A stretch of DNA of 64,000 bases from Novosphingobium sp. TH158 (lineage in GTDB: Bacteria > Pseudomonadota > Alphaproteobacteria > Sphingomonadales > Sphingomonadaceae): positions 868,001 through 932,000 of the forward strand of contig NZ_PKRT01000001.1 of NCBI RefSeq assembly GCF_002855555.1. Direction: 5' to 3'. The translations under genes and the position numbers were made by a program. A model generated the notes under the pieces. That model saw only the letters and a list, made by a program, of their open reading frames with translations, did not search any database and was not told the origin of the DNA. Shown one piece after another: positions 1 to 64,000 of the stretch; within the stretch, counting starts at the first letter, position 1, and every line of letters starts with the position of its first letter.

Positions 1-822
1 ATAGACCGTGCCGCCGGCGTTCATCACCTTGATCGTTTCCTGCTCGATCCATTTCACCGCGTCATGCATGGCCTGCACGTCTGCGCGAATACGATCGGCA
101 CCGCGAACCGGCTCGCCATGCCCGGTGATGACCAGTTCGGGCTGCAGGTCCATCACAATGCGGCAGGATTCGAGATAGGGCCCGACCAGCCGCGGCTTGT
201 CGCCCCGCGTAGTGGTGAGATTGGGCATCGAACGCCAGACCGGGCCAAACAGGTTGCCGGTAAATACCGTGCGCTCCTGCGGCAGCCAGACGATCACCGA
301 GCAAAGCGTTTCGCCGCCGGGAACCTTGATCACTTCGAACGTCTTGCCGCCGATATCGAACGACAGCCTGTCTGCCACCTCGACATCGGGCGTGATGCGC
401 GGCGGCACCGGCGGGGGGCCGTTGCGGCGGGTCATCGAAGCCCACAGCTTGCCCGAACGGCGGCCGAGGAAAGCCTTCAGATCATCGAAATACTGGTCGG
501 TCTCGGTAAAGCCCTTGCCGGCGATCACTTCGGTGCCCGGCTCCACCTGCTCGGGCAGCGCGCCGAAATGGTCCGCATGGGCCTGCGTCAGCACGATCTT
601 GCGCAACGGGCCTGTGCGATGCGGGGCGAACAGGGCCTTGTTGCGCTCGCCATTGTTGAGGAAGCCGGTGTTGACCAGCACGTCCCCGTCAGGCGTGTTG
701 ACGAGATAGGCGTTGGAAACGTCCTTCACCATCCAGATGGTGTCGGTGATCTTCTCCGCCTCGGTCTGTCCGTCACCTGCGGTAACGAGATTGCCCAGAT
801 GGGGCTTGGTGTCTTCGGCCAT
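1..822 (-). CDS. MBL-fold metallo-hydrolase, alkylsulfatase-like (C-terminus beyond window)
   Basis: 274 codons are visible; the 3' end runs off the left edge. The metal-binding motif at residues 79-85 reads TQAHADH, so the first His of the usual THxHxDH is a Gln. A later PGGET segment and TGHGEP match the layout of SdsA1-type alkylsulfatase-like MBL proteins, where a Glu replaces a His. It probably hydrolyses an ester or sulfate ester with a di-metal centre. It starts 3 bp after the stop of the Zn dehydrogenase gene and is the last visible gene of a minus-strand SDR-dehydrogenase-MBL operon. Family is clear, substrate is not. Confidence 0.85.
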   Translation of the reverse strand, partial: MAEDTKPHLGNLVTAGDGQTEAEKITDTIWMVKDVSNAYLVNTPDGDVLVNTGFLNNGERNKALFAPHRTGPLRKIVLTQAHADHFGALPEQVEPGTEVIAGKGFTETDQYFDDLKAFLGRRSGKLWASMTRRNGPPPVPPRITPDVEVADRLSFDIGGKTFEVIKVPGGETLCSVIVWLPQERTVFTGNLFGPVWRSMPNLTTTRGDKPRLVGPYLESCRIVMDLQPELVITGHGEPVRGADRIRADVQAMHDAVKWIEQETIKVMNAGGTVY

Positions 823-825
823 GGT

Positions 826-1824
826 TCAGGCTCCCTCGAATTCGATCATGACCTTGGCCGACTGCGGCGTTGCAGCAACCTTCAGCCCCTCCAGCACCTC
901 GTCGAACGGCAGCTTGTGGCTGATCAGCGATGCCAGCTTGTCCTTGAGGCGCGGCATGGCTGCCAGCACCTCGGGCATTTCGGTGGGATAGCCGACAGCG
1001 GTGGTGATGGTCATCTCGCTGGTCAGCATCCGGCCCGCCGGAAACTCGATAGGCTTCATGTAGGCTGCGGTAATCACCATGCGGCACTGGAACTTGGCCA
1101 TCATGATCACATCGGTGAGGATCGATGGGGCGCCCGCCGCATCGATCCAGGCATCGGTGCCCACGCCGACGCGGTTGTACGAGGCCACCTCGCCGTGCAG
1201 CTTTACCAGCTCTGCCCGGACGTCGCAATTCGCCGGATCGAGCGCGGCCCGGGCGCCCAGCGCCAGTGCCCGCTCGCGGCGTTCGGGCGCAAGATCGAGC
1301 GCGACAACATCGGTAACGCCGCGATCGACCAGCCACAGCACCATGCCAAGCCCGATCGGCCCGCAACCGAAGACCACGACCTTGTCGCCCGGCTTCACCT
1401 CGGCGCGGTTGACGCCGTGCATGGCCACGGCCAGCGGCTCGCACAGTGCGGCGATGTCATAGGGAACGCCCTCGGGGATGGGCAGCAGCTTGCCCATGTC
1501 CTCGGCATCCTTGAGCAGCAGTTCGGGAGTGAAGGCCCCTTCCATGCCTCCCGAGCCGACGAACATGCCGTTGATCACCACCCGTTCGCCCACCGTATGG
1601 CCGGTCACCTCGCTGCCCACCTCGATCACCTCGGCAGAGGCTTCGTGGCCCAGGGCGGTCTTGGTGCCCGGCAGCGGGATACCGCCCATCTTGATGTAGG
1701 ACAGGTCCGACCCGCAAATGCCGCAGGCCTTCATCCGCACGACCACGTCCTTCGGGCCCGGCGCGCCTCGTTCCACCTCGTCGAGGCGGACATCGTTGAC
1801 GTCATGGATGGTGAGCAGTTTCAT
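826..1824 (-). CDS. Zinc-type alcohol dehydrogenase (MDR family)
   Basis: 332 residues, usual for the medium-chain dehydrogenase/reductase family. The catalytic zinc site is visible as CGICGSD (C34-C37) and GHE (H60-E61), followed by a Rossmann GCGPIG motif near residue 155. The structural-zinc lobe is absent: the region around residues 90-110 has no cysteine cluster, as in threonine/sorbitol-dehydrogenase-like members lacking that zinc. It likely oxidises an alcohol with NAD(P)+. It lies between an SDR and an MBL hydrolase in one minus-strand operon, after a 150-bp gap with a palindromic repeat. Substrate unknown. Confidence 0.9.
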   Translation of the reverse strand: MKLLTIHDVNDVRLDEVERGAPGPKDVVVRMKACGICGSDLSYIKMGGIPLPGTKTALGHEASAEVIEVGSEVTGHTVGERVVINGMFVGSGGMEGAFTPELLLKDAEDMGKLLPIPEGVPYDIAALCEPLAVAMHGVNRAEVKPGDKVVVFGCGPIGLGMVLWLVDRGVTDVVALDLAPERRERALALGARAALDPANCDVRAELVKLHGEVASYNRVGVGTDAWIDAAGAPSILTDVIMMAKFQCRMVITAAYMKPIEFPAGRMLTSEMTITTAVGYPTEMPEVLAAMPRLKDKLASLISHKLPFDEVLEGLKVAATPQSAKVMIEFEGA

Positions 1825-1868
1825 GCGTTCTCTCCCGACTGCGATTTCGCGTCAGTCAAATGCCCAGT

Positions 1869-1955
1869 TCGTCATTGCGAGCGAAGCGAAGCAATCCAGG
1901 GCGGTTTGCGCTGGCTCTGGATTGCTTCGTCGGCTCCGCCTCCTCGCAATGACGA
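1869..1955. repeat. Dispersed palindromic intergenic repeat (GTCATTGCGAG type)
   Basis: An imperfect inverted repeat. The left arm starts TCGTCATTGCGAG and runs into GAAGCAATCCAG; the right arm is its reverse complement with about 13 extra bases. This sequence type is known to be scattered between genes in many alphaproteobacteria. Only this copy occurs here. It fills the gap between the SDR and the Zn dehydrogenase, so it could affect mRNA stability in that operon (inference). Confidence 0.8.
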
Positions 1956-1978
1956 AGGCGGGGCCGCGTTGAGGCGGA

Positions 1979-2773
1979 TCAGGCGCGGATCATGTAGCCG
2001 CCATCGACCTTGATGGTCTCGCCGGTGATGAAGGCGCTGGCATCCGAACACAGGAACGCGCCGATGCCCTCGAAGTCCTCGGGGTAACCCACGCGCTTCA
2101 TCGGGGTAATCGGGGCATACTGGCCGGTCAGGTACTGCACCGCCGGACCATCCGCAGGCCCCATCATCGGCGTCATGATCATGCCCGGCGCAACCACGTT
2201 GGCGCGCACGTTGTACTGGCCCATCTCGGCGGCAAGGCAACGGACAACGCCGGCCACCGCGCACTTCGAGGCGGCATATTCCTCCTTGCCGGAAATGCCC
2301 TGGAACAGGCTGAGCGACCCGCAGGCGACGAGGCTGCCGCCCGGCTCGCCGGCCTCGGCGCGTTCCTTCATCAGGCGGGCCGCTTCGCGCAGGGTGAAGA
2401 AGGCACCGTGCAGCGCGGTCTTCTGGAACTCGAACCAGTGATCGCTCGGCATGTCGAAGATCGAATTGTAGCGCGGGCTGGCACCGGAATTGGCGAAAAC
2501 GCAGTCGATGCGGCCGAAGTCCTGCATCAGCCGGGCATAGCCGTCGATGATCGCCTGCTCGCTGGAAACATCGACGATGTAGGTTTCGACGCGGCCCGCG
2601 CCAGCTGCCAGCAGCTGTTCCTTGGCGGCGGCGTTCTTTTCGGCATTGCGCGCCCAGATGGCCACGTCACCGCCCTGCTTCGCCACGCCCATGGCAAAGC
2701 CCAGGCCGATGCCGCCATTGCCGCCGGTAACCAGCGTGACCTTGCCCGTGCAGTCGAAAAGGCCCTTGGCCAT
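1979..2773 (-). CDS. SDR family oxidoreductase
   Basis: 264 residues, a classical short-chain dehydrogenase. The cofactor motif TGGNGGIG lies at residues 16-23 and the catalytic YxxxK is Y166/K170 (YAASK), with serines at 153-155. The usual NNAG is NSGA near residue 95. The start is the ATG at 2773 because a strong AAGGAGAGAG lies just upstream; an in-frame extension exists but has no ribosome site. It is the first gene of the minus-strand SDR / Zn dehydrogenase / MBL operon and has a putative AraC site about 110 bp upstream. It likely interconverts a hydroxyl and a keto group. Confidence 0.9.
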   Translation of the reverse strand: MAKGLFDCTGKVTLVTGGNGGIGLGFAMGVAKQGGDVAIWARNAEKNAAAKEQLLAAGAGRVETYIVDVSSEQAIIDGYARLMQDFGRIDCVFANSGASPRYNSIFDMPSDHWFEFQKTALHGAFFTLREAARLMKERAEAGEPGGSLVACGSLSLFQGISGKEEYAASKCAVAGVVRCLAAEMGQYNVRANVVAPGMIMTPMMGPADGPAVQYLTGQYAPITPMKRVGYPEDFEGIGAFLCSDASAFITGETIKVDGGYMIRA

Positions 2774-2881
2774 CCTCTCTCTCCTTGAATGATCCATGCA
2801 AAGTGGCCGCGCGCGCGGCGCGGTCCGATGGCCATGAGTTCTCGCACCGCCTGTTCTTGTGGCAACGGCAGCGATTGCGGA

Positions 2882-2909
2882 ATTCGGGACGCAGTCTATA
2901 GTTCGGGAC
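2882..2909 (-). promoter_or_regulatory. Putative AraC-regulator binding site A
   Basis: On the minus strand the sequence reads GTCCCGA-N12-GTCCCGA, a direct repeat with 19-bp periodicity. The same arrangement recurs at 3810-3835 on the plus strand. AraC-family proteins usually bind such direct repeats. This copy points toward the SDR-dehydrogenase-MBL operon and lies just upstream of the AraC gene, so it could also serve autoregulation. Confidence 0.55.
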
Positions 2910-2933
2910 ACAATCCCCGGAAAAGCACCCACG

Positions 2934-3800
2934 ATGCCCGCCAGCCAGCCCACCGTCGTCATCGATACCGAACGCACCGGACAGGGCGTGACGGCGCAGA
3001 TCGTGCGCTATGACATACCCGGGCCGACCAACGCGGTGATCTACGAGGCGGACCGGTATCTCATCAACATGTGCCTCACCCCGCGCCCGCTCAATTCGCG
3101 GGCCGGCTACCGGGAACGCTGGGGGCCGCATCGCTTCGAACGGCTTGGCGACGTGTTCATGGTGCCGCCGGGCGAGGCGCTGGCCGTGCGCGGCGAAGGC
3201 GGGCAGCAGGCCTCGTTGCTCTGCTACCTGGGCGCGGGCCGCATCGACCAGCTTCTCGGCCAGCGGCTCGAATGGAGTGACCGGCAACTCGCCACCACGC
3301 TCGACATCACCAATGCCCGCATCCGCAACCTGCTGTTCCGCCTGACAGAGGAGGTCCGCCATCCCGGCTTTGCCGCCGGACCGATGCTGGAATTCCTTTC
3401 GGGAGAACTGGCGGTGGAACTGGGACGCTTCTGCCTTGAGGTGGAAGAAACCCCCGTAACCGGCGGCCTTGCCTCATGGCGACTGCGCCTGATCGACGAG
3501 CGGCTTGCCGCAAGTCCTGCCGCCCCCGCGCTGGAAGACCTTGCCGCGCTCTGCAACCTTTCGGTACGCCAGCTTACGCGCGGCTTCCGCATCAGCCGCG
3601 GCTGCTCGATCGGCGAACATATCGAGAGGCGGCAGATGGAATCGGCAAAGCGCATGCTGGTGGCGGGCGACAGCGTGAAGGCCATCGCCTTCGCCCTGGG
3701 TTTCTCCTCGCCATCCAGCTTCGCCTTCGCCTTTCGCCGGGCGGTCGGCACCAGTCCCAGCACCTTTCGCCAGCGCCAGCTGAGATCGTTGACCGGTTGA
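2934..3800 (+). CDS. AraC family transcriptional regulator
   Basis: 288 residues from the ATG at 2934. A longer in-frame start at 2859 would run through the putative operator at 2882-2909 and is less likely. The C-terminal third (about residues 190-285) holds two helix-turn-helix motifs of the AraC/XylS type, with the conserved second-motif stretch VKAIAFALGFSSPSSFAFAF. The N-terminal part is a probable ligand-sensing domain of unassigned type. It sits between a minus-strand SDR operon and a plus-strand sulfotransferase operon, both preceded by similar direct repeats, so it probably controls both. Confidence 0.9.
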   Translation: MPASQPTVVIDTERTGQGVTAQIVRYDIPGPTNAVIYEADRYLINMCLTPRPLNSRAGYRERWGPHRFERLGDVFMVPPGEALAVRGEGGQQASLLCYLGAGRIDQLLGQRLEWSDRQLATTLDITNARIRNLLFRLTEEVRHPGFAAGPMLEFLSGELAVELGRFCLEVEETPVTGGLASWRLRLIDERLAASPAAPALEDLAALCNLSVRQLTRGFRISRGCSIGEHIERRQMESAKRMLVAGDSVKAIAFALGFSSPSSFAFAFRRAVGTSPSTFRQRQLRSLTG

Positions 3801-3809
3801 TCGCTTCCT

Positions 3810-3835
3810 GTCCCGATTTCGATACTACGTCCCGG
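3810..3835 (+). promoter_or_regulatory. Putative AraC-regulator binding site B
   Basis: GTCCCGA-N12-GTCCCG on the plus strand, ending about 62 bp before the sulfotransferase ATG. It shares both half-sites and the 19-bp spacing with the site at 2882-2909, and the bases ACT ahead of the second half-site also match. Confidence 0.55.
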
Positions 3836-3896
3836 CGACCCGCTTGCCATCCGCCCTCACCCTGCTGCCTAATTGGCGCATATCGAGAGGATGACC

Positions 3897-5057
3897 ATGG
3901 CCGACCTGCTGCAACCCAATGCCCTGATCGACGCTGCCCATACTGCGACGGGCATTGCCGATTTCGACAACAACACCTGGCGCGAAGGGTTCGACGTGCT
4001 GGTGGCCGACGTCAACGCGCATATCGACAATTTCTCCGAAGGCGGCCTTGCCCGGGTGCAGAACGATATCGTCCACTACCTCAAGGGCCGCCTCAAGGTT
4101 TCCGAATACCTGCGCCAGCACCCGGAATTGCTGGACCGCCCGATCGAGAAGCCGGTCTTCGTCATGGGCGTGCCGCGCACCGGCACCACCTTGATGAGCA
4201 ACCTGCTCGCCGCCGATCCGGCGCGCCGTTCGCCGCTGACCTGGGAGATCGACGATCCGGTGCCGCCGGTATCCTCGCCGGCCATGCTGACGCAGGACCC
4301 GCGTGCGGTTTCGCGGCTGGCGGCGGAAAAGGCGGCGCTCGAAGCCAACCCGGCCATGGGCAAGTATTATCGCGGCTCGGCGGTCTATCCCAACGAGTGC
4401 GTGTTCTTCATGGCGCACGATTTCAAGACGCTGATGATCGAGTCCAAGGGCGTGCTGCCGGCCTACAAGGAGTTCATCTTCTCCTGCGACATGACCAGCG
4501 CCTATGAATACCACAAGAAATTCCTCCAGGTGCTGCAGCACCACGCGGGCGGCGTGTGGAACGTGAAGAAGCCCAGCCACTCGCTGTGGCTCGACACCAT
4601 CCTCAAGATCTATCCCGACGCGCGCATCGTCTGGACGCACCGCGATCCCTTCACCGCCACCGGATCGCTGATGAGCATCATCTCGCTCAGCCACATGGGC
4701 CACATGGGCAGGATCGACGCGGAATGGCTGGCCAGCGATTACCCCTGGCAGGCCGCCGAACACGCCAACCGCATCATGGACTTCCGCGACCGGCACGGCG
4801 AGGACCGGATCATCGACGTGCATTACGCCAATATCGTCAACGATCCGGTGGGCGAAACGAAGAAGCTCTACGCGAAACTCGGCGACGAATGGACCGCAGA
4901 GGCCGAGGCCGGAATCCGCAAGTGGGTGGATGACAACCCGCAGGACAAGTTCGGCCGCCACGAATACAAGCTCGCCCAGTATGGCGTGACCAAGGAGAGC
5001 CTCGAGCCGATGTTCGAACGCTACCTGTCGCGCTACGACGTGGCGCGCGAAGGCTGA
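3897..5057 (+). CDS. Sulfotransferase family protein
   Basis: 386 residues. The PAPS 5'-phosphosulfate loop is at residues 93-99 (PRTGTTL), and a THRDP followed by serines near residue 245 matches the 3'-phosphate-binding region. This is the Sulfotransfer_3-type family common in sphingomonads and mycobacteria. The ATG at 3897 is chosen because GAGAGG lies 6 bp upstream; an upstream in-frame ATG at 3891 overlaps that site. It would transfer sulfate from PAPS to a hydroxyl or amine of an unknown acceptor. It is followed 11 bp later by a VOC gene and is probably AraC-controlled. Confidence 0.9.
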   Translation: MADLLQPNALIDAAHTATGIADFDNNTWREGFDVLVADVNAHIDNFSEGGLARVQNDIVHYLKGRLKVSEYLRQHPELLDRPIEKPVFVMGVPRTGTTLMSNLLAADPARRSPLTWEIDDPVPPVSSPAMLTQDPRAVSRLAAEKAALEANPAMGKYYRGSAVYPNECVFFMAHDFKTLMIESKGVLPAYKEFIFSCDMTSAYEYHKKFLQVLQHHAGGVWNVKKPSHSLWLDTILKIYPDARIVWTHRDPFTATGSLMSIISLSHMGHMGRIDAEWLASDYPWQAAEHANRIMDFRDRHGEDRIIDVHYANIVNDPVGETKKLYAKLGDEWTAEAEAGIRKWVDDNPQDKFGRHEYKLAQYGVTKESLEPMFERYLSRYDVAREG

Positions 5058-5068
5058 GGGAGGACGCC

Positions 5069-5536
5069 ATGCTGATCGGAACCCATTACCAGAACGGCTA
5101 CATCTGCGACGACATCGAGGCCGCAATCGCCCAGTTCAAGGCGCGGGGGCTGGACAAGGACCCGATGATCATCCCGGTCGACCAGCTGGTCGACACGCCC
5201 GAAGGCCCCAAGCGCCAGAAGAGCCGCATTGCCATGTTCATGCACGGCGGCGTGCAGTACGAGCTGATCGAGGTCGAGATCGACGAGACCGGCGCCTATG
5301 CCAATGCCCCGGACAACGGCGGCAAGATGCGCTTCCACCACATCTGCCTGCGCGTCCCCGATTACGAGGCGTTCCGCAAGGCGGTCGACGACCAGGACCT
5401 GCCGTTGGTGTTCGAGCGCAATTCCGGCCCCGGCAAGCTCAGCTTCGCCTATCTCGATGGGCGCAAGGCGTTTGGCCATTACCTCGAATACACCTGCATG
5501 CCCGATGCAATGTGGGAGCAGATTTCGGCGATGTGA
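5069..5536 (+). CDS. VOC family protein (glyoxalase/dioxygenase fold)
   Basis: 155 residues with the beta-alpha-beta-beta-beta pattern of the vicinal oxygen chelate fold. It contains the possible metal ligands H7 (GTHYQNGY) and a later Glu-rich strand (YELIEVEIDE), then FHHICLRVPD and GHYLEYTC. A strong GGGAGGA precedes the ATG. It is co-transcribed with the sulfotransferase. Members act as lyases, isomerases or extradiol dioxygenases; the reaction here cannot be set from sequence. Confidence 0.85.
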   Translation: MLIGTHYQNGYICDDIEAAIAQFKARGLDKDPMIIPVDQLVDTPEGPKRQKSRIAMFMHGGVQYELIEVEIDETGAYANAPDNGGKMRFHHICLRVPDYEAFRKAVDDQDLPLVFERNSGPGKLSFAYLDGRKAFGHYLEYTCMPDAMWEQISAM

Positions 5537-5543
5537 TCGGGGG

Positions 5544-6200
5544 TCAGCCCCCCATCACCGCCCGCCGATTACTACGCTCCGCCTCGAAGCGGGCGAGTTC
5601 ACCGTCGCCTGCGAGGATCGCCGCGATGATGCGGTGACGGCCGGCTTTCCAAGCCGCGAGCGCCTGTTCGTCGATCACGCGCGCTTCGCGTGTACCGGCA
5701 AAGCGCAGCGTCACTTGCGTCAGCAGTTCGAACAGCGGCCAGCGGACCATGCGGAAAAGGAGGTCCTGAAAGTCGGCCTCGAAGCCGCCGCGGTCGGTTT
5801 CGCTTTCGCTGGTCTCGATCCGCGCGGCCAGTGCCGCCAGTTCATCGCGCAGGTCTGCATCCCCGCACCCGGCCGCCGCCGCGCAGATCTCGTTGAACAG
5901 CAACGAGGTGATGTTGAGCGCCTCGCCGAACGAGGCCGGGTGGGTGCGCAGGTAGACCGCGATGGCGCGTTCCAGCGCCGCTTCGTCGGGCCGGGTGCCG
6001 TAGTAGCCCCCGCCCGGCCCGCGCCGCGCCTCAAGCAGGCCTTCGTGCTCCAGCAGCCGTGCGGCCTGTTGCAGGGTGACGATGCCCACTCCCAGCCTCT
6101 TGGCGAGATCCTGCAAGGAGCCGAGCAGGTCCCCCGGCTCCGAGGCGAAGACCTGCTCGCGCAGGGCATCGGCGGTTTCACTGACGAGATTGCGCTTCAT
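5544..6200 (-). CDS. GntR family transcriptional regulator (FCD type)
   Basis: 218 residues. An N-terminal winged helix (residues 5-65, with LAKRLGVGIVTLQQAARLLEHEG) is followed by an all-helical FCD-like effector domain that normally binds an organic acid. It is divergent from the aldehyde dehydrogenase operon starting at 6325; an inverted repeat overlapping that promoter is a plausible operator. Its 3' end converges on the VOC gene with 7 bp between stops. Confidence 0.88.
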   Translation of the reverse strand: MKRNLVSETADALREQVFASEPGDLLGSLQDLAKRLGVGIVTLQQAARLLEHEGLLEARRGPGGGYYGTRPDEAALERAIAVYLRTHPASFGEALNITSLLFNEICAAAAGCGDADLRDELAALAARIETSESETDRGGFEADFQDLLFRMVRWPLFELLTQVTLRFAGTREARVIDEQALAAWKAGRHRIIAAILAGDGELARFEAERSNRRAVMGG

Positions 6201-6259
6201 GCGGCTATTCTATGCGTAGATTTAGCCCAAAAATGCAAGACGGTATCGCCTCTGCGCGG

Positions 6260-6293
6260 TTGACCGGGCATAAACAGGCATATTATCCATGCC
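6260..6293 (+). promoter_or_regulatory. Candidate promoter and GntR operator for the aldehyde dehydrogenase operon
   Basis: TTGACC at 6260-6265 can serve as -35, with an AT-rich TATTATCC about 15-17 bp later. An inverted repeat GGCAT-N7-ATGCC (6277-6293) covers the -10 region. Overlap of a palindrome with the -10 is the usual design for repression, here probably by the divergent GntR protein. Confidence 0.45.
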
Positions 6294-6324
6294 GCAACAA
6301 GAATCGATCCCGAGAGGACCCGCC

Positions 6325-7800
6325 ATGGCCTTCCAAGCCCCCAATGCCGACCTGCTGCCGCGCTCCACGCTGATCATTGGTGACAGCGTCGAGGAACAGG
6401 GCAGCGGTGATCTGCTCGCCCACCTCTACCCCGGCACCAACGAGGTCACCCGCGAGTTCCGCATGGGCGCGCCGTCGGACGTCGATCGCGCGGTAGAGGC
6501 TGCGCAGGCGGCCTTCCCGGCATGGCGCGCGATGACCGGGGACAAGCGCCGCAACCTGATGTTTGCGCTCGCCGCCCTGCTCGAGGCGGAAAGCATGAAC
6601 CTCGCCCCGATCCTCATTGCAGAGAACGGCAGCGTCGCCATGACTGCGGGCTACATGGGCTTCGATGGCGCCAACAAGTTCCGCTATTGCGGCGGCTGGG
6701 CCGACAAGCTGGAAGGGCGCACCGTTCCCACCTGGGGCGGGCCGGCACACGATTACGTGCAGTATGAGCCCTATGGCGTGGTCGGCGTGATCGTGCCGTG
6801 GAACGGGCCGATCTTCGCCGCGACCATGGTGCTCGCCCCCGCGCTGGCTGCGGGCAACTGTATCGTCATCAAGGCGCCGGACCTTGCCCCCTATTCGGTC
6901 ATGCGGCTGGTCGAACTGATCCGGCAGGCAGGCTTCCCGCCGGGCGTGGTCAACCTCGTCACCGGCGGGGCGGACGTGGGCGCGGCGATGGTGTCGCACC
7001 CCGGCATCGGCAAGATCGAATTCATCGGCTCGGGCACAACGGCGAAGAAAATCCTTGCCAGTGCCGCCGAGAGCCTGAAGCCGGTCGGGCTGGAACTGGG
7101 CGGCAAGTCGGCCGTGCTGGTCTTTGCCGACGCCAACCTTCAGGACGCTGCCAAGCGCGGGCTTTCCGGCGCGGTTTCGGCAAGCGGACAGGGCTGCGTC
7201 AATGGCACCCGCCTGCTGGTCGAACGCTCGATCTACGAACCCTATGTCGAGATGCTGAAGGCCATGGCCGGACACATCGTGGTGGGCGATCCCTTTGCCA
7301 AGGAAACGATGATCGGTCCAGTCATCTCCGAAGCCTCGCTCGCCCGTATCCAGGGCATGATCCAGCGCGGCGTCGAAGCGGGCGGCCGCGTGGTCTGCGG
7401 CGGTGCCGAACGGCTCGGCGGCGATCATGCCGGGGGCAACTTCCTGCCCCTCACGGTGCTCGCCGACGTGCCCGCAGACAGCGAGGTGTTCCGCACCGAA
7501 GTGTTCGGCCCGGTGCTGGCCGTCACCCCCTTCGACAGCGAGGAAGAGGCGATCGCCCTGGCCAACGGCACCGACTATGGCCTGGGTGCCTATGTCCACA
7601 CCCAGAACCTTGCCCGCGCCCACCGCGTCGCCGGGCAGATGATGGCCGGCATGGTGCAGGTCAACGGCTCGGGCGAAGGCATGACGCCTTGCGTGCCCTT
7701 CGGCGGCATGAAACATTCCGGCCATGGCCGCCTCGGTGGGATCGAAGGCATCCGCGAGTTCCAGCAGGTGCGGAACGTCTGGGTCAATCTGCAGGGCTGA
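6325..7800 (+). CDS. Aldehyde dehydrogenase (NAD(P)+)
   Basis: 491 residues, the family length. The general-base Glu is in LELGGKSA and the nucleophilic Cys in SGQGCVNGTR near residue 290; the NAD site FIGSGTTAK precedes them. ATG 6325 is chosen because GAGAGGA lies 6 bp before it. It converts an aldehyde to a carboxylate or, less likely, an acyl-CoA. It leads an operon with an SDR (13 bp gap) and a hydroxyacid dehydrogenase fusion, suggesting stepwise alcohol-aldehyde-acid oxidation. The substrate is not predictable. Confidence 0.92.
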   Translation: MAFQAPNADLLPRSTLIIGDSVEEQGSGDLLAHLYPGTNEVTREFRMGAPSDVDRAVEAAQAAFPAWRAMTGDKRRNLMFALAALLEAESMNLAPILIAENGSVAMTAGYMGFDGANKFRYCGGWADKLEGRTVPTWGGPAHDYVQYEPYGVVGVIVPWNGPIFAATMVLAPALAAGNCIVIKAPDLAPYSVMRLVELIRQAGFPPGVVNLVTGGADVGAAMVSHPGIGKIEFIGSGTTAKKILASAAESLKPVGLELGGKSAVLVFADANLQDAAKRGLSGAVSASGQGCVNGTRLLVERSIYEPYVEMLKAMAGHIVVGDPFAKETMIGPVISEASLARIQGMIQRGVEAGGRVVCGGAERLGGDHAGGNFLPLTVLADVPADSEVFRTEVFGPVLAVTPFDSEEEAIALANGTDYGLGAYVHTQNLARAHRVAGQMMAGMVQVNGSGEGMTPCVPFGGMKHSGHGRLGGIEGIREFQQVRNVWVNLQG

Positions 7801-7813
7801 CGGGAGTTTCACG

Positions 7814-8599
7814 ATGACATTTTCACTCGACCAGTTCCGCCTCGACGGCAAAGTCGCGATCGTTACCGGTGCCGGCGGGCGCGGGAACTCCATCGGTGCC
7901 GCCTATGCCAAGGGCCTTGCCGCTGCCGGCGCCAGCGTGGTCGTCGCCGATCTCAACGGCGATGGCGCCAGGGCCGTGGCTGAAGAGATCGTCGCCTCTG
8001 GCGGCAAGGCTGCCGCCGTGCAGGTGGACGTATCCAGCGAGGAATCGACAAGGACCATGGCCGCAAGTGCCGTTGCGGCGTTCGGCGGGGTCGATATCCT
8101 GGTCAACAACGCCGCGCTGATGGTCGATATCAGCTACGACAACTTCGAGACCGTCTCGATGGATGCCTGGCACAAGGCGTTCGCGGTCAACCTCGAAGGT
8201 GCGCTGCTGTGCAGCCGCGCGGTCATCCCTTCGATGCGCGAACGCGGCGGCGGGCGGATCGTCAACCAGACGAGTGGCGGCGCTTTCCCGGCCAGCGGTC
8301 TCTACGGCATCACCAAGCTGGCGCTGGTCGGCTTGACGACGAGCCTTGCCAAGCAGTTCGGCAAGGACGGCATCACCTGCAACGCCATCGCGCCGGGCAA
8401 CGTGACCTCCGACGCCGGCAAGATGCTGGTGCCCGACGACAGCCCCTTCATCCAGTTCCTCAACATGACCTGCGCCCTGCGCGCTCGCGGTGCACCGGAC
8501 GAACTGGTCGGCACACTGCTTCTGCTGTGCTCGGAAGCGGGCCAGTGGATCAGCGGCCAGACCATCCACGTCGACGGTGGCTGGGTGCTGCGCCCGTGA
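7814..8599 (+). CDS. SDR family oxidoreductase
   Basis: 261 residues. The cofactor loop is TGAGGRGNSIG, longer than the usual TGxxxGIG, as in some SDRs. NNAA follows near residue 97 and the catalytic Tyr-Lys is YGITK near residue 163. The C-terminal motif SGQTIHVDGG is typical. Its stop overlaps the GTG start of the next gene (GTGA), so the two are translationally coupled. It probably dehydrogenates a secondary alcohol in the same pathway as the flanking aldehyde dehydrogenase and hydroxyacid dehydrogenase. Confidence 0.9.
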   Translation: MTFSLDQFRLDGKVAIVTGAGGRGNSIGAAYAKGLAAAGASVVVADLNGDGARAVAEEIVASGGKAAAVQVDVSSEESTRTMAASAVAAFGGVDILVNNAALMVDISYDNFETVSMDAWHKAFAVNLEGALLCSRAVIPSMRERGGGRIVNQTSGGAFPASGLYGITKLALVGLTTSLAKQFGKDGITCNAIAPGNVTSDAGKMLVPDDSPFIQFLNMTCALRARGAPDELVGTLLLLCSEAGQWISGQTIHVDGGWVLRP

Positions 8600-9756
8600 C
8601 CATCAAGGCAGGCTTCATCGGCCTTGGCTCGATGGGCGCTCCCATCGCGCGCCGCCTTGCCCGGCAGGGCTTCGATGTCATCGGCTGCGACATTTCGCCC
8701 GCCATGCTCGAAGCATTCGACGAGCCCGGAACGCGCCGCACAACCGATCCGATGGAATGCGCCGCAGCCAGCGAGCTGCTGGGGATCTGCGTGCGAACCG
8801 ACGCGCAGTTCGAGGCGCTGGTCGATGGCGGCAGGCTTTATGAGGCTCTCGGTGCAGGCGGCACGGTGATCCTGCATTCCACCATCGCACCGGAGCTCGC
8901 GATATCGCAGGCGGAACTCGCCGCGAAATACGGTGTCGGCTTCGTCGATGTCGGCGTTTCCGGTGGCGGGCCGGCCGCGATCGAAGGCCAGCTTTCGCTC
9001 TATGTCGGGGCGAGCGAGGAAGACCTTGCCAGCGCGCGTCCCTGGCTGGAAGCAATCGGCCGGAACCTTGCCCACCTTGGTCCGGTCGGCAAGGGGCAAC
9101 AGGGAAAGCTGCTTAACAACCTGATTTCCATCGCAAATTACGGCATGTCCAGCGCCATCGTCGATATCGGCGAGGACATGGGATTCGACCGCCAGCAACT
9201 GATCGACGCCTTCATGGCCGGATCGGCGCAGAGCTTTGCCCTGCGCGTCGGCCCCGGCTTCACCGCCCCGGGCCGCGACCACATGGACCTGCACGACCTG
9301 CTGAGGAAGGACGTGGATCACTGCCGCGACTTGCCGACCAGCGAGACGGCGGCGCGCGATGGCCTGATCGCCGCCTGCGAAGTCATGCTCGCGCGCCTGC
9401 GCCGGGCGGCGGGACAGCCCGGGCAGAGCAACCGCGCGACGGTGGAAGCCTATCTCGCCGCGGTGCAGGCAAAGGATCTGGATGCCTTCGTCGGCCTGTT
9501 CGCCGACGATGCCACCTATTCGGTGCCCCACGGCAAGACCATGCAGGGCCTGGGCGAGATCCGGGAATTCCAGACAATGGTCTTCACCGCAGGATCGCCC
9601 TCGCCCGCGTTGCAGGGTCTGTTCGTCGCGCCCGAAGGCATCGCCGCCGAGATCGAAGCAAGGCTGCCTGACGGATCGGTGCGGCAGACGACCAACCACT
9701 ACCGCTTCGATGCGGCGGGGAAGATCGCCAGCCTGAAGATTTACGCCCGCGGCTGA
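8596..9756 (+). CDS. Beta-hydroxyacid dehydrogenase fused to a SnoaL-like (NTF2-fold) domain
   Basis: 386 residues from the GTG at 8596, overlapping the SDR stop. Residues 1-279 form an NAD-binding 6-phosphogluconate / 3-hydroxyisobutyrate dehydrogenase unit: GFIGLGSMGAPIA at the N-terminus, a VSGGGPAA substrate loop and the catalytic Lys in KLLNN. Residues 280-386 form a separate SnoaL-like domain (AYLAAVQAKDLDAFVGLFADDATYSV). Such dehydrogenases usually end near residue 290-300, so the extra domain is a true in-frame fusion. The NTF2-fold part may bind, isomerise or hydrate the product. The stop directly abuts the convergent fbiC stop. Confidence 0.88.
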   Translation: MTIKAGFIGLGSMGAPIARRLARQGFDVIGCDISPAMLEAFDEPGTRRTTDPMECAAASELLGICVRTDAQFEALVDGGRLYEALGAGGTVILHSTIAPELAISQAELAAKYGVGFVDVGVSGGGPAAIEGQLSLYVGASEEDLASARPWLEAIGRNLAHLGPVGKGQQGKLLNNLISIANYGMSSAIVDIGEDMGFDRQQLIDAFMAGSAQSFALRVGPGFTAPGRDHMDLHDLLRKDVDHCRDLPTSETAARDGLIAACEVMLARLRRAAGQPGQSNRATVEAYLAAVQAKDLDAFVGLFADDATYSVPHGKTMQGLGEIREFQTMVFTAGSPSPALQGLFVAPEGIAAEIEARLPDGSVRQTTNHYRFDAAGKIASLKIYARG

Positions 9757-12069
9757 TCAGGCCGGTTCGGCAGCCTTTTCGATCCGTCCGTAAAGCGTGG
9801 TGCGCTGGCGCAGGGTGCGACCGGCAGCGCGGGCGATATCTGCCAGGCTATCGACCGTCAGTTCCTGCCCGTGGCTTGCCCCGGCGGCACGGCTGATGCT
9901 TTCGTTCATCAGCACGCCGCCCAGATCGTTGCAGCCGGCCCGAAGCATGGCCGCCGCGCCATCGGCACCCAGCTTTACCCATGAACACTGGATCGAACCA
10001 ATGCGCGTATGCAGCACAATGCGGGCAACGGCGTGCATCAGCACCGCCTCGCGCCAGGTCGGGCCCTTGCGGCTCTGCCCCCGGCGGTACATCGGCGATT
10101 CCATGTGGACGAGCGGCAGCGGCACGAATTCGGTAAAGCCGCCGGTTTCGCCCTGCAGGCGGCGGATTGCCAGCAGGTGCCGCGCCCAGTGCAGCGGCCC
10201 TTCGATGTGGCCGAACATGATCGTCGCCGTGGTCGGCAGGCCCACCTTGTGCGCGGTACCGACGATATCGAGCCACAGCGGCGTCGTCAGCTTGTCCGGG
10301 CAGATCACCCGGCGCACTTCATCATCGAGGATCTCGGCCGCCGTGCCGGGCAGCGAACCAAGGCCCGCGTCCTTCAGGCGGCGCAGGTAGTCCGCCACCG
10401 AAACGCCCTGAGTGGTCGCGCCCTGATGGACCTCAAGCGGGGAAAAGGCATGGACGTGAAGATCGGGGCAAGCATCCTTCACTGCGCGCAAGATCGCGGC
10501 ATAGGTCTCGCCGGTGTAGGCCGGATGGATGCCGCCTTGCAGGCAGACTTCCGTCGCCCCCTTGGCCACCGCCTCCCGCGCGCGTTCGGCAACGTCTGAA
10601 GGCTCAAGCAGGTAGGGCGTGTCGCGGAAACCGGCCTTCGAACTGCTCTTGGAAAAGGCGCAGAAGGTGCAGGCATAGGTGCAGATGTTGGTGTAGTTGA
10701 TGTTGCGATTGACTACATAGGTCACTTCATCGCCCCGCACCTCGGCCCGCAGCGCGTCCGCCGCCTCGACCACCGCCTGCGCCTGCGCGCCGCGCGTCGC
10801 GAACAGGCTGGCGATTTCCTGTTCCGACAATTCGTGGCCATCGGCAGCACGATCGAGCAGCGCGTGGAGTTGCAGCGAAACCGGCCCCGGCAGGGTGCGG
10901 CCCAGCGGCGCATCGGGCGAGCCGGGAGCCGCATCGGCGATGCCGGGGCTCCAGGCGGAATCGCGGCCCAGCCATTCGCTGTCCGCCAGCCTGAGCACGG
11001 CGGGGCGGATAGCGGGATCAAGCCAGCCCTCCGCGGCAACAAACCGCGTATAGACAGTCAACCGCTCAGCCAGCGGCCGCCCGGCAGATGCGCAGATCTG
11101 TTCCAGCCGGGCAATTTCCGGCCAGGGCGCCTCGGGATTGACGTGGTCCTGCGTCACCGGGGAAATGCCGCCCCAGTCATCGATCCCTGCATCGATCAGC
11201 CGGCCCAGCCGTGCATCGTTGAGGTTCGGAGGCGCCTGCACCGAAACGCTTTCATCCAGAACAATGCGGGCCAGCGCCAGGGCGCGCAGGAATTCCTCGT
11301 CCTCCACGCCCGGGATGCCGGCCATCTTCGTGCCATCCTTGGCGCAGAAGTTCTGGACGATCACTTCCTGCAAATGGCCATGGCGGCGGTGCAGGTCATT
11401 CAACGCGATCAGCGCTTCGATCCGTTCTTCTTCGGTCTCGCCGATGCCGACGAGGATGCCGCTGGTCATCGGCACCCGCGCGCGGCCCGCCGCCTCGATG
11501 GAGGCGAGGCGCACGGCCGGAACCTTGTCGGGTGAACCGAAATGCGGACCACCCTTTTCGCCCAGCCGGTCCGCCGTGGTTTCGAGCATCAGCCCGCAGC
11601 TGGCAGAAACCGGCTTGAGCATCCGGTAATCGTCTTCGTCGAGCACACCGGCATTGATGTGCGGCAGCAGCCCGGTTTCGTTCAGCACCGCCTCGGCGCA
11701 ATGGCGCACATAGTCGATCGTCCGGGAAAAGCCTCTTTCCGCCAGCCAGTCGCGCGCGGCCGCATAGCGGCGTTCGGGCGCATCGCCGAGCGTGAACAGG
11801 GCTTCCTTGCAGCCCTGCGCGGCACCGGCGCGGGCGATCTCGAGCACTTCCTCAAGCGAAAGGTAAGGCGCGGGGACCTGCGAAGGCGTGGTCGCAAAGG
11901 TGCAGTAATGGCAGACGTCGGTGCAAAGGCGCGTCAGCGGGATGAAAACCTTGCGGCTATAGGTCATCCGCGCAGGCCCGCGTGCATCGCGCCGGGCGCG
12001 GGCTTCTTCCAGCAGGGCCTGGGTCGGCATCGCGGCAAGGCGGGCCTTCAGGCTGGTAACGGCGTCCAA
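9757..12069 (-). CDS. fbiC: FO synthase (CofG/CofH fusion), coenzyme F420 biosynthesis
   Basis: 770 residues with two radical-SAM domains. The N-terminal CofG-like half has C49-x3-C53-x2-C56 (CTDVCHYC); the C-terminal CofH-like half has CTYACTFC near residues 463-470. Together they make the 7,8-didemethyl-8-hydroxy-5-deazariboflavin chromophore from tyrosine and 5-amino-6-ribitylamino-uracil. The TTG at 12069 is chosen as start: it lies 1 bp after the cofD stop and has GGAG 7 bp upstream; an ATG at 12111 would overlap cofD by 41 bp. The fused form is the actinobacterial FbiC layout. Confidence 0.95.
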   Translation of the reverse strand: MDAVTSLKARLAAMPTQALLEEARARRDARGPARMTYSRKVFIPLTRLCTDVCHYCTFATTPSQVPAPYLSLEEVLEIARAGAAQGCKEALFTLGDAPERRYAAARDWLAERGFSRTIDYVRHCAEAVLNETGLLPHINAGVLDEDDYRMLKPVSASCGLMLETTADRLGEKGGPHFGSPDKVPAVRLASIEAAGRARVPMTSGILVGIGETEEERIEALIALNDLHRRHGHLQEVIVQNFCAKDGTKMAGIPGVEDEEFLRALALARIVLDESVSVQAPPNLNDARLGRLIDAGIDDWGGISPVTQDHVNPEAPWPEIARLEQICASAGRPLAERLTVYTRFVAAEGWLDPAIRPAVLRLADSEWLGRDSAWSPGIADAAPGSPDAPLGRTLPGPVSLQLHALLDRAADGHELSEQEIASLFATRGAQAQAVVEAADALRAEVRGDEVTYVVNRNINYTNICTYACTFCAFSKSSSKAGFRDTPYLLEPSDVAERAREAVAKGATEVCLQGGIHPAYTGETYAAILRAVKDACPDLHVHAFSPLEVHQGATTQGVSVADYLRRLKDAGLGSLPGTAAEILDDEVRRVICPDKLTTPLWLDIVGTAHKVGLPTTATIMFGHIEGPLHWARHLLAIRRLQGETGGFTEFVPLPLVHMESPMYRRGQSRKGPTWREAVLMHAVARIVLHTRIGSIQCSWVKLGADGAAAMLRAGCNDLGGVLMNESISRAAGASHGQELTVDSLADIARAAGRTLRQRTTLYGRIEKAAEPA

Positions 12070-12070
12070 T

Positions 12071-13018
12071 TCAGCACTCCACTCCGACTGCGGCCAGCAC
12101 CGCGCGCGCAAGCCGGGCCTGGTCCTCCGCCGATTTCATCAGCGTTTCGGACAAGGTGACGGCAAGCCCGCCGGTGCGCAAGGCGTCGGCGTCCTTAGCG
12201 TCCGTGCGATCTATGACGATATGGTCGATCAGCGCGCCGTAATGCGCGGCAATGTCCAGATTGGTGCCGGCAAGCCCGCGTTCGCTGAACAGCTTGGAGA
12301 GCGGTCCCTTCAGCGCCCTGCCCCCGATAAGCGGCGAAACGGCGATGCAGGGGACCTGCCGCAGACCCAGCGCCGCGCGCACGCCATCCACGGCAAGCAC
12401 CGGATCGACGCTGAGATAGGGGTTCGAAGGACAGATCACGATCGCAGCCAGATCGGGCCGGGCAAGCGCCTCGGCAAATCCCTGCGCCATGGCTGCACCG
12501 GGCGTGCCCGCAAATCGCACGGCCGTAACGGCAGGCCCGCACTGCTCGCCCACGAACCAGCGCTGGAAGTCCGTCCAGCCGCCCGGCGTGCAGACCTGCG
12601 TGCGCACCGGATCGTCGCTCATCGGGAAGACCGCGTGGCCGATCCCCATGGCGCGGGCCAGGTGGGCGGTGACATCGGACAAGCTTGCCCCTTGCCGCAG
12701 GCGCCAGCTGCGGGCGATGTGCGTCGCCATGTCGCGGTCGCCCAGGTTGAACCAGTCCTCCTCGCCGAGTGAGCGAAGCTGCTCCATCGTGCGCCACGTT
12801 TCATCCGCCAGCCCCCAGCCGCGCTGGCGGTCGTTGCGGCCGGACATGGTGTAGAGCACGGAATCGATATCCGGGCAGATCGTCAGCCCCAGGTGCTCGA
12901 AGTCGTCGCCGGTGTTGACTGCAACCGTCAGCCGGCCGGGCGCGAGGACGGCACCAAGGCCGGCCGCCAGCTTTGCACCGCCCACGCCGCCGGACAGCGC
13001 AAGGACATGGCCGCTCAC
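12071..13018 (-). CDS. cofD: 2-phospho-L-lactate (or PEP) transferase, F420 biosynthesis
   Basis: 315 residues, the FbiA/CofD length. LSGGVGGAKLAAGL at residues 8-21, the VNTGDDFEHLGL stretch and SDDPVRTQV are family signatures. It transfers the phosphoacyl group from the GDP-activated donor made by CofC onto FO, giving F420-0 or dehydro-F420-0. The GTG start at 13018 overlaps the cofE stop by 4 bp (GTGA), so the minus-strand order is cofE-cofD-fbiC, one operon. Confidence 0.95.
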   Translation of the reverse strand: MSGHVLALSGGVGGAKLAAGLGAVLAPGRLTVAVNTGDDFEHLGLTICPDIDSVLYTMSGRNDRQRGWGLADETWRTMEQLRSLGEEDWFNLGDRDMATHIARSWRLRQGASLSDVTAHLARAMGIGHAVFPMSDDPVRTQVCTPGGWTDFQRWFVGEQCGPAVTAVRFAGTPGAAMAQGFAEALARPDLAAIVICPSNPYLSVDPVLAVDGVRAALGLRQVPCIAVSPLIGGRALKGPLSKLFSERGLAGTNLDIAAHYGALIDHIVIDRTDAKDADALRTGGLAVTLSETLMKSAEDQARLARAVLAAVGVEC

Positions 13019-13755
13019 GGAAACAGGTCTCCCTCCACGGGGCGCATGATCGCAGCCGCGCCAGGGCCGTCCTCTGCCGTTCGCCAGCGCTCGGCCCCGC
13101 GCACGATCGCCACCGGCGTGCCTTCCGCGCCTTCACCCATGGCGAGCACGGCGAAGGCCGCGATGGCATCGGCGATGGCGACGACGGTTGCCTGCAAGGT
13201 CCGTCCGAACAGGTCCTGCTGCCCGCGACGATCGTCGGTCGCGATGATCCCGGCGCAGCCGATTGCCGTGCCCAGCGTGCCTTGCCGCCATGCCCGGCCA
13301 AGGCTGTCGGCGATGATTACTGCCGGTCGCCCCGGCAGAGCTGCCCGGATCGCGCGGGCCGAGGCATCCGGATCGCGCGGCCAGAGCAGCACCTTGCCCC
13401 CTTCGACATTGGATGCATCGATCCCGGAATTGGCGGTGACATGGCCCGTGCGATGGCGCGTGATGATCGCCTGCTGCGTCGCCCGCATGACGGACTGCGC
13501 CTCATCCACGATCAGCCGCGCGAGCGCCGGGTCGCGACCGGTCAGCGCGGCAAGTTCAAGCGCGGGCGGATCGGCGGTCACATCGGCCAGGTCCACCGTG
13601 CGCCCCTCTGCCTTGGAAACGATCTTCTGCGCGATCACGACCACGTCGCCGCTGCCCAGGGCAAGGCCGTCTGCCTGCGCCGCTGCGGCAATCGCCCCCG
13701 CGACATCGTCACCCGCCGCGAATTGCGGCATTGCCCGAAGCACGGAGACGGACAT
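13015..13755 (-). CDS. cofE: Coenzyme F420-0:L-glutamate ligase
   Basis: 246 residues from the ATG at 13755; GTG 13776 or TTG 13785 would add 7 or 10 residues. Family signatures are GDVVVIAQKIVSKAEGR and NSGIDASNVEGG, with a later DSLGRAWRQGT. It adds L-glutamates to F420-0. Only the CofE domain is present: the C-terminal flavin reductase-like domain of mycobacterial FbiB is missing, which bears on which phospho-donor is used. It heads the cofE-cofD-fbiC operon, divergent from npdG. Confidence 0.94.
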   Translation of the reverse strand: MSVSVLRAMPQFAAGDDVAGAIAAAAQADGLALGSGDVVVIAQKIVSKAEGRTVDLADVTADPPALELAALTGRDPALARLIVDEAQSVMRATQQAIITRHRTGHVTANSGIDASNVEGGKVLLWPRDPDASARAIRAALPGRPAVIIADSLGRAWRQGTLGTAIGCAGIIATDDRRGQQDLFGRTLQATVVAIADAIAAFAVLAMGEGAEGTPVAIVRGAERWRTAEDGPGAAAIMRPVEGDLFP

Positions 13756-13792
13756 AGTGGGGCCGAAGGCTGTCACAGGCGGCAACTCGTCA

Positions 13793-13862
13793 ACTGCAGT
13801 TCTGAATGAACGGTCCTGCCGGATCGGCAGGTTTTATGATCGCGGCTATGCGCCATGGCGCA
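13793..13862. promoter_or_regulatory. Divergent F420 control region with three palindromes
   Basis: Between cofE and npdG lie AACTGCAGTT (13793-13802), CCTGCCG-GAT-CGGCAGG followed by TTTTAT (13815-13831), and a perfect 14-bp palindrome TGCGCCATGGCGCA (13849-13862). The middle one resembles a short terminator or attenuator in the plus direction; the others look like operator sites. Which of them acts is not known. Confidence 0.4.
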
Positions 13863-13896
13863 ATTAGGCCAGACTGGGAAGAGGAAGGACATTCGC

Positions 13897-14547
13897 ATGG
13901 CACGGATCGGAGTTATCGGCGGCACGGGCGCTTTGGGCAAGGCAATTGCCCGCAGGCTGGCCAAGGCCGGGCATGAAGTAACGATCGGCAGCCGCTCTGC
14001 CGAAAGCGCCGCTGCCGCAGCGCAGGAAATCGGTGCCACGGCTGGCTGCGCGAATGACGAAGCGGCACGCGACAAGGACGTTGTCATCGTTACCGTGCCC
14101 TATTCCGCTCATGCCGATACGCTCGGCCAGATCCGCGATGTCGTCGGCAGTGCCATCGTCGTCGATGCCACCGTGCCGCTGGTGCCGCCCAAGGTGATGC
14201 GGGTGCAGCTTCCGGCTGCCGGCAGCGCAGCCGTCGAGGCGCAGGGCCACCTTGGCGAAGGCGTGCGGCTCGTTTCCGCCTTCCATTCGGTTGCGGCTCA
14301 CAAGCTGATCCATGACGAGAAGATCGAATGTGACGTTCTGGTCTTTTCCGACGATGTCGAGGCGCGCAAGGTCGTGATCGGTCTGTGCGAGGACATGGAA
14401 CTGCGCGGCCTTTCGGGCGGCGCGCTGGTCAATTCGGCAGCGGCAGAGGCGCTCACCTCAATCCTCATCTACATGAACAAGACCTACAGCGGAGATGGCG
14501 CGGGCATCCGCTTCACGGGCCTGACGGCGGCACCGGCCATTCCGTGA
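13897..14547 (+). CDS. npdG: NADPH-dependent F420 reductase
   Basis: 216 residues. The N-terminal Rossmann loop GVIGGTGALGKAIARRL with GSRS after beta-2 marks NADP binding. SAFHSVAAHKL and the C-terminal ALTSILIYMNK match the Fno/NPDG family, including the F420-binding side. It transfers hydride between NADPH and F420, recharging F420H2. ATG 13897 is chosen for its GAGGAAGG ribosome site; an upstream ATG at 13855 sits inside a palindrome. It overlaps cofC by GTGA. Confidence 0.93.
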   Translation: MARIGVIGGTGALGKAIARRLAKAGHEVTIGSRSAESAAAAAQEIGATAGCANDEAARDKDVVIVTVPYSAHADTLGQIRDVVGSAIVVDATVPLVPPKVMRVQLPAAGSAAVEAQGHLGEGVRLVSAFHSVAAHKLIHDEKIECDVLVFSDDVEARKVVIGLCEDMELRGLSGGALVNSAAAEALTSILIYMNKTYSGDGAGIRFTGLTAAPAIP

Positions 14548-15140
14548 CAGTCTGGGTCATCATCCCGGTAAAGGCTTCTGCCGCCGCCAAGGGGCGGCTG
14601 GCGCAGGCCCTCACCGCGGATGAGCGCAACCACCTGTCGCAGGCCATGCTGCGCCGTGCCGTGAAAGCAAGCTGCGCGGCAGTGGGAGGCGAGCGCGTAC
14701 TGCTCGTCGGCCAGTCGCCCATCGATCTGCCCCATGGCGTGGAGGTGCTTGGCGAGCCCGAAGGCGGCCTTAACGCGGCACTGGCCCACGCCCGGGCCGA
14801 AGTTTCCCGGCGCGGCGCAACGCGCGTGATATCGCTGGCGGCCGACCTGCCACTGGTCGCGCGCGAGGATGTGCTTGCCCTGGCGAACCTGCCTGATGCC
14901 CAGGCCACCATAGCGCCTGACCGGCACGGAACCGGCACCAACGCACTGTCGCTCCCCCTGCCCGACGCGCTGGGATTTTCCTACGCCTATGGCCTTGGCA
15001 GCTGCGAGCTTCACCTTGCCGAGGCGCGCCGCCTTGGCCTGGCCATGACCAGGACCGAGCGGCCGGGCCTGGCACGGGATGTCGATGAACCTGCCGATCT
15101 CGTCGATGCGCGCGATCTCCTGATCCGCCAGCAAGGGTGA
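14544..15140 (+). CDS. cofC: 2-phospho-L-lactate guanylyltransferase (F420 biosynthesis)
   Basis: 198 residues from the GTG at 14544 overlapping the npdG stop. The N-terminal VIIPVKASAAAKGRLA is the nucleotidyltransferase signature of CofC/FbiD, and ISLAADLPLVAREDV carries the acidic metal ligands. DRHGTGTNAL is also typical. It activates 2-phospholactate, PEP or 3-phosphoglycerate with GTP for CofD; the actual donor cannot be read from sequence. Its stop overlaps a possible GTG start of the following SDR, so all four plus-strand genes are probably one transcript. Confidence 0.93.
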   Translation: MTVWVIIPVKASAAAKGRLAQALTADERNHLSQAMLRRAVKASCAAVGGERVLLVGQSPIDLPHGVEVLGEPEGGLNAALAHARAEVSRRGATRVISLAADLPLVAREDVLALANLPDAQATIAPDRHGTGTNALSLPLPDALGFSYAYGLGSCELHLAEARRLGLAMTRTERPGLARDVDEPADLVDARDLLIRQQG

Positions 15141-15145
15141 CTGCA

Positions 15146-16006
15146 ATGGACAAGCCAATGATCGACCTTACCGGCAAGGCCGCTTTCGTTACCGGCGGCG
15201 GCGGCGGGATCGGGCGCGCCTCGGCGCTGGCGCTCGCTGCGGCAGGCGCAGATGTTGCGGTGATCGACGTGATCCCCGAACGCTGCGACGAGGTGGTGGC
15301 CCGCGTGCGCGAAATGGGGCGCAATGCATTGGGCATTGCCGGCAATGTCATGGAAACGCAGGTGGTAGGCGATGCGGTCGATGCCGCCGCTGCCGAGTTC
15401 GGCCGGCTCGACGTGCTCGTCAACAATGCCGGCGGGGTCACCTGGCGCGCCTTTGCCGATCTGGCCGAGAAGAACTGGCGCCGCCACATCGATCTCAACC
15501 TGGTATCGAACCTGGCCGCAACCTCGGCAGCCCTGCCGCACATGATCGCGGCGGGCGGCGGAGCCGTGGTCAACGTCACCTCGATCGAGGCGGACCGCGC
15601 CGCGCCCGGCTATGCCGTCTATGCCGCTTGCAAGGCCGGGATCAACAACCTCACCCGCACCCTGTCGGTCGAATTTTCCGAACATGGCATCCGGGTGAAC
15701 GCCATTGCCCCGGATTTCACCGCAACTCCCGGCACCATGGGCAATTTCACCGGCCCGGTGGACGAATCCGCCTGGCCGAAGATGGACGGCGACCGGGCCG
15801 AAGTGTTGCGCCGGAGAATCCCGCTCGGCCGCGTCGGCATTGATCAGGAATGCGGCAACCTTGTCGCATTTCTTGCCTCTCCCCTCGCCTCCTACATCAC
15901 CGGCGCGATCATTCCCGTCGATGGCGGCACCTGGGCTAGCGGCGGCTGGATTCGCAGCGATAGTGGCAAGTGGGTGCTGCCGCCGGAAATGCCGAAACAG
16001 GGCTGA
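15146..16006 (+). CDS. SDR family oxidoreductase in the F420 operon
   Basis: 286 residues from ATG 15146, which has AAGGG 8 bp upstream; a GTG at 15137 overlapping the cofC stop would add 3 residues. TGGGGGIG near residue 16, NNAGG near residue 95 and the catalytic YAACK near residue 158 define a classical SDR; the C-terminus IPVDGGTW is typical. It sits between cofC and an F420-type LLM oxidoreductase, so it likely shares a pathway with the F420-dependent step. It is not a known F420 biosynthesis enzyme. Confidence 0.9.
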   Translation: MDKPMIDLTGKAAFVTGGGGGIGRASALALAAAGADVAVIDVIPERCDEVVARVREMGRNALGIAGNVMETQVVGDAVDAAAAEFGRLDVLVNNAGGVTWRAFADLAEKNWRRHIDLNLVSNLAATSAALPHMIAAGGGAVVNVTSIEADRAAPGYAVYAACKAGINNLTRTLSVEFSEHGIRVNAIAPDFTATPGTMGNFTGPVDESAWPKMDGDRAEVLRRRIPLGRVGIDQECGNLVAFLASPLASYITGAIIPVDGGTWASGGWIRSDSGKWVLPPEMPKQG

Positions 16007-16030
16007 ACCAGCACCGGGAGAGAAAACGAC

Positions 16031-16948
16031 ATGAGCTTCCCCGTCAGCATCAGCCTGCCCTTCGACCATATCGACCACCCGGAAGAATTCATCTCGATGG
16101 AGGCGGTCGCGGAGATCTGCCGCACGGCAGAAGCGGCGGGCTTTTCCGCCGGCTGCGTGACCGACCATCCGGTACCCGGTTCGCGCTGGCTGGATAACGG
16201 CGGCCACTATGCGCAGGATCCCTTTGTCATGCTGTCGCTGATCGCTGCGGTGACCACGAAGCTGCGGCTGCATACGAACATCCTGGTCCTGCCCTATCGT
16301 AACCCCTTCATCACCGCCCGGTCGGTTGCCACGCTCGACGTGTTCTCCGGCGGGCGCGTGATCCTGGGCATGGGCGCGGGCTACCTGAAGGCGGAATACA
16401 AGGCGCTGGGGGTCGATTTCGATGCCCGCAACGATCTGATGGACGAATATATCACGGCGATGAAACTGGCCTGGACGGGCGAGGATTTCGCTTTCGCGGG
16501 CACCGGCTATTCCGCCCCCGGCAACCGCATGCGCCCTGTGCCGATGCAGAGCCCCCATCCGCCGCTGCTGGTCGGCGGGAACAGCCGCCGCGCCATCCGC
16601 CGCGCGGTGGAGCTGGGCGATGCCTGGCACCCCTTCTTCGCGCCCGCCGCAGTAACGGCCACCGCGCGCACCGTCTCGCTTGCCGAGGAAGAGGATATCG
16701 ACGCCGCGCTGGCCTATCTTCACGCCCATTGCGAAAAGGTGGGCCGCGCCCAGCCGCCGCAGATCATCCTGTCCAGCGTGTTCACCATCAAGCCGGGATA
16801 CAGCCCGCAGGAAGCCATCGATATCATCTGCGGCTACCGCGAAAAGGGCACGCATGGCGCAGGCGCCAGCATCTTCGTGAACAGCCGTGCCGAGTGGTGC
16901 GAACTGGCGCGCGACTTCGGTGAGCGGGTCCTGCCGCGCCTGGGCTGA
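16031..16948 (+). CDS. LLM class F420-dependent oxidoreductase
   Basis: 305 residues with the luciferase-like TIM barrel. It shows the TIGR03619-type pattern: DHPVPGSRW, LHTNILVLPYRNP, GRVILGMGAGYLKAE, and PLLVGGNSRRAIRRA near residue 185. Members use F420H2 for hydride transfer to ketones, imines or activated double bonds, though some use FMN. Position at the end of the npdG-cofC-SDR operon supports F420. It follows the SDR after 24 bp with a GGGAGA ribosome site. Its substrate is probably handled by the nearby SDR or dehydrogenases. Confidence 0.9.
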   Translation: MSFPVSISLPFDHIDHPEEFISMEAVAEICRTAEAAGFSAGCVTDHPVPGSRWLDNGGHYAQDPFVMLSLIAAVTTKLRLHTNILVLPYRNPFITARSVATLDVFSGGRVILGMGAGYLKAEYKALGVDFDARNDLMDEYITAMKLAWTGEDFAFAGTGYSAPGNRMRPVPMQSPHPPLLVGGNSRRAIRRAVELGDAWHPFFAPAAVTATARTVSLAEEEDIDAALAYLHAHCEKVGRAQPPQIILSSVFTIKPGYSPQEAIDIICGYREKGTHGAGASIFVNSRAEWCELARDFGERVLPRLG

Positions 16949-16962
16949 CGATCCGGCACAAC

Positions 16963-16978
16963 GCCCCGTCGATGGGGC
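16963..16978 (+). terminator. Weak hairpin after the LLM gene
   Basis: GCCCC-GTCGAT-GGGGC, about 15 bp after the LLM stop. It lacks a T-run, so it is at best a weak or Rho-assisted terminator separating the F420 operon from the next promoter. Confidence 0.3.
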
Positions 16979-16999
16979 ATTCGTGATACAACCTGCGAC

Positions 17000-17027
17000 T
17001 TGATCCGTTCAACAGTTGAACTATCAT
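17000..17027 (+). promoter_or_regulatory. Promoter with embedded palindromic operator (probable MarR site)
   Basis: A -35-like TTGATC (17000-17005) and a -10-like TATCAT (17022-17027) are 16 bp apart. A perfect palindrome GTTCAAC-A-GTTGAAC (17007-17021) fills the spacer almost exactly. A repressor bound there would block RNA polymerase. The operon it starts contains a MarR gene at 22888, and MarR proteins favour palindromes of this size. Confidence 0.6.
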
Positions 17028-17066
17028 CGCGGCAGATAGAACGAATGTCCTGAGAGGAGACGGGGG

Positions 17067-17837
17067 ATGAAAGGGCTTTGGCCGATCCTGCCATCCGCGA
17101 TGCTGCTTGCTGCGGCACCGGCGCTGGCACAACCGGCGGACCTGCCGATCGCCCCCGCCACGACAGACGTTTTCCCGCCCGGCGTGAAGGTTATCAAGAG
17201 CCCCTCGGGCTCCGTCTTCGCCAATGACAAGGGCGTTACGCTCTACGGCATGGACATGCGCGTGCTGTGGCGCGCGGGGTCGGATCCGTCGCAGTTCTGC
17301 AAGGGCGAATGCGCCGCCCAGTGGGAGCCGCTGCTCGCTCCGCCGGGGACCAAGCCCAACCTTGCCCTGCCCCGCGGTTTCGGCCGCCCCGCGCCCTTTA
17401 CCGACTGGATGGTGATGGAAAGCGCCGCCGGTGCGCAATGGGTCTACAAGGGCTGGCACCTGGTATTCGTGCGCAAGGGCGACAAGCCCGGCACCACCAC
17501 TTACGAAGGTGCGGAAGACCTGACCTGGAACACGTTGAAGTTCGTTCCGCCGGCGCCAAAGATCGTTGCCCCGCAAACGGTATCGACCCGCTGGCGGGAC
17601 AAGGAATACGTGCTTGCCGACAAGGAAGGCCGGGTGCTGTTCACCGGTTCGTGCAAGAAGACTTGTGCCGACTGGCATCCCCTGCCAGCCCCGGCGGCAG
17701 GCCGCGATATCGGCGAATGGTCCGTCTCGCGCACGGGCGACGTGCCGCAGTGGACCTGGCGCGGCAAACCGGTGTTTTTCAGCATGGCAGATGACCCCGC
17801 CACCCTTCCCGCATCGGCGCGGGTGCTGAAGCCATGA
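17067..17837 (+). CDS. Exported protein with two PF03640-type secreted repeats
   Basis: 256 residues. The first about 21 residues are a Sec signal (LLAAAPALAQ). Two copies of the COG4315/PF03640 'secreted repeat' follow. The first has TLYGMDM...CKGECAAQWEPL (around residue 75), the second has VLFTGSCKKTCADWHPL (around residue 195), each with a CxxxC pair and a W-x-P. The role of this repeat is not established; some members occur with redox proteins. ATG 17067 has AGGAGACGGGGG before it. First gene of the exported redox-like operon; its stop overlaps the next start (ATGA). Confidence 0.8.
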   Translation: MKGLWPILPSAMLLAAAPALAQPADLPIAPATTDVFPPGVKVIKSPSGSVFANDKGVTLYGMDMRVLWRAGSDPSQFCKGECAAQWEPLLAPPGTKPNLALPRGFGRPAPFTDWMVMESAAGAQWVYKGWHLVFVRKGDKPGTTTYEGAEDLTWNTLKFVPPAPKIVAPQTVSTRWRDKEYVLADKEGRVLFTGSCKKTCADWHPLPAPAAGRDIGEWSVSRTGDVPQWTWRGKPVFFSMADDPATLPASARVLKP

Positions 17838-19036
17838 AGCGCGCAATGGGGAACAGGCAGATGATGAAGCAGCCCTTGATGATCGCCGCCGGCCTTGCCG
17901 CGCTTGCTGCCGGATCGATGGCGGGCGGCCCGCGCACGATGACGCAGCCGGCCATTGCCGAAAGCCCGGCGCAGGCCCTGCCCGCTCCGCCGGCCAATGG
18001 CGTGATGGGCTTTGTCGTCAGCGATTTCACGCCGCCGGTGATCCAGGGCAAGGATGCCTGCCCCGATGGCCCGGCGCTGAAGCTGCGTGACAGCTACCTC
18101 GCCGGGCTCGATCCCGGGGAGCGGGCGCGGCTGACGCTCAAGGAGAACGAGAAGGAACTGACCAGCCGCTGGCAGGCAACTGCTTTCGGGCCCAACGGCA
18201 CCAACCTCTGTTCGCAGCCCGACATGTTCAAGCGACCCGAGATGCGCACCGTGCAAAGCAAGGTCGCCTGGGGGCTCGACCTTGACGAAGGCGGCGGCGG
18301 CGACACCTGCGCGCACGAAGGCTTCACCACGCCGACCGGCGAGACCGGGATCGACAACCAGGAATACCGCGCGCTTGGCTGCAAGCTGGAATGGCGCGGC
18401 GTCGATGGCATGACCGGGGACCAGGAAGTGGGCCTCAAGCAGTTCTACAGCTCGGGCGAATGGACGCAGGTGATCCTGCTCAAGGGCGTGGACAGCTTGC
18501 AGAACGATCCGCAGGTCGAGGTCATCTATGCCAACACGCCCGACCGGCCGGTGATCGACGGCAAGGGCAACTGGCTGCGCGGCATGACCTTTTCGATCAG
18601 CGACACCGCACCGCGCCATCGCAACGTGCTGAAGGGCAAGATCGTCAACGGCGTGCTGACCACCGAACCGGCGACGATCAAGCTCGCGCAGACCTGGGGC
18701 CAGGGCGGCACACGCGACATTCGCGGCAACCGCGGCAAGTGGGAATACCACAAGGCCCGCATCCGGCTGGCTTTCCAGCCCGACGGCAGCATGAAGGGCA
18801 TGCTGGGCGGCTATCGTCCGGTGTTCGATCCGATCCTCAGCCCCTCGCTGGGTGGCGCAGGATCGGCGCTGGTCGCGGGGATCGACTGCGCGGCAGAACT
18901 CGCCGCGCTGAAGAAGCTGGCCGATGGCCTGAAGGATCCGAAGACCGGCAAGTGCACCGGCATTTCCGGGGCGCAGCGCATGGCGGCAATCCCCGCCTTC
19001 GTGAACGACATTCCGCAAAGGACGGCATCGCGATGA
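17834..19036 (+). CDS. Exported protein of unknown function (six Cys)
   Basis: 400 residues; no known domain is recognised. The N-terminus (MKQPLMIAAGLAALAAGSM after a short basic leader) looks like a Sec signal. The mature part has six cysteines spaced along the chain, compatible with disulfides in the periplasm, and many beta-type stretches such as QVEVIYANTPDRPVIDGKG. Both ends overlap neighbours by ATGA, so it is an obligate member of the operon between the PF03640 protein and the DUF1592 cytochrome-like protein. It may be a scaffold or substrate-binding partner (inference). Confidence 0.75.
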   Translation: MKRAMGNRQMMKQPLMIAAGLAALAAGSMAGGPRTMTQPAIAESPAQALPAPPANGVMGFVVSDFTPPVIQGKDACPDGPALKLRDSYLAGLDPGERARLTLKENEKELTSRWQATAFGPNGTNLCSQPDMFKRPEMRTVQSKVAWGLDLDEGGGGDTCAHEGFTTPTGETGIDNQEYRALGCKLEWRGVDGMTGDQEVGLKQFYSSGEWTQVILLKGVDSLQNDPQVEVIYANTPDRPVIDGKGNWLRGMTFSISDTAPRHRNVLKGKIVNGVLTTEPATIKLAQTWGQGGTRDIRGNRGKWEYHKARIRLAFQPDGSMKGMLGGYRPVFDPILSPSLGGAGSALVAGIDCAAELAALKKLADGLKDPKTGKCTGISGAQRMAAIPAFVNDIPQRTASR

Positions 19037-20727
19037 AACTCCGCAAGACGCTTGCCCTCGGCCTCGCCGCCAGCGCCCTTGGCTTCGCCGGCTGGTCGCT
19101 TTCGCCACAGGCGACACAGGCGGTCGCCGCATCCTCGCCCGCGGCGGTTTCTACGCCTGCCGGGCAGATCGTCGCCATGCGGCGCATCACCGAGGCGCAG
19201 TACCGCAACGCGATTGCCGATATCTTCGGCCCCGACATCACCGTTGCCGGTCGGTTCGAGCCGGTGGTCCGCCCGGTCGGCGAGCTGATCGCCAGCGGAT
19301 CGAGCGAGGCGGCAATCTCTCCCGCCGGACTCGAACAGTTCGATGCCATGGCGCGGGTGATCGCGGGACAGGTGTTCAACGATGCCCATCGCGGACAGTT
19401 CATGGACTGCCAGCCGGCCAGCGCCGAACGCTTCGATGCCGATTGCGCGGGCAAGGTGCTGACGCCGCTGGGCCGCTACCTGTTCCGCCGACCCATGACT
19501 GGGGCCGAAACCGCCTTTTACGTGCGGCTGGCCGAACAGGGTGCGGCACCCACAAAGTCCTTCCACAAGGGGCTTGAGCTGTCGCTGGCGGCGATGCTCA
19601 CCTCGCCCAGCTTCCTCTACATCATCGAGACGGCGGAGCCCGATCCGGCCAATCCCGGCGGCCTGCGGCTCGATAACTACAGCCGGGCCACCCGTCTGGC
19701 GATGACGCTGTGGAACACCACCCCCAACGACAACCTGCTGAATGCCGCCGCTGCCGGTGACCTGACCGACCCGGCAAGGCTTGATGCCGTGGTTGCCCGC
19801 ATGGTCCAGTCACCCCGGCTCGAGGCCGGTACGCGCGCCTTCTTCGCCGACATGCTCAAGTTCGAGAAATTCGACGAGCTGGCGAAGGACCCGATCATCT
19901 ATCCCTACTTCAACCAGGATGTGCTGAAGGCCCTGCCCGAGCAGATGCTGCGGACGATCACCGATCACCTGCTGACCCGCAATGGCGATTATCGCGAGCT
20001 CTTCACCACCCGCCGCACCTTCATGACGCGCGCGCTGGGCGGTGTTTATCAGGTGCCGGTATCCCGTTCCGAAGGCTGGGTGCCCTACGAATTCAGCCCG
20101 GATGACGACCGTGCCGGCCTGCTCGGCCAGGCGGGGTTCCTGGCGCTCTATTCGCATTCCGGCCGCTCCTCTCCCACCCTGCGCGGTCGGGCGATCCGCG
20201 AGCTGATGATGTGCCAGGAGGTTCCCAACCCGCCGGGCGACGTCAATTTCACCGCCGTGCAGGACACGGCCAACAAGGCCATGCCCACCGCGCGCATCCG
20301 GCTTTCGGCGCACAACACCGATCCGGTCTGCGCCGCCTGTCACAAGATTACCGACCCGCCGGGCTTCGCGCTTGAACGCTTCGACGGCATCGGCGCCTTC
20401 CGCAAGACCGAGAACGACACCCTCATCGACCATTCCGGTGCGCTGGGGCTTGCCAAGTTCACCGGTGCGGCCGGGCTGGGCCAGGCGATGAACGCCTCGG
20501 GCGCGACCACGCAGTGCGTCGCCTCGCGGGCAATGGAATATGCAACCGGCCGCCCGACCCGGGATGCCGCGCTGATCGAGGCGATGGACAAGGCCTTCGC
20601 CGCACGCGGCTATGGCATCCGGGCACTGTTCCAGCAGGTGATGACGCGCCCGGAAACCTGGCGCGTCCCCGCTGCCGGGGCGCTCGGCGGCACAACTCAC
20701 GTCAGCTACAACGGCTTCAAGCGATAA
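19033..20727 (+). CDS. DUF1592/DUF1588/DUF1585 protein with c-type heme motif
   Basis: 564 residues with an N-terminal signal (about residues 1-33). The chain follows the DUF1587-family order: RRITEAQYRNAI early, then LGRYLFRRPMT, DUF1592-type SPSFLYIIE, DUF1588-type FLALYSHSGRSSPTLRGRAIRE, and a C-terminal DUF1585. One CxxCH heme site is visible (C433-A-A-C436-H437) in CAACHKITDPPGFALERFD. Such proteins abound in planctomycetes and some proteobacteria as periplasmic cytochromes of unproven role, usually paired with DUF1552 proteins as here. Confidence 0.88.
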   Translation: MKLRKTLALGLAASALGFAGWSLSPQATQAVAASSPAAVSTPAGQIVAMRRITEAQYRNAIADIFGPDITVAGRFEPVVRPVGELIASGSSEAAISPAGLEQFDAMARVIAGQVFNDAHRGQFMDCQPASAERFDADCAGKVLTPLGRYLFRRPMTGAETAFYVRLAEQGAAPTKSFHKGLELSLAAMLTSPSFLYIIETAEPDPANPGGLRLDNYSRATRLAMTLWNTTPNDNLLNAAAAGDLTDPARLDAVVARMVQSPRLEAGTRAFFADMLKFEKFDELAKDPIIYPYFNQDVLKALPEQMLRTITDHLLTRNGDYRELFTTRRTFMTRALGGVYQVPVSRSEGWVPYEFSPDDDRAGLLGQAGFLALYSHSGRSSPTLRGRAIRELMMCQEVPNPPGDVNFTAVQDTANKAMPTARIRLSAHNTDPVCAACHKITDPPGFALERFDGIGAFRKTENDTLIDHSGALGLAKFTGAAGLGQAMNASGATTQCVASRAMEYATGRPTRDAALIEAMDKAFAARGYGIRALFQQVMTRPETWRVPAAGALGGTTHVSYNGFKR

Positions 20728-20745
20728 GGCCCGAGGAGAACCACC

Positions 20746-22086
20746 ATGGGATACGATCTCAGCCGCAGAACCGCACTTCGGGGCATGATGGGCGGCGCTG
20801 CCGTTACCGTTGGCGTGCCCCTGCTCGACTGCTTCCTCGACGGCAATGGCCAGGCCATGGCCGCGACCGGCAAGCCGGTGCCGATCCGCTTCGGCACCTG
20901 GTTCTGGGGCCTTGGCGTGAACCCCAACCGCTGGTTCCCCAGCAAGCAGGGCAAGGGCTATGACCTGAAGCCGGAACTCGCGCCGATCGCGCCCTTGCAG
21001 GACAAGATCTCGATCCTGGGCGGGTTCAACGTGCCGCTGGATGGCGCGCCCAACCTGCCCCACGTCAGCGGCGGCGCGGCGGTTCGAACCGGACGCGCGC
21101 TGACGGCGGAACGCGGTCTGCCCGGCGAAAGCTTCGACGTGACCATCGGTGACCGCATCAGCACCCGATCGCGCTTTGCCGCGCTGGACCTTTCGGCCAC
21201 GGGCGATCCGCGCAATTCGCTTTCGGGGCGCGGCGGCGGCAACCTCAACCCGGCGGAAGTCTCGGCCGCAGGGCTCTACCAGCGCATCTTCGGCCTTGGC
21301 TTCAAGGATCCGAACAGCGGCAGCTTTACCCCCGATCCGCAGGTAATGGCCCGCCGTTCGGTGCTTTCGGGCGTAACCGAGCAGCGCCAGTCGCTGGAGC
21401 GCGCGGTGGGTGCGGCCGACAAGGCGAAGCTTGACCAGTACTTCACATCGCTGCGCCAGCTGGAAAACCAGCTTGAGGTCGAACTGACCAAGCCCGAACC
21501 GCTGCAGGCCTGCAAGGTGCCGACCAAGGTGCCGCAGCTGGCGGTGAATGCCGAAATCGAAAACGTGATGAAAAGCCACGAGCTGATGACCGACCTGCTC
21601 GTCATGGCGCTTGCCTGCGATCAGACGCGGGTGTTCAACATGATGTTCAACAACGGCGCCAGCTCGCTCACCCGCATCGGCTCTACCATCACGCACCACC
21701 AGCTGACGCATGAGGAAGTGCTCGACAACCGGCTGGGCTACCAGCCCGAGGCCACCTACTTCCTCACCAAGATCATGGAAGCCTGGCTCTATTTCGTCAC
21801 CGCGCTCGACAAGGTGAAGGAAGGCGACAAGACCCTGCTCGACAACACGCTGGTCTTTGCCCACTCGGAAACCGAATTTGCCAAGTTCCACACGATCGAC
21901 AACCTGCCGATGATGATCGCCGGTTCGGCCGGCGGCAGGCTCAAGTCCGGCGTCTACGTCGATGGTGCCGGATCGCCGATCAGCCGTGTCGGCCTGACGC
22001 TCCAGCAGGTCATGGGCGTGCCGCTTGATCGTTGGGGGGCAAAGTCGATGGAAACGAACAAGTCCATCGGGGAGATCCTGGCGTGA
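20746..22086 (+). CDS. DUF1552 domain protein with Tat-type signal
   Basis: 446 residues. The N-terminus LSRRTALRGMMGGAAVTVG resembles a twin-arginine signal. The rest fits DUF1552: FGTWFWGLGVN, HVSGGAAVRTGR, and a late LVFAHSETEFAKFHTIDNLP resembling the sulfatase/alkaline-phosphatase-like ending of DUF1501/1552 proteins. AGGAGAA precedes the ATG. In other genomes it is the standing partner of DUF1592 proteins. Tat export implies folding, and possibly cofactor loading, in the cytoplasm. Its stop overlaps the next GTG start. Confidence 0.85.
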   Translation: MGYDLSRRTALRGMMGGAAVTVGVPLLDCFLDGNGQAMAATGKPVPIRFGTWFWGLGVNPNRWFPSKQGKGYDLKPELAPIAPLQDKISILGGFNVPLDGAPNLPHVSGGAAVRTGRALTAERGLPGESFDVTIGDRISTRSRFAALDLSATGDPRNSLSGRGGGNLNPAEVSAAGLYQRIFGLGFKDPNSGSFTPDPQVMARRSVLSGVTEQRQSLERAVGAADKAKLDQYFTSLRQLENQLEVELTKPEPLQACKVPTKVPQLAVNAEIENVMKSHELMTDLLVMALACDQTRVFNMMFNNGASSLTRIGSTITHHQLTHEEVLDNRLGYQPEATYFLTKIMEAWLYFVTALDKVKEGDKTLLDNTLVFAHSETEFAKFHTIDNLPMMIAGSAGGRLKSGVYVDGAGSPISRVGLTLQQVMGVPLDRWGAKSMETNKSIGEILA

Positions 22087-22574
22087 AGGTGCTCGGGGTA
22101 CTCGGGCTTTCGGCGGCGCTGCTTTCGGGCGCGCCCGCCCCGGCGCAGGACGCGGCCAAGGCGCAGGCGGCGCCGGCAGCAACCTCGCTCGCCATGGTCA
22201 TCCCTGCGCTGAACGTTTCCGACGTGGCGGCATCCAGCCGCTTCTATGTCGACGCCCTGGGTATGAAACTGCTGGCCCAGCGGCATAACGAGACCTTCCT
22301 CAGCCTAGGCCCCGATGCGAAGCAGCCGGTGGTCATGCTGATGCGCGATCCGGAACTGAAGCAGAATCCCGTCATCACCCAGGGCACCGGGTTCAACCGG
22401 CTGGTCCTGCGCGTTGCGGGCCTGACTGAAATAGTGGCGCGACTGAAAGCGGGCGGCTACAAGGTCAGCGACATTCGCGACGTATCGATGGGGTATCGCA
22501 TGGCAATGGCCACCGATCCCGATGGATATCGTCTGGAACTTGTGGAAGCTGGGGCAAGACCGGAGAAGAAGTGA
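22083..22574 (+). CDS. Exported VOC family protein
   Basis: 163 residues from the GTG at 22083, which overlaps the DUF1552 stop. The first about 20 residues (VLGVLGLSAALLSGAPAPAQ) form a Sec signal, unusual because VOC proteins are normally cytoplasmic. A glyoxalase/bleomycin-resistance fold follows: SLAMVIPALNVSDVAASSRFY near the start of the mature part and ATDPDGYRLELVE at the end, whose Glu is a usual metal ligand. It could bind a metal and a small organic molecule in the periplasm. It is coupled to the HiPIP gene by TGATG. Confidence 0.8.
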   Translation: MKVLGVLGLSAALLSGAPAPAQDAAKAQAAPAATSLAMVIPALNVSDVAASSRFYVDALGMKLLAQRHNETFLSLGPDAKQPVVMLMRDPELKQNPVITQGTGFNRLVLRVAGLTEIVARLKAGGYKVSDIRDVSMGYRMAMATDPDGYRLELVEAGARPEKK

Positions 22575-22888
22575 TGCAAGAAAATCGTCGCCGTTTCCTG
22601 CAGTGGGCTGCCCTTGCGCCCGTCGCCGCCATTGCCGCCACGCGGTCTGGCAATGCCCTGGCCAACGGCGCCGGGACAAACGCCTGTTACGATCCCGCCA
22701 CGCTGCCGATGTCGCAGAAAAGCCTGCGCCGCTCGGTGGAATATGTCAACGTCTCGGCCGACCCGTCAAAGCGCTGCGGCCTTTGCGCGTTCTACCAGGC
22801 GAAGGGCGATTGCGGCAGCTGCCAGATCCTCACCTCGGTCGTCAGCCCGGCCGCCTATTGCAGTTCCTACGCACCCAAAGCGGGCTGA
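22574..22888 (+). CDS. High-potential iron-sulfur protein (HiPIP), Tat-exported
   Basis: 104 residues. A Tat-like signal (RRRFLQWAALAPVAAIAA) opens the chain. C68, C71, C83 (or C80) and C96, with the RCGLCAFYQ and PAAYCSSYAPKAG context, match the four-Cys 4Fe-4S site of HiPIPs. HiPIPs are periplasmic one-electron carriers at high potential, often donating to or accepting from c-type cytochromes. Start ATG 22574 overlaps the VOC stop; the stop overlaps the MarR start (TGATG). It fits as the electron carrier for the heme protein in this operon. Confidence 0.88.
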   Translation: MQENRRRFLQWAALAPVAAIAATRSGNALANGAGTNACYDPATLPMSQKSLRRSVEYVNVSADPSKRCGLCAFYQAKGDCGSCQILTSVVSPAAYCSSYAPKAG

Positions 22889-23403
22889 TGTCGGCAGCGC
22901 TGGAGAATCCGCAGCGCGAAGCCATCCTGCGTCGCATCAATTATTCCGTGGGGGATCGCCTGCCTGAAAGCGGGCCCCTCACCTGGGACGATTACGGGTT
23001 GCTGGCGCAGGGACTGGCCATGGCCGCGCGGCCGCTGCACCTGGCAACGCGCACCGTGACGGAGCGCTATTCGCTGGGGCCGCGCGGCGCGTGGCTGCTT
23101 AACCTGATCAACGCAGGCATCGTTTTCCCGCACGAGCTGGCCGAGGTGTTCGGCATCGGTCGCAGCCTCATTTCGTCGGAGCTTTCGCGCCTTGCCGAAG
23201 CGGGCCTGATCGAAAGCCGCCCCGGCGCAACCGATCGCCGTCGGACCGAGCTGGCACTGACCGAGCTGGGCAACCGCGAAATGCTGGCGATCCGCGCCGG
23301 GATCGAGAAGAACCTTGCAGAAGCGCTTGCGGATTACAGCGCGGAGGAAATCCGCCTGTGCGCCCGCATGCTCGGCACCCTGCGCGAGAAGGTTTCCATC
23401 TGA
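22888..23403 (+). CDS. MarR family transcriptional regulator
   Basis: 171 residues. The winged-helix segment lies at about residues 60-115, with ELAEVFGIGRSLISSELSRL as recognition helices and SRPGATDRRRTELALTELG as the wing. It is translationally coupled to the HiPIP gene (TGATG), so it is part of the operon it most likely controls; the palindrome at 17007-17021 in the operon promoter is the probable binding site. MarR proteins commonly respond to aromatic or phenolic ligands; the ligand here is unknown. Confidence 0.9.
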   Translation: MSAALENPQREAILRRINYSVGDRLPESGPLTWDDYGLLAQGLAMAARPLHLATRTVTERYSLGPRGAWLLNLINAGIVFPHELAEVFGIGRSLISSELSRLAEAGLIESRPGATDRRRTELALTELGNREMLAIRAGIEKNLAEALADYSAEEIRLCARMLGTLREKVSI

Positions 23404-23418
23404 AGCAGGACAAGCCTG

Positions 23419-24234
23419 ATGCCGCATCCGATCGCCATCGATTTCATCACCGCGCTGGGCCAGGACCCGGTGGAAATGGTGCACCTTTGCGCCGATCTTG
23501 GCGTGCAGGCTGTCTCGCTGGCCCTGACGCCGACGGTAAAGGTCTCTGACGATGCACCGGGCTGGTCCATGCGCGAAGACAGCGGGCTGCGCCGGTCGGT
23601 TGCCGCCGCACTGGCCGAACGGGAGGTGCGCCTGCTCGTCTGCGAGGGCTTCCTCATCCATCCGCAGATGGACATTGCCAATGCCGCGCACGATCTCGAT
23701 CTTGTTGCCGAACTTGGTGCCGGCGCGGTCAACTGCGTGTCCATCGAGCATGACGAGGCCCGCGGCCACGCCCAGTTCGCCCTTCTGGCAAGCCTTGCGC
23801 ACGAACGCGGCATGCGGGCGTTCATCGAATACATGCCCTTCGTGGCGGTGGACACGCTTGCCAAGGCGATCGCCTGCGTGCGGCAGGCGGGACCGGGTGC
23901 GGCAATCGTGCTGGACGCCATGCATTTCTTCCGCACCGGCACCGCGATTGCCGATCTGGCCGCGCTCGACCCCGCGCTGATCGGCCATGCCCAGCTGTGC
24001 GATGCCCTGGCCGGCCTGCCGCCCGAACAATACATGGATGCCGCCAAGCATGATCGCCTTTCCCCCGGCGAAGGCGACCTTCCGCTCGGCGAATTCCTGG
24101 CGGCGCTGCCAGATGGCCTGCCGGTCGGCCTCGAAATCCCGCAGCGCTCGCGGGCGCAGGCGGGTGAGGATCACCGCCGCCGCATCGAAAACCTGATCGC
24201 CGCCGCAAGAGGTTTTTCGACAGAGCTGTTGTAA
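23419..24234 (+). CDS. Sugar phosphate isomerase/epimerase-like TIM barrel
   Basis: 271 residues of the xylose isomerase-like (AP endonuclease 2) barrel. Possible metal ligands are in FIEYMPF (Glu near residue 137), VLDAMHFF (Asp/His near residue 170) and HAQLCDA. It starts 15 bp after the MarR stop and ends the operon. Members include isomerases, epimerases and hydrolases for sugar-like or inositol-like substrates; the reaction here is not defined. Its presence suggests the operon handles an organic substrate rather than only electrons. Confidence 0.82.
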   Translation: MPHPIAIDFITALGQDPVEMVHLCADLGVQAVSLALTPTVKVSDDAPGWSMREDSGLRRSVAAALAEREVRLLVCEGFLIHPQMDIANAAHDLDLVAELGAGAVNCVSIEHDEARGHAQFALLASLAHERGMRAFIEYMPFVAVDTLAKAIACVRQAGPGAAIVLDAMHFFRTGTAIADLAALDPALIGHAQLCDALAGLPPEQYMDAAKHDRLSPGEGDLPLGEFLAALPDGLPVGLEIPQRSRAQAGEDHRRRIENLIAAARGFSTELL

Positions 24235-24285
24235 GAAAGGCCAAGCTGCGGTACAATCCCGGACGAGACAGACAAGAGTCCGGGA
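24229..24285 (+). promoter_or_regulatory. Strong promoter with downstream inverted repeat (Rieske operon)
   Basis: TTGTAA (24229-24234), a 17-bp spacer and TACAAT (24252-24257) make a near-consensus promoter. It is followed at once by TCCCGGAC-N13-GTCCGGGA (24257-24264 and 24278-24285). Half-site centres are 21 bp apart, two helical turns, and the left arm lies before the expected start site, so a DNA operator is more likely than an RNA hairpin. The right arm includes the GGGAG ribosome site. Confidence 0.6.
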
Positions 24286-24296
24286 GAATCCGTGTC

Positions 24297-25487
24297 ATGA
24301 ACCTTGAAGCCGGCACCTTCGAGCAGGCCCCCGTGCCCGACCTGGGCCTCGAACCGATCCCCGCCAAGGCCTATTACGACCCCGAGTGGTTCGAGCTTGA
24401 GCGCAAGGCCGTGTTCCTGCGCAACTGGTTCCCGATTGGCCATGTGTGCGAAGTGCCGGAAAGCGGCAACTTCATTCGCCGCGAGGTGGAATTCGCCCGG
24501 GCATCGTTGCTGATCGTACGCGGCAAGGATGGGCAGGTTCGCGCCTTCCACAATGCCTGCACCCATCGCGGCACCCAGCTGACCGACGCCACCTGCGGCA
24601 AGCAGTCCAAGTTCTCTTGCCGGTACCATATGTGGACCTTCGGCACCGATGGCGCCCTGCTCTCCGCCCCGGATTTCGAGCGCTTCGGGCTCGACAAGAA
24701 GGACTGCGGGCTGAAGTCGGTCGCCTGCGAGGTTCACGCCGGGCTGATCTTCGTCAACTTCGATCCCCAGCCGGCCAAGCCGCTGCGCGAATGGCTGGGC
24801 GCGCTGGCCGATGGCATGGAAAAGGTGCCCTGCGCCCATGCCACGAACTTTTCCGAATATGTCTACGAGATCGATGCCAACTGGAAGCTGACCTACGACA
24901 ACTTCCAGGAGAGCTATCACCTGCGCTTCATCCATAGCGAAACCGGCAAGGCGACCTTCTCTCCCGCCAACCCCTTCGGCTATCCGGCGGCGCAGGAACT
25001 CCACGATCCGCATCGCACCCAGACCATCTGGACCAATCCCGACGGTGCCAGCCTGATGACGCCTTCGCAGATGCTGGGCTTCAAGGCAGGCATGAAGGCG
25101 GTGATGCGCGGCGACGTTCCTGAAAACCCGGAAAACCGCAAGTATTTTGCGATTTTCCCGAGCTTCTTCATGCTCGGATCGTCGGGCAACAACTTCAGCC
25201 ACACCGTCTATCCCATCGGGCCGGAGAAGTCGCGCGGGGTGATCCGCATCTACTGGATCAACGAGGACAAGACCCCGGCTGTCCGCTACGGCCGCGAATT
25301 CGGCATGGCGCTGACCCGCGATATCCATTCGGAAGACATCTCGGTGATCGAAGCCGGACAGCGCGGCATTTCCAGCGGCGCACTGGAACATATCCACTTC
25401 CAGGAACAGGAAGTGCTCTGCCGCCACCTCTACATGATGGTTGACAAGGCGGTGCGCGAATACAAGGCCGAACAGGGACTTGCATAA
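24297..25487 (+). CDS. Rieske non-heme iron oxygenase, alpha subunit
   Basis: 396 residues. The Rieske cluster ligands are C88-x-H90 and C108-x2-H111. The mononuclear iron site is in NWKLTYDNFQESYHLRFIH (two His) near residues 195-215, with a downstream Asp. This is a ring-hydroxylating or demethylating oxygenase; no beta subunit, ferredoxin or reductase gene is adjacent, so electrons come from elsewhere. GGGAG lies about 10 bp upstream of the ATG. It is followed by a sulfotransferase and SnoaL protein in the same direction. Substrate unknown; similar alpha-only enzymes attack quaternary amines, phenoxy acids or terpenoids. Confidence 0.9.
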   Translation: MNLEAGTFEQAPVPDLGLEPIPAKAYYDPEWFELERKAVFLRNWFPIGHVCEVPESGNFIRREVEFARASLLIVRGKDGQVRAFHNACTHRGTQLTDATCGKQSKFSCRYHMWTFGTDGALLSAPDFERFGLDKKDCGLKSVACEVHAGLIFVNFDPQPAKPLREWLGALADGMEKVPCAHATNFSEYVYEIDANWKLTYDNFQESYHLRFIHSETGKATFSPANPFGYPAAQELHDPHRTQTIWTNPDGASLMTPSQMLGFKAGMKAVMRGDVPENPENRKYFAIFPSFFMLGSSGNNFSHTVYPIGPEKSRGVIRIYWINEDKTPAVRYGREFGMALTRDIHSEDISVIEAGQRGISSGALEHIHFQEQEVLCRHLYMMVDKAVREYKAEQGLA

Positions 25488-25505
25488 CGCATAAGGGACC
25501 TGGGA

Positions 25506-25565
25506 ATGGATCGTCGCCTGTCCGGCATGGGATTGCTGGCCGCCATGGGCCACCGGCTGCCATGA
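25506..25565 (+). CDS. Possible 19-codon leader peptide before the sulfotransferase
   Basis: An ATG at 25506 with AAGGGACCTGGGA before it opens a 19-codon frame whose TGA overlaps the ATG of the next gene (ATGA at 25562). The sulfotransferase itself has no good ribosome site, so translation may be coupled through this small frame. It may equally be chance. The peptide is MDRRLSGMGLLAAMGHRLP and is not recognised. Confidence 0.35.
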   Translation: MDRRLSGMGLLAAMGHRLP

Positions 25566-26734
25566 CGCTCGATGCAGCGACGATCCTTGCCGAAGCGCAG
25601 GACAAGGCGGGATTTGCCGATTGCGAGCCGGCAATCGCGGCGAACCTCGAAGTGCTGTGCCACGCGCTCAACACCGATGCGCAGCTGAGTGCAGAGGGCA
25701 CGGCGGCGGCGCGGCGGGCGCTGGTTGCCCGGCAGGCAGACCGCATCGGCGGCCTGAAATGGCTGGCCGGGAACCCGGAAATCGCCGACGAACCGATCGA
25801 GGCGCTGTTCCTTTGCGGCGTGCCCCGCTCGGGCACGACCTATTTCCAGTACCTGTTCGATCGCGACCGGCGATACCAGCTGGTCCGTACCTGGCAGAGC
25901 CTGGTGCCGCTGCCCCCGCCCGCTGTCGATGCGCAGTCGGTGGAAGAGCGCAAGGCCTTTGCCCGCGAAGTCCGCGCCCGCACCCGCCCGGCAGAGCCGG
26001 AAAACTTCGATGCCCTGCACCTCTATGACGAGGATGGCTCTGACGAGTGCCACGCCTTCATGGAACAGGGGGTAACGGCCGCCGGGTTTCACAACGTGTT
26101 CGACGTGCCCGGCTATTTCGACTGGCTGCTGGACAGTTGCGATCCCCTGCCCGCCTACCGGGTGCACAAGCGCCAGCTGCAATTGCTGCAATGGCGCGGG
26201 GACCGGCTGCCCTGGGCGCTGAAATATCCCAACCACCTGCTGTTCATGGACGCGATCTGCGCGGTCCATCCCCATGCCCGCTTCGCCATGACTCACCGCG
26301 ATCCGTGCCAGGTGCTCGCTTCCATCGCCAAGATGACGCTGACCCTGCGGCGCACCCGCTATGATGGCGTCGATCCCCTGCGTGTCGGCCAACAGATGCT
26401 GCACTTCATTGGACGGCATATCCAGCGCATCATGCAGTTCTGCGACGGCCCCGAAGCTCACCGCGTGGTCCATGTCGATTACTATGCCCTTGTCGCCGAT
26501 CCCGGCACACAGATGGCACAGGTCCACGCCGCTCTGGGCATCGATTCCCCGCCCGATGTGATGGCGGCCATCACCGGCTGGCGGCGTGAAAACCCCAAGA
26601 ATGCACGCGGCGCGAACGACTATGCCCTCGCCCAGTTCGGCCTGCGGGCCGAAGAAGTGGAAGAGCACTTCGCCCCCTATCGCCAACGATTTTCCATCCC
26701 GCGCGAGGCAGAAGCCCTCGCCGCCAACACCTGA
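25562..26734 (+). CDS. Sulfotransferase family protein
   Basis: 390 residues. The PAPS loop VPRSGTTYFQ is at residues 87-96 and the 3'-phosphate site THRDPCQVLAS near residue 243. It is the same family as the protein at 3897 but clearly diverged. It starts 74 bp after the Rieske gene, within the overlap of a tiny upstream frame, and is followed by a SnoaL gene 17 bp later. Adjacent placement suggests the oxygenase-produced hydroxyl may be the sulfate acceptor (inference). Confidence 0.9.
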   Translation: MTLDAATILAEAQDKAGFADCEPAIAANLEVLCHALNTDAQLSAEGTAAARRALVARQADRIGGLKWLAGNPEIADEPIEALFLCGVPRSGTTYFQYLFDRDRRYQLVRTWQSLVPLPPPAVDAQSVEERKAFAREVRARTRPAEPENFDALHLYDEDGSDECHAFMEQGVTAAGFHNVFDVPGYFDWLLDSCDPLPAYRVHKRQLQLLQWRGDRLPWALKYPNHLLFMDAICAVHPHARFAMTHRDPCQVLASIAKMTLTLRRTRYDGVDPLRVGQQMLHFIGRHIQRIMQFCDGPEAHRVVHVDYYALVADPGTQMAQVHAALGIDSPPDVMAAITGWRRENPKNARGANDYALAQFGLRAEEVEEHFAPYRQRFSIPREAEALAANT

Positions 26735-26751
26735 CACGAGAGAGGACGACC

Positions 26752-27282
26752 ATGGACAGCAAGGCCATCGAAAAGATCATTGCCAAGGAAGAGATCCGCG
26801 ATCTCGTGCTGCTGTATTCGCGCGCCATCGACCGCAAGGACATCGACCTGCTGCGCGACCTCTATACCGAGGACGCGACAGACGATCATGGCGACAGCTA
26901 CACCGGCAGCCAGCAGGGATATTGCGACTTCATCGAGAAGTCCTTCCCCTACATGAACTATTCGGGCCACCACGCCTGCAATCACCTGATCGACGTGGAC
27001 GTGGAAGCCGGCACCGGCTGCGGCGAGGTCTATGCCCTGGCCTATCACACCATTCCCGATGGCCAGGGCGGCCAGATGGAAGACCTGATGGCCGTGCGCT
27101 ATATCGACAATTACCGCCGCTGTGCCGATGGCAAGTGGCGCTTTGCCAAGCGCGTGGTGACCTATGACCTGAAGATCCGCCGCCCGCTCGCCGGGCCGGC
27201 CGTGCCCTTCCCGGACTATGTCAACGATCCCAGCTATGGCGAACTGGCGATGCGCCTGTTCCAGCGCGGCGCGCGCGGCTGA
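26752..27282 (+). CDS. SnoaL-like / NTF2-fold protein
   Basis: 176 residues. IRDLVLLYSRAIDRKDIDLLRDLYTEDATDDHG is the N-terminal helix and cone of the SnoaL-like (SnoaL_4) fold; aspartates and a following HHACNHLI may line the pocket. AGAGGACGACC precedes the ATG. Proteins of this fold act as isomerases, dehydratases, cyclases or small subunits of ring-hydroxylating oxygenases. Being in the Rieske operon, an oxygenase beta-like or dehydratase role is possible, but not shown. Confidence 0.85.
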   Translation: MDSKAIEKIIAKEEIRDLVLLYSRAIDRKDIDLLRDLYTEDATDDHGDSYTGSQQGYCDFIEKSFPYMNYSGHHACNHLIDVDVEAGTGCGEVYALAYHTIPDGQGGQMEDLMAVRYIDNYRRCADGKWRFAKRVVTYDLKIRRPLAGPAVPFPDYVNDPSYGELAMRLFQRGARG

Positions 27283-27288
27283 AACATA

Positions 27289-27317
27289 TTGAAGCCATTG
27301 CGGGGCCTGCCTATCTC
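27289..27317 (+). promoter_or_regulatory. Candidate promoter of sodC
   Basis: TTGAAG (27289-27294), 17 bp, TATCTC (27312-27317), 28 bp before the sodC start codon. It is a fair match to a housekeeping promoter and suggests sodC has its own transcript. Confidence 0.5.
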
Positions 27318-27344
27318 TTCGCGGAAGTCCATCAGGAGATGATC

Positions 27345-27869
27345 ATGCCCCGCCTGCTTGCCCCCGTTGCATTCGCGCTTTCGATCGCCGCTGTTCCTGC
27401 TGCCATCCAGGCCGCGCCGGGCGCCGCAGCGAGCGCGCCGATCGTCTCATCAAGCGGCACCGATGTCGGTTATGCCACCGTCTCGGTGAAAAAGGGCAAG
27501 GCGGTGCTGTCGATTGCCGTAACCGGTGTTTCGGAAGGTCCGCACGGGCTGCACCTGCACACCACCGGCAAGTGCGGCCGCCCGGCCTTCACCGATGCCG
27601 GCGGGCACCTGAACCCCGGCGGCCACCAGCACGGCACGTTGAACCCGGCGGGCAGCCATCTGGGCGACCTGCCCAACCTCGTCGTTTCCGCCAGTGGCGA
27701 GGCGCGCGGCGAAGTGGTGCTGAACGGCAAGCCCAAGGATGTGATGGCCGCGCTGTTTGATGCCGATGGCACGGCCATCGTCATCCATGCCGGTCCGGAC
27801 GATTACAGGACCGATCCCACCGGCAACAGCGGCGGGCGGATCGCCTGCGGGGTCTTCTCGCGCAACTGA
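27345..27869 (+). CDS. sodC: Superoxide dismutase [Cu-Zn], periplasmic
   Basis: 174 residues with a Sec signal (about residues 1-24, ending IQAAPG). Copper and zinc ligands are seen in HGLHLHTTGKC, GGHLNPGGHQHG, HLGDLPNL and the late IVIHAGPDD. The conserved disulfide Cys residues are in GKCG and IACG. It removes periplasmic superoxide. ATG 27345 is preferred over 27339 because AGGAG lies 6 bp upstream. Its place beside oxygenases and exported redox proteins may reflect oxygen-radical by-products (inference). Confidence 0.95.
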   Translation: MPRLLAPVAFALSIAAVPAAIQAAPGAAASAPIVSSSGTDVGYATVSVKKGKAVLSIAVTGVSEGPHGLHLHTTGKCGRPAFTDAGGHLNPGGHQHGTLNPAGSHLGDLPNLVVSASGEARGEVVLNGKPKDVMAALFDADGTAIVIHAGPDDYRTDPTGNSGGRIACGVFSRN

Positions 27870-27875
27870 CCGGCG

Positions 27876-29375
27876 TCAGCCGGCGAACAGCCCCGCATAG
27901 GCCTTGCGAAGCTCTGCCTTCTGCACCTTGCCCATGGCATTGCGCGGCAGGGCTTCGACCACGGCGATGTGCCGGGGCTGCTTGAACCGGGCGAGCTGGT
28001 CCTGAAGCCCGGCCACGATGGCCGCAGGGTCCACCTGCGCGCCCTTTTGCGGCACGATCACGGCCACCACGCCTTCGCCCAGATCGGGATGCGGCACGCC
28101 GATCACCGCGCTTTCCTCCACGCCGGGCAGCGCATCGATCGCTTCCTCGATCTCCTTGGGATAGATATTGAGACCGCCGGCGATGATCAGGTCCTTCGCC
28201 CGGCCGACCAGCGTGATGCGCCCATCAGGGGCCATCGTGGCGATGTCTCCGGTTACGAACCAGCCGCCTTCGCGGAATTCCTCGGCGGTCTTTTCCGGCT
28301 TTTTCCAGTAGCCTGAAAAGACGTTTGGCCCGCGCACTTCCAGCACGCCGGGCTCACCGCGCGCCACCTCGCGGTCCGCCTCGCGGATGCGCACGTCCTC
28401 GCCCGGCAAGGGATAGCCGACCGTACCGGCCAGCCGCTCGCCATCGTAGGGGTTGGACGTGATCATGCCCGTTTCGGTCATGCCATAGCGTTCCAGGATG
28501 CGGTGCCCGGTCCGCTCGGCAAAGCGATCGTGGACCTCGGCCAGCAGCGGCGCCGAGCCGGAGATGAACAGGCGCATCGTGGCGCAGGCATCAGGCGTCA
28601 GCTCCGGCTGCCCGAGCAGGCGAGTGTAATGCGTCGGCACGCCCATCATTACGCTGGCCTGCGCGAACTGGGCGATGACCTTTGCCGGATCGAAGCCCTT
28701 GTGGAACAGCACCGAAGCCCCGGCCAGCAAGGCACCATGCAGCGCGACGAACAGCCCGTGCACGTGATAGATCGGCAGCACGTGGATCAGCACGTCATCA
28801 GCCGACCAGCGCCACAGGTCGTGGAGTGTTTCGGCATTGGAAAGCAGGTTGCGGTGGCTCAGCATCGCGCCCTTGGATCGCCCGGTGGTGCCGGAGGTGT
28901 AAAGGATCGCCGCCAGGTCCTCACCGCTGCGCATGGCCAGTGGAACGCCTGTTTCCGGCAGGTCCGCCAGCAGCGATCCATCGCCGTTTTCGCCCAGTGT
29001 CACGACTTTCGCCCGACCGGCGAGGACAGCGACCGAGGCCTCGTCCGCCGGGCGGCAGACGACGATGGCCGGCTCTGCATCGCCAAGGAAGTATTCCAGC
29101 TCGCCCGCCGTGTAGGCCGTGTTGAGCGGCACATAGACCATGCCCAGCCGCTGCGCCGAAAGGTAAAGCAGCACGTTCTGCGCGCTCTTTTCCACCTGCA
29201 CCACGATCCGCTCTCCCGGCGCGCCGCCAAGCGCCTGCAGCCGCGCCGCCAGCTGCGCCGTGCGCGGCTCGATCTCGGCAAAGGAGAGGACGGTGCGGCC
29301 ATCCTCGATCAGGAGGGGCTTGTTGCCCAGCGTGGCAGCTACGGAGAGGAAGCGGGAGAGAAAATTACCATTCAT
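27876..29375 (-). CDS. AMP-dependent acyl-CoA ligase, malonyl-CoA synthetase-like
   Basis: 499 residues. The adenylate-forming motifs are YTSGTTGRSKGAMLSHRN (near residue 155), ERYGMTETGM and GRAKDLIIAGGLNIYP, with the catalytic Lys in RNAMGKVQK. LPIYHVHGLFVALH and ISGSAPLL are typical of malonyl-CoA synthetases (MatB). It would activate malonate or a related short dicarboxylate to its CoA thioester. It is divergent from a dienelactone hydrolase and converges on sodC with 6 bp between them. The MatB call is by motif resemblance only. Confidence 0.85.
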   Translation of the reverse strand: MNGNFLSRFLSVAATLGNKPLLIEDGRTVLSFAEIEPRTAQLAARLQALGGAPGERIVVQVEKSAQNVLLYLSAQRLGMVYVPLNTAYTAGELEYFLGDAEPAIVVCRPADEASVAVLAGRAKVVTLGENGDGSLLADLPETGVPLAMRSGEDLAAILYTSGTTGRSKGAMLSHRNLLSNAETLHDLWRWSADDVLIHVLPIYHVHGLFVALHGALLAGASVLFHKGFDPAKVIAQFAQASVMMGVPTHYTRLLGQPELTPDACATMRLFISGSAPLLAEVHDRFAERTGHRILERYGMTETGMITSNPYDGERLAGTVGYPLPGEDVRIREADREVARGEPGVLEVRGPNVFSGYWKKPEKTAEEFREGGWFVTGDIATMAPDGRITLVGRAKDLIIAGGLNIYPKEIEEAIDALPGVEESAVIGVPHPDLGEGVVAVIVPQKGAQVDPAAIVAGLQDQLARFKQPRHIAVVEALPRNAMGKVQKAELRKAYAGLFAG

Positions 29376-29406
29376 ACCTATTCCCTGACCCGATCGTCCC
29401 GTTTAG

Positions 29407-29421
29407 GCAAGCCGGGCTTGC
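29407..29421. promoter_or_regulatory. Palindrome in the ligase/hydrolase divergent promoter
   Basis: GCAAGCC-G-GGCTTGC, 7-bp arms with one central base, in the 95-bp gap between two divergent genes. It could be an operator controlling both; no adjacent regulator gene points to its ligand. Confidence 0.35.
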
Positions 29422-29470
29422 ATCCGGCGGCAACAGGGCCATGATTTGCGCGGCATGACAGGAGCTTAAG

Positions 29471-30190
29471 GTGCAGGAACTCATCCCGGTCTATCTCGAG
29501 CATGATGGCACCGTCCTGACCGGCCAGGCCGCCATGCCCAAGGGCCTTGGCCCCTTCCCGGCGGTCATGGTCATGCACAACGCGCTTGGCATCGGCCCGC
29601 ACGTGCGCGAGGTCGCGGGCAGGCTCAGCGCGCTCGGCTATGTCGCCGTGGCAACCGACATGTACGGCGGCGGCGCACCGGCAAGCGAATTTGCCGCGAA
29701 TACCGCCGCATTCGAGCGGATCACCGGCAATCCCGACCTGCTGCGCGACCGGGTCTGCGCCTGGTTCGAGCGGGTTTCCGGCATGGTGGAGGTCGTGCCC
29801 GACCGGGTGGCCGCGATCGGCTTCTGCTTTGGCGGAACCTGCGTGCTGGAACTGGCGCGCAGCGGAGCGCCGGCACGGGCGGTGGTAAGCTATCACGGCA
29901 TCCTGACGAGCGACCGGCCCATGCGCGCAGCCGCGTTCCCCGGCGCTGTCCAGGCCTGGTGCGGCGCGCAGGATCCCTATGCCCCGCTTGACCATATCGA
30001 GGGCCTGCGCGCCGAGCTGGAGGCGGCAGGAGCGAACTATACCATCACCACCTTCGGCGATGCGGCACACGGCTTCACCGATCCTGCGGCAGACAGCATG
30101 GGCCGCCCCGGCATTGCCTATAACGCCATGGCCGAACGGATCAGCTGGGCGGGCACGGTTGCCATGCTGGACTCGGTGATGAAGGCCTGA
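29471..30190 (+). CDS. Dienelactone hydrolase family protein
   Basis: 239 residues from a GTG start with GGAGCTTAA upstream. The nucleophile elbow GFCFGG (Cys near residue 120) and GDAAHGFTDP (His near residue 200) with an Asp between them form the DLH Cys-His-Asp triad. It hydrolyses a lactone or ester. Divergent from a malonyl-CoA synthetase-like gene and convergent with a SnoaL gene. Not part of a recognisable aromatic ortho-cleavage cluster, so the substrate may not be a dienelactone. Confidence 0.88.
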   Translation: MQELIPVYLEHDGTVLTGQAAMPKGLGPFPAVMVMHNALGIGPHVREVAGRLSALGYVAVATDMYGGGAPASEFAANTAAFERITGNPDLLRDRVCAWFERVSGMVEVVPDRVAAIGFCFGGTCVLELARSGAPARAVVSYHGILTSDRPMRAAAFPGAVQAWCGAQDPYAPLDHIEGLRAELEAAGANYTITTFGDAAHGFTDPAADSMGRPGIAYNAMAERISWAGTVAMLDSVMKA

Positions 30191-30200
30191 GCGCCCGGTC

Positions 30201-30743
30201 TCAGCCCTTCGGCTGCTGGCGCACCTGCAAGGGGCGCTGGTAGCTCACATCGCTGCGGTCGCGCGCAACCGGCTTTTCTCCCGGCGGATAGGCATCGCCC
30301 TGCCCCATGGCGGAGGGCAGAAGCTCGTACTGGCCATCGACGATGCACACGCGGTTGCGGATGCGCCATTCCCCGCCGCGCTTCTCGAAGTGATCGACAT
30401 AGCGCCCGGTGGCCATGAAATGCGGCGCCTGTGCTGCGTGGGCGGTGAAAATGTAATAGGTCTCGCAGTGCGCCTCGTCGCCGGCGAGTTCGCAGGTGTG
30501 GGTGCCGACGGTGTGCTGGCAGCTCTCGAAAGCGCGCGACACGCCATGGGCATAGGCAAGGAAACCCTGCGGCCCGCCGATGAAGTGATTGTGATCGTCG
30601 ATCGCTTCGGGCCAGTAGCAGGAGAGGCCCAGCTCGACATCGCAGCGATCGAGCGAACGGGCATTGCGCTCTACCACCTGGCGGATGGCATCGCGGTCCA
30701 GCAAGTCGCGCAACCGGGATTCGAGGGCGCTGTCCATCGGCAT
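30201..30743 (-). CDS. SnoaL-like / NTF2-fold protein
   Basis: 180 residues from the ATG at 30743, which overlaps the hydrolase stop (ATGA). DRDAIRQVVERNARSLDRCDVELGLSCYWPEAIDDHNHFIG is the SnoaL_4-type N-terminus, with a HTCELAGDEAHCETYY strand pair. It is the third gene of a TauD dioxygenase - alpha/beta hydrolase - SnoaL operon. Likely a dehydratase, isomerase or a binding protein; no reaction can be assigned. Confidence 0.85.
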   Translation of the reverse strand: MPMDSALESRLRDLLDRDAIRQVVERNARSLDRCDVELGLSCYWPEAIDDHNHFIGGPQGFLAYAHGVSRAFESCQHTVGTHTCELAGDEAHCETYYIFTAHAAQAPHFMATGRYVDHFEKRGGEWRIRNRVCIVDGQYELLPSAMGQGDAYPPGEKPVARDRSDVSYQRPLQVRQQPKG

Positions 30744-31609
30744 CAGTCCTTGAGAAAATCGAGCACCATCGGCGCGATCAGCGGCCATCGTTCGAAACGG
30801 CCGCGGCGGTTGGCCGGGTCTATGGGAAAAGTGGAAACGTAATTCCACTCCTGATCGTCCCACGGCGGCTCGAACATCTGCGAATTAGGCAGCAGGCGCT
30901 GCACCCATTCGCTCGTCTCGCGGGTATGCGCCATGTCGCTGCGGCCGGAGCGGAACACCTGCACCGGCATGGTCAGCCGGGCGAAATCCCCCGGCGCCAT
31001 GCCCGGCACGGGGGTCTCGTCCGAATAGGCGAAGGCCTTGCCCCATTTCTGCATGGTGGCGATGTATTTCCAAGGGTCCTGCGCCAGCAGCGTCTCGCGG
31101 ATGCGCGGGTTGCGCGCGATCTGGTCGGCCCAGCTGGGCAGCGAGGCCACTGCCTCCATCCCGCCCTTGGAGGCCGCCGCGATCTGGTCGCCGCAGTAGA
31201 ACCATGCCAGGCCCGCCAGCCCCACCGGGCCGCCGCTGATCCACCAGATGGAAATCCTGCGCACGTTCTGCGGCATCCGCGCCGCCGCCATCAGCGAGAT
31301 GCGCGAGCCTGCCGATCCGCCCACCAGGGTCACGTCGCGCAGGCCCAGTTCGCGAACCAGCCCGACCAGCGCCTCGCAATTCATCACCGATTCGCTGGGC
31401 GCGGTGAAGGCAATGTCCGATGCGCCGCAGCCGGGCCGATCCCAGAGCAGCACGCGATAGCCGTTATTGGCAAAGATCCGGCCCAGTTCCGGCACGCCCG
31501 CCGTGTCGCGCGGATAGCGCCCGCCCGGCGTAAGCACCAGCGGCGGGTCCTGCTCCGGTCCGATCAGCTCGTAATCCAGCTCCAGCCCGTCAACCGCAAT
31601 GCGCGCCAT
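30743..31609 (-). CDS. Alpha/beta hydrolase
   Basis: 288 residues. The nucleophile elbow is VGGSAGSRI (Ser near residue 99), with an upstream LLWDRPGCGASD oxyanion region. The last expected catalytic residue, a His, is not obvious: the C-terminal part reads PPWDDQEWNYVSTF, so activity may depend on another residue. Both ends overlap neighbours by 4 bp or less in a three-gene operon with a TauD dioxygenase and a SnoaL protein. It probably hydrolyses an ester or C-C bond. Confidence 0.85.
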   Translation of the reverse strand: MARIAVDGLELDYELIGPEQDPPLVLTPGGRYPRDTAGVPELGRIFANNGYRVLLWDRPGCGASDIAFTAPSESVMNCEALVGLVRELGLRDVTLVGGSAGSRISLMAAARMPQNVRRISIWWISGGPVGLAGLAWFYCGDQIAAASKGGMEAVASLPSWADQIARNPRIRETLLAQDPWKYIATMQKWGKAFAYSDETPVPGMAPGDFARLTMPVQVFRSGRSDMAHTRETSEWVQRLLPNSQMFEPPWDDQEWNYVSTFPIDPANRRGRFERWPLIAPMVLDFLKD

Positions 31610-32574
31610 CAGACAGTCGTCTCCGAAAGGATCCGGCCGCCCTGCGCCCCGCCTTCGAAGCGGCCGAGGCCGTAATCCCCCTTGATCGTGGTGCGCTGCA
31701 TCGTGCGGTCCAGCGCCGGATCATGGCCGGAAACCGAATGCAGCACGCGGGTGTTGTCCCAGATCAGCATGTCGGTAGGCGACCACTTGTGGTGGTAGGA
31801 AATATCCCGCGCCAGTTCGTTGATCGTCTGGCAGACCTCCTGAAGCAGGGCATCGCCCTCGGCGTTTTCCATCCCGGCAATGCCCTCGCACATCCAGGGG
31901 GAAACGTGCAGCACCTTCTCCCCGCTCTTGCGCGTCCACACCGCCGGGTGCAGCGCGCGGGGCATCCGCGCCACATCGTCGGCAAAGCCCGGCGGCGTGG
32001 GCTTTGAGCGCAGGACGCGGAAGTTCTCGGGCAGGCCGAAACGCATCGTCTCGTACTGGACGTTGAGCGTGTAGATCACCGTCTTGTCCTCGATCCGCGC
32101 CAGCAGGTCCTTCGGGAAGGCCTTGTACAGCGCGATGCCGTCGCAGAACCCGGTCAGGCCGCCCTCGGGCACGATCTGCGTGGCGCGCAGGACGCCGGCA
32201 AAGTTCAGCTCGTCGTTATAGGCGTGATCGAAATGCCAGGGCAGCCAGTGCGACAGCTGCTTGCCGCCAATGTCCACCAGCCCGCCCGAACCGCCGGGAC
32301 TGTGGATCTTCACCACGCCCGGATAGGCATCGGCATCCACCCGGCTGAGGTTCTTCACCGGATGCTCCTTGAGCGGGCCGAACACGTTGCTCAGCGCGAC
32401 CTGCATGGCATCGGACGGTTCCATGCCTTCGAACACGATGACGCCATGTTCGTGAAACAGGGCGTTGATCGCATCGCGCGTGGCGGCATCTTCGGTCGCC
32501 TCCTGGGTGACACCGGCGATACGGACCCCGAAGGGCAGACCTTCCTTGAGCGGCGAAACGGCAAGCTGGGGCAT
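31609..32574 (-). CDS. TauD/TfdA family 2-oxoglutarate-dependent dioxygenase
   Basis: 321 residues. The iron ligands are H-x-D in WHFDHAYND (near residue 125) and the later His in RVLHSVSGHD; the 2-oxoglutarate Arg is in RTMQRTTIKG. The family hydroxylates or cleaves ethers, sulfonates and aromatic alkanoates (taurine, 2,4-D, alkyl sulfates). First gene of a minus-strand operon, divergent from the amidohydrolase. A second TauD gene lies at 34384 and both promoters share a 10-bp motif. Confidence 0.9.
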   Translation of the reverse strand: MPQLAVSPLKEGLPFGVRIAGVTQEATEDAATRDAINALFHEHGVIVFEGMEPSDAMQVALSNVFGPLKEHPVKNLSRVDADAYPGVVKIHSPGGSGGLVDIGGKQLSHWLPWHFDHAYNDELNFAGVLRATQIVPEGGLTGFCDGIALYKAFPKDLLARIEDKTVIYTLNVQYETMRFGLPENFRVLRSKPTPPGFADDVARMPRALHPAVWTRKSGEKVLHVSPWMCEGIAGMENAEGDALLQEVCQTINELARDISYHHKWSPTDMLIWDNTRVLHSVSGHDPALDRTMQRTTIKGDYGLGRFEGGAQGGRILSETTV

Positions 32575-32638
32575 GGCAATCCTCTTCCTACGGTTACGGC
32601 GACCGTATCTCTCGGAACCGATAGTGCTACCGACATAA

Positions 32639-32648
32639 TGAAACGGTC
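32639..32648 (+). promoter_or_regulatory. Shared motif TGAAACGGTC, copy 1
   Basis: Located in the 209-bp divergent gap between the TauD and amidohydrolase genes. The same 10 bases occur on the minus strand at 35274-35283 between the second TauD gene and the TetR gene. It may be a half-site for that TetR protein. Confidence 0.35.
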
Positions 32649-32783
32649 AAGTAGCATTGCTTGCAAGGACCGAAACGAGTTCCCGCACAGGCGATAGAAT
32701 GCACGTTGCGACGCAATCGCGATTGCGCCACGGCCTCTGCGGTGCGAAAATGCCTCGCATTAACGCCGAAGAGGATTTTCACG

Positions 32784-34052
32784 ATGGCTGACGCCGATCC
32801 GAATGAACTGGCAGCATCTGCCCGGAAGTACTGGTCTTCAGAAGGATACACCGCCGGCGGCGTGATCCGTGAAGTGGACTATGCCACCCAGTCGGGCGGG
32901 CTCGATCCGATGTTCGCGGGCATCAAGATCGTCGATTGCGATACCCACATCACCGAAGCCCCCGATCTTTTCACCAGCCGCGCCCCGGCCGCACTGAAGG
33001 ACAAGGTGCCTTACGTGAAGCTCGATGCCGATGGCGTCGAACGCTGGTACGTGGGTGACCGCAACTTCGGTTCGCTGGGCGGAAACGTCATCCGCAAGGA
33101 CAACAACAAGCTGCTCGGCCGCCTTGCCTTCCCGACGCTCGACCAGGCCCACCCCGGCGGCCACATCATCAAGGACCGCCTGCAGGCGATGGACGACATG
33201 GGCGTTCATGCCCAGATCGCCTTCCAGAACTCGGGCGTGACCCAGGCCGGCTCGCTGATGAGCCTGGGCGATCCCGAACTCGCGCTGACCATCGTCAAGA
33301 TCTACAACGATGCTTCGGCCGAAATCCAGGAAGCGTCCGGCAACCGCATCTTCAACATGATCCACCTGCCCTTCTGGGACAAGATGGAGATGGAAGCCGA
33401 ACTGAAGCGCTGCATCGACATGGGCCTGAAGGGCCTGGTCCTGCCCGATACGCCCGAACGCGTCGGCGTGCCCAGCTTCATGCACGATTACTGGACCCCG
33501 GTTCTCGAAACCTGCGAAGCCACCGGCACCCCGCTGAACTTCCACCTCAATTCGGCGGTCGATCCCAATACGCTCACCTGGGAAGGCTTCCAGTTCGAAC
33601 AGACCCTGTCCGTCGTCGCCACGATGTTCTCGATCGGCAACGCGGCCACCCTGGGCAACTGGATGGTTTCCGGGCGGCTTGACCAGCACCCCAAGCTGAA
33701 GATCGGCCTGATCGAAAGCGGCATGGGCTGGGTGCCCTTCGCGGTCGAGGCGCTGGAGCACCAGTTCAACGAAATGCTGCCGCGCTTCTCCAAGACGCTG
33801 ACGCGCCGCCCCTGGCAGTATTTCCGCGATCACTTCATGTGCAGCTTCTGGTTCGAAAGCGTCGGGCCGAAGCTGCTGCTGGAAACCATCGGCTTCGACA
33901 ACGTCATGTTCGAAACCGACTTCCCGCACCCGACCTCGCTCTATCCGGGCGTGCAGGAGCATCTCAAGGACGTCTTCGCCGATCACGGCTACGACGTGGC
34001 CAAGAAGGTGCTGCAGGAAAACCCGAGCCGGTTCTACAACCTCGGCCTCTGA
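32784..34052 (+). CDS. Amidohydrolase family protein (amidohydrolase_2)
   Basis: 422 residues. DCDTHITE (near residue 48), NFHLNS (near residue 255), an ESGMGW strand and ETDFPH (near residue 380) give the metal-binding and catalytic pattern of the ACMSD/amidohydrolase_2 branch, often decarboxylases or C-C hydrolases. The ATG at 32784 is chosen for GAGGA upstream; a longer frame to 32661 lacks one. Divergent from the TauD operon and ended by a strong terminator. Confidence 0.9.
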   Translation: MADADPNELAASARKYWSSEGYTAGGVIREVDYATQSGGLDPMFAGIKIVDCDTHITEAPDLFTSRAPAALKDKVPYVKLDADGVERWYVGDRNFGSLGGNVIRKDNNKLLGRLAFPTLDQAHPGGHIIKDRLQAMDDMGVHAQIAFQNSGVTQAGSLMSLGDPELALTIVKIYNDASAEIQEASGNRIFNMIHLPFWDKMEMEAELKRCIDMGLKGLVLPDTPERVGVPSFMHDYWTPVLETCEATGTPLNFHLNSAVDPNTLTWEGFQFEQTLSVVATMFSIGNAATLGNWMVSGRLDQHPKLKIGLIESGMGWVPFAVEALEHQFNEMLPRFSKTLTRRPWQYFRDHFMCSFWFESVGPKLLLETIGFDNVMFETDFPHPTSLYPGVQEHLKDVFADHGYDVAKKVLQENPSRFYNLGL

Positions 34053-34069
34053 GCCAAGGGCTGATCCGA

Positions 34070-34111
34070 AACGAAGGGGCGGCGGGAGCGATCCTGCCGC
34101 CCTTTTCGTTT
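34070..34111 (+). terminator. Rho-independent terminator after the amidohydrolase
   Basis: AAACGAAGGGGCGGC pairs with GCCGCCCTTTTCGTTT around a 10-12 base loop, giving a long GC stem with A-run and T-run flanks. It can work in both directions and is about 20 bp after the stop. Confidence 0.8.
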
Positions 34112-34137
34112 GCGCCCTTTCGGGGATGCCTGGGGGC

Positions 34138-34374
34138 CTGTCCTACATCGCACGGGCATGAGATAAGGCGGGCCTCGATCTGCGAGACAGCCGGATGCCT
34201 GAACTCGTTTTCGCCCCGCTCTGGTCTATTCCTGCCACGCGGCGGAGCAATGCGCGGCACGGGATTTTTATTTTTCCGCGCAAAACGAGCGCCGGAATCG
34301 GTCGCAAGGTCCGGCGAAATAACGGAAATTCGATGTTTGCGCGAGGTTTACACGGTGTCAACCTTGTCAACCTC
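34138..34374 (-). repeat. 3'-flanking repeat element, copy 1 (237 bp)
   Basis: Read from the TauD gene side (minus strand) it starts 9 bp after the stop at 34384. It begins with a 32-bp block containing the tandem 9-mer AGGTTGACA twice, has GCGCGGAAAA followed by an AT-rich run near the middle, and ends with GCGATGTAGGACAG. The second copy at 43226-43447 has the same three blocks in the same order, also just after a stop codon. This element and the terminator at 34070-34111 fill most of the 331-bp gap 34053-34383; no gene was seen in it. Confidence 0.75.
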
Positions 34375-34383
34375 GCGATGGCA

Positions 34384-35223
34384 TCAGGCCACGCCGCGCA
34401 CCGGCTCCTCGCCGTTGAGCGTGAAACGGTGGAGCTGGCGGCCGCTGTCTGCCGGATAGGGCATGGCGCGGTGCATGGTGCCGGTGTTGTCCCAGATCAG
34501 CAGGTCGCCCATCTGCCATTCGTGGCGATAGACGAAGCGGGGCTGCGTGGCATGGGCCATCAGCCGCTGGAGCAGGTCATGGCTCTCGGCCGGATGCATG
34601 CCGACAACGTGGCTGCCCGAGGTGGAAAGCACCAGGCTCTTGCGGCCGGTCTTGTGATGCCAAACCAGCGGGTGCTCGCGGTTGGGGTAGGAATGCCACA
34701 GGGCGAACTCCTCCACCGTGCAATCGGGCTTACCGGGGAACAGCGCGGCCTGCATGGTGTGCACGACCTTGAGCGTATCGAGCCAGGCCTTCTCGTCATC
34801 GGGCAGCGCTTCGTAGGTTGCGTAGTTGCTGGTGAACTCGGTCTGCCCGCCGGTTGCGGAAAGGACGCGCGGGGTCAGGATCGTGGCGAAGGGCGGCACT
34901 TCTTCGTAAGTGCCGTCCATGTGCCACAGCAGGCTGCCGAAGAAGAACTTGGCATAGTCCGGGTTCACCTTCTCGTCGAAGGTCACCTTCTGCAGGCCCT
35001 CCTCGCCCTCCTGCTTGACGGTGCCGAGTCGCAGATCGCCCATGGTGCGGGTGAAGGCGCGCTGCTCGTCATCGGTCAGGTGCAGGCCGCGCGCGATGAT
35101 CACGCCGCGCTGCACCAGCAGTTCGCGGATTGCGGGCGAAAGCGCGCCGCTGATCAGCGCTTCGCGGTCAACGAATATCTCCGATCCGGTGTGTTCGGTC
35201 AGCGGTTCGGATTTGATCGTCAT
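34384..35223 (-). CDS. TauD/TfdA family 2-oxoglutarate-dependent dioxygenase
   Basis: 279 residues, shorter than the paralogue at 31609. Iron ligands are WHMDGT (near residue 101) and MHRAMPY near the end; the 2-oxoglutarate Arg is in RQLHRFTL. It is transcribed divergently from a TetR gene 77 bp away. Members of this size include taurine, alkylsulfatase-type (AtsK) and phenoxyacetate dioxygenases. A role in sulfate ester or ether cleavage would suit the sulfotransferase/MBL content of the region, but is inference. Confidence 0.9.
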   Translation of the reverse strand: MTIKSEPLTEHTGSEIFVDREALISGALSPAIRELLVQRGVIIARGLHLTDDEQRAFTRTMGDLRLGTVKQEGEEGLQKVTFDEKVNPDYAKFFFGSLLWHMDGTYEEVPPFATILTPRVLSATGGQTEFTSNYATYEALPDDEKAWLDTLKVVHTMQAALFPGKPDCTVEEFALWHSYPNREHPLVWHHKTGRKSLVLSTSGSHVVGMHPAESHDLLQRLMAHATQPRFVYRHEWQMGDLLIWDNTGTMHRAMPYPADSGRQLHRFTLNGEEPVRGVA

Positions 35224-35273
35224 GGCATCCCTCGCCTTTGTTGTGTTTATCGACTAGGGTGTATTGTCACCCA

Positions 35274-35283
35274 GACCGTTTCA
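35274..35283 (-). promoter_or_regulatory. Shared motif TGAAACGGTC, copy 2
   Basis: On the minus strand between the second TauD gene and the TetR gene; identical to 32639-32648. ATTATTGAAACGGTC here versus CATAATGAAACGGTC there extends the likeness a few bases. Confidence 0.35.
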
Positions 35284-35300
35284 ATAATCAAGCGTCACGC

Positions 35301-35954
35301 ATGGAAAAGCCCAGGACTGCCACCTTCAAGAGACACCGCAGCCCGGGCCGCCCGACGCGCAAGCAGGCGGAGGCGCGCAACAACGAGCTGCTGGACAAGG
35401 CGCTCGACCTGTTCCTCGAAAACGGCTTCGAACGCACGACCATCGAGGCGATCACGGCCGCCGTCGGCATGGCGAAGCGCACGGTCTATGCGCGCTATGG
35501 CGACAAGGACACGCTGTTCCGCACCGCGCTGCAACGCGCCATCGACGAATGGATCGTACCGATCGAGCGCCTGCGCGAGGCCGAGGGTGAGGACTTCGAG
35601 GCGAGCCTGCTGGAAATCGGCCGCATCCTTGTCGGCAACATCCTCAGCCGCGAGGGCCTGCGCCTCATGCGGATCACCAATGCCGAATCGATCCGCATGC
35701 CGGAAATCGGCGAACATTCACTGCGCCGCGGCACCGGCCCGACGGTCGATTACCTCGCGGACCTGTTCCACCGCCGCCTGCCGACGCGGTTCGCCAGTCC
35801 GGCCGACGCCCGGACGAGCGCCTATGCCTTCGTCCACCTTGTTGCCGGCGGGCCGGCAAACATCGTCGCCTGGGGCGTGCAGCTCAGCGAGGACGAGGTG
35901 GAGCGCCAGACCCGCAACGCCGTGCGGCTGTTCCTCCACGGCATCCTGCACTGA
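35301..35954 (+). CDS. TetR/AcrR family transcriptional regulator
   Basis: 217 residues. The helix-turn-helix is at about residues 28-75 (FERTTIEAITAAVGMAKRTVYARYGDKDTLF), with a C-terminal effector domain of the TetR_C type. A basic N-terminal extension (KRHRSPGRPTRKQ) precedes it. Divergent from the TauD gene at 34384 and likely its repressor. A long stem-loop follows the stop. Confidence 0.9.
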   Translation: MEKPRTATFKRHRSPGRPTRKQAEARNNELLDKALDLFLENGFERTTIEAITAAVGMAKRTVYARYGDKDTLFRTALQRAIDEWIVPIERLREAEGEDFEASLLEIGRILVGNILSREGLRLMRITNAESIRMPEIGEHSLRRGTGPTVDYLADLFHRRLPTRFASPADARTSAYAFVHLVAGGPANIVAWGVQLSEDEVERQTRNAVRLFLHGILH

Positions 35955-35987
35955 TCCTGTCGGAGAGCAGTCGGGCCAGAACGCAAC

Positions 35988-36022
35988 CGGCCCGCCACGC
36001 ATGGGGGTGCGTGACGGGCCGG
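35988..36022. terminator. Long stem-loop between convergent genes
   Basis: CCGGCCCGCCACGC and GCGTGACGGGCCGG form a 14-bp stem with one mismatch around a short loop. There is no T-run in either direction, yet it lies between convergent TetR and 52-codon genes and probably ends transcription or protects 3' ends. Confidence 0.55.
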
Positions 36023-36045
36023 AGTTCCTCCCCAGGAACGGATGC

Positions 36046-36204
36046 TTACCGTCCGGCAGCGCTGCCGAGGCGGTGGTAAAGGTTCGAGAACTTCACCGAT
36101 TCCGGCTTGTCCTCGATGACCTTGAGGTAGTGCAGCACGGCCTCGCGGATCAGCTTGAAGTCCTCGTTGGAAAGGACGGCGCGGGCGCGGGAAGGTTCGG
36201 CCAT
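36046..36204 (-). CDS. Small conserved-looking protein downstream of aceA (52 aa)
   Basis: 52 residues, starting MAEPSRARAVLSNEDFKLIR and ending with LGSAAGR. It begins 32 bp after the aceA stop, on the same strand, with GGAGCAG in front of the ATG. It is charged, helical in appearance and without a membrane segment. It is not a recognised family; position suggests co-expression with isocitrate lyase. Codon use is like that of real genes here (GC at third positions). It may modulate the glyoxylate shunt, but that is only inference. Confidence 0.7.
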   Translation of the reverse strand: MAEPSRARAVLSNEDFKLIREAVLHYLKVIEDKPESVKFSNLYHRLGSAAGR

Positions 36205-36236
36205 GATACTGCTCCTTGGCTAGAAACTACTACAGG

Positions 36237-37826
36237 TTATGCAGCGAACTGGTTCATCGTGTTGTGAATTCCGCCGGCCTTGAGCGCAGCTTCACCGGCG
36301 AAGTATTCCTTGTGATCGTCACCGATGTCGCTGCCCGACATGTTCTGGTGCTTCACGCAAGCGATACCCTGGCGGATTTCCGCGCGCTGGACGTTCTTGA
36401 CGTAGCCCAGCATCCCGGCCTCGCCGAAGTATTCCTTCGCCAGGTTGTCGGTGCTGAGCGCCGCCGTGTGATAGGTCGGCAGGGTGATGAGGTGGTGGAA
36501 GATCCCGGCGCGAGCCGCAGCGTCACGCTGGAAGGTGCGGATCTTTTCGTCGGCTTCGGCGGCCAGTTCGGTGCCGTCATAGTCCACGCTCATCAGCTTG
36601 GCGCGGTCATAGGCGGCAACGTCGCGGCCTTCTTCAACCCAGCGATCAAACACTTGCTGGCGGAAATTAAGAGTCCAGTTGAAGCTGGGCGAATTGTTGT
36701 AGACCAACTTGGCATTGGGCACGACTTCACGGATGCGATCGACCATGCCGGCAATCTGCTCGATGTGCGGCTTCTCGGTTTCGATCCACAGCAGGTCGGC
36801 ACCGTGCTGAAGCGAAGTGATGCAATCGAGCACGCAGCGGTCCTCGCCCGTACCGGTGCGGAACTGGAACAGGTTGGACGGCAGGCGCTTGGGACGCATC
36901 AGCTTGCCATCGCGGGTGATGAGCACGTCGCCATGGCCGATCTCGGTCACTTCCTCGCAGTCGAGGAAGGCGTTGTACTGATCGCCGATGTCGCCCTTCT
37001 CACGGGTATAGGCGATCTGCTTGGTGAGACCGGCGCCCAGCGAGTCGGTGCGGGCGACGATCACGCCATCGTCAACGCCCAGTTCCATGAAGGCGTAACG
37101 GACAGCGCGGATCTTGGCGAGGAAGTCCTCATGCGGGACAGTAACCTTGCCATCCTGGTGGCCGCACTGCTTTTCGTCGGAAACCTGGTTCTCGATCTGG
37201 ATGCAGCAGGCACCCGCTTCGATGAACTTCTTGGCGAGCAGGTAGGTCGCCTCGGCATTGCCGAAACCGGCGTCGATATCGGCAACGATCGGAACGACGT
37301 GCGTTTCGTAGTTATCGATCGCCTGCTGCAGGCGCTGCGCCTCAACCGCGTTGCCTTCTTCGCGGGCCTTGTCCAGATCGCGGAACATCATGCCCAGTTC
37401 GCGGGCGTCAGCCTGCTTCAGGAAGGTGTACAGTTCGGCGATCAGCGCCGGAACGCTGGTCTTTTCATGCATCGACTGGTCCGGCAGCGGACCGAATTCG
37501 CTGCGCAGCGCGGCAACCATCCAGCCCGAGAGATAAAGGTAGCGGCCCTTGGTGGTGCCGAAGTGCTTCTTGATCGAAATGAGCTTCTGCTGGCCGATGA
37601 AACCGTGCCAGCAGCCCAGCGACTGGGTATAGGCAGCCGGATCCGCATCATAGGCGGCCATGTCGCGGCGCATGATCTTGGCGGTGTAGCGCGCGATGTC
37701 GAGGCCGGTGTGGAAGCGGTTCTGCAGCCGCATGCGAGCGACGGATTCGGCCTCGATGCCGTCCCAGGTCTGGCGGAAGGGTTCGATGGCGCCGGCGGCT
37801 TCGGTAATCGACTGCTGGTAGGTCAC
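36237..37826 (-). CDS. aceA: Isocitrate lyase (long form)
   Basis: 529 residues from the GTG at 37826, with AAAGGGA about 9 bp upstream; a frame extension to 37889 would run into the regulator promoter. The catalytic-loop motif is KQCGH, the form seen in the 530-residue Pseudomonas-type lyases, rather than KKCGH. VADIDAGFGNAEATYLL is the metal/substrate region. It splits isocitrate into glyoxylate and succinate, the entry to the glyoxylate shunt on acetate or fatty acids. Divergent from an ScfR/RamB-type regulator with a perfect operator between them. Confidence 0.97.
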   Translation of the reverse strand: MTYQQSITEAAGAIEPFRQTWDGIEAESVARMRLQNRFHTGLDIARYTAKIMRRDMAAYDADPAAYTQSLGCWHGFIGQQKLISIKKHFGTTKGRYLYLSGWMVAALRSEFGPLPDQSMHEKTSVPALIAELYTFLKQADARELGMMFRDLDKAREEGNAVEAQRLQQAIDNYETHVVPIVADIDAGFGNAEATYLLAKKFIEAGACCIQIENQVSDEKQCGHQDGKVTVPHEDFLAKIRAVRYAFMELGVDDGVIVARTDSLGAGLTKQIAYTREKGDIGDQYNAFLDCEEVTEIGHGDVLITRDGKLMRPKRLPSNLFQFRTGTGEDRCVLDCITSLQHGADLLWIETEKPHIEQIAGMVDRIREVVPNAKLVYNNSPSFNWTLNFRQQVFDRWVEEGRDVAAYDRAKLMSVDYDGTELAAEADEKIRTFQRDAAARAGIFHHLITLPTYHTAALSTDNLAKEYFGEAGMLGYVKNVQRAEIRQGIACVKHQNMSGSDIGDDHKEYFAGEAALKAGGIHNTMNQFAA

Positions 37827-37920
37827 GGTGGCGGTTCCCTTTGAAAGGCGGTATGGAATTGCTGCCCGGGATATGCCGCGATTGTGCACTGCGGAATGGT
37901 CCGCAGAGTCGGTTTGTCAA

Positions 37921-37945
37921 TCTTTACAGATTTTCATTGTAAAGA
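37921..37945. promoter_or_regulatory. Perfect inverted repeat, probable ScfR/RamB operator
   Basis: TCTTTACA-N9-TGTAAAGA, 8-bp arms with no mismatch, lies between aceA and the divergent regulator. RamB/PccR-type regulators are known to bind palindromes near acetate and acyl-CoA genes. It probably controls aceA, the regulator itself, or both. Confidence 0.65.
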
Positions 37946-37971
37946 TGTGCAGACATGACAAGGTGTACAAT

Positions 37972-39369
37972 ATGAGCCAGTCAAAACCCCTCTACCTCGG
38001 CCCCCGCCTGCGCCGCCTGCGCCGCGAACTGGGCCTGACGCAGCAGACCATGGCTGACGATCTTGGCATCTCGGCGAGCTACGTCGCCCTGCTTGAGCGC
38101 AACTCCCGGCCGCTGACCGCCGAACTGCTGCTTCGCCTGGCCAAGACCTACCGCCTCGACGTTGCCGATCTCGCCGGAGAGGATGCGGAGGACTATGCGC
38201 GGCGGCTGACGGACATCCTGCGTGACCCCCTGTTTGCCGATATCGACCTGCCGGGGCTGGAAATCGCCGACCTTGCGACCAGCTTTCCCGGCGTGACCGA
38301 AGCCCTGCTGCGGCTTCACGGGGCCTATGCGCGCGAACAACTGGCGCTTGCCGCCCTGCGCGAGAACGGCGGCGATGACGAGGCGGGAGACCCGGTTGGC
38401 GAGGTTCGGCGCTTCATTGCCGCCAACCGCAACTTCTTCCCCAGCCTTGATGCACGGGCCGAGGAACTGGCAGGCGAGATTGCCGAAGCCGGCGGGTCGC
38501 AGGACTGGCTGAAGCGCAAGGGCGTGCGGCTGCGCTATGTCCCGGCGCACGTCCTCGTCGATGCCGTGCGCCGGTTTGACCGGCACAACCAGCAGGTGCT
38601 GATCGCCGATACCCTGCCCGGACCGAGCCGCAAGTTCCAGGTGGCCCTGCACATTGCCTACACCGCGATGCGCGAGGATATCGCCACGCTGCTGCGGCGC
38701 GAGACCTTTGCCAGCAAGACCGGCGAAGTGCTGACCCGGCGGGCGCTGGCGGGCTATGCTGCGGCGGCCCTGCGCATGCCTTACGAACGCTTCGCCAGGG
38801 CCGCACGGGAGCGTGCCTACGATGTCGAGGCGCTGGCCAACCTGTTCGGCGCCAGTTTCGAGCAGGTTGCCCACCGGCTCACCACGCTACATCGTCCGGG
38901 AGCGGAGGGCGTGCCGTTCTTCTTCATCCGTGTCGACCCGGCGGGCAATGTCTCCAAGCGTCTTGATGGCGCCGGGTTCCCCTTTGCCGCGCACGGCGGC
39001 GGCTGCCCCTTGTGGAACGTCCATTCCGCTTTCAGCGCACCATCACAAGTGCTGACCCAGTGGCTCGAACTGCCGGATGGACAGCGCTTCTTCGCTATTG
39101 CCCGCTCGGTGACGACAGGCGGCCATTCGTGGGGCGAACTTGAGGTGCAGCATGCCGTTGCGCTCGCCTGCGCGGCGGAACACGCGCCGCAGCTGGTATA
39201 TGCCCGGGGAAGCGACCCGGCATCGACCCCGGCAACCCCGATCGGCGTGACCTGCCGCATCTGCCCGCGTGCCCAATGCACGGCCCGCGCGGCGCCGCCG
39301 ATCGGGCGCGAGATCATTGCCGATGACCAGCGCCGGGCCCCTGCCCCTTACGTCTTCGTTGACGATTGA
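37972..39369 (+). CDS. ScfR/RamB-type short-chain acyl-CoA transcriptional regulator
   Basis: 465 residues. The N-terminal XRE helix-turn-helix spans residues 10-65 (LGLTQQTMADDLGISASYVA). A middle IrrE/ImmA-type region with HIAYTAMRE follows, lacking a clear HExxH. The C-terminal DUF2083/ScfR domain has GGGCPLWN and CRICPRAQC cysteines. Such regulators (RamB in actinobacteria, PccR and RamB in Paracoccus) sense short acyl-CoAs and control glyoxylate or propionate genes. Placed head-to-head with aceA, it is the likely aceA regulator. Confidence 0.92.
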   Translation: MSQSKPLYLGPRLRRLRRELGLTQQTMADDLGISASYVALLERNSRPLTAELLLRLAKTYRLDVADLAGEDAEDYARRLTDILRDPLFADIDLPGLEIADLATSFPGVTEALLRLHGAYAREQLALAALRENGGDDEAGDPVGEVRRFIAANRNFFPSLDARAEELAGEIAEAGGSQDWLKRKGVRLRYVPAHVLVDAVRRFDRHNQQVLIADTLPGPSRKFQVALHIAYTAMREDIATLLRRETFASKTGEVLTRRALAGYAAAALRMPYERFARAARERAYDVEALANLFGASFEQVAHRLTTLHRPGAEGVPFFFIRVDPAGNVSKRLDGAGFPFAAHGGGCPLWNVHSAFSAPSQVLTQWLELPDGQRFFAIARSVTTGGHSWGELEVQHAVALACAAEHAPQLVYARGSDPASTPATPIGVTCRICPRAQCTARAAPPIGREIIADDQRRAPAPYVFVDD

Positions 39370-39377
39370 AGGCGCAG

Positions 39378-40163
39378 CTAGCCCTTCGGCCGCATGCCCT
39401 GCGCCATCGCCAGCAGGGCATCCCGGCGCGGCATGGCGGTCATGCGCTCGAACAGGGCGCGGTAGTGCGCGTTCGGGCAAAAGGTCGGGCCGTTGGACAG
39501 GTTGTCGAGCGCCAGTGCGGCACATTCGCGGGCCGGCTGGACATTCTGCATCAGCGCCGGATCGAAGCCCTGCTTGGCCGCCGCCTCGCTCTCGGTCGCC
39601 CCGGGGGTGAGCGTCAGCACATCCACCCCTGAACCCTGCAATTCGCCCCACAGACCTTCGCCAAGCGCAACGACCAGCGCCTTGGTCGCGGCATAGGCCG
39701 TGGAGAACGGCCCGCCCATCAGCCCCTCTACCGACGAGACGAGCAGCAGGCCGCCCCGCCCCTTCGCCTTGAGCCCGGGCAGGAAGCGGTGTGCCAGCTG
39801 CATCTGCGCGTGGCAGTTGACCATCAGCATCTCGGCCATGACGGAGCGGTCGACGCCCTCGAACCAGCCCTTCGCGCCGAACCCGGCATTGCTGACGACC
39901 AGGCCGACGTCCGTTCCCTCGCAGGCTGCAAAGAGGCGCTCCGCCGCATCCGGTTGGGCCAGGTCGCTCTCGACGACCTGCACTGCAATGCCGTGTTCCG
40001 CCTCAAGTCGCTGCTTCAGTGCGGCCAGACGGTCCATCCGCCGTGCCGCCAGGACAAGATCCATGCCGCGCGCTGCCAGTTCCTCGGCAAAGCCTGTACC
40101 GATGCCAGAGCTTGCGCCGGTGACGAGGGCCACGGGGCCGTAGCGGTCGCGAAAGGGGTTCAT
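39378..40163 (-). CDS. SDR family oxidoreductase
   Basis: 261 residues from ATG 40163; a TTG at 40172 would add three. TGASSGIG near residue 15, SNAGFG near residue 90 and the catalytic YAATK near residue 158 define the family, of the DltE/YqjQ-like branch. It lies convergent with the ScfR regulator (8 bp apart) and is separated by 86 bp from the ornithine decarboxylase gene. Substrate unknown. Confidence 0.9.
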   Translation of the reverse strand: MNPFRDRYGPVALVTGASSGIGTGFAEELAARGMDLVLAARRMDRLAALKQRLEAEHGIAVQVVESDLAQPDAAERLFAACEGTDVGLVVSNAGFGAKGWFEGVDRSVMAEMLMVNCHAQMQLAHRFLPGLKAKGRGGLLLVSSVEGLMGGPFSTAYAATKALVVALGEGLWGELQGSGVDVLTLTPGATESEAAAKQGFDPALMQNVQPARECAALALDNLSNGPTFCPNAHYRALFERMTAMPRRDALLAMAQGMRPKG

Positions 40164-40248
40164 CGGGCGCAAGGCTAACCAAATCGTGCGGCGCTGGCTA
40201 TCGAACCAGCGCCGCCCGGACGATTTGGCAGGCTATGCAGCGTGCGGA

Positions 40249-41454
40249 TCAGCGCAGCGAGACGACGTTGTCCGAAACGCGCGGATCGCGCCGGTCACCG
40301 CGGTACTGGCTGGCCATCGGCTCGTCCGTGGTCTCGACCACGGCACCATGCCCGAAGCCGTTGAACTTCGTGCGCATGGCCGCGCCATAGGCGCCGAGCA
40401 TGCCGATCTCGATCCAGTCACCCGGCTGGACATCGGCCGGAAGCGCGAAGGGCCCTTCCATATAGTCCATGTCGTCGCAGGTCGGGCCGAAGAAGGCGAA
40501 GTCCTCTGCCAGCTCTTCCGCGCTGTCGCGCAGCAGCTTGACCGGGAAGCGCCAGCCGATGTGCGCTGCATCGAACAGCGCGCCATAGGCGCCTTCGTTG
40601 ATGTACAGCTCTTCCCCGCGGCGCTTCTCGACCTTGACGACAAGCGAGTTGTACTCGGCGCAAAGCGCGCGGCCGGGCTCGCACCACAGTTCCGACGAGT
40701 AGGACACCGGCAGCGATTCGAAGGCGCGATGGATGGCACCGAAGAAGTCTTCCAGCGGCGGCGGTTCCATGCCCGGGTAGATCGACGGGAAGCCGCCGCC
40801 CACGTCGATGATGTCGACCGTGACCGAGGCATCGACGATGGCGACGCGAACGCGCTCCATGGCCTGGACATAGGCAAAGGGCGTCATCGCCTGGCTGCCG
40901 ACATGGAAGCACACGCCCAGCCAGTCCGCCACCTGGCGCGCAGCCTGGAGCAGCGGGGCGGCATCGGCGAGATCGACGCCGAACTTGGCCGCGAGGCTGA
41001 GCTTCGAGTGCTCCGACGATACGCGCAGGCGCACACAGAGGCGCAGGTCCTCGGCCGGCGAGCCGTCTTCCTTGGCCGTCGCGGCGACGATCTTCTCCAG
41101 TTCCTCGTGCGTGTCGAGGCTGAAGGTCTTCACGCCATGGTCGAAGTAGGCCTCGCGAATGGCAGAAGCGGTCTTCACCGGGTGCATGAAGCACAGCTCT
41201 GCCTCGGGCAGGGCGGCGCGGGCCATGCGGACCTCGGCAATCGAGGCGACGTCGTAATGGGTCACGCCGGCACCCCACAGGACCTTGAGCAGGTCCGGCG
41301 AGGGGTTGGCCTTCACCGCATAGAGCGAGCGGCCCGGGAACTTCTCGACAAAGAAGCGGGCGGCGCGCGCGGCGGCGTGCGGGCGATTGATGATAACGGG
41401 TTCGTCAGGCGCGAGCGCGCGAACTACAGCCGATGCGTCAGGATAGCTGTGCAA
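40249..41454 (-). CDS. Ornithine/lysine decarboxylase (fold III, PLP)
   Basis: 401 residues. The PLP Lys is K48 in YAVKANP. FHVGSQ, DVGGGFPS and EPGR follow in the expected order, and GPTCDDMD carries the catalytic Cys of the alanine-racemase-fold (eukaryotic-type) ornithine decarboxylases. It makes putrescine, the precursor for the carboxyspermidine route encoded at 43473-46395. The start is a TTG at 41454 directly after a long leader hairpin that hides the GGGGG ribosome site, indicating leader-controlled translation. Confidence 0.93.
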   Translation of the reverse strand: MHSYPDASAVVRALAPDEPVIINRPHAAARAARFFVEKFPGRSLYAVKANPSPDLLKVLWGAGVTHYDVASIAEVRMARAALPEAELCFMHPVKTASAIREAYFDHGVKTFSLDTHEELEKIVAATAKEDGSPAEDLRLCVRLRVSSEHSKLSLAAKFGVDLADAAPLLQAARQVADWLGVCFHVGSQAMTPFAYVQAMERVRVAIVDASVTVDIIDVGGGFPSIYPGMEPPPLEDFFGAIHRAFESLPVSYSSELWCEPGRALCAEYNSLVVKVEKRRGEELYINEGAYGALFDAAHIGWRFPVKLLRDSAEELAEDFAFFGPTCDDMDYMEGPFALPADVQPGDWIEIGMLGAYGAAMRTKFNGFGHGAVVETTDEPMASQYRGDRRDPRVSDNVVSLR

Positions 41455-41456
41455 CT

Positions 41457-41541
41457 CAAGGGACCCCCAATAGGCCTACCGGCCAGGTAACACGAAGACG
41501 AAGCTGCCTTGCGGTTATTGGAAGTCCCCTTGGGGCAGCGG
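41457..41541 (-). ncRNA. speF-type leader RNA upstream of ornithine decarboxylase
   Basis: From the predicted start near 41541 the leader carries a 16-bp stem with one bulged G (41532-41516 pairing with 41472-41457) around inner hairpins including TTACC-TGGCC-GGTAG. The 3' arm contains the GGGGG ribosome site and ends 2 bases before the TTG start. The speF motif is a known alphaproteobacterial leader of ornithine decarboxylase genes; the match is by position and memory of its core, not by a covariance search. Confidence 0.65.
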
Positions 41542-41547
41542 GGGTGC

Positions 41548-41575
41548 GCTATACGCCGCTGGATATGAACTGCAA
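41548..41575 (-). promoter_or_regulatory. Promoter of the ornithine decarboxylase leader
   Basis: On the minus strand TTGCAG (41575-41570), 16 bp, TATAGC (41553-41548). It places the start about 85 bases before the TTG start, just ahead of the leader hairpin. Confidence 0.55.
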
Positions 41576-41663
41576 GTGAAAATCAGTTCGCCGGTTTACC
41601 CCTCTGTCAAAGGGTCTGAATCGCTTGCATTTCCGGGCGCTTAGCCGGGGTTTTCCGCTGCGA

Positions 41664-42215
41664 TCAGAACTCCACTTTCGGAGGCAGGGCCACGGCACTT
41701 TCCGACTCGCCGATTCGCGGCATCTCTGCTGCCTGGAATCCGAAGGCAGAGGCGAAGAGCACCGCCGGGAAGCTCTCCCGCCCGGCGTTGTAGCGCGCAA
41801 CCGCGGCATTGAGCGCACGGCGCGCGGCAGCCAGCTTGTCTTCCACATCGGCCAGTTCGCCCTGTAGCGACTGGAAGTTGGCGCTGGCCTTCAGGTCGGG
41901 ATAGGCCTCCGCCAGGGCAATCAGCTTGCCAAGCGCCGCCCCCAGCCCTGCCTCTGCCGCCGGATCGATGCCCCCGCCCGCTTCGGCCCGGTTGCGCGCG
42001 GCGATCACCGCGTCGAAGGTTTCCTTCTCGTGCGCGGCATAGCCTTTTACCGAGGCGACGAGGTTGGGGATCAGGTCATGCCGCTGGCGTAGCTGGGCGT
42101 CGATGTCCGCCAGCCCCTGGTTCACCGTCTGGCGCATCCCGACAAGCCGGTTATAGATGGCGATCATCATCAGCGCGAGGATGACGACAGCGGCGATGAC
42201 GATCATCAAGAACAT
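41664..42215 (-). CDS. LemA family protein
   Basis: 183 residues. One N-terminal membrane helix (about residues 2-20), then the LemA signature NRLVGMRQTVNQGLADIDAQLRQR and the helical LIPNLVASVKGYAAHEKETF. LemA proteins are membrane-anchored with a helical outer domain and no settled function. Divergent from a DUF3137 gene 60 bp away, a pairing seen in other genomes. Confidence 0.92.
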   Translation of the reverse strand: MFLMIVIAAVVILALMMIAIYNRLVGMRQTVNQGLADIDAQLRQRHDLIPNLVASVKGYAAHEKETFDAVIAARNRAEAGGGIDPAAEAGLGAALGKLIALAEAYPDLKASANFQSLQGELADVEDKLAAARRALNAAVARYNAGRESFPAVLFASAFGFQAAEMPRIGESESAVALPPKVEF

Positions 42216-42275
42216 GGCAAAGTCCCCCGAATTACAGCATGATGGCTATCACAGCCGCGCAAGGACGCAAGCCGC

Positions 42276-43220
42276 ATGATCGTTCGACCCGACCCTGACA
42301 GCCTGATGGCCGGAGAGCTGGGCCAGTGGCTGGCCACCCAGGATGGCGATCGCGCCGCTGCCCGCGCCCGCGCCGCCGCGATCCAGAAATGGGCAATCAT
42401 CGCCGCCTGCGTGGTTGCCGTGCTGATCGTTCTGTTCAACGGGCAGGTTTCGGCAGCGCTCCAGGGCGGGTTTTTCGTCGGTGCGGGCGGGTTCGGCATT
42501 GCCGAATATTCGAAGCGCAAGGTTACCAACACGATAAAGGGCGGCATTAACGGCGCCATCGCCCGTTCGCTCGGCATGGAATATGCGGTCGAGGTATCGC
42601 CGGGTGGCGAGTTCGACCTTGCCCGCAGCTTCGACATGCTGCCCGGGCATGACCGGGCGAGCTTCGAAGACCTGTGGCGCGGCACCCTGGGCCAGCAGGA
42701 ATTCATGCTTTACCAGGCCAGGCTTGAGGAAAAGCGCAGTTCCGGCAAGTCCTCGCACTGGGTCACGGTATTCAACGGATCGCTGATGCAGATCGGTCTT
42801 ACCCGGCGCTTCCACGGCGTGACGCTGATCGAGCGGGCCGGCCGGCGGCAAAGCTTCTTCGGCCTTCTGGGCGACAAGGACGAGATCGAGCTGGGCGGCG
42901 TGCAGCTTGCCCGCATCGACCTTGTCGATCCCCGTTTCCAGGACCTGTTCGCCGTCTGGTCCAACGATCCGGTCGAGGCGCGCTACCTTGTCCATCCCGA
43001 ATATGTCGAGCGCCTGCTGGCCGTAGAGGCGGCCTTTGCCGGCGAGAAAGTCCGCGCGCTGTTCATCGAGGGGCGGATGCTGATCCTGCTGGAAAGCGGC
43101 AACCTGTTCGAAAGCGGCTCGCTTGAAGCCAATCATGACCGGATGCTGCTGGAACAGACCATCGACCAGTTCGGCACCCTTGCCGACCTTGCCGTGCAAC
43201 TGAACGAGCGGCCGCGCTGA
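42276..43220 (+). CDS. DUF3137 domain-containing membrane protein
   Basis: 314 residues with one or two membrane segments near residues 38-70 (WAIIAACVVAVLIVLFNG; then GGFFVGAGGFGIAEY). The remainder fits DUF3137, with SHWVTVFNGSLMQIGL and FQDLFAVWSNDPVEARYLV. Usually found next to lemA, as here (divergent), so the two probably act together at the inner membrane. A copy of the dispersed 3' repeat starts 5 bp after the stop. Confidence 0.85.
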   Translation: MIVRPDPDSLMAGELGQWLATQDGDRAAARARAAAIQKWAIIAACVVAVLIVLFNGQVSAALQGGFFVGAGGFGIAEYSKRKVTNTIKGGINGAIARSLGMEYAVEVSPGGEFDLARSFDMLPGHDRASFEDLWRGTLGQQEFMLYQARLEEKRSSGKSSHWVTVFNGSLMQIGLTRRFHGVTLIERAGRRQSFFGLLGDKDEIELGGVQLARIDLVDPRFQDLFAVWSNDPVEARYLVHPEYVERLLAVEAAFAGEKVRALFIEGRMLILLESGNLFESGSLEANHDRMLLEQTIDQFGTLADLAVQLNERPR

Positions 43221-43225
43221 GGCTT

Positions 43226-43447
43226 GAGGTTGACAAGGTTGACACCGTGTAAACCTCGGCGTCAACCTCGCGAGCCCGCAGGAACGCTGGGGTTTCCGGC
43301 CCGATACGGCACCGGAACGCGCGGAAAATAAATAATTCCGGGCCAGGCGCGCACCGCTTCCCCGCTGGGCGTGAAGCGGGGGCAAGCAAGGCGGGGAAGC
43401 GAAGGAGGCCATGCCCCCTTCTCTCATTTCGCGGCGATGTAGGACAG
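43226..43447 (+). repeat. 3'-flanking repeat element, copy 2 (222 bp)
   Basis: The 32-bp head at 43226-43257 is identical, as reverse complement, to 34343-34374, and contains AGGTTGACA twice in tandem. GCGCGGAAAATAAATAATTC follows near 43319 and GCGATGTAGGACAG ends it. A further inverted repeat GCTTCCCCGC / GCGGGGAAGC lies at 43356-43400. It starts 5 bp after the DUF3137 stop, in sense orientation. Together with copy 1 it marks a dispersed element tied to 3' ends. The rest of the 43221-43472 gap holds nothing else seen. Confidence 0.75.
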
Positions 43448-43472
43448 CGCCGGACAGCGCAGCCCACTCCTG

Positions 43473-44672
43473 CTAGCTCAGCCGGTCGCGGAAGGTTTCC
43501 CAGCCGAAGCGCTTGATGCATTCGAGCTGGTCGGTTTCGCTGTCCCACAGCCAGATCGATGGCAGTGGCACGCCGTTGAAGGTCGTGGTCTTGACCATCG
43601 AATAGTGCGCCTGGTCAAGGAAGGCGAAGCGCGCGCCCGGCTCGCACGGCACGGGCAGGCGATAGTCGCCGATTACGTCACCGGCGAGGCAGGATGGACC
43701 GCCAAGGCGCACGGCCCCGCCCTGCCCCTCATCGACGATCTCCTCGTCGAGCGGCAGTTCGCCAAGCATGGCCGGGCGATAGGGCGCCTCGATCACGTCG
43801 GGCATGTGGCAGGTGGCGGAAATGTCGGTCACGGCCACGGGCATGCCGTTGAACTGGGTGTCGAGCACTTCGCCAACGAGGATCCCGGCATCGAGCGCCA
43901 CCGCCTCGCCGGGCTCGATATAGACCTGCGCCCCGGTATCCTCGGCCATGTCCCTGAGGAAATCCACCAGCTCGTCGCGCTGGTAATCGGCGCGGGTGAT
44001 ATGATGCCCGCCGCCAAGGTTGATCCACGAAAACTCGCCGAAATGCGGCTCGAGGAAATCGAAGACCTTGTCCCAGGTGCGGGCAAGCGGTTCGAAATCC
44101 TGCTCGCACAGGGTGTGCATGTGCAGGCCGTCGATCATCGCGACATGCTCTGCCGTCAACTGGTCGATGGGAAAGCCAAGGCGCGAATGCGGAGCGCAGG
44201 GATCATAGCGCGGCACCTCGCCCTCGGGATGCAGGGGGTTGATCCGCAGGCCGATGTCGAAATGCTGACCCGCCGCCCGTGCCGCCTCGATGATCGGCTG
44301 GAAGCGCTCGATCTGGTTGGGCGAATTGAAGATCACGTGGTCCGAATGGCGCAGGATCTCGGGAAGGTCCTCGGCCTTGTAGGCGGCGCAATAGGTCGCA
44401 ATCTCGCCATCGTAGAATTCGGAGGCGAGCCGGGCTTCCCACAGGCCCGACGTGCAGACGCCATCAAGGTATTCGCCCACGATCGGCGCGACCGACCACA
44501 TCGAAAAGGCCTTGAGCGCAGCCAGCACCTTCGCGCCGGACCGCTCGCCGATATCGGCCAGCACGCGCAGGTTCTCACGCAGCTTCGCGGCGTCCACCAC
44601 GAAAGCGGGGCTGTCGACGCGATTGAGGTCGAAGTGGGCAAAGGCACCCGGATCGCCTGCTCTGGTTTCCAT
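43473..44672 (-). CDS. nspC: Carboxynorspermidine/carboxyspermidine decarboxylase
   Basis: 399 residues. The PLP Lys is in VLAALKAFSMW near residue 53; GLHMHTLCEQD, INLGGGHHIT and YIEPGEAVALDAG follow, as in NspC. GGPSCLAGDVIGDY carries the catalytic Cys. It decarboxylates carboxy(nor)spermidine to (nor)spermidine. The dehydrogenase that makes its substrate is upstream at 45184, but a GxxExxY cassette has inserted between them. Confidence 0.94.
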   Translation of the reverse strand: METRAGDPGAFAHFDLNRVDSPAFVVDAAKLRENLRVLADIGERSGAKVLAALKAFSMWSVAPIVGEYLDGVCTSGLWEARLASEFYDGEIATYCAAYKAEDLPEILRHSDHVIFNSPNQIERFQPIIEAARAAGQHFDIGLRINPLHPEGEVPRYDPCAPHSRLGFPIDQLTAEHVAMIDGLHMHTLCEQDFEPLARTWDKVFDFLEPHFGEFSWINLGGGHHITRADYQRDELVDFLRDMAEDTGAQVYIEPGEAVALDAGILVGEVLDTQFNGMPVAVTDISATCHMPDVIEAPYRPAMLGELPLDEEIVDEGQGGAVRLGGPSCLAGDVIGDYRLPVPCEPGARFAFLDQAHYSMVKTTTFNGVPLPSIWLWDSETDQLECIKRFGWETFRDRLS

Positions 44673-44689
44673 ATTAAAGGTCCGATCAG

Positions 44690-45165
44690 TTCACGCAGAG
44701 GCGCAGAGGAAGAAAGGGAGGCGCGGAGGAGTCATTCGGGTTTGTAATCATTCACGATTCTTCGAATGCAGTCTTTCATCGTCTCTTCGGAAAAATTGAG
44801 GAGCAGCCCTACAGACTGTTTCAGCAATCTGAGATAGGTTAACACCTGCTTGGCATGGGCCTTGGCTAACCGTTCGACCGCCTTGACCTCAATCACGAGC
44901 CGTTCCTCTACGAGGATGTCTACCTTGAACGCCGGATCGTAAGTCTCGCCGTCGAAGACGGCCTTCACTTGAACCTGCCGCTCAACCTTCAGGCCCCGCT
45001 TCCTCAAGCGCCCAGCAAGTACCGACTCGTAAACAGATTCGAACAATCCAGGTCCTAATTCCCTGTGAATCGAGATGGCCTCAGCAATGGCCGCGGCGCT
45101 GAGTTCATCAATAGCAAGCACAGCCCCTCTGCGCCTCCCTTTCTTCCTCTGCGCCTCTGCGTGAA
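44690..45165. mobile_element. GxxExxY cassette with 35-bp terminal inverted repeats
   Basis: The left arm (44690-44724) and right arm (45131-45165) are perfect 35-bp inverted copies beginning TTCACGCAGAGGCGCAGAGG; similarity continues 5 bases further with one mismatch. They enclose a single GxxExxY gene. No transposase and no clear target duplication are present. The cassette sits between two genes of the polyamine operon. Repeats of this type are often seen flanking GxxExxY genes, so it is likely a non-autonomous mobile unit. Confidence 0.65.
44732..45121 (-). CDS. GxxExxY protein
   Basis: 129 residues from the GTG at 45121, which lies at the inner edge of the right terminal repeat. The name-giving motif is GLFESVY near residue 27. 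AEAISIHRELGPG and DILVEERLVIEVKAVERL with the ending QVLTYLRLLKQSVGLLLNF match the family, which has a nuclease-like (PD-(D/E)xK) look: D-I-L-V and E-V-K. Function is unknown. Frames further upstream read through the repeat and are not used as start. Confidence 0.85.
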   Translation of the reverse strand: MLAIDELSAAAIAEAISIHRELGPGLFESVYESVLAGRLRKRGLKVERQVQVKAVFDGETYDPAFKVDILVEERLVIEVKAVERLAKAHAKQVLTYLRLLKQSVGLLLNFSEETMKDCIRRIVNDYKPE

Positions 45166-45183
45166 CGAATCCGGGCTTTGCGA

Positions 45184-46395
45184 TCAGAACTCCACCGGCC
45201 CCGGCAGTTCCTTGACCTGCCACGGCAGGCCATGCTTGTTGAGCATGTCCATGAACGGATCGGGGTCCATCTGCTCCATGTTGAACACGCCCTCGCCCTG
45301 CCACGCACCGGTCAGCATCATGGCCGCGCCGATCATGGCGGGGACGCCGGTGGTGTAGGAGATCGCCTGGTTGCCGGTTTCGGCATAGGCGTCCTCATGG
45401 TCGCAGATGTTGTAGATGTAGAAGGTCTTTTCGCCCGACCCGTCGAGCGCCTCGCCGGTGGCGATGTCGCCGATGTTGGTCTTGCCCTTGGTCGTCGGGC
45501 CGAGCGTTTCGGGCTTCGGCAGCACGGCGGCGAGGAATTGCAGCGGCACGATCTGCTGGCCCTGGAACTCGATCGGCTCGATGCCGATCATGCCCACGTT
45601 CTTCAGCACGGTCAGGTGGTTGATATAGGCATCGCCGAAGGTCATCCAGAAACGCGCGCGTTCCAGTTCGGGCAGGAACTTCGCGAGGCTTTCCAGCTCT
45701 TCGTGGTACATCATGTACATGTTCTTCGGGCCGACCGCGTCGAAATCGAAGGCCACCTTCTTCGACAGCGGCGGGGTTTCGACGAACTGGCCGTTTTCCC
45801 AGTGGCGGGCATTGGCGGTGACTTCGCGGATGTTGATTTCCGGGTTGAAGTTCGTCGCAAAGGCCTGCCCGTGATCGCCGCCGTTGCAATCGAGGATGTC
45901 GAGCTGGCGGATGGTCTTCAGCTTGTGCTTCTTGAGCCACATGGCGAAGACGCTGGTGACGCCCGGATCGAAGCCCGATCCCAGCAGCGCCATGATGCCG
46001 CGCTCCTTGAAGCGGTCATGCAGGTCCCACTGCCACTTGTATTCGAACTTGGCGACGTCCTTGGGCTCGTAGTTCGCGGTGTCGAGGTAATCGACGCCGG
46101 CGTTCAGGCAGGCCTCCATGATGGTGAGGTCCTGGTAAGGCAGCGCAAGGTTGACCACCAGCTTCGGCCGGATCTGTTCGATCAGCGCGGTGAGCGCGGG
46201 CACATCTTCGGCATCGATGGCATAGGTGGCCACGTCCACGCCGCAGCGCGCCTTTACCGATTCGGCAATGGCGTCGCACTTGGCAAGCGTGCGGCTGGCG
46301 AGGTGGATCTCGCTGAAAATGTCCGGGTTGAAGGCCATCTTGTGCACACAGACCGAGCTGACGCCGCCTGCGCCGATCACCAGAACCTTGCTCAA
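45184..46395 (-). CDS. Carboxynorspermidine/carboxyspermidine dehydrogenase (saccharopine dehydrogenase family)
   Basis: 403 residues from a TTG at 46395 with AGGAG 8 bp upstream. The Rossmann loop GAGGVSSVCV is at residues 8-17; NYEPKDVAKFEYKWQW and LLGSGFDPGVTSVFA are typical of this branch. It condenses aspartate semialdehyde with putrescine (or diaminopropane), using NADPH. With nspC and ornithine decarboxylase it gives a full carboxyspermidine route. Confidence 0.93.
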   Translation of the reverse strand: MSKVLVIGAGGVSSVCVHKMAFNPDIFSEIHLASRTLAKCDAIAESVKARCGVDVATYAIDAEDVPALTALIEQIRPKLVVNLALPYQDLTIMEACLNAGVDYLDTANYEPKDVAKFEYKWQWDLHDRFKERGIMALLGSGFDPGVTSVFAMWLKKHKLKTIRQLDILDCNGGDHGQAFATNFNPEINIREVTANARHWENGQFVETPPLSKKVAFDFDAVGPKNMYMMYHEELESLAKFLPELERARFWMTFGDAYINHLTVLKNVGMIGIEPIEFQGQQIVPLQFLAAVLPKPETLGPTTKGKTNIGDIATGEALDGSGEKTFYIYNICDHEDAYAETGNQAISYTTGVPAMIGAAMMLTGAWQGEGVFNMEQMDPDPFMDMLNKHGLPWQVKELPGPVEF

Positions 46396-46445
46396 AGCCC
46401 ATCTCCTATTGGGGAAAGCGAAGGGCGGTCATATAGGCTGCTGGC

Positions 46446-47423
46446 ATGACTTCTCAAGGACAACGCAAGCCCACGGCCGAAGGCGTTGCCCGCGCCGCTG
46501 CCAAGCTGGCCGGGTTCCTGCCCGAAACGCCGCTGCTTGAACTCGATATCCGCGGCACGACGGTGTGGTGCAAGGCGGAGTGCCTGCAGCCCATAGGCGC
46601 GTTCAAGATCAGGGGGGCGTGGCATCGCCTGTCCGACCTTTCGGATGAGGAAAAGGCGCGCGGCGTGGTCGGCGTGTCGAGCGGCAACCACGCGCAGGGC
46701 GTCGCATGGGCTGCGCGGCGGCTGGGCATCCGCGCGGCGATTGTCATGCCGGTCGATGCGCCGGCGGTGAAGCTTGCCAATACCCGCACGCTGGGTGCCG
46801 AAGTGGTGCTGTACGACCGGCCCGGCGGGGAAGACCGCGATACAGTTGCCGCGCGCCTTTGCGAGGAACGGGGCGCAACGCTGGTCCATGCCTTTGCCGA
46901 TCCCTGGGTGATCGAGGGACAGGGCTCCACCGGGCTGGAGCTGGCTGCACAGATGGAGCGCCGCGGGATTGGCGCGCCGACGCGGATCGTCACCCCATGC
47001 GGTGGCGGCGGGCTTGCGGCGGGCCTTGCCCTCGCCTGCCCCGATGCCGCGATCGTGCCGGTAGAGCCCGAAGGCTGGGACGACGTGTGCCGCAGCCTTG
47101 CCGCGGGCGAGATCGTGCCGGTGGCCGATCCCGCGTTCCCCACGGCCTGCGATGCCTTGCAGACACCCGCCACCCGCCCGATCAACTTCGAAGTACTGAA
47201 GGCGCGCGTTCCCTTCGGGCTATCGGTCACCCCCGCCGAAGTGCGCGCGGCGCAGCGTCTGGCCTTCGCGCAGCTGCGGCTGGTCGTCGAGCCCGGCGGC
47301 GCGGCGGCGCTGGCAGCGGCGCTGGCGGGCAAGGTCAGCCTCGACGGGCGAACGGTGATCGTGCTTTCGGGTGGCAACACCGATGCCGCCGCCTTTGCCG
47401 AGGTGCTGGCGAGCGCAGATTAG
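46446..47423 (+). CDS. Threonine/serine dehydratase (PLP, fold II)
   Basis: 325 residues. The PLP Lys is in GAFKIRGA near residue 56, the phosphate loop is PCGGGGLAAG near residue 182, and SSGNHAQGVAWAA binds the substrate. No C-terminal ACT domain, so it is the catabolic/racemase-like short form. It deaminates threonine or serine to a 2-oxo acid. Divergent from the carboxynorspermidine dehydrogenase gene. Confidence 0.9.
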   Translation: MTSQGQRKPTAEGVARAAAKLAGFLPETPLLELDIRGTTVWCKAECLQPIGAFKIRGAWHRLSDLSDEEKARGVVGVSSGNHAQGVAWAARRLGIRAAIVMPVDAPAVKLANTRTLGAEVVLYDRPGGEDRDTVAARLCEERGATLVHAFADPWVIEGQGSTGLELAAQMERRGIGAPTRIVTPCGGGGLAAGLALACPDAAIVPVEPEGWDDVCRSLAAGEIVPVADPAFPTACDALQTPATRPINFEVLKARVPFGLSVTPAEVRAAQRLAFAQLRLVVEPGGAAALAAALAGKVSLDGRTVIVLSGGNTDAAAFAEVLASAD

Positions 47424-47486
47424 TTGCAATTGACAATCGATTGACCGGGCCGCAGTCTCCCCCGCAGAAAACAGGGGAGAAACGCG

Positions 47487-47924
47487 ATGCAGGCTCAGAT
47501 GCTTGCCCCGGCCGCCGTGCTGGTGCTGTGGTCTATCGTCATGCTGTTCTGGATGGGGGGAACCCGCTTTCCGGCAATGGCGAAAGCAGGGATCGACCTG
47601 TCGAAGGGCAAACCCGGCGGGCGCGGCCAGAACCTTGAAGGCGTGCTGCCGGATGCGGTCAACTGGAAGGCGCACAACTATGCGCACCTGATGGAGCAAC
47701 CGACGCTGTTCTATGCCTCGGTCGCGATCATCGCGATCCTTGGCGCAAGCCAGCACGATGTATGGTTCGCCTGGGCCTATGTCGGCTTCCGCATCATCCA
47801 TTCGCTCTGGCAGGCAACGGTCAACCGCGTCCCGGTGCGCTTTGCGCTGTTCCTGCTTTCAACCCTGTGCCTGGTGGTGCTGGCGGTGGACGCGGTGAAG
47901 CTTTCGCTGTTCAGCGGATACTGA
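47487..47924 (+). CDS. MAPEG family membrane protein (copy 1)
   Basis: 145 residues with four membrane helices. The family motif WKAHNYAHLMEQPTLFYA is at about residues 52-69. MAPEG proteins are glutathione- or eicosanoid-linked in eukaryotes; bacterial members are mostly unassigned. GGGGAGAAAC precedes the ATG. It lies 10 bp before a paralogue of the same length. Confidence 0.88.
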   Translation: MQAQMLAPAAVLVLWSIVMLFWMGGTRFPAMAKAGIDLSKGKPGGRGQNLEGVLPDAVNWKAHNYAHLMEQPTLFYASVAIIAILGASQHDVWFAWAYVGFRIIHSLWQATVNRVPVRFALFLLSTLCLVVLAVDAVKLSLFSGY

Positions 47925-47934
47925 GGAGGGGATC

Positions 47935-48372
47935 ATGCAGCATATCGGAATGGAAATCCTCAAGCCGGTGGCCGTGCTGGCCGGGTGGACCATGATCATG
48001 TGGATCTGGATGTATGCCACCCGCCTGCCGGCCATGACCGCCGCCAAGCTCAACCCCGATGACCTGGCCAAGAACCCGACCAATTCGCTCGACGATTACC
48101 TGCCCGCGCAGATCCAGTGGAAGGCGCACAATTACAACCACCTGCACGAAGCGCCGACCGTGTTCTACGCGGTTGCGCTCGCCCTGGCCCTGATCGGACA
48201 GGGTGATGGGCTGAACGCCACGCTGGGCTGGGCCTATGTGGCGCTGCGGGTGGCCCACTCGCTGGTGCAGGCAACGGTCAACAAGGTGCTGCTGCGCTTC
48301 TCGCTCTTCGCGCTATCCAGCCTGTGCCTGATGGCGCTGGTGCTGCACCTGCTGATCGCGCTGTTCCACTAA
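47935..48372 (+). CDS. MAPEG family membrane protein (copy 2)
   Basis: 145 residues, a tandem paralogue of the gene before it. WKAHNYNHLHEAPTVFYA matches the first copy closely, and NAT-VN-VL near residue 110 is also shared. Four membrane helices; GGAGGGG precedes the ATG. The two could form a hetero-oligomer, as MAPEG proteins are trimers. Its stop overlaps the convergent methyltransferase stop. Confidence 0.88.
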   Translation: MQHIGMEILKPVAVLAGWTMIMWIWMYATRLPAMTAAKLNPDDLAKNPTNSLDDYLPAQIQWKAHNYNHLHEAPTVFYAVALALALIGQGDGLNATLGWAYVALRVAHSLVQATVNKVLLRFSLFALSSLCLMALVLHLLIALFH

Positions 48373-49643
48373 TCGCGGACGAACAGGCTGGCCAGTTCCA
48401 CATGGGTGGACCAGCGGAACTGGCCGACCGGGCGCACCTCTGCCAGCCGGTAGCCGGCATCGATGAGCAGCGCGCCATCGCGCGACCAGCTTGACGGATT
48501 GCAGCTGACATAGACCACGCGGCCCACGGTGCTGTCGGCCAGCCGCTCCACCTGTTCGCGCGCACCGGCACGCGGCGGATCGAGCACCACGGCATCGAAC
48601 TTGCCAAGCTCATCGGCCAGCAGCGGGTTGCGGAACAGGTCGCGGTGCATGGCAAACAGCGGCAATTGCGCCCGCTCTGCCGCCATCTTGCAGGCCAGAT
48701 GGGCATCGCGCGCGGCCTCTACCGCAAGCACGCGCGATCCCTGCCGCGCCAGCGCAAAGGCGAAAGTGCCAAGGCCCGAGAACAGGTCCGCGACATTCGC
48801 CGCGCCTTCCAGCCATTCGCAGGCCGCGCCAACCAGCGCCGCCTCGCCATCGAGCGTGGCCTGAAGGAAGGCCCCGGCCGGGAATGGCACGCTGATCCCG
48901 CCCAGCTTGACCGTCACCGGCTCAGGCTCCCAGACCGCTTCGGGTCCATAGCCCTGGTCCAGCACGATGCGGGCAAGGCCCTGTTCGCGCGCGAAATCGA
49001 GCAGCAGCTCGGTCGCCGCCAGACCGTTTGCCGACAGTCCCTTGATGCCAAGGTCAATGCCCTGTTCGGTCATGGCCAGTTCGATATCGGAGGCCATGCG
49101 CGCGTGCGAATGCTTGCCCTTCGCACCGCGGCGGCCTTGCCGCGGCACCTCCTGTTCCTGCCCCAACCGGATCAGCAGCTTGCGCAAGGGGGCGAGCAAC
49201 GCGACGAACTGCGGCAGCATGACGGGGCATTCGGCCAGTTCGACCACGCGGTGCGATTTCGCCTCGCGAAAGCCCAGGACGACCCGCCCGCCCGAGCTTT
49301 CCGCCCGCAGCGAGGCGCGCCGGCGCGTGTGGGGCAGCGAAAGGTGCGGCGGCGCGAAATGTTCCGCGCCCAGTTCCTGGCTGCTGGAGGCGTTGGCCAC
49401 CCGCGCCTCGACAAAATCGGCCAGCGAAGGCTCGTCCAGCTGCTGCAACTGGCAGCCGCCGCACTGGCCGAAATGGCGGCAGGGCGGCGTTGCATGATGC
49501 GGCCCCGGTTCGATGCGGCCATCGGCGTGCAACAGGTCGCCCGGTGCCGTCCCCCAGGCAAAGCGACCTGACGCGGTTAAGCCATCGCCCTTGGCGGCGA
49601 TGCGCAGGATCACTTCGGCGGGTTCGTTTTCGGTCTGGCTCAC
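48369..49643 (-). CDS. Class I SAM-dependent RNA m5U methyltransferase (RumA/TrmA-like)
   Basis: 424 residues from the GTG at 49643 overlapping the nnr stop (GTGA). An N-terminal segment precedes CRHFGQCGGC, the 4Fe-4S cysteines of RlmD-type enzymes, near residues 55-64. The SAM region is VADLFSGLGTFAFAL, and the catalytic Cys is in SCNPSSWSRD after LDPPRAG. It methylates uridine at C5 in 23S rRNA or tRNA. A longer antisense-free frame reaching 50921 runs through nnr and is not the start. Confidence 0.93.
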   Translation of the reverse strand: MSQTENEPAEVILRIAAKGDGLTASGRFAWGTAPGDLLHADGRIEPGPHHATPPCRHFGQCGGCQLQQLDEPSLADFVEARVANASSSQELGAEHFAPPHLSLPHTRRRASLRAESSGGRVVLGFREAKSHRVVELAECPVMLPQFVALLAPLRKLLIRLGQEQEVPRQGRRGAKGKHSHARMASDIELAMTEQGIDLGIKGLSANGLAATELLLDFAREQGLARIVLDQGYGPEAVWEPEPVTVKLGGISVPFPAGAFLQATLDGEAALVGAACEWLEGAANVADLFSGLGTFAFALARQGSRVLAVEAARDAHLACKMAAERAQLPLFAMHRDLFRNPLLADELGKFDAVVLDPPRAGAREQVERLADSTVGRVVYVSCNPSSWSRDGALLIDAGYRLAEVRPVGQFRWSTHVELASLFVRD

Positions 49644-51043
49644 AGGCAGGCCGCGTAGGCGCGGCGCACGGTTTGGGCAAGCTCTGCCGCCGAGAAAGCG
49701 GGGCCGCACAGGTGCGCTGCCTCGCCATGCAGCCACAGCCCTTCGCAAGCAGCGGCAAAGGCATCGGCCCCGTTGGCAAGGCGGCTGGCGATTGCCCCGG
49801 CCAGGACATCGCCCGTGCCGGCGGTCGAAAGCCAGGCAGAAGCGCGCGGGGCAAATGCCAGGCGACCATCGGGCGCGGCAATCACCGTATCCGGCCCCTT
49901 GGCGACCACGACCATGCCCGTTGCCGCTGCAAGCCTGCGCGCGCGATCGGGCTTTGCCCCCTCGCCCGCACAGTCGAACGTGCGTTCCATCGCGGCCAGC
50001 TCGCCTTCGTGCGGGGTGGCGATTGCCGGAGCTTGGCGTTCCGACAGATGGCGTTGCGAAAGCAGCACCAGCGCATCGGCATCGATCACGGCGGGCACCG
50101 GCGTCGCCAGCACCTCCACCAGCGCCTCGATCCCGCTCGCATGGCGGCCAAGGCCCGGGCCGACCAGCAAGGCGGACCAGCGCTTGTCTGCCAGCGCCTC
50201 TGGCAAGGCGCGGGCATCGCCGACGATATCGCGCGGCAGTTGGGCAGTGCCGCCCCCCAGAAGTTTCACATAACCCGCGCCGGCACCCTGCGCCGCCTGC
50301 GCCGCCAGCAGCGCAGCCCCCGGCATTTCGCCGCCGACCACGCCCAACAGGCCCCGTCGATACTTGTGCGCGTCTGCCGCCGGAGCGCAAAGGCGCGGCT
50401 GCCTCACCAGAATTGCCGCACCTGGCACTGGCGCAACCCCGATCCCGACGAGGCGCATTGCCCCCATCATGGCGCAGGCCGGCATCAGGAAGTGCGCCTG
50501 CTTCCATGCCCCCAGCGCGATGGTCAGGTGATAATCGGGCAGGCCTGCGTTCAGAGCCGCGCCGCTGTCGCTCTCGACGCCCGAAGGCACGTCGATGGCG
50601 ATGCGCATGGCATGGTCGCGGGAAAGGCGGGAAAGCAGGCCAAGGTGCTCCTCGACCAGGGGCCGGGCGAGCCCGCTGCCGAACAGGCAATCGACCAGCA
50701 CCTCGCCCTTTACCGCGGCATCCGGCCCCAGCACTTCCCCGCGATAGAGCGACCGCGCATTGCGCGCGGCATCGGTGCGCGGCTCGGTCGCGGCAATGAC
50801 CGTCACCGTGCCGCCACGCTCGCCGATCGCCTCGGCAATCACATAGCCATCGCCGCCGTTGTTGCCGGGGCCGCACAGCACGGTGACCGAACGCGTGCTG
50901 CCGGCCATGCGCCAGACCCATTCCGCCGCGCCGCGTCCGGCGATCTGCATCAGGGCATCGACGCTCGATCCCGCGCGGATCAGCGCTTCCTCGGCGGCGC
51001 GCATCTGCGCAACCGTCAGGACCTGGTCAGGCGCCGCTGGCAT
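49640..51043 (-). CDS. nnr: Bifunctional NAD(P)HX epimerase/dehydratase
   Basis: 467 residues with two domains. The N-terminal YjeF_N epimerase has GPGNNGGDGYVIA near residue 60 and DCLFGSGLARP. The C-terminal ADP/ATP-dependent dehydratase (YjeF_C) has VGPGLGRH, ATPHEGEL and the STAGTGDVLAG signature near residue 410. It repairs hydrated NADH and NADPH. ATG 51043 overlaps the upstream lipoprotein gene by 17 bp. Confidence 0.94.
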   Translation of the reverse strand: MPAAPDQVLTVAQMRAAEEALIRAGSSVDALMQIAGRGAAEWVWRMAGSTRSVTVLCGPGNNGGDGYVIAEAIGERGGTVTVIAATEPRTDAARNARSLYRGEVLGPDAAVKGEVLVDCLFGSGLARPLVEEHLGLLSRLSRDHAMRIAIDVPSGVESDSGAALNAGLPDYHLTIALGAWKQAHFLMPACAMMGAMRLVGIGVAPVPGAAILVRQPRLCAPAADAHKYRRGLLGVVGGEMPGAALLAAQAAQGAGAGYVKLLGGGTAQLPRDIVGDARALPEALADKRWSALLVGPGLGRHASGIEALVEVLATPVPAVIDADALVLLSQRHLSERQAPAIATPHEGELAAMERTFDCAGEGAKPDRARRLAAATGMVVVAKGPDTVIAAPDGRLAFAPRASAWLSTAGTGDVLAGAIASRLANGADAFAAACEGLWLHGEAAHLCGPAFSAAELAQTVRRAYAACL

Positions 51044-51416
51044 TGGCCTCTGGCGCGGCAGGGAAGCGATAGCGATCGCTTTCCACCCGCACTTCCAGTT
51101 CGCCGCCCACCCGCTCGGCGCGCACTTCCTTGTCGCCATCGGCCGTGGCGATGCGGGTGCCGCCCTCGATCAGCACGAAACGGCGAAAGCCGCCGTCCGG
51201 GTGGCGGATGATCCACACTTCGCCCAGGTCCTCGCGCGCAATCTCGCGCGTGCAGGTGCGGCCAAAGGTTTTCGCGCCCGCCAGCGCGCAGCCCACCGAA
51301 TTGTCCTCGGCAACTGCCGCTTCCGCCTCGCCCGAGGCAGCGGCTGCGGCAGTGCCATCGCCGCCTGCCGAACAGGCGGCCAGCAGCACGACCGGCAGGA
51401 GGCAGGCGATACGCAT
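51027..51416 (-). CDS. Small predicted lipoprotein
   Basis: 129 residues from ATG 51416; GGCAGG lies just upstream. The signal ends in a lipobox LLAAC (Cys near residue 15), so the mature protein should be anchored to a membrane. After an Ala/Glu-rich linker come CALAGAKTFGRTCTREI (two Cys) and a beta-rich WIIRHPDGGFRRFVLIEGG. Not a recognised family. It lies between ilvD and nnr, 14 bp after ilvD. Confidence 0.8.
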   Translation of the reverse strand: MRIACLLPVVLLAACSAGGDGTAAAAASGEAEAAVAEDNSVGCALAGAKTFGRTCTREIAREDLGEVWIIRHPDGGFRRFVLIEGGTRIATADGDKEVRAERVGGELEVRVESDRYRFPAAPEANASGA

Positions 51417-51430
51417 CACCTGCCTACCAA

Positions 51431-53287
51431 TCACCCCTTGGCGGGCTTCGTCAACTGCGAAACATCGCGCACCGCCCCGCGCGCCGCGCTGGTGGTGAGC
51501 GCGGCATAGGCCTGCAGCGCGGTGGAAACCTTGCGCGGACGATCCTTCGCCGGCTTCCAGCCCTTGGCATCCTGGGCCGCCCGGCGCGCTTCCAGCACTT
51601 CGTCCGACACCACAAGGTTGATCGTGCGGTTCGGAATGTCGATCTCGATCAGGTCCCCCTGCTCGACCAGCCCGATCGCCCCGCCTTCCGCCGCTTCGGG
51701 AGAGGCATGGCCGATCGACAGGCCCGAAGTGCCGCCCGAAAAGCGTCCGTCGGTGATCAGCGCGCAGGCCGCACCCAGGCCCTTCGACTTGAGGTAGCTG
51801 GTGGGGTAGAGCATTTCCTGCATGCCCGGGCCGCCCTTCGGCCCTTCATAGCGGATGACGACGACATCGCCCGTCTTGACCTGTCCGGTCAGGATGCCGG
51901 TCACCGCCGCGTCCTGGCTTTCGAACACGACTGCCGGGCCGGTGAACTTCAGGATCTTTTCATCGACGCCCGCCGTCTTCACGATGCAGCCGTCGCGCGC
52001 GATATTGCCAAACAGCACGGCCAGCCCGCCATCCTTGCTGAAGGCATGTTCGGCCGAGCGGATCACGCCGGTTTCGCGATCGGTATCGAGGCTTTCCCAG
52101 CGACGGTCCTGGCTGAAGGCGACCTGCGTGGGCACGCCGCCCGGCGCGGCGCGGAAGAATTCGCCGACCTGCGCATCATCGCTGCGGCCGATGTCCCACT
52201 TCGCCAGCGCATCGCCCAGGGTCGGGCTGTGGACCGTCGGCAGGTCGGCGTGGATCAGGCCGGCACGTTCCAGCTCGCCCAGGATCGACATGATGCCGCC
52301 AGCCCGGTGAACGTCTTCCATGTGCACGTCCGCCTTGGCCGGGGCGACCTTGGACAGGCAGGGAACCCGGCGCGAAAGGCGGTCGATGTCGGCCATGGTG
52401 AAATCCACCCCGGCTTCATGCGCGGCGGCAAGCAGGTGGAGCACGGTGTTGGTCGAACCGCCCATCGCAATATCGAGGCTCATGGCGTTCTCGAACGCCT
52501 TGAAGCTGGCGATGGAGCGCGGCAGCACGCTTTCATCTTCCTGTTCGTAATAGCGGCGGCACAGTTCCACGGCGAGGCGGCCGGCGCGCAGGAACAGCTC
52601 CTTGCGGTCGGCGTGGGTCGCCAGCACCGAACCGTTGCCGGGCAGCGACAGGCCCAGCGCCTCGGTAAGGCAGTTCATCGAATTGGCCGTGAACATGCCC
52701 GAGCACGATCCGCAGGTGGGGCAGGCAGACCGTTCGATGGTCTTCACTTCCTCGTCGCTGTAGGATTCGTCGGCTGCCGCAACCATGGCATCGACCAGGT
52801 CGAGCGCCACTTCCTTGCCGCGCAGCACCACCTTGCCGGCTTCCATCGGGCCGCCGGAAACGAAGACCACGGGGATGTTGATGCGCATCGCCGCCATCAG
52901 CATGCCGGGGGTGATCTTGTCGCAGTTGGAGATACAGACCATGGCATCAGCGCAGTGCGCGTTGACCATGTATTCCACGCTGTCGGCGATCAGGTCGCGG
53001 CTGGGCAGCGAATAGAGCATGCCGTCATGCCCCATGGCGATGCCGTCATCCACCGCGATGGTGTTGAATTCCTTGGCGACGCCGCCCGCCGCCTCGATCT
53101 CGCGGGCGACCATCTGGCCCAGGTCCTTCAGGTGGACGTGGCCGGGCACGAACTGCGTGAAGCTGTTCACCACCGCGATGATCGGCTTGCCGAAGTCCGA
53201 ATCCTTCATCCCCGTGGCGCGCCACAGGCCGCGGGCGCCGGCCATGTTGCGGCCGTGGGTAGAGGTGCGGGAACGGTAAGCAGGCAT
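51431..53287 (-). CDS. ilvD: Dihydroxy-acid dehydratase
   Basis: 618 residues, standard IlvD/Edd length. Iron-sulfur cysteines are in [12 protein letters not shown] and [27 protein letters not shown] and the C-terminal [19 protein letters not shown] are also typical. It makes the 2-oxo acids for valine and isoleucine. It leads a minus-strand group with the lipoprotein, nnr and the RNA methyltransferase, all closely spaced. Confidence 0.97.
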
Positions 53288-53392
53288 GGAAGCGACTTTC
53301 TGTTATCTAACTGACATGGCTGAAAGCACGCGCTCCCTAACCCAGCGCGGGCCGCCAGTCGAAGGTAATATTTGCAACGGTTTCAGCGGCAA

Positions 53393-54121
53393 TCAGCAAC
53401 CAAGTTCGATGGCGACGCGGTTAGCGATGCGCGCCAGCCTTTCCGCCCAGATTGCCTGCCCTTGCGGGTGACATATCTGGTCCTGCCTCACCTCGACACC
53501 AAGATAGGGCCGCCCCTCCGCCTCGGCATGGCGGTTCATCGTGTAATTGAGCAGCTGGCCGGAATAGGGCTGCTGGTCGCCCACCATCAGCCCTTCTGCC
53601 TCAAGCAGCGGAATGGCGATCCGCGCGGCGCGGTCGTCCTGGTTGTAAAGCACTCCCACCTGCCAGGGCCGCGCCTCCTCGGGATGGGATGAAAGTTGCG
53701 GCGTAAAACTGTGCAGGGAAAGGATAAGTCCTGGCGGGCAATCGTCCAGAACAGTGCCCAGTGCACGGTGATAGAGGTGGAAGAAGCGCTCCAGCCGTTC
53801 GAGGTGCCCGGCATGGTCGATGGCATTGCCGGGGATCGCGTGGCCGTCGCTGGCGATGGGAATGACGCCCGGCGCGTGCTCCTCGCGGTTGACGTCGCAG
53901 ACCAGGCGGCTGACCGTGCACTGGAAGGCGGCAATGCCTGCGCGCTGCGCCATCAGTTCCCCCACCTCGCGCACCCCGATGTCCACCGCGATATGCTCGT
54001 CGAGCAGCGCCGGATCCACGCCCAGCGCGATATCCGCGGGCACATGGTTTGAGGCATGGTCCGAGACCACGAAAATGCCGCCAAAGCGCGGCGTGCCGAG
54101 AAGGCGCCAGGGATCCTCCAT
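53393..54121 (-). CDS. N-formylglutamate amidohydrolase family protein
   Basis: 242 residues from the ATG at 54121, overlapping the ispE stop (ATGA). SDHASNHVP (residue 26 onward), DIGVREV, SRLVCDVNR and ILSLHSFTP match the FGase family, which hydrolyses N-formyl-glutamate or related amides. The start context, coupled to ispE, is firm. Physiological substrate is open, as no hut genes are near. Confidence 0.9.
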   Translation of the reverse strand: MEDPWRLLGTPRFGGIFVVSDHASNHVPADIALGVDPALLDEHIAVDIGVREVGELMAQRAGIAAFQCTVSRLVCDVNREEHAPGVIPIASDGHAIPGNAIDHAGHLERLERFFHLYHRALGTVLDDCPPGLILSLHSFTPQLSSHPEEARPWQVGVLYNQDDRAARIAIPLLEAEGLMVGDQQPYSGQLLNYTMNRHAEAEGRPYLGVEVRQDQICHPQGQAIWAERLARIANRVAIELGC

Positions 54122-54933
54122 CACCGCAGCTTCCCGCCCATCTGCCACCAGGCCGGATGATCGCGGGCAATTGCGCCGGATGCTGCCTGCATGGCGTCAT
54201 CGCTGTCGAACAGGGCAAAGCAGGTGGCACCCGAGCCCGACATGCGGACTAGCCAGGCCTGCGTTTGCCGCAGCGCCGAGAGCACTTCGGCAATGGCGGG
54301 GCAAAGCCGGATCGCCGGTTCTTCCAGGTCATTGCGCCCCTGCAGTGCGATGGTGCGCAAATCGCCCTCGGGCAGCGCGCCGCAATCGACCCCCTCCCAG
54401 CCCTTGAACACCGGACCGGTCGCCAGCGGCATGCGCGGGTTGACGAGCAGAACCGGCGTTCCGGCAAGGTCGTTCGCCACTTCTTCCAGCTGCGTGCCCG
54501 TTCCGCGACCCACGCAGGCCCGCGAGCGGACGCAGGCCGGAACATCGGCGCCCAGCCTGGCCGCCCGCTCATGCCAGTCCTCGGGAAGCCCCTGCTCGCG
54601 CTCGACAAGGCGGAACACCGCCCCGGCATCGGCAGATCCGCCGCCAAGCCCCGCGGCAACCGGGAGCCGCTTTTCCAGCGTCACCGCCCAACCGGTCGGG
54701 CGAGGCAGCGCCGTCAGCGCCTTTGCAACGATATTGCCAAAGGGATCAGAAAGTTCGCCGCCAAACTCGCCAAAGCACTTCAACTCGTCAACTGCGGACC
54801 TGCGGACCGAAAGTTCGTCCCCGAAATCACAGAAGGCGAATAGCGTTTCCAGCTCGTGATAGCCATCCTCGCGCCGCCTGCGGACATGCAGCGCGAGGTT
54901 GATCTTGGCATAGGCAGTTTCGGTGAGCGCCAC
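54121..54933 (-). CDS. ispE: 4-diphosphocytidyl-2-C-methyl-D-erythritol kinase
   Basis: 270 residues from a GTG at 54933, 7 bp after the ETF-QO stop. AYAKINLALHV opens the chain; the GHMP-kinase ATP motif is LPVAAGLGGGSADAGA near residue 90, and MSGSGATCFALF near residue 240 is the third motif. It acts in the non-mevalonate isoprenoid pathway. An ATG further upstream would overlap the ETF-QO gene. Confidence 0.95.
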   Translation of the reverse strand: MALTETAYAKINLALHVRRRREDGYHELETLFAFCDFGDELSVRRSAVDELKCFGEFGGELSDPFGNIVAKALTALPRPTGWAVTLEKRLPVAAGLGGGSADAGAVFRLVEREQGLPEDWHERAARLGADVPACVRSRACVGRGTGTQLEEVANDLAGTPVLLVNPRMPLATGPVFKGWEGVDCGALPEGDLRTIALQGRNDLEEPAIRLCPAIAEVLSALRQTQAWLVRMSGSGATCFALFDSDDAMQAASGAIARDHPAWWQMGGKLR

Positions 54934-54940
54934 GCGGCGC

Positions 54941-56590
54941 TCACATGTTCGGGTAGTTCGGCCCGCCGCCACCTTCGGGCGCCACCCATGTGATGTTGCC
55001 GTTGGGGTCCTTGATGTCGCAGGTCTTGCAGTGGACGCAGTTCTGCGCGTTGATCTGGTACTTGGGCTGGCCGTTCTCGTCGGTCAGCCATTCGTAAACG
55101 CCGGCCGGGCAATACCGCGTCGAGGGACCGGCATAGACGGCCAGCTCGCTCGACTTCTGCAGTTCCAGATCGGCCACCTTGAGATGGCAGGGCTGTTCTT
55201 CCTCGTGGTTGGTGAACGAGAAGGAAACGCTGGTCAGGCGATCGAAGCTGATCACCCCGTCGGGCTTGGGATAGTGGATCGGCTGGTACAGGTCGGCGCG
55301 CTGCAGCGTGGTCGAATCCGCGTGATGCTTCATCGGCTTGACCAGCGGCATCTTCAGGTAGCGCAGCCACATCTCGATACCGGCCAGCACGGTGCCCAGC
55401 ATGTCGCCGTTGAACTTCGCCAGGATCGGTTCGGAGTTCTGGACGAGCTGAAGTTCCTTGGCGATCCAGCTGGAACGGACGGAATCTTCGTACTCGACAA
55501 GCGAATCCTGCTCACGCCCGGCGCCAATGGCGGCGGCAATGGCCTCGCCCGCCAGGATGCCGCTCTTCATCGCGGTATGGCTGCCCTTGATACGCGGCAC
55601 GTTGACGAAACCTGCCGAGCAGCCGGCAAGGACGCCGCCGGGGAACGACAAGTGCGGCACAGCCTGCCAGCCGCCTTCGTTGATCGCGCGCGCGCCATAG
55701 GAAACGCGCTTGCCGCCTTCCAGGATGCTGCGGATTTCCGGGTGCTGCTTCCAGCGCTGGAATTCCTCGAACGGGAAGACATAGGGGTTGGCATAGTCCA
55801 GCGTGGTGACGAAGCCGAGAGCGACCTGGTTGTTCGCCTGGTGGTACAGGAAGCCGCCGCCGCCCGATCCGCTTTCCGAAAGCGGCCAGCCCTGCGTGTG
55901 CAGGACGCGGCCCGGAACGTGCTTTGCGGGATCGATATCCCACAGCTCCTTGATACCGATGCCGTACTTCTGCGGCTGGCAATCACGTTCAAGATCGTAC
56001 TTGGCTTTCAGCCGCTTGGTCAGATGACCTCGCGCACCTTCGCAAAAGACGGTGTACTTGGCGAGCAGGTTCATGCCGGCCATGAAATCGGGCTTGGGAT
56101 TGCCTTCGCGGTCCACGCCCATGTCGCCGGTCTGCACGCCGATCACGGCGCCGTTGTCGTCGTAAAGGATTTCGGCAGCCGGGAATCCGGGGAAGATTTC
56201 CACGCCCAGTTCCTCGGCCTTGCCGGCCAGCCAGCGGCACAGGTTGCCCAGCGAACCGGTGTAATTGCCATCGTTCGACATGAAGGGTGGCATGACCATG
56301 TGCGGGATCGGCATCTTGCCGGTCGGCGTCAGCCACCAGTGCCAGTTGTCGGTCACGGGCGTTTCTGCCATCGGGCAACCGTCTTCGCGCCAGTCGGGCA
56401 GCAGCTCGTCAAGCGCCTTGGGATCCACGACCGCACCCGAAAGGATGTGCGCTCCGATCTCCGAGCCCTTTTCAAGGATACAGACCGAAAGGTCGGCATT
56501 CACCTGCTTGAGGCGGATCGCCGTTGCGAGGCCCGCCGGGCCGCCGCCAACGATCACCACGTCATAGGGCATCGATTCGCGTTCGATCAT
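54941..56590 (-). CDS. Electron transfer flavoprotein-ubiquinone oxidoreductase
   Basis: 549 residues from ATG 56590 (GGGAAA upstream). The FAD loop VVIVGGGPAGLATAIRLK is at residues 9-26; the 4Fe-4S motif CVHCKTCDIKDP is near the C-terminus, with RYCPAGVYEW before it. It passes electrons from ETF (fatty acid and amino acid oxidation) to ubiquinone at the inner membrane. ispE follows after 7 bp. Confidence 0.96.
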   Translation of the reverse strand: MIERESMPYDVVIVGGGPAGLATAIRLKQVNADLSVCILEKGSEIGAHILSGAVVDPKALDELLPDWREDGCPMAETPVTDNWHWWLTPTGKMPIPHMVMPPFMSNDGNYTGSLGNLCRWLAGKAEELGVEIFPGFPAAEILYDDNGAVIGVQTGDMGVDREGNPKPDFMAGMNLLAKYTVFCEGARGHLTKRLKAKYDLERDCQPQKYGIGIKELWDIDPAKHVPGRVLHTQGWPLSESGSGGGGFLYHQANNQVALGFVTTLDYANPYVFPFEEFQRWKQHPEIRSILEGGKRVSYGARAINEGGWQAVPHLSFPGGVLAGCSAGFVNVPRIKGSHTAMKSGILAGEAIAAAIGAGREQDSLVEYEDSVRSSWIAKELQLVQNSEPILAKFNGDMLGTVLAGIEMWLRYLKMPLVKPMKHHADSTTLQRADLYQPIHYPKPDGVISFDRLTSVSFSFTNHEEEQPCHLKVADLELQKSSELAVYAGPSTRYCPAGVYEWLTDENGQPKYQINAQNCVHCKTCDIKDPNGNITWVAPEGGGGPNYPNM

Positions 56591-56679
56591 CGTAGTTTCC
56601 CGTATTTCACCCCGCATAAGGCGCGGTTTGCAGCCTTGCGCCTTGATTGCTGCGCCGAGGCAGGTCAAGGGTCAAGGCA

Positions 56680-57417
56680 ATGCAAGGCGGCTCTCAACAG
56701 ACTCTGGCAGGCGATATCGCGTCAGCAATAGCCTGGTGGCGCGACGCCGGGGTGGATTGCGCCTTCACCGACGAGCCCAATGCCTGGATCGCACCGCCCG
56801 AACCGGTGGTCGATACGCCGGCTGATAATCCGGCGAGACCAGCGGCATACGCACCTCCGCCACCGCCCCCCCTGCCCCGGATCGGCGGCGATAGCGCCGG
56901 CTGGCCGCAGGAGCTTAAGGCCTTCCGGCAATGGTGGCTGGAAGAACCCTCGCTTGACAGCGCAGAGGCGGCCGATCGCATCGTCCCGCGCGGAGCGGCA
57001 GGGGCCAGCCTGATGATCCTGGTCGAACAGCCGGATGCCCTGACACAGGGACCGCAGGCACGGCTGCTTGCCTCGATGCTCGCGGCCATGGGCAAGAGTG
57101 CTGACGAGGTTTACCTGAGCGCCGTTTTCGTGCGTCCCACGCCGGTGCCCGATTGGGCCACGCTCGAAAAGGCGGGCCTAGGCGAGCTTACCCGCCACCA
57201 CGTACACCTCGCCGCGCCCGAACGGCTGATCGTGTTCGGGGGCAACATCCTGCCGCTGCTTGGCCACGACCCGGCGCAAAGCGCTCAAAGTTTACACGCT
57301 TTTAACCATGAGGGCCGGACAATCCCGCTGCTCGCGGCCCATGGCCTCGATGCGCTTGTCCGCCCGAACGCCAAGGCCGCGTTCTGGCGGCGCTGGCTGG
57401 AATGGACTGGGGACTGA
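56680..57417 (+). CDS. Uracil-DNA glycosylase-like protein, motifs degenerate
   Basis: 245 residues from ATG 56680 with AAGGGTCAAGG upstream. After a proline-rich linker (around residues 45-70) the rest follows the layout of type IV/V uracil-DNA glycosylases: LMILVEQPD, LLASMLAAMGKSADEVYLSAVF, RLIVFGGN and a late AAHGLDALVRPNAKAAFW. The usual GEAPGxxE is changed to VEQPDALTQ and the YHP His region to AAHGL, so base-excision activity is doubtful. It may bind DNA without cutting. Five bp before the lytic transglycosylase start. Confidence 0.7.
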   Translation: MQGGSQQTLAGDIASAIAWWRDAGVDCAFTDEPNAWIAPPEPVVDTPADNPARPAAYAPPPPPPLPRIGGDSAGWPQELKAFRQWWLEEPSLDSAEAADRIVPRGAAGASLMILVEQPDALTQGPQARLLASMLAAMGKSADEVYLSAVFVRPTPVPDWATLEKAGLGELTRHHVHLAAPERLIVFGGNILPLLGHDPAQSAQSLHAFNHEGRTIPLLAAHGLDALVRPNAKAAFWRRWLEWTGD

Positions 57418-57422
57418 CCCGA

Positions 57423-59204
57423 GTGACGAATTTCAGGACGATATTGCTGGCCGGCGCGACGTGCCTTGGCGTTCTGGGCACCGCCATGCCCGCGCAGGCA
57501 AACAGCGCCGCGATCGAATACTTCCGTAACCGCGCAGACCGCACTGCGGTTCCCAGCCTGCTGAGCGCGGACGAGCGCAGCTATTACACCGACCTGTTCG
57601 CCGCGATCGACAAGGCGGACTGGGCGAAGGTGCAGGCGATGCTGGCGCAAAAGCCGGATGGCCCGCTGCACCTCGTCGCCAAGGCCGAATATTACCTCGA
57701 CGCGAAGAGCCCGAAGATCGACCTTGCCACGCTCGATGCCTGGCTGGCGCAGGGCACCACCCTGCCCTCGGCCGAACAGATCGCCTCGCTGGCGGCGCGG
57801 CGCGGATCGGTTGCCGTGCCCCAGCTGCCCGGCGCACAGCCCTTCGTCAGCCTGCCTTCAAGCCCCAAGCGCCTGCGCCCGCGGCCGACCAATGACGGCA
57901 CCATGCCGGCCTCGATCGCCGCGGGGATCGAAGCCAAGATCAAGGCCGATGATCCGGCTGGCGCGCGCGTGCTGCTCGACGGGATCGACGCCACGCTAAG
58001 CCCCAACGCGCGGGCCGAATGGCGCACCCGCATCGCCTGGTCGTTCTACATCGAGAATGACGATGCCACCGCCTATGCCCTTGCCCAGACCGCTGCCGAT
58101 GGCGCGGGGCCGTGGGTTGCGGAAGGCCAGTGGACGGCCGGCCTTGCCGCCTGGCGGATGAACGATTGCCAGGGTGCCGCCGATGCCTTCAGCAAGGCTG
58201 CGGCACTGGCGGAGAACTCCGAACTGAAGAGCGCCGCCTATTACTGGCAGAGCCGCGCCCATGTTCGCTGCCGCCAGCCGGAACAGGCCTCTGCCCCGCT
58301 GCGCCTTGCCGCCACGCGCGACGAGACGCTCTACGGCATGCTCGCGGCCGAGCAGCTGGGGCTGAAGATCCCCGAAACCCACGCCGGGGCCGATTTCAGC
58401 CAGGCCGACTGGCAGAAGCTGCGCGATGTTCCCAACGTCCGCACGGCCGTGGCGCTTGCCGAAATCGGCCGCGACGGACTGGCCGACGAAGTGCTGCGCC
58501 ACCAGGCGCGGATCGGCGATCCTTCGCTTTACCAGCCGCTGACCCGCCTTGCGCGCGACCTTGGCCTGCCTTCGACCCAATTGTGGATGGCCTACAACGC
58601 GCCGCGCGGCGGCCAGCCCGAGCGCGCGATCCGATATCCCACGCCCAAGTGGACCCCGGCGACTGGCTGGCGCATCGATCCGGCGCTGGTCTATGCCCAT
58701 ACCTTGCAGGAATCGGTATTCCGCGCCCGCGTGGTCAGCCCGGCGGGAGCCAAGGGGCTGATGCAGATCATGCCCGCCGCCGCGAGGGACCGCTCGGCCG
58801 AACTGGGCATCCCCGGAAGCTCCGCCGACTTGGAAAAGCCGCAGGTCAACCTCGCCTTCGGGCAGGCGCACTTGCAGATGCTGAAGAACCAGCCCGGCAC
58901 GCAGGGCCTGCTGCCCAAGGTGATGGCGGCCTATAACGCGGGCATCCTGCCGATCTCGCGGTGGAACTCCGAGATCCGCGACAAGGGCGATCCGCTGCTG
59001 TGGATCGAATCCATCCCCTATTGGGAAACACGGGGCTATGTGAACATCGTCATGCGCAATTACTGGATGTACGAGCGGCAGGCCGGCGGCCCTTCGGAAA
59101 GCCGCATTGCGCTGACCCAGGGCCTCTGGCCCACCTTCCCCGGCCTCACCGGCAGCGAAGGGCTGCGCATGGCTTCGAACGGGGCGCTGATCCGTGGCCG
59201 TTGA
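57423..59204 (+). CDS. Soluble lytic transglycosylase
   Basis: 593 residues from a GTG at 57423, with a Sec signal in the first about 25 residues (LAGATCLGVLGTAMPAQA). A long superhelical alpha domain follows (about residues 60-400), then the SLT domain: catalytic Glu in HTLQESVFRARVVSPAGAKG, GLMQIMPAAA and MAAYNAGILPISRW. It cleaves peptidoglycan in the periplasm. Its stop overlaps the moaB start by 11 bp. Confidence 0.94.
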   Translation: MTNFRTILLAGATCLGVLGTAMPAQANSAAIEYFRNRADRTAVPSLLSADERSYYTDLFAAIDKADWAKVQAMLAQKPDGPLHLVAKAEYYLDAKSPKIDLATLDAWLAQGTTLPSAEQIASLAARRGSVAVPQLPGAQPFVSLPSSPKRLRPRPTNDGTMPASIAAGIEAKIKADDPAGARVLLDGIDATLSPNARAEWRTRIAWSFYIENDDATAYALAQTAADGAGPWVAEGQWTAGLAAWRMNDCQGAADAFSKAAALAENSELKSAAYYWQSRAHVRCRQPEQASAPLRLAATRDETLYGMLAAEQLGLKIPETHAGADFSQADWQKLRDVPNVRTAVALAEIGRDGLADEVLRHQARIGDPSLYQPLTRLARDLGLPSTQLWMAYNAPRGGQPERAIRYPTPKWTPATGWRIDPALVYAHTLQESVFRARVVSPAGAKGLMQIMPAAARDRSAELGIPGSSADLEKPQVNLAFGQAHLQMLKNQPGTQGLLPKVMAAYNAGILPISRWNSEIRDKGDPLLWIESIPYWETRGYVNIVMRNYWMYERQAGGPSESRIALTQGLWPTFPGLTGSEGLRMASNGALIRGR

Positions 59205-59733
59205 CCCGAGCCGGACCTTCAAGCCGGTCAACATCGCGCTGCTGACCGTTTCCGACACGCGCACCGCGGCGGACGATACATCGGGCGACCTCTTGGCGGA
59301 ACGGATCAAGGCGGCGGGCCACGCCCTCGTCTTCCGCGCGATCGAGGTGGACGATGCCCAGCGCCTTGTCGCGCGGATCAGCAACTGGCTGGATGACCGT
59401 TCGGTCGATGTCATCATCACCACCGGCGGCACCGGCCTGACCGGCCGCGACGTGACGCCCGAGGCGCTCGAGCGCATCCGCACCTCGAACGAGGGCAAGG
59501 ACATTCCCGGTTTCGGCGAGCTGTTCCGCTGGATTTCCTATGGCACCATCGGCACGTCCACCGTGCAGAGCCGCGCCATGGCGATTGTCGCGCGGGGCAA
59601 GTACATCTTCGCCCTGCCCGGATCGAACGGCGCGGTGAAGGATGGCTGGGACGGCATCCTTGCCGAACAGCTCGACAGCCGCAACCGGCCCTGCAACTTC
59701 GTCGAACTGATGCCCCGGCTGAAGGAAGTTTGA
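59194..59733 (+). CDS. moaB: Molybdenum cofactor biosynthesis protein B
   Basis: 179 residues from a GTG inside the transglycosylase 3' end. LLTVSDTRTAADDTSG and the MoCF motif TTGGTGLTGRDVTPEA near residue 80 define MoaB/MogA; the ending FALPGSNGAVKDGWDGIL is of the MoaB type. It adenylates molybdopterin. Other mo-cofactor genes are not in the window. Confidence 0.94.
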   Translation: MAVDPSRTFKPVNIALLTVSDTRTAADDTSGDLLAERIKAAGHALVFRAIEVDDAQRLVARISNWLDDRSVDVIITTGGTGLTGRDVTPEALERIRTSNEGKDIPGFGELFRWISYGTIGTSTVQSRAMAIVARGKYIFALPGSNGAVKDGWDGILAEQLDSRNRPCNFVELMPRLKEV

Positions 59734-59788
59734 CACGACCGGCCGCAAGGCGGTTGCGGTATCGTTCCGCTTCTGTTCTCATTATGCA

Positions 59789-60868
59789 ATGTCCTCAACC
59801 GCTCCGATTCGCGGTCGCGGCGCGCAATTTGCCGCGGTTCCGCAGCGTTTCGGCCTTGCCGCGCGCGAGGCGGATGGCGACTGGCTGGACGAGCGCCAGG
59901 CCATTGACGGAGAGCCGCAGCGCCTGCGCACCCGGGTGACGGAGGAACGGGCCCGCTCGATCATCACCCGCAACACCTCGCCCGACATTCCCTTCGACCG
60001 CTCGATCAATGCCTATCGCGGCTGCGAGCATGGCTGCATCTATTGCTTCGCCCGCCCCAGCCACGCCTATCACGATCTCTCGCCGGGGTTGGATTTCGAG
60101 ACGAAGCTGTTTGCCAAGCCCGATGCAGCCCGGCTGCTGCGCGCGGAACTGGGGCGCAAGGGGTATCGCCCCGCGCCGATTGCCATGGGGACCAATACCG
60201 ATCCCTACCAGCCGATCGAAGCGCGCTTTCGCATCACGCGCGCGATCCTCGAAGTCTGCCTCGAAGCGCACCATCCGGTGACGATCACCACCAAGAGCGA
60301 CCGGGTGCTGCGCGATCTGGATCTACTCTCCCAACTGGCGGCGCGGAACCTGGTTGCCGTCGGCGTTTCGGTGACGAGCCTCGATCCCCGCCTGTCCCGC
60401 CTGCTGGAACCGCGCGCCGCTGCCCCGGCGAAACGGCTGGAGGCGCTGGGCCGGCTGGTCGATGCCGGCATCCCCGCCCACGTTTCGATCGCACCTGTCA
60501 TCCCCTCGATCACCGATGCCTTCATCGAGGGCATCCTTGAAGGTGCCGCGAGCCGGGGCGTGCGCTCGGCAAGCTGGATCATGCTGCGCCTGCCGCACGA
60601 AGTGGCGCCGCTGTTCCGCGAATGGCTGGACATTCACTACCCGGAGCGCGCCGGCAAGGTCATGTCCATCGTCCAGTCGGTGCGCAACGGGCGCGACAAC
60701 GATCCCTCGTTCTTCAGCCGGATGAAGCCCAATGGCCCCTGGGCCGACCTGTTCCGCACCCGCTTTCGCCTCGCCTGCAAGCGGCTAGAAATGAACGCGG
60801 TGGAGCTGAAACTGGACTGCGCGCAATTCGTGCCGCCCGAAACCGGCGGGCAGCTGCGCCTGATCTAG
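59789..60868 (+). CDS. PA0069-type radical SAM protein
   Basis: 359 residues. The radical-SAM motif is CEHGCIYC (C-x3-C-x2-C) near residue 79, followed by FARPSHAYHDLSPGLDFETK, which is the PA0069/SplB-related signature. A basic N-terminus (RGRGAQFAAVPQRFG) is typical of this branch. Function is unproven; likeness to spore photoproduct lyase suggests nucleic-acid or cofactor work. ATG 59789 is used; an out-of-frame ATG lies 5 bp before it. Confidence 0.9.
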   Translation: MSSTAPIRGRGAQFAAVPQRFGLAAREADGDWLDERQAIDGEPQRLRTRVTEERARSIITRNTSPDIPFDRSINAYRGCEHGCIYCFARPSHAYHDLSPGLDFETKLFAKPDAARLLRAELGRKGYRPAPIAMGTNTDPYQPIEARFRITRAILEVCLEAHHPVTITTKSDRVLRDLDLLSQLAARNLVAVGVSVTSLDPRLSRLLEPRAAAPAKRLEALGRLVDAGIPAHVSIAPVIPSITDAFIEGILEGAASRGVRSASWIMLRLPHEVAPLFREWLDIHYPERAGKVMSIVQSVRNGRDNDPSFFSRMKPNGPWADLFRTRFRLACKRLEMNAVELKLDCAQFVPPETGGQLRLI

Positions 60869-60928
60869 AGAGGAACTTCGCATCGGCCGAGGCGTTGAAG
60901 CTTCCGGATTCTCCAGCGGAGCAAGCAG

Positions 60929-61189
60929 ATGGACGATGAACGCATTACCTCGGTTTCCGACGATGGCTCGACCCATACGACCGTGACGCGCAGTTCGGGG
61001 GGCGGCTGGATGATCGGCCTTATTGCGATCCTGCTCCTGGGGGTGGCGATCTATTTCTTCGCCATTCAGTCCGACAGCACGGCAGATCGCAATCGCGCCG
61101 TAAGCGAGGCGGCGAAGGATGTCGGCGATGCCGCGCGCAACGTGGGTGATGCCGCCAAGGACGCGGCGGACGAACTCAAGAAGCAGTAA
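60929..61189 (+). CDS. Small membrane protein with Ala-rich repeat tail (86 aa)
   Basis: 86 residues. A membrane helix spans residues 27-47 (WMIGLIAILLLGVAIYFFA). The C-terminal 30 residues repeat a VGDAA-type heptad, suggesting an amphipathic helix. The N-terminus is acidic with Ser/Thr. Not recognised. GGAGCAAGC precedes the ATG. It may be a periplasmic or cytoplasmic tethered coil. Confidence 0.7.
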   Translation: MDDERITSVSDDGSTHTTVTRSSGGGWMIGLIAILLLGVAIYFFAIQSDSTADRNRAVSEAAKDVGDAARNVGDAAKDAADELKKQ

Positions 61190-61192
61190 CGC

Positions 61193-61606
61193 TCAGCCCT
61201 CGCCGTATCGCACCAGCCGGCTATCCAGCACGGCGGCGGTGCGGTGCGGCACGACCTCTTCCTTGTAATGGGGATCGGTGACCATCGCCAGGAAGGCGTT
61301 GGCGCTGGGGAAACCCATGACGAAAACGCGGTCCCATTCGAACTGCGCGGGGCCGGTGATGACCCCTTCGAACCGCCCTTCCCAGATCATGCCGCCGCCC
61401 AACGCATGGATCACCGGCACCAGCCGGGTGAAGTATTCGGCAAAGGCGCGCTCCCCACTCCAGCCCAGTGCGGCGCAGGCGTGACCTTCGGGATAGGCGG
61501 CAGATTCGCGATAGCGGATCAGGTTGAGCAACTGGATCGGCCTGTCGCGCGGCAGGGCCTTGAAAGCGGCGAAGTTCTCGCGGTCCGGGTTGACGTAGCA
61601 GGTCAT
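61193..61606 (-). CDS. DUF1330 domain-containing protein
   Basis: 137 residues. RPIQLLNLIRYR, FAEYFTRLVPVIHALGGGMIWEGRF and WDRVFVMGFPSANAFLAMVTDPHYKE fit DUF1330, a small dimeric alpha-beta fold of the dimeric alpha/beta-barrel type. Function unknown. It begins 7 bp after the dnaE stop on the same strand. Confidence 0.88.
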   Translation of the reverse strand: MTCYVNPDRENFAAFKALPRDRPIQLLNLIRYRESAAYPEGHACAALGWSGERAFAEYFTRLVPVIHALGGGMIWEGRFEGVITGPAQFEWDRVFVMGFPSANAFLAMVTDPHYKEEVVPHRTAAVLDSRLVRYGEG

Positions 61607-61613
61607 GCGGTGA

Positions 61614-64000
61614 TCACGCGACCAGCCGCAGGTGGGCGGATCCGCGCCGCGCGCTGAGCGAGATATTGCTCACCCCGTCGATCGAGGACAGGCGATCGAC
61701 CAGTTCGGAATCGAGCTGGAAATCGCGGCCCAGCCGAAGGATTGGCTCCTTGCTGCCACCGGTACGCAGCACGGCCAGGACCTCGCCCGTTGCCTCGGCA
61801 TGGCGCGGCAGCAGCAGGGCCAGGTCGGAGATCGCCTCCACCCGGTCCACCTCGAGCCGCAGTTCCATGCGCGCCGCCTGGCGCACTTCCGAGAGCGGCT
61901 GGGCGCTGCGCACGGTGACGCGCGGGGGCTCGTCAGGGCTTGGCGCGTCAAGTTCCACCTGCAGCAGGATGCAGGTGCCCTCGCGCGACCAGTCCACGAA
62001 GCTCTGCACAAGCGATTCCTCGAAGCACGAGGCAGAGAACTGGCCCGACGAATCGGAGAAATCGGCCATGACGAAGTCCTTGCCGCGCTTGGTCTTGCGC
62101 CGCTGCACCCCTTCCACCATCGCTGCCATGGTTGCCGCCAGCCGCCCGCCACCGGGCACCCCGCTCTGCATCAGGCTGGCATAGGTCCGCGCGCCATTGG
62201 CGCTTGCGATGGTGCGCCATTGCTCGACCGGATGGGCGGCGAAATAGAAGCCGAAGTTCTCGCGCTCCTTGGCCATCTGCTCGGCGCGCGTCCACGGCTC
62301 GACCTCGGCAAGGCGAACCGCCTGATCGGCATGGTCATCGCCGCCGAACAGCGCCGCCTGCCCCGAATTGCGGCTGCGTTCCGCCTCGTCGGCAATCGCC
62401 AGCAGCATATCGGCATTGGCCAGCACCTTGGCCCGGTTGGGCTCAAGCTCGTCAAAGGCCCCGGCGGCGGCGAGCCCTTCCAGCTGGCGACGGTTCATCG
62501 AGCCATAGGGCGCGCGGCGGAACAGGTCCTCCAGGCTGGTGAAGCGGCCATTCGCCTCGCGCTCGGCAACGATGGCGTCCATGGCCTTTTCGCCGACATT
62601 GCGGATTCCGGCCATGCCATAGCGCACGGCCAGGCCTTCATCGGTTTCATCGACCGAAAATTCGGCCTCGGACCGGTTGATGTCCGGCCCGGCCAGTTCC
62701 AGCCCGTTGCGGCGCATATCGTCGACGAACACGGCCAGCTTTTCCGACTGGTGCATGTCGAAGCACATCGAAGCGGCATAGAACTCGTGCGGGTAATGCG
62801 TCTTCATCCACGCCGTCTGGTAGGCGAGAAGCGCATAGGCGGCGGCGTGCGACTTGTTGAAGCCATAGCCGGCGAACTTGTCGATCAGGTCGAACAGTTC
62901 GTTGGCCTTGGCCTTGTCGATCCCCGACACTTCCTTGCAGCCATCGACGAAGCGCTGGCGCTGGGCATCCATTTCCGCCTGCACCTTCTTGCCCATGGCG
63001 CGGCGCAGCAGGTCGGCATCGCCAAGCGAGTAGCCGGCAAGGATCTGCGCCGCCTGCATCACCTGTTCCTGGTAGACGAAGATGCCGTAGGTTTCGGAAA
63101 GGATGCCGGCCAGCTTCTCGTGCGGGTATTCGATCTGCTCCAGCCCGTTCTTGCGGCGGCCGAACAGCGGGATGTTGTCCATCGGGCCCGGGCGATAGAG
63201 CGAGACGAGCGCGATGATGTCACCGAAATTGGTCGGCTTCACCGCGGCAAGCGTGCGTCGCATGCCTTCCGATTCCAGCTGGAACACGCCCACCGTATCG
63301 CCGCGCTGCAGCAGCTGGTAGACTTCCGCATCTTCCCAGCTGAGCGCGCCCAGATCGATGGTGATGCCGCGCCGGGCCAGGAGATCCACCGCCTTGCGCA
63401 GGACCGAAAGCGTCTTGAGGCCGAGGAAGTCGAACTTGATGAGGCCGGTATCCTCGACATATTTCATGTCGAACTGGGTAACCGGCATGTCCGAGCGCGG
63501 ATCGCGATAGAGCGGGATCAGCTGCGCCAGCGGGCGATCCCCGATCACCACGCCGGCTGCGTGGGTGGAGCTGTTGCGCGGCAGGCCTTCCAGCTGCATC
63601 GCCAGGTCAACAAGGCGCTTCACCTCGTTGTCGTTATCATATTCGCGCCGGAACTCCGCCGCGCCGTTCAGGGCCCGCGGCAGGGGCCAGGGGTCGGTCG
63701 GGTGGTTGGGCACCATCTTGCACAGCCGGTCCACCTGGCCATAGCTCATCTGCAGGATGCGGCCGGTATCGCGCAGCACGGCGCGCGCCTTCATCTTGCC
63801 GAAGGTGATGATCTGCGCCACGTGATCGTGGCCGTATTTCTGCTGCACATAGCGGATCACCTCGCCGCGCCGGGTTTCGCAGAAGTCGATGTCGAAGTCC
63901 GGCATGGAAACGCGTTCCGGGTTGAGGAAGCGTTCGAACAGCAGGCCAAGCTTGAGCGGATCGAGATCGGTGATGGTCAGCGACCAGGCGACCAGCGAGC
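61614..64000 (-). CDS. dnaE: DNA polymerase III subunit alpha (N-terminus beyond window)
   Basis: 795 codons are visible, about two thirds of the usual 1,160. The catalytic aspartates are in PDFDIDF just after MP near 63903. GFNKSHAAAYALLAYQTAWMK, the helix-hairpin-helix region and a C-terminal OB-fold segment (LDAPSPDEPPRVTVRSAQPL) follow. It is the replicative polymerase core. The reading frame stays open to base 64000 and its upstream residues LDPLKLGLLFERFLNPERV agree with DnaE, so the start is outside. Confidence 0.97.
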   Translation of the reverse strand, partial: SLVAWSLTITDLDPLKLGLLFERFLNPERVSMPDFDIDFCETRRGEVIRYVQQKYGHDHVAQIITFGKMKARAVLRDTGRILQMSYGQVDRLCKMVPNHPTDPWPLPRALNGAAEFRREYDNDNEVKRLVDLAMQLEGLPRNSSTHAAGVVIGDRPLAQLIPLYRDPRSDMPVTQFDMKYVEDTGLIKFDFLGLKTLSVLRKAVDLLARRGITIDLGALSWEDAEVYQLLQRGDTVGVFQLESEGMRRTLAAVKPTNFGDIIALVSLYRPGPMDNIPLFGRRKNGLEQIEYPHEKLAGILSETYGIFVYQEQVMQAAQILAGYSLGDADLLRRAMGKKVQAEMDAQRQRFVDGCKEVSGIDKAKANELFDLIDKFAGYGFNKSHAAAYALLAYQTAWMKTHYPHEFYAASMCFDMHQSEKLAVFVDDMRRNGLELAGPDINRSEAEFSVDETDEGLAVRYGMAGIRNVGEKAMDAIVAEREANGRFTSLEDLFRRAPYGSMNRRQLEGLAAAGAFDELEPNRAKVLANADMLLAIADEAERSRNSGQAALFGGDDHADQAVRLAEVEPWTRAEQMAKERENFGFYFAAHPVEQWRTIASANGARTYASLMQSGVPGGGRLAATMAAMVEGVQRRKTKRGKDFVMADFSDSSGQFSASCFEESLVQSFVDWSREGTCILLQVELDAPSPDEPPRVTVRSAQPLSEVRQAARMELRLEVDRVEAISDLALLLPRHAEATGEVLAVLRTGGSKEPILRLGRDFQLDSELVDRLSSIDGVSNISLSARRGSAHLRLVA

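Follow-up and report, generated by a model that had tools for sequence, protein, structure and literature searches.

The window analysed here, a stretch of 64 kb from the 2.98 Mb genome of Novosphingobium sp. TH158, contains eight open reading frames between positions 17067 and 24234, all on the forward strand and all found where an earlier note on this DNA had placed them. The first (17067..17837) encodes a putative secreted protein, a divergent member of the PF03640 (Lipoprotein_15) kind with two CxxxC motifs, and shares an ATGA overlap at 17834 with the gene of a secreted six-Cys protein (17834..19036). A second ATGA overlap at 19033 leads into the gene of a secreted c-heme protein (19033..20727) with the domain order PSD3-PSD5-PSD4-PSCyt3-PSD2 (DUF1587/1595/1592/1588/1585) and a CAACH motif, here called the DUF1592 protein. 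After an 18-nt gap, with a GAGGAG site ahead of the start codon, follows a Tat-exported DUF1552 (HXXSHH) protein with a His-rich conserved site (20746..22086). Its gene overlaps by GTGA at 22083 with the GTG-initiated gene of a secreted VOC/glyoxalase-fold protein (22083..22574; Pfam match E 1.6e-13), and TGATG overlaps at 22574 and 22888 join the latter to the gene of a predicted, Tat-exported HiPIP-like [4Fe-4S] carrier (22574..22888) and this one to a MarR-type regulator (22888..23403; MarR_2, E 3.3e-8), likely local to the operon. The VOC protein, in a layout of the Sphingomonadales, and the HiPIP are accessory. The last gene, 15 nt further, encodes an AP_endonuc_2 TIM-barrel protein (23419..24234; E 4.5e-15) and was judged to lie outside the module. 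The overlaps are those described earlier, and the arrangement is beyond chance, since the gene order is repeated in other species. Six of the eight products are probably exported, as had been proposed: N-termini read by eye suggest Sec-type signals for genes 1, 2, 3 and 5 and twin-arginine signals for DUF1552 and the HiPIP. RNA elements and tRNAs were not found within the 64-kb window.

A promoter-like site, TTGATC-16-TATCAT, is located ahead of the operon on the forward strand (17000..17027). Its spacer is overlapped by a perfect palindrome, GTTCAACAGTTGAAC (17007..17021, no strand), of which the exact sequence occurs only once in the 64 kb. Because the MarR gene sits inside the operon, the simplest reading of this palindrome is that of a candidate operator for the operon's own regulator. 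In the nearest named relative, Novosphingobium sp. MW5 (locus L012, DUF1552 88% identical), both promoter hexamers are kept upstream of the orthologous operon and the flanks differ. The palindrome has the same place there and reads GTTCAA-GTC-TTGAAC, with the arms kept and the centre changed. It is absent from loci L010 and L011, in which the gene ahead of the operon encodes cytochrome c'.

Directly upstream of the operon, FbiC (CofG and CofH parts), CofD, CofE, CofC and an F420-NADP oxidoreductase make up a full F420 set. Complete F420 biosynthesis together with an F420-type LLM oxidoreductase (9757-16948) was observed in an alphaproteobacterium. CofD scored above the cut-off in 40 of 301 genomes of the same family, among them nine of the ten with a six-Cys module (Fisher p 5e-8) or, counted by genus, 7/7 versus 18/89 (p 4e-5), values that are a guide only since related genomes enter as independent. 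On the chromosome, F420 genes and six-Cys module are usually unlinked. Downstream of the operon a Rieske oxygenase, sulfotransferase-like and SnoaL-like proteins, TauD-type dioxygenases, an amidohydrolase and an acyl-CoA synthetase are encoded, and from this gene content the surroundings look like a catabolic island.

The six-Cys family was searched for in 84,980 species genomes, which yielded 191 relatives; the best 80 were retained. To these 80 loci the comparison added 14 from the family of the host and the second copy that its genome carries. Among the best 80 of the 191, DUF1552 was present in 62 loci, DUF1592 in 58 and a PF03640-type gene in 44, many of the remaining loci ending at a contig border. 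In 63 of 67 instances DUF1552 comes after DUF1592 in the same orientation. The core is spread over Alphaproteobacteria, Acidobacteriota, relatives of Steroidobacter and others. Tandem copies of the whole four-gene unit were found in four loci (L017, L019, L026 and L031), and in three (L083, L015 and L021) the six-Cys protein and the PF03640 repeats are fused in one reading frame. The complete layout of the window, minus the TIM gene, recurs in L010, L011, L012 and L110.

Of the 301 same-family genomes, 15 contain DUF1552 above the cut-off; ten of these 15, and no others, contain the six-Cys family. In each of the ten, both genes share one locus (Fisher p 2e-15, with genomes counted as independent, which they are not). 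The other five DUF1552 genomes lack a six-Cys gene, and their DUF1592 protein is longer and has CxxCH twice. The second copy in the genome studied here (L003) consists of six-Cys, DUF1592 and DUF1552 in the order of the window, with identities of 48% for DUF1552 and 33% for the six-Cys protein between the copies. Next to it are encoded a molybdenum hydroxylase and a PQQ dehydrogenase that carries a cytochrome c domain; a further neighbour was assigned to the DUF1080 type on sequence alone.

The core is formed by the six-Cys protein, the c-heme DUF1592 protein and the Tat-exported DUF1552 protein, usually with the PF03640-repeat protein, and thus counts three or four genes. A unit of all eight genes was dismissed, with the TIM gene in no related locus and the MarR, VOC and HiPIP genes only in some. 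A joint function, which the earlier note had extended to the whole operon, is strongly supported for genes 1-4, because their order is conserved, all ten six-Cys genomes of the family also have DUF1552, the unit is duplicated in tandem in four loci and genes 1 and 2 can be fused.

Two further gene kinds were observed around the core. Between DUF1552 and six-Cys, L078 (8499-9137) and ten further loci encode a secreted family whose members have ∼200 residues and share the motif MVPPAxPGVF; these loci are from Bradyrhizobium, Acidobacteriota and others, and the one representative scanned had no Pfam match. TonB-dependent receptors are located near the module in many loci, e.g. L084 and L047, with profile matches in 28 of those examined, which would suit a substrate that is large or poorly soluble and has to be taken up.

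The DUF1592 protein contains the five Pfam domains in the order given above (DUF1588 E 1.4e-27, DUF1592 E 1.8e-26, and also DUF1595, DUF1585 and DUF1587), along with its CAACH heme motif. Among 43 members, DUF1595, DUF1592, DUF1588 and DUF1585 are present in all and DUF1587 in 40. The CxxCH in DUF1588 is likewise found in 43 of 43; four other Cys are invariant as well, as is a His located six residues ahead of the motif. An N-terminal PSCyt1 cytochrome domain was not detected by Pfam in the window protein; L105 has one. Weak matches to DUF1800 (nine of the 43 proteins, best E 2.5e-4) and, for some, to PSCyt2 suggest that DUF1592, DUF1800 and PSCyt2 proteins belong to one wider superfamily. To our knowledge, DUF1800 has no invariant CxxCH. 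In L105-L108, which are of the type with a two-heme DUF1592 protein and DUF1552, cytochrome c' and b561 genes were observed ∼1.3-1.8 kb beyond DUF1552, with an ankyrin-repeat protein in between (confirmed by Pfam in L106 only).

The proteins of genes 1 and 2 are less easily placed. The name of a PF03640-repeat protein, given to gene 1 before, holds through its relatives: the window protein itself had no match to PF03640 at E 0.01, and the assignment was made because the relatives carry four PF03640 repeats (E 3e-29). Six Cys are indeed present in the protein of gene 2. They characterise a subfamily, for among 49 relatives Cys76 and Cys183 alone are invariant, so that not all six are essential to the family. 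This protein has no Pfam or NCBIfam relative. Its predicted model (pLDDT 85.5, pTM 0.86) shows a beta-rich fold and gave no fold match in the PDB at E 0.001; matches to photosystem II PsbO and to an avidin-like fold were too weak and were set aside. Profile searches for solved relatives of the six-Cys, DUF1592 and DUF1552 proteins gave none even at E 1.

Electron carriers recur around the module. In the related clusters cytochrome c' was found in 23 loci, cytochrome b561 in 17 and a HiPIP-like protein in 14, nearly all adjoining a core gene; representatives of the three were confirmed with Pfam. A PQQ dehydrogenase is sometimes present as well. No carrier gene was seen in 60 of 90 six-Cys loci within the stretches examined, partly on account of contig ends. 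In the same-family genomes, cytochrome c' lies within a few kb of DUF1552 in 13 of the 15 with DUF1552, for a family present in only 88 of the 301. The HiPIP of the window matches PF01355 with E 2.6e-4 and 21.6 bits, just under the cut-off of 22 bits, and five of its relatives are above it. In 14 HiPIP-like sequences the cluster ligands CxxC ... C ... C are conserved, together with two extra Cys; the shared pattern comprises CxxC, CGxC, a last Cys and one upstream Cys. In five genomes the HiPIP occurs as a single copy, each time at the module.

In the window itself the HiPIP is present, and cytochrome c' and b561 are absent. A set of cytochrome c', b561 and cytochrome c was observed elsewhere in the same genome (G000 C1, 1004.7-1006.4 kb; L136, 6705-8391), ∼73 kb downstream of the window end and unlinked to the module, which it could serve in trans. 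At the second copy, the molybdenum hydroxylase large subunit and the PQQ dehydrogenase (L003, 1330-4146 and 6245-8692) seem to have a C-terminal domain of ∼100 residues in common, possibly for docking or anchoring. The XDH profile also matches the PQQ protein at this locus.

The invariant CxxCH and the recurring cytochrome c', b561, HiPIP and PQQ-dehydrogenase neighbours support the redox part of the earlier proposal. In the preferred reading, with a probability of about 0.5, genes 1-4 encode a module for electron transfer outside the cytoplasm, in the service of a catabolic step. This reading starts from genes, motifs, conservation, co-occurrence and carrier neighbours, all taken from sequence. 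The four proteins, which may together form the one multi-part oxidoreductase of the earlier note, a physical complex with a single reaction, would contribute to the processing of a substrate, either in the periplasm or on the cell surface. The DUF1588 domain, once loaded with c-heme, would relay electrons, and the module would exchange them with a soluble carrier, the HiPIP here and cytochrome c' in relatives. This carrier would in turn exchange with membrane cytochrome b561 and the quinone pool, in one direction or the other. DUF1552, with its His/Asp/Glu site and a putative metal, the six-Cys protein and the PF03640-like protein would form the substrate-binding or catalytic side. The operon, probably controlled by its own MarR protein at the palindromic operator, would serve the catabolic island with its Rieske oxygenase, SDR, F420-dependent LLM oxidoreductase, sulfotransferase-like protein, TauD, amidohydrolase and acyl-CoA synthetase.

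DUF1552 matches PF07586 with 173 bits (cut-off 30; E 1.4e-50) and its twin-arginine RR is invariant in 44 of 44 sequences. In Foldseek the predicted model (pLDDT 86.5) matches sulfatases and alkaline phosphatases, sulfatases best (E 1.9e-7, probability 1.00, TM-scores ∼0.3-0.4), and the fold is predicted to be of the alkaline-phosphatase/sulfatase type, which does not support a redox role for every member. D99, H106, H318, H322, E323, E324, D366, D/E375 and H382 are invariant or nearly so. The formylglycine motif C-x-P-x-R is absent. Judged from motif spacing, His106 (43/44), and not a Cys, Ser or Thr, apparently occupies the nucleophile position of sulfatases, although Ser/Thr108, present in 42 of 44, may be the nucleophile instead. 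By the same comparison, the spacing of H318-x3-H322 is reminiscent of the metal pair D-x3-H in alkaline phosphatase.

These matches bear on a different reading, that of a hydrolytic or transferase system in which an extracytoplasmic DUF1552 would cleave a sulfate, phosphate or other ester and the heme protein would be structural or redox-sensing only. Sulfotransferase-like genes in the window and the frequent presence of sulfatase genes near PSCyt genes in Verrucomicrobia (PMC5615132) agree with the fold in this respect. However, the formylglycine motif is lacking and, by motif spacing, a near-invariant His106 apparently takes the nucleophile position, within a conserved set of H106, H318, H322, H382, D99, D366 and D/E375, and the recurring cytochromes and HiPIP would be unexpected for a hydrolase. 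Such a system is considered unlikely. Similarly improbable is an electron flow in reverse, in which quinol, b561 and cytochrome c' or HiPIP would feed the module, either to reduce the substrate or to activate an extracytoplasmic oxygen-dependent enzyme. The b561 and cytochrome c' neighbours would fit this, as would the analogy with CjX183 of the DUF1587-containing Cbp2D, which gives electrons to LPMOs (PMC8981238), but the PQQ dehydrogenase and molybdenum hydroxylase beside other copies are electron sources and not sinks. Mere co-regulation of separately acting parts of a catabolic island, with no shared machine, is very improbable, for although the VOC, MarR, TIM, Rieske and SDR neighbours vary among loci and the patchy distribution suggests island transfer, the core order is held over large distances, with fusions, duplication of the unit and complete co-occurrence.

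An electron-transfer module of genes 1-4, the preferred reading, has among its closest known counterparts the PSCyt3/PSD genes of Planctomycetes and Verrucomicrobia, which have the same five Pfam domains as its heme protein. PSCyt3 genes usually adjoin one family of unknown genes (PMC5615132), which we infer to be DUF1552. Compared with the two-heme PSCyt members, the window protein is missing PSCyt1 and has one heme motif instead of two, and the module adds two further secreted subunits and separate carriers to the PSCyt3/PSD pair. The DUF1800-DUF1501 pair (PMC5122149) follows the same logic, with a Tat-exported protein (DUF1501) beside its partner, but the families differ; it is reported with chitin synthases and its function is not known. 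A predicted fold is shared with the alkaline phosphatase/sulfatase superfamily, from which DUF1552 differs by its His-rich site and its lack of a formylglycine motif.

Cbp2D of Cellvibrio japonicus (X158, DUF1587, X183, X132) is, like the module's heme protein, exported and equipped with DUF1587 and c-heme domains, and its X183 domain, a proven cytochrome c, can reduce LPMOs (PMC8981238). However, it is one multi-domain protein with a carbohydrate-binding module and a quinone-binding domain, for which DUF1552, six-Cys and PF03640 partners are not reported. The Pfam content of the window protein did not show the Cbp2D combination of an X158 quinone domain, a CBM and X183 in one protein, the X domains being without a profile.

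In the literature searched, no function is reported for DUF1552, DUF1592 or PF03640, and nothing is known of the function of PSCyt/PSD or DUF1552/DUF1501 (PMC5615132). Nor was a report found, in the literature searchable here, of the six-Cys family, the PF03640 partner or the carriers with these genes. Planctomycetes and Verrucomicrobia have many PSCyt/PSD and DUF1552/DUF1501 genes, and two related domains have 41 copies each in Rhodopirellula (PMC2754498). It is conceivable, if rather doubtful, that these genes and the module are the same machine and represent a new class of multi-subunit extracytoplasmic oxidoreductases, in which DUF1552, with its alkaline-phosphatase fold, would perform the chemistry at a His-rich metal site that replaces the usual nucleophile and pass electrons over the DUF1588 heme to HiPIP or to cytochrome c' and b561. 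The module is a good candidate for an undescribed extracytoplasmic redox system. Its sphingomonad version is compact and has defined partners and dedicated carriers, candidates for the regulator and the operator, and surroundings of catabolic genes, all of which make it testable in a culturable group. Compared with the earlier descriptions, what is new here is a six-Cys family, a PF03640 partner and electron carriers attached to a known but unexplained kind of gene.

Follow-up and report, generated by a model that had tools for sequence, protein, structure and literature searches.

A GxxExxY nuclease gene between matched inverted repeats, with gene-less satellites: a possible RAYT/REPIN-like system in bacteria

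Among described bacterial systems, the anatomy closest to that of the locus reported here is found in the RAYT (TnpAREP) genes and their repeats. A RAYT is a single-copy gene framed by repeats, and a GTAG-type head is a hallmark of REP repeats. The GxxExxY gene is likewise framed by inverted repeats, with doublets of the same type elsewhere in the genome, which makes it a system that works like RAYT/REPIN rather than a member of it. In PMC3116915, the RAYT gene is placed near inverted short repeats, with gene-less, hairpin-forming doublets scattered in the same genome, and the GTAG head of REP is named in PMC3733652. However, RAYTs are tyrosine (HUH-type) transposases, whereas GxxExxY has a PD-(D/E)XK fold: it matches PF13366 only, its best fold matches are PD-(D/E)XK nucleases, and nothing in these matches indicates an HUH/Y1 tyrosine transposase. 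The repeat sequence is also unlike that of REP, with no GTAG head visible by eye in the arms described below. Since the enzyme is a PD-(D/E)XK protein and not a tyrosine transposase, the GxxExxY cassette is not a RAYT/REPIN element.

Three further comparisons are relevant. MITEs of classical insertion sequences resemble the gene-less elements reported here in being short, intergenic and bounded by inverted ends, but the full-length GxxExxY member carries no transposase gene, and no target duplication was seen among relatives that are too diverged to reveal one. The protein family itself (TIGR04256/PF13366), of which our gene is a clear member, has an entry that names the protein only, and the passing mentions of it in the portions of papers available to us are silent on the ends. 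Among the open-licence PubMed Central papers listed, some of them judged by title and opening of the abstract, none described GxxExxY ends or GxxExxY mobility, nor did the passages of PMC12085832 and PMC8934634 give any account of them. Finally, GxxExxY shares its fold and active-site layout (E, D, ExK, QxxxY) with the Cas4/Hjc/RecB-type nucleases; unlike Cas4, it has no invariant cysteine (45 proteins) that could correspond to the [4Fe-4S] cysteines, and the gene studied here is flanked by polyamine genes rather than by Cas genes in a CRISPR context.

The cassette and its nuclease-fold protein

The window, that is, the whole 64-kb stretch of DNA analysed, holds a cassette with terminal inverted repeats between two polyamine genes. 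The arm on the 3' side of the GxxExxY gene (44690..44729, plus strand; TTCACGCAGAGGCGCAGAGGAAGAAAGGGAGGCGCGGAGG) is composed of CRCRRAGR-like units and matches the arm on the 5' side (45126..45165, minus strand) at 39 of 40 bases, the outermost 35 of 35 being equal. A repeat search extended the imperfect match to 54 nt at 89%, and the motif CRCRRAGRCRCRRAG, at 0 mismatches, occurs in the whole window at these two arms only. The single ORF between the arms encodes GxxExxY (44732..45121, minus strand, in the direction of the operon; 129 aa, GTG start); the original prediction of a cassette with its own 35-bp inverted ends and one such gene inside was exact to the base. By eye, the inner end of the 5' arm (45122..45132, minus strand) provides an AGAGGGG before the GTG and may serve as the ribosome-binding site. 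The flanking genes, both on the minus strand and both assigned by profile match, resemble carboxynorspermidine decarboxylase (nspC; 43473..44672) and carboxynorspermidine dehydrogenase/synthase (45184..46395). Their scores, 374.6 bits against the nspC profile (cut-off 409.05) and 399.5 bits against the carboxynorspermidine synthase profile (equivalog cut-off 800), fall below the equivalog cut-offs, and therefore we treat both as homologues and not as certified equivalogs.

The ORF scored 127.3 bits against TIGR04256 (cut-off 35) and 127.2 bits against PF13366, the sole Pfam match of the product at E<=0.001; a family-library scan of that product alone gave no transposase match. Its AlphaFold2 model is confident (pLDDT 90.8), and among solved structures its fold comes closest to that of Cas4 (4ic1; Foldseek E 4.7e-4, Z 9.3), with Hjc (1gef; Z 7.1) scoring lower; the match to 4ic1 by sequence is weak (E 0.43). 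Six residues (E36, D76, E86, K88, Q100 and Y104, numbered as in the window row) are invariant in the 45-protein alignment and form the E, D, ExK, QxxxY layout; together with PF13366, the model and the fold matches, they identify a PD-(D/E)XK fold with a D, ExK active site. The earlier suggestion that the cassette, for want of a transposase, moves in trans if at all is unneeded, because the enclosed gene itself encodes a nuclease and is the best candidate for the mover. To judge from a dN/dS of 0.044-0.048 (three computable pairs, with synonymous sites saturated or nearly so), GxxExxY is under strong purifying selection.

We also considered a phage or defence origin for the gene and rejected it: no match was found in 50,697 phage records, only 5 occurrences were on viral contigs, and the only PADLOC hits were weak profile similarities, to Cas4 and to a nuclease of the RT-associated kind.

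The polyamine and fab sites

We looked for the dehydrogenase-like protein of the window in 99 family genomes and found a match, in some cases weak, in 57; the polyamine site was compared in 30 loci, the window's own among them. The dehydrogenase and decarboxylase genes overlap at a TGATG in 6 of these loci and are separated by 13-81 bp in 3; a further 3 (the window, G065 and G033) have a GxxExxY cassette, and the remaining 18 show a gap of at least 369 bp with other sequence or a decarboxylase gene out of reach. The intact overlap confirms that the cassette separates a gene pair and supplies the empty sites for which a search in relatives had been suggested, with other DNA occupying the spot elsewhere. 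Based on these varied occupants, the spot between the two genes is a general insertion hot spot, of which the cassette is one occupant of several.

In the loci L015-L043, the gap is filled by many unlike sequences in different genera, and some of the contents resemble, by eye, a macro-domain gene and an acetyltransferase gene.

In a collection scan of 80 loci, the GxxExxY genes closest to that of the window (L061, L062 and L063) lie at the same polyamine site, and another (L082) adjoins the same dehydrogenase gene. When 98 GxxExxY proteins are placed in a tree, all seven rows from the polyamine site fall into a single clade (support 100/97). In the dehydrogenase tree, the window groups with L061 and L062, and G065, G033 and L063 fall in another clade within which the empty G039 and G047 are nested. 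Since the site is common to one seven-member clade, the cassette there is old and site-stable rather than recent. The pattern of carriers and empty sites could have arisen through loss, through replacement with an empty allele or through separate gain.

A recent insertion at the polyamine site, one of the two options (recent or conserved) first drawn from the identical ends, is discarded, given the seven-member clade and the two carrier clades of the dehydrogenase tree.

A second site shows comparable stability. In 16 further loci and one Sphingomonas replicon, GxxExxY lies beside fabG, with fabD on the opposite side in all of them except L072, and the fab rows need one change in the tree of 98 proteins. 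Cassettes at both the polyamine and the fab site are thus old and site-stable. At the same time, the third-position composition of the gene differs from that of its surroundings: GC3 of GxxExxY is 0.58-0.72 at the polyamine site (near 0.62 in the window) vs. 0.77-0.89 for the neighbours, and at the fab site it lies below the values of both neighbours in 15 of 15 loci. Differences at 4-fold sites at the polyamine site are about twice those of the neighbours (0.56-0.72 vs. 0.30-0.39). Codon usage unlike that of the neighbours could reflect exchange in place or weak codon bias.

At the fabD-fabG site (L064-L081, L217), the GxxExxY frame runs through the 3' arm in several species, in which the tail of the protein (e.g., SAPPRLCVNQ) is the translated arm.

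Inverted ends, matched arms and gene-less satellites

Arms frame most members of the family. With one script at fixed settings and an inverted-repeat score of at least 14 as the threshold, inverted ends were found at 85 of the 117 non-viral GxxExxY loci, which span many phyla (3 of 120 loci, at contig edges, were left out), compared to 3 of 866 size-matched control intervals drawn from GxxExxY loci and 52 of 726 mis-paired flanks. Split by set, such ends were present at 14 of 16 family loci, at 54 of 78 loci from the collection scan, at 14 of 20 from a second, f21-rich set, and at 3 of 3 others; the remaining 32 of the 117 loci had no arms at this threshold. The expectation that GxxExxY genes commonly have such ends therefore holds. 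Arm types vary by lineage (e.g., CGCAGAGG, CACGAAGA, CACGAAT and CACGGA), both arms of one cassette matching each other, so that the same gene is framed across phyla by arms of many different sequences. The window arm, searched as arm sequence alone, had no match in an E. coli collection of 5,426 genomes.

The two arms of a cassette evolve in step. Among 17 fab-site cassettes, arm-to-arm identity within an element (0.941) exceeds the between-species identity of the same arm (0.815), and none of 10000 permutations reached the observed co-variation. Changes shared by both arms numbered 38 cells, vs. 22 unmatched. At the polyamine site, the corresponding two-arm permutation gave a weaker result (88 of 10000) and covered 5 of the 7 cassettes, the window's own and that of L051 being left out because the script had truncated their 5' arm. 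Higher identity within an element than between species is the opposite of what independent decay would produce, which implies that pairing is selected or that the arms are repeatedly equalised. The identical arms of the window cassette are better explained by continued matching over time than by young age.

Gene and repeats also co-occur across genomes, with all p values nominal because the genomes are related. In the 99 family genomes, the arm motif was present in 11 of 15 gene-positive vs. 9 of 84 gene-negative genomes (p=1.2e-6), and counting only places outside the cassette left 10 of 15 vs. 9 of 84. For a longer motif in 200 genomes of the phylum, the counts were 20 of 32 vs. 13 of 168 (p=3e-11); within family f21 the difference was not significant (18 of 26 vs. 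10 of 21, p=0.11), and outside it the longer motif was found in 2 of 6 gene-positive vs. 3 of 147 gene-negative genomes. When gene-positive genomes were reached through loci of many phyla, 39 of 49 had the longer motif as well; this set was chosen by hand from 80 loci once the arm table was known, and is thus not blind, and the genomes' own cassettes are counted. The reversed-pattern control of the motif search is not independent for GAG-type arms, since such arms can match the control too.

Satellites without a gene share genomes with the cassettes. The window genome (2.98 Mb) has GxxExxY in single copy and five gene-less elements with paired window-type arms, about 130-180 bp long. These five copies, and the presence of the cassette in only 3 of the 30 polyamine loci, are the reverse of the situation that would have told against the original prediction, namely, a cassette in all relatives and no copies elsewhere. 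A more extensive set was found in genome G066, which has two cassettes. The 26 loci examined in it include 17 paired elements, 16 of them without a gene (116-233 bp, with unlike interiors), so that the genome has at least 16 gene-less elements with the arms of cassette 2; the single paired element of the 17 that encloses a gene encloses GxxExxY. Presence is lineage-specific: an arm 14-mer has 40 exact copies in G066 vs. 0 in its congeners G099-G102, of which G099, G100 and G101 have no GxxExxY match and G102 has one GxxExxY gene with different arms. For cassette 1, G099 and G101 have an intact site, and G100 and G102 have other sequence there; for cassette 2, the site is intact in G099, G101 and G102 and diverged in G100. 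Should G066 prove to be the outgroup within its genus, the congeners may instead have lost the two cassettes.

Similarly, at one site of genus g161, for which the 17 of 30 loci with both flanks placeable were used, several species are empty, two genomes (G310 and G351) have a gene-less element, and two (G237 and G381) have the cassette; G301 has a GxxExxY sequence near the same site. Cassettes are thus present or absent at orthologous sites, as transposable elements are. No target-site duplication was visible in G066 vs. its congeners or in genus g161, where relatives are roughly 70-87% identical and too diverged for a duplication to be read. Some satellites contain, by eye, a concentric second arm pair (L146, L147, L152 and L155 in G066; L163 in G033), which looks as though one satellite had gone into the tip of another. 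In G054, and partly in G033, the gene-less elements examined have arm sequences unlike those of the genome's own cassette.

A proposed element system and its rivals

The gene, the ends and the satellites are associated, and a nuclease gene framed by inverted repeats, together with gene-less doublets, has the anatomy of RAYT/REPIN. By this analogy, we put forward a system of that type that is not homologous to it, and we consider it probable, though well short of certain, that a Cas4/RecB-fold nuclease here takes the place of the HUH transposase. Under this model, the window cassette would be resident and full-length and would belong to a bacterial family of miniature inverted-end elements, the full member consisting of one Cas4/RecB/Hjc-type PD-(D/E)XK nuclease gene (GxxExxY) between arms of CRCRRAGR-like units. 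We infer that the mover is GxxExxY itself: most likely, this nuclease recognises the arms (perhaps folded into a hairpin or cruciform), and its cut at the arms would allow arm-bounded units to be copied or moved into new intergenic places. The offspring would be mostly gene-less palindromic satellites of 100-250 bp, whereas full cassettes would settle at a few sites and then be inherited or exchanged in place. The wider guess of a general mobile family, undescribed as far as the literature searched, gains support from the ends, the satellites and the co-occurrence. Weighing against the model are the 32 loci of 117 that had no arms at the threshold, the repeats present in genomes that lack the gene (9 of 84 in the family, G094 among them), the non-significant co-occurrence within family f21, the age and stability of the cassettes at the polyamine and fab sites, the deviating arm sequences in G054 and partly G033, and the possible loss of the two G066 cassettes in its congeners.

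The best rival is a homing nuclease residing in satellites that something else spreads. That is, the satellites would have come first, distributed by another enzyme, and GxxExxY would have invaded them and would copy itself into gene-less copies by double-strand-break repair. This scheme accommodates the cassette, gene-less element and empty state at one g161 site as well as the foreign-looking codon usage of the gene at old sites (GC3 at both sites, 4-fold differences at the polyamine site); nevertheless, it requires a second, unseen enzyme to spread the satellites, and that the one gene enclosed among the 17 paired elements of G066 should be GxxExxY speaks against it, so that we regard it as unlikely. 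It is also rather improbable, in our view, that an ordinary transposase elsewhere in the genome moves cassettes and gene-less elements alike, with GxxExxY as passenger cargo, perhaps defensive. While the repeats found without GxxExxY in some genomes and the weak PADLOC resemblance to Cas4 and the RT-associated nuclease would fit a passenger, the finding of one gene inside arms of many different sequences across phyla, and the lack of phage signal in the phage records and viral contigs searched, would not.

Finally, GxxExxY could be a host gene passed on vertically, with flanking palindromes that act as regulatory hairpins (terminators or mRNA stabilisers) and scattered copies that are functional hairpins unrelated to them. 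The site-stable clades at two operons are consistent with such a gene, as are the strong folding of the window cassette as a single strand (z -8.75) and arms that keep pairing. However, 40 exact end copies in G066 vs. 0 in four congeners, the intact sites and the co-occurrence in trans would all be left unexplained, and no known RNA family matched in Rfam (8 loci), which makes this reading very doubtful.

We therefore favor the RAYT/REPIN-like system. In a bolder version, which we advance only tentatively, GxxExxY cassettes would be among the smallest autonomous bacterial mobile elements: a lone Cas4-fold nuclease of ~130 residues able to recognise the inverted ends of its own element and to spread palindromes without a gene, i.e., a non-homologous counterpart of RAYT/REPIN across many phyla. 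The satellites that lie in the middle of others would then point to hairpin tips as the targets. If so, a very common "unknown" protein family would gain a function and a large class of unexplained short bacterial repeats a source, a PD-(D/E)XK nuclease acting alone would represent a new way of moving DNA, and two anonymous annotations would become one testable system.

A few observations concern other repeats. At the same g161 site in other species, L244, L251, L242 and L252 have unrelated palindromes, of the GGGGTCAGTCCACGCTGGGACAGACCCC type and the GGGGTCAGATGAAGG..CATCTGACCCC type, which means that the site draws more than one repeat family. Genome G094 has several paired gene-less elements with CGCAGAGACGCGGAG arms (L157-L159) and no GxxExxY match in the genome; these elements are possibly leftovers of a lost GxxExxY gene. 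Many satellites (L010, L012, L013, L146, L152 and L154) contain an inner GCGGCGAAGCCGC-like hairpin, which may represent a separate small repeat family.
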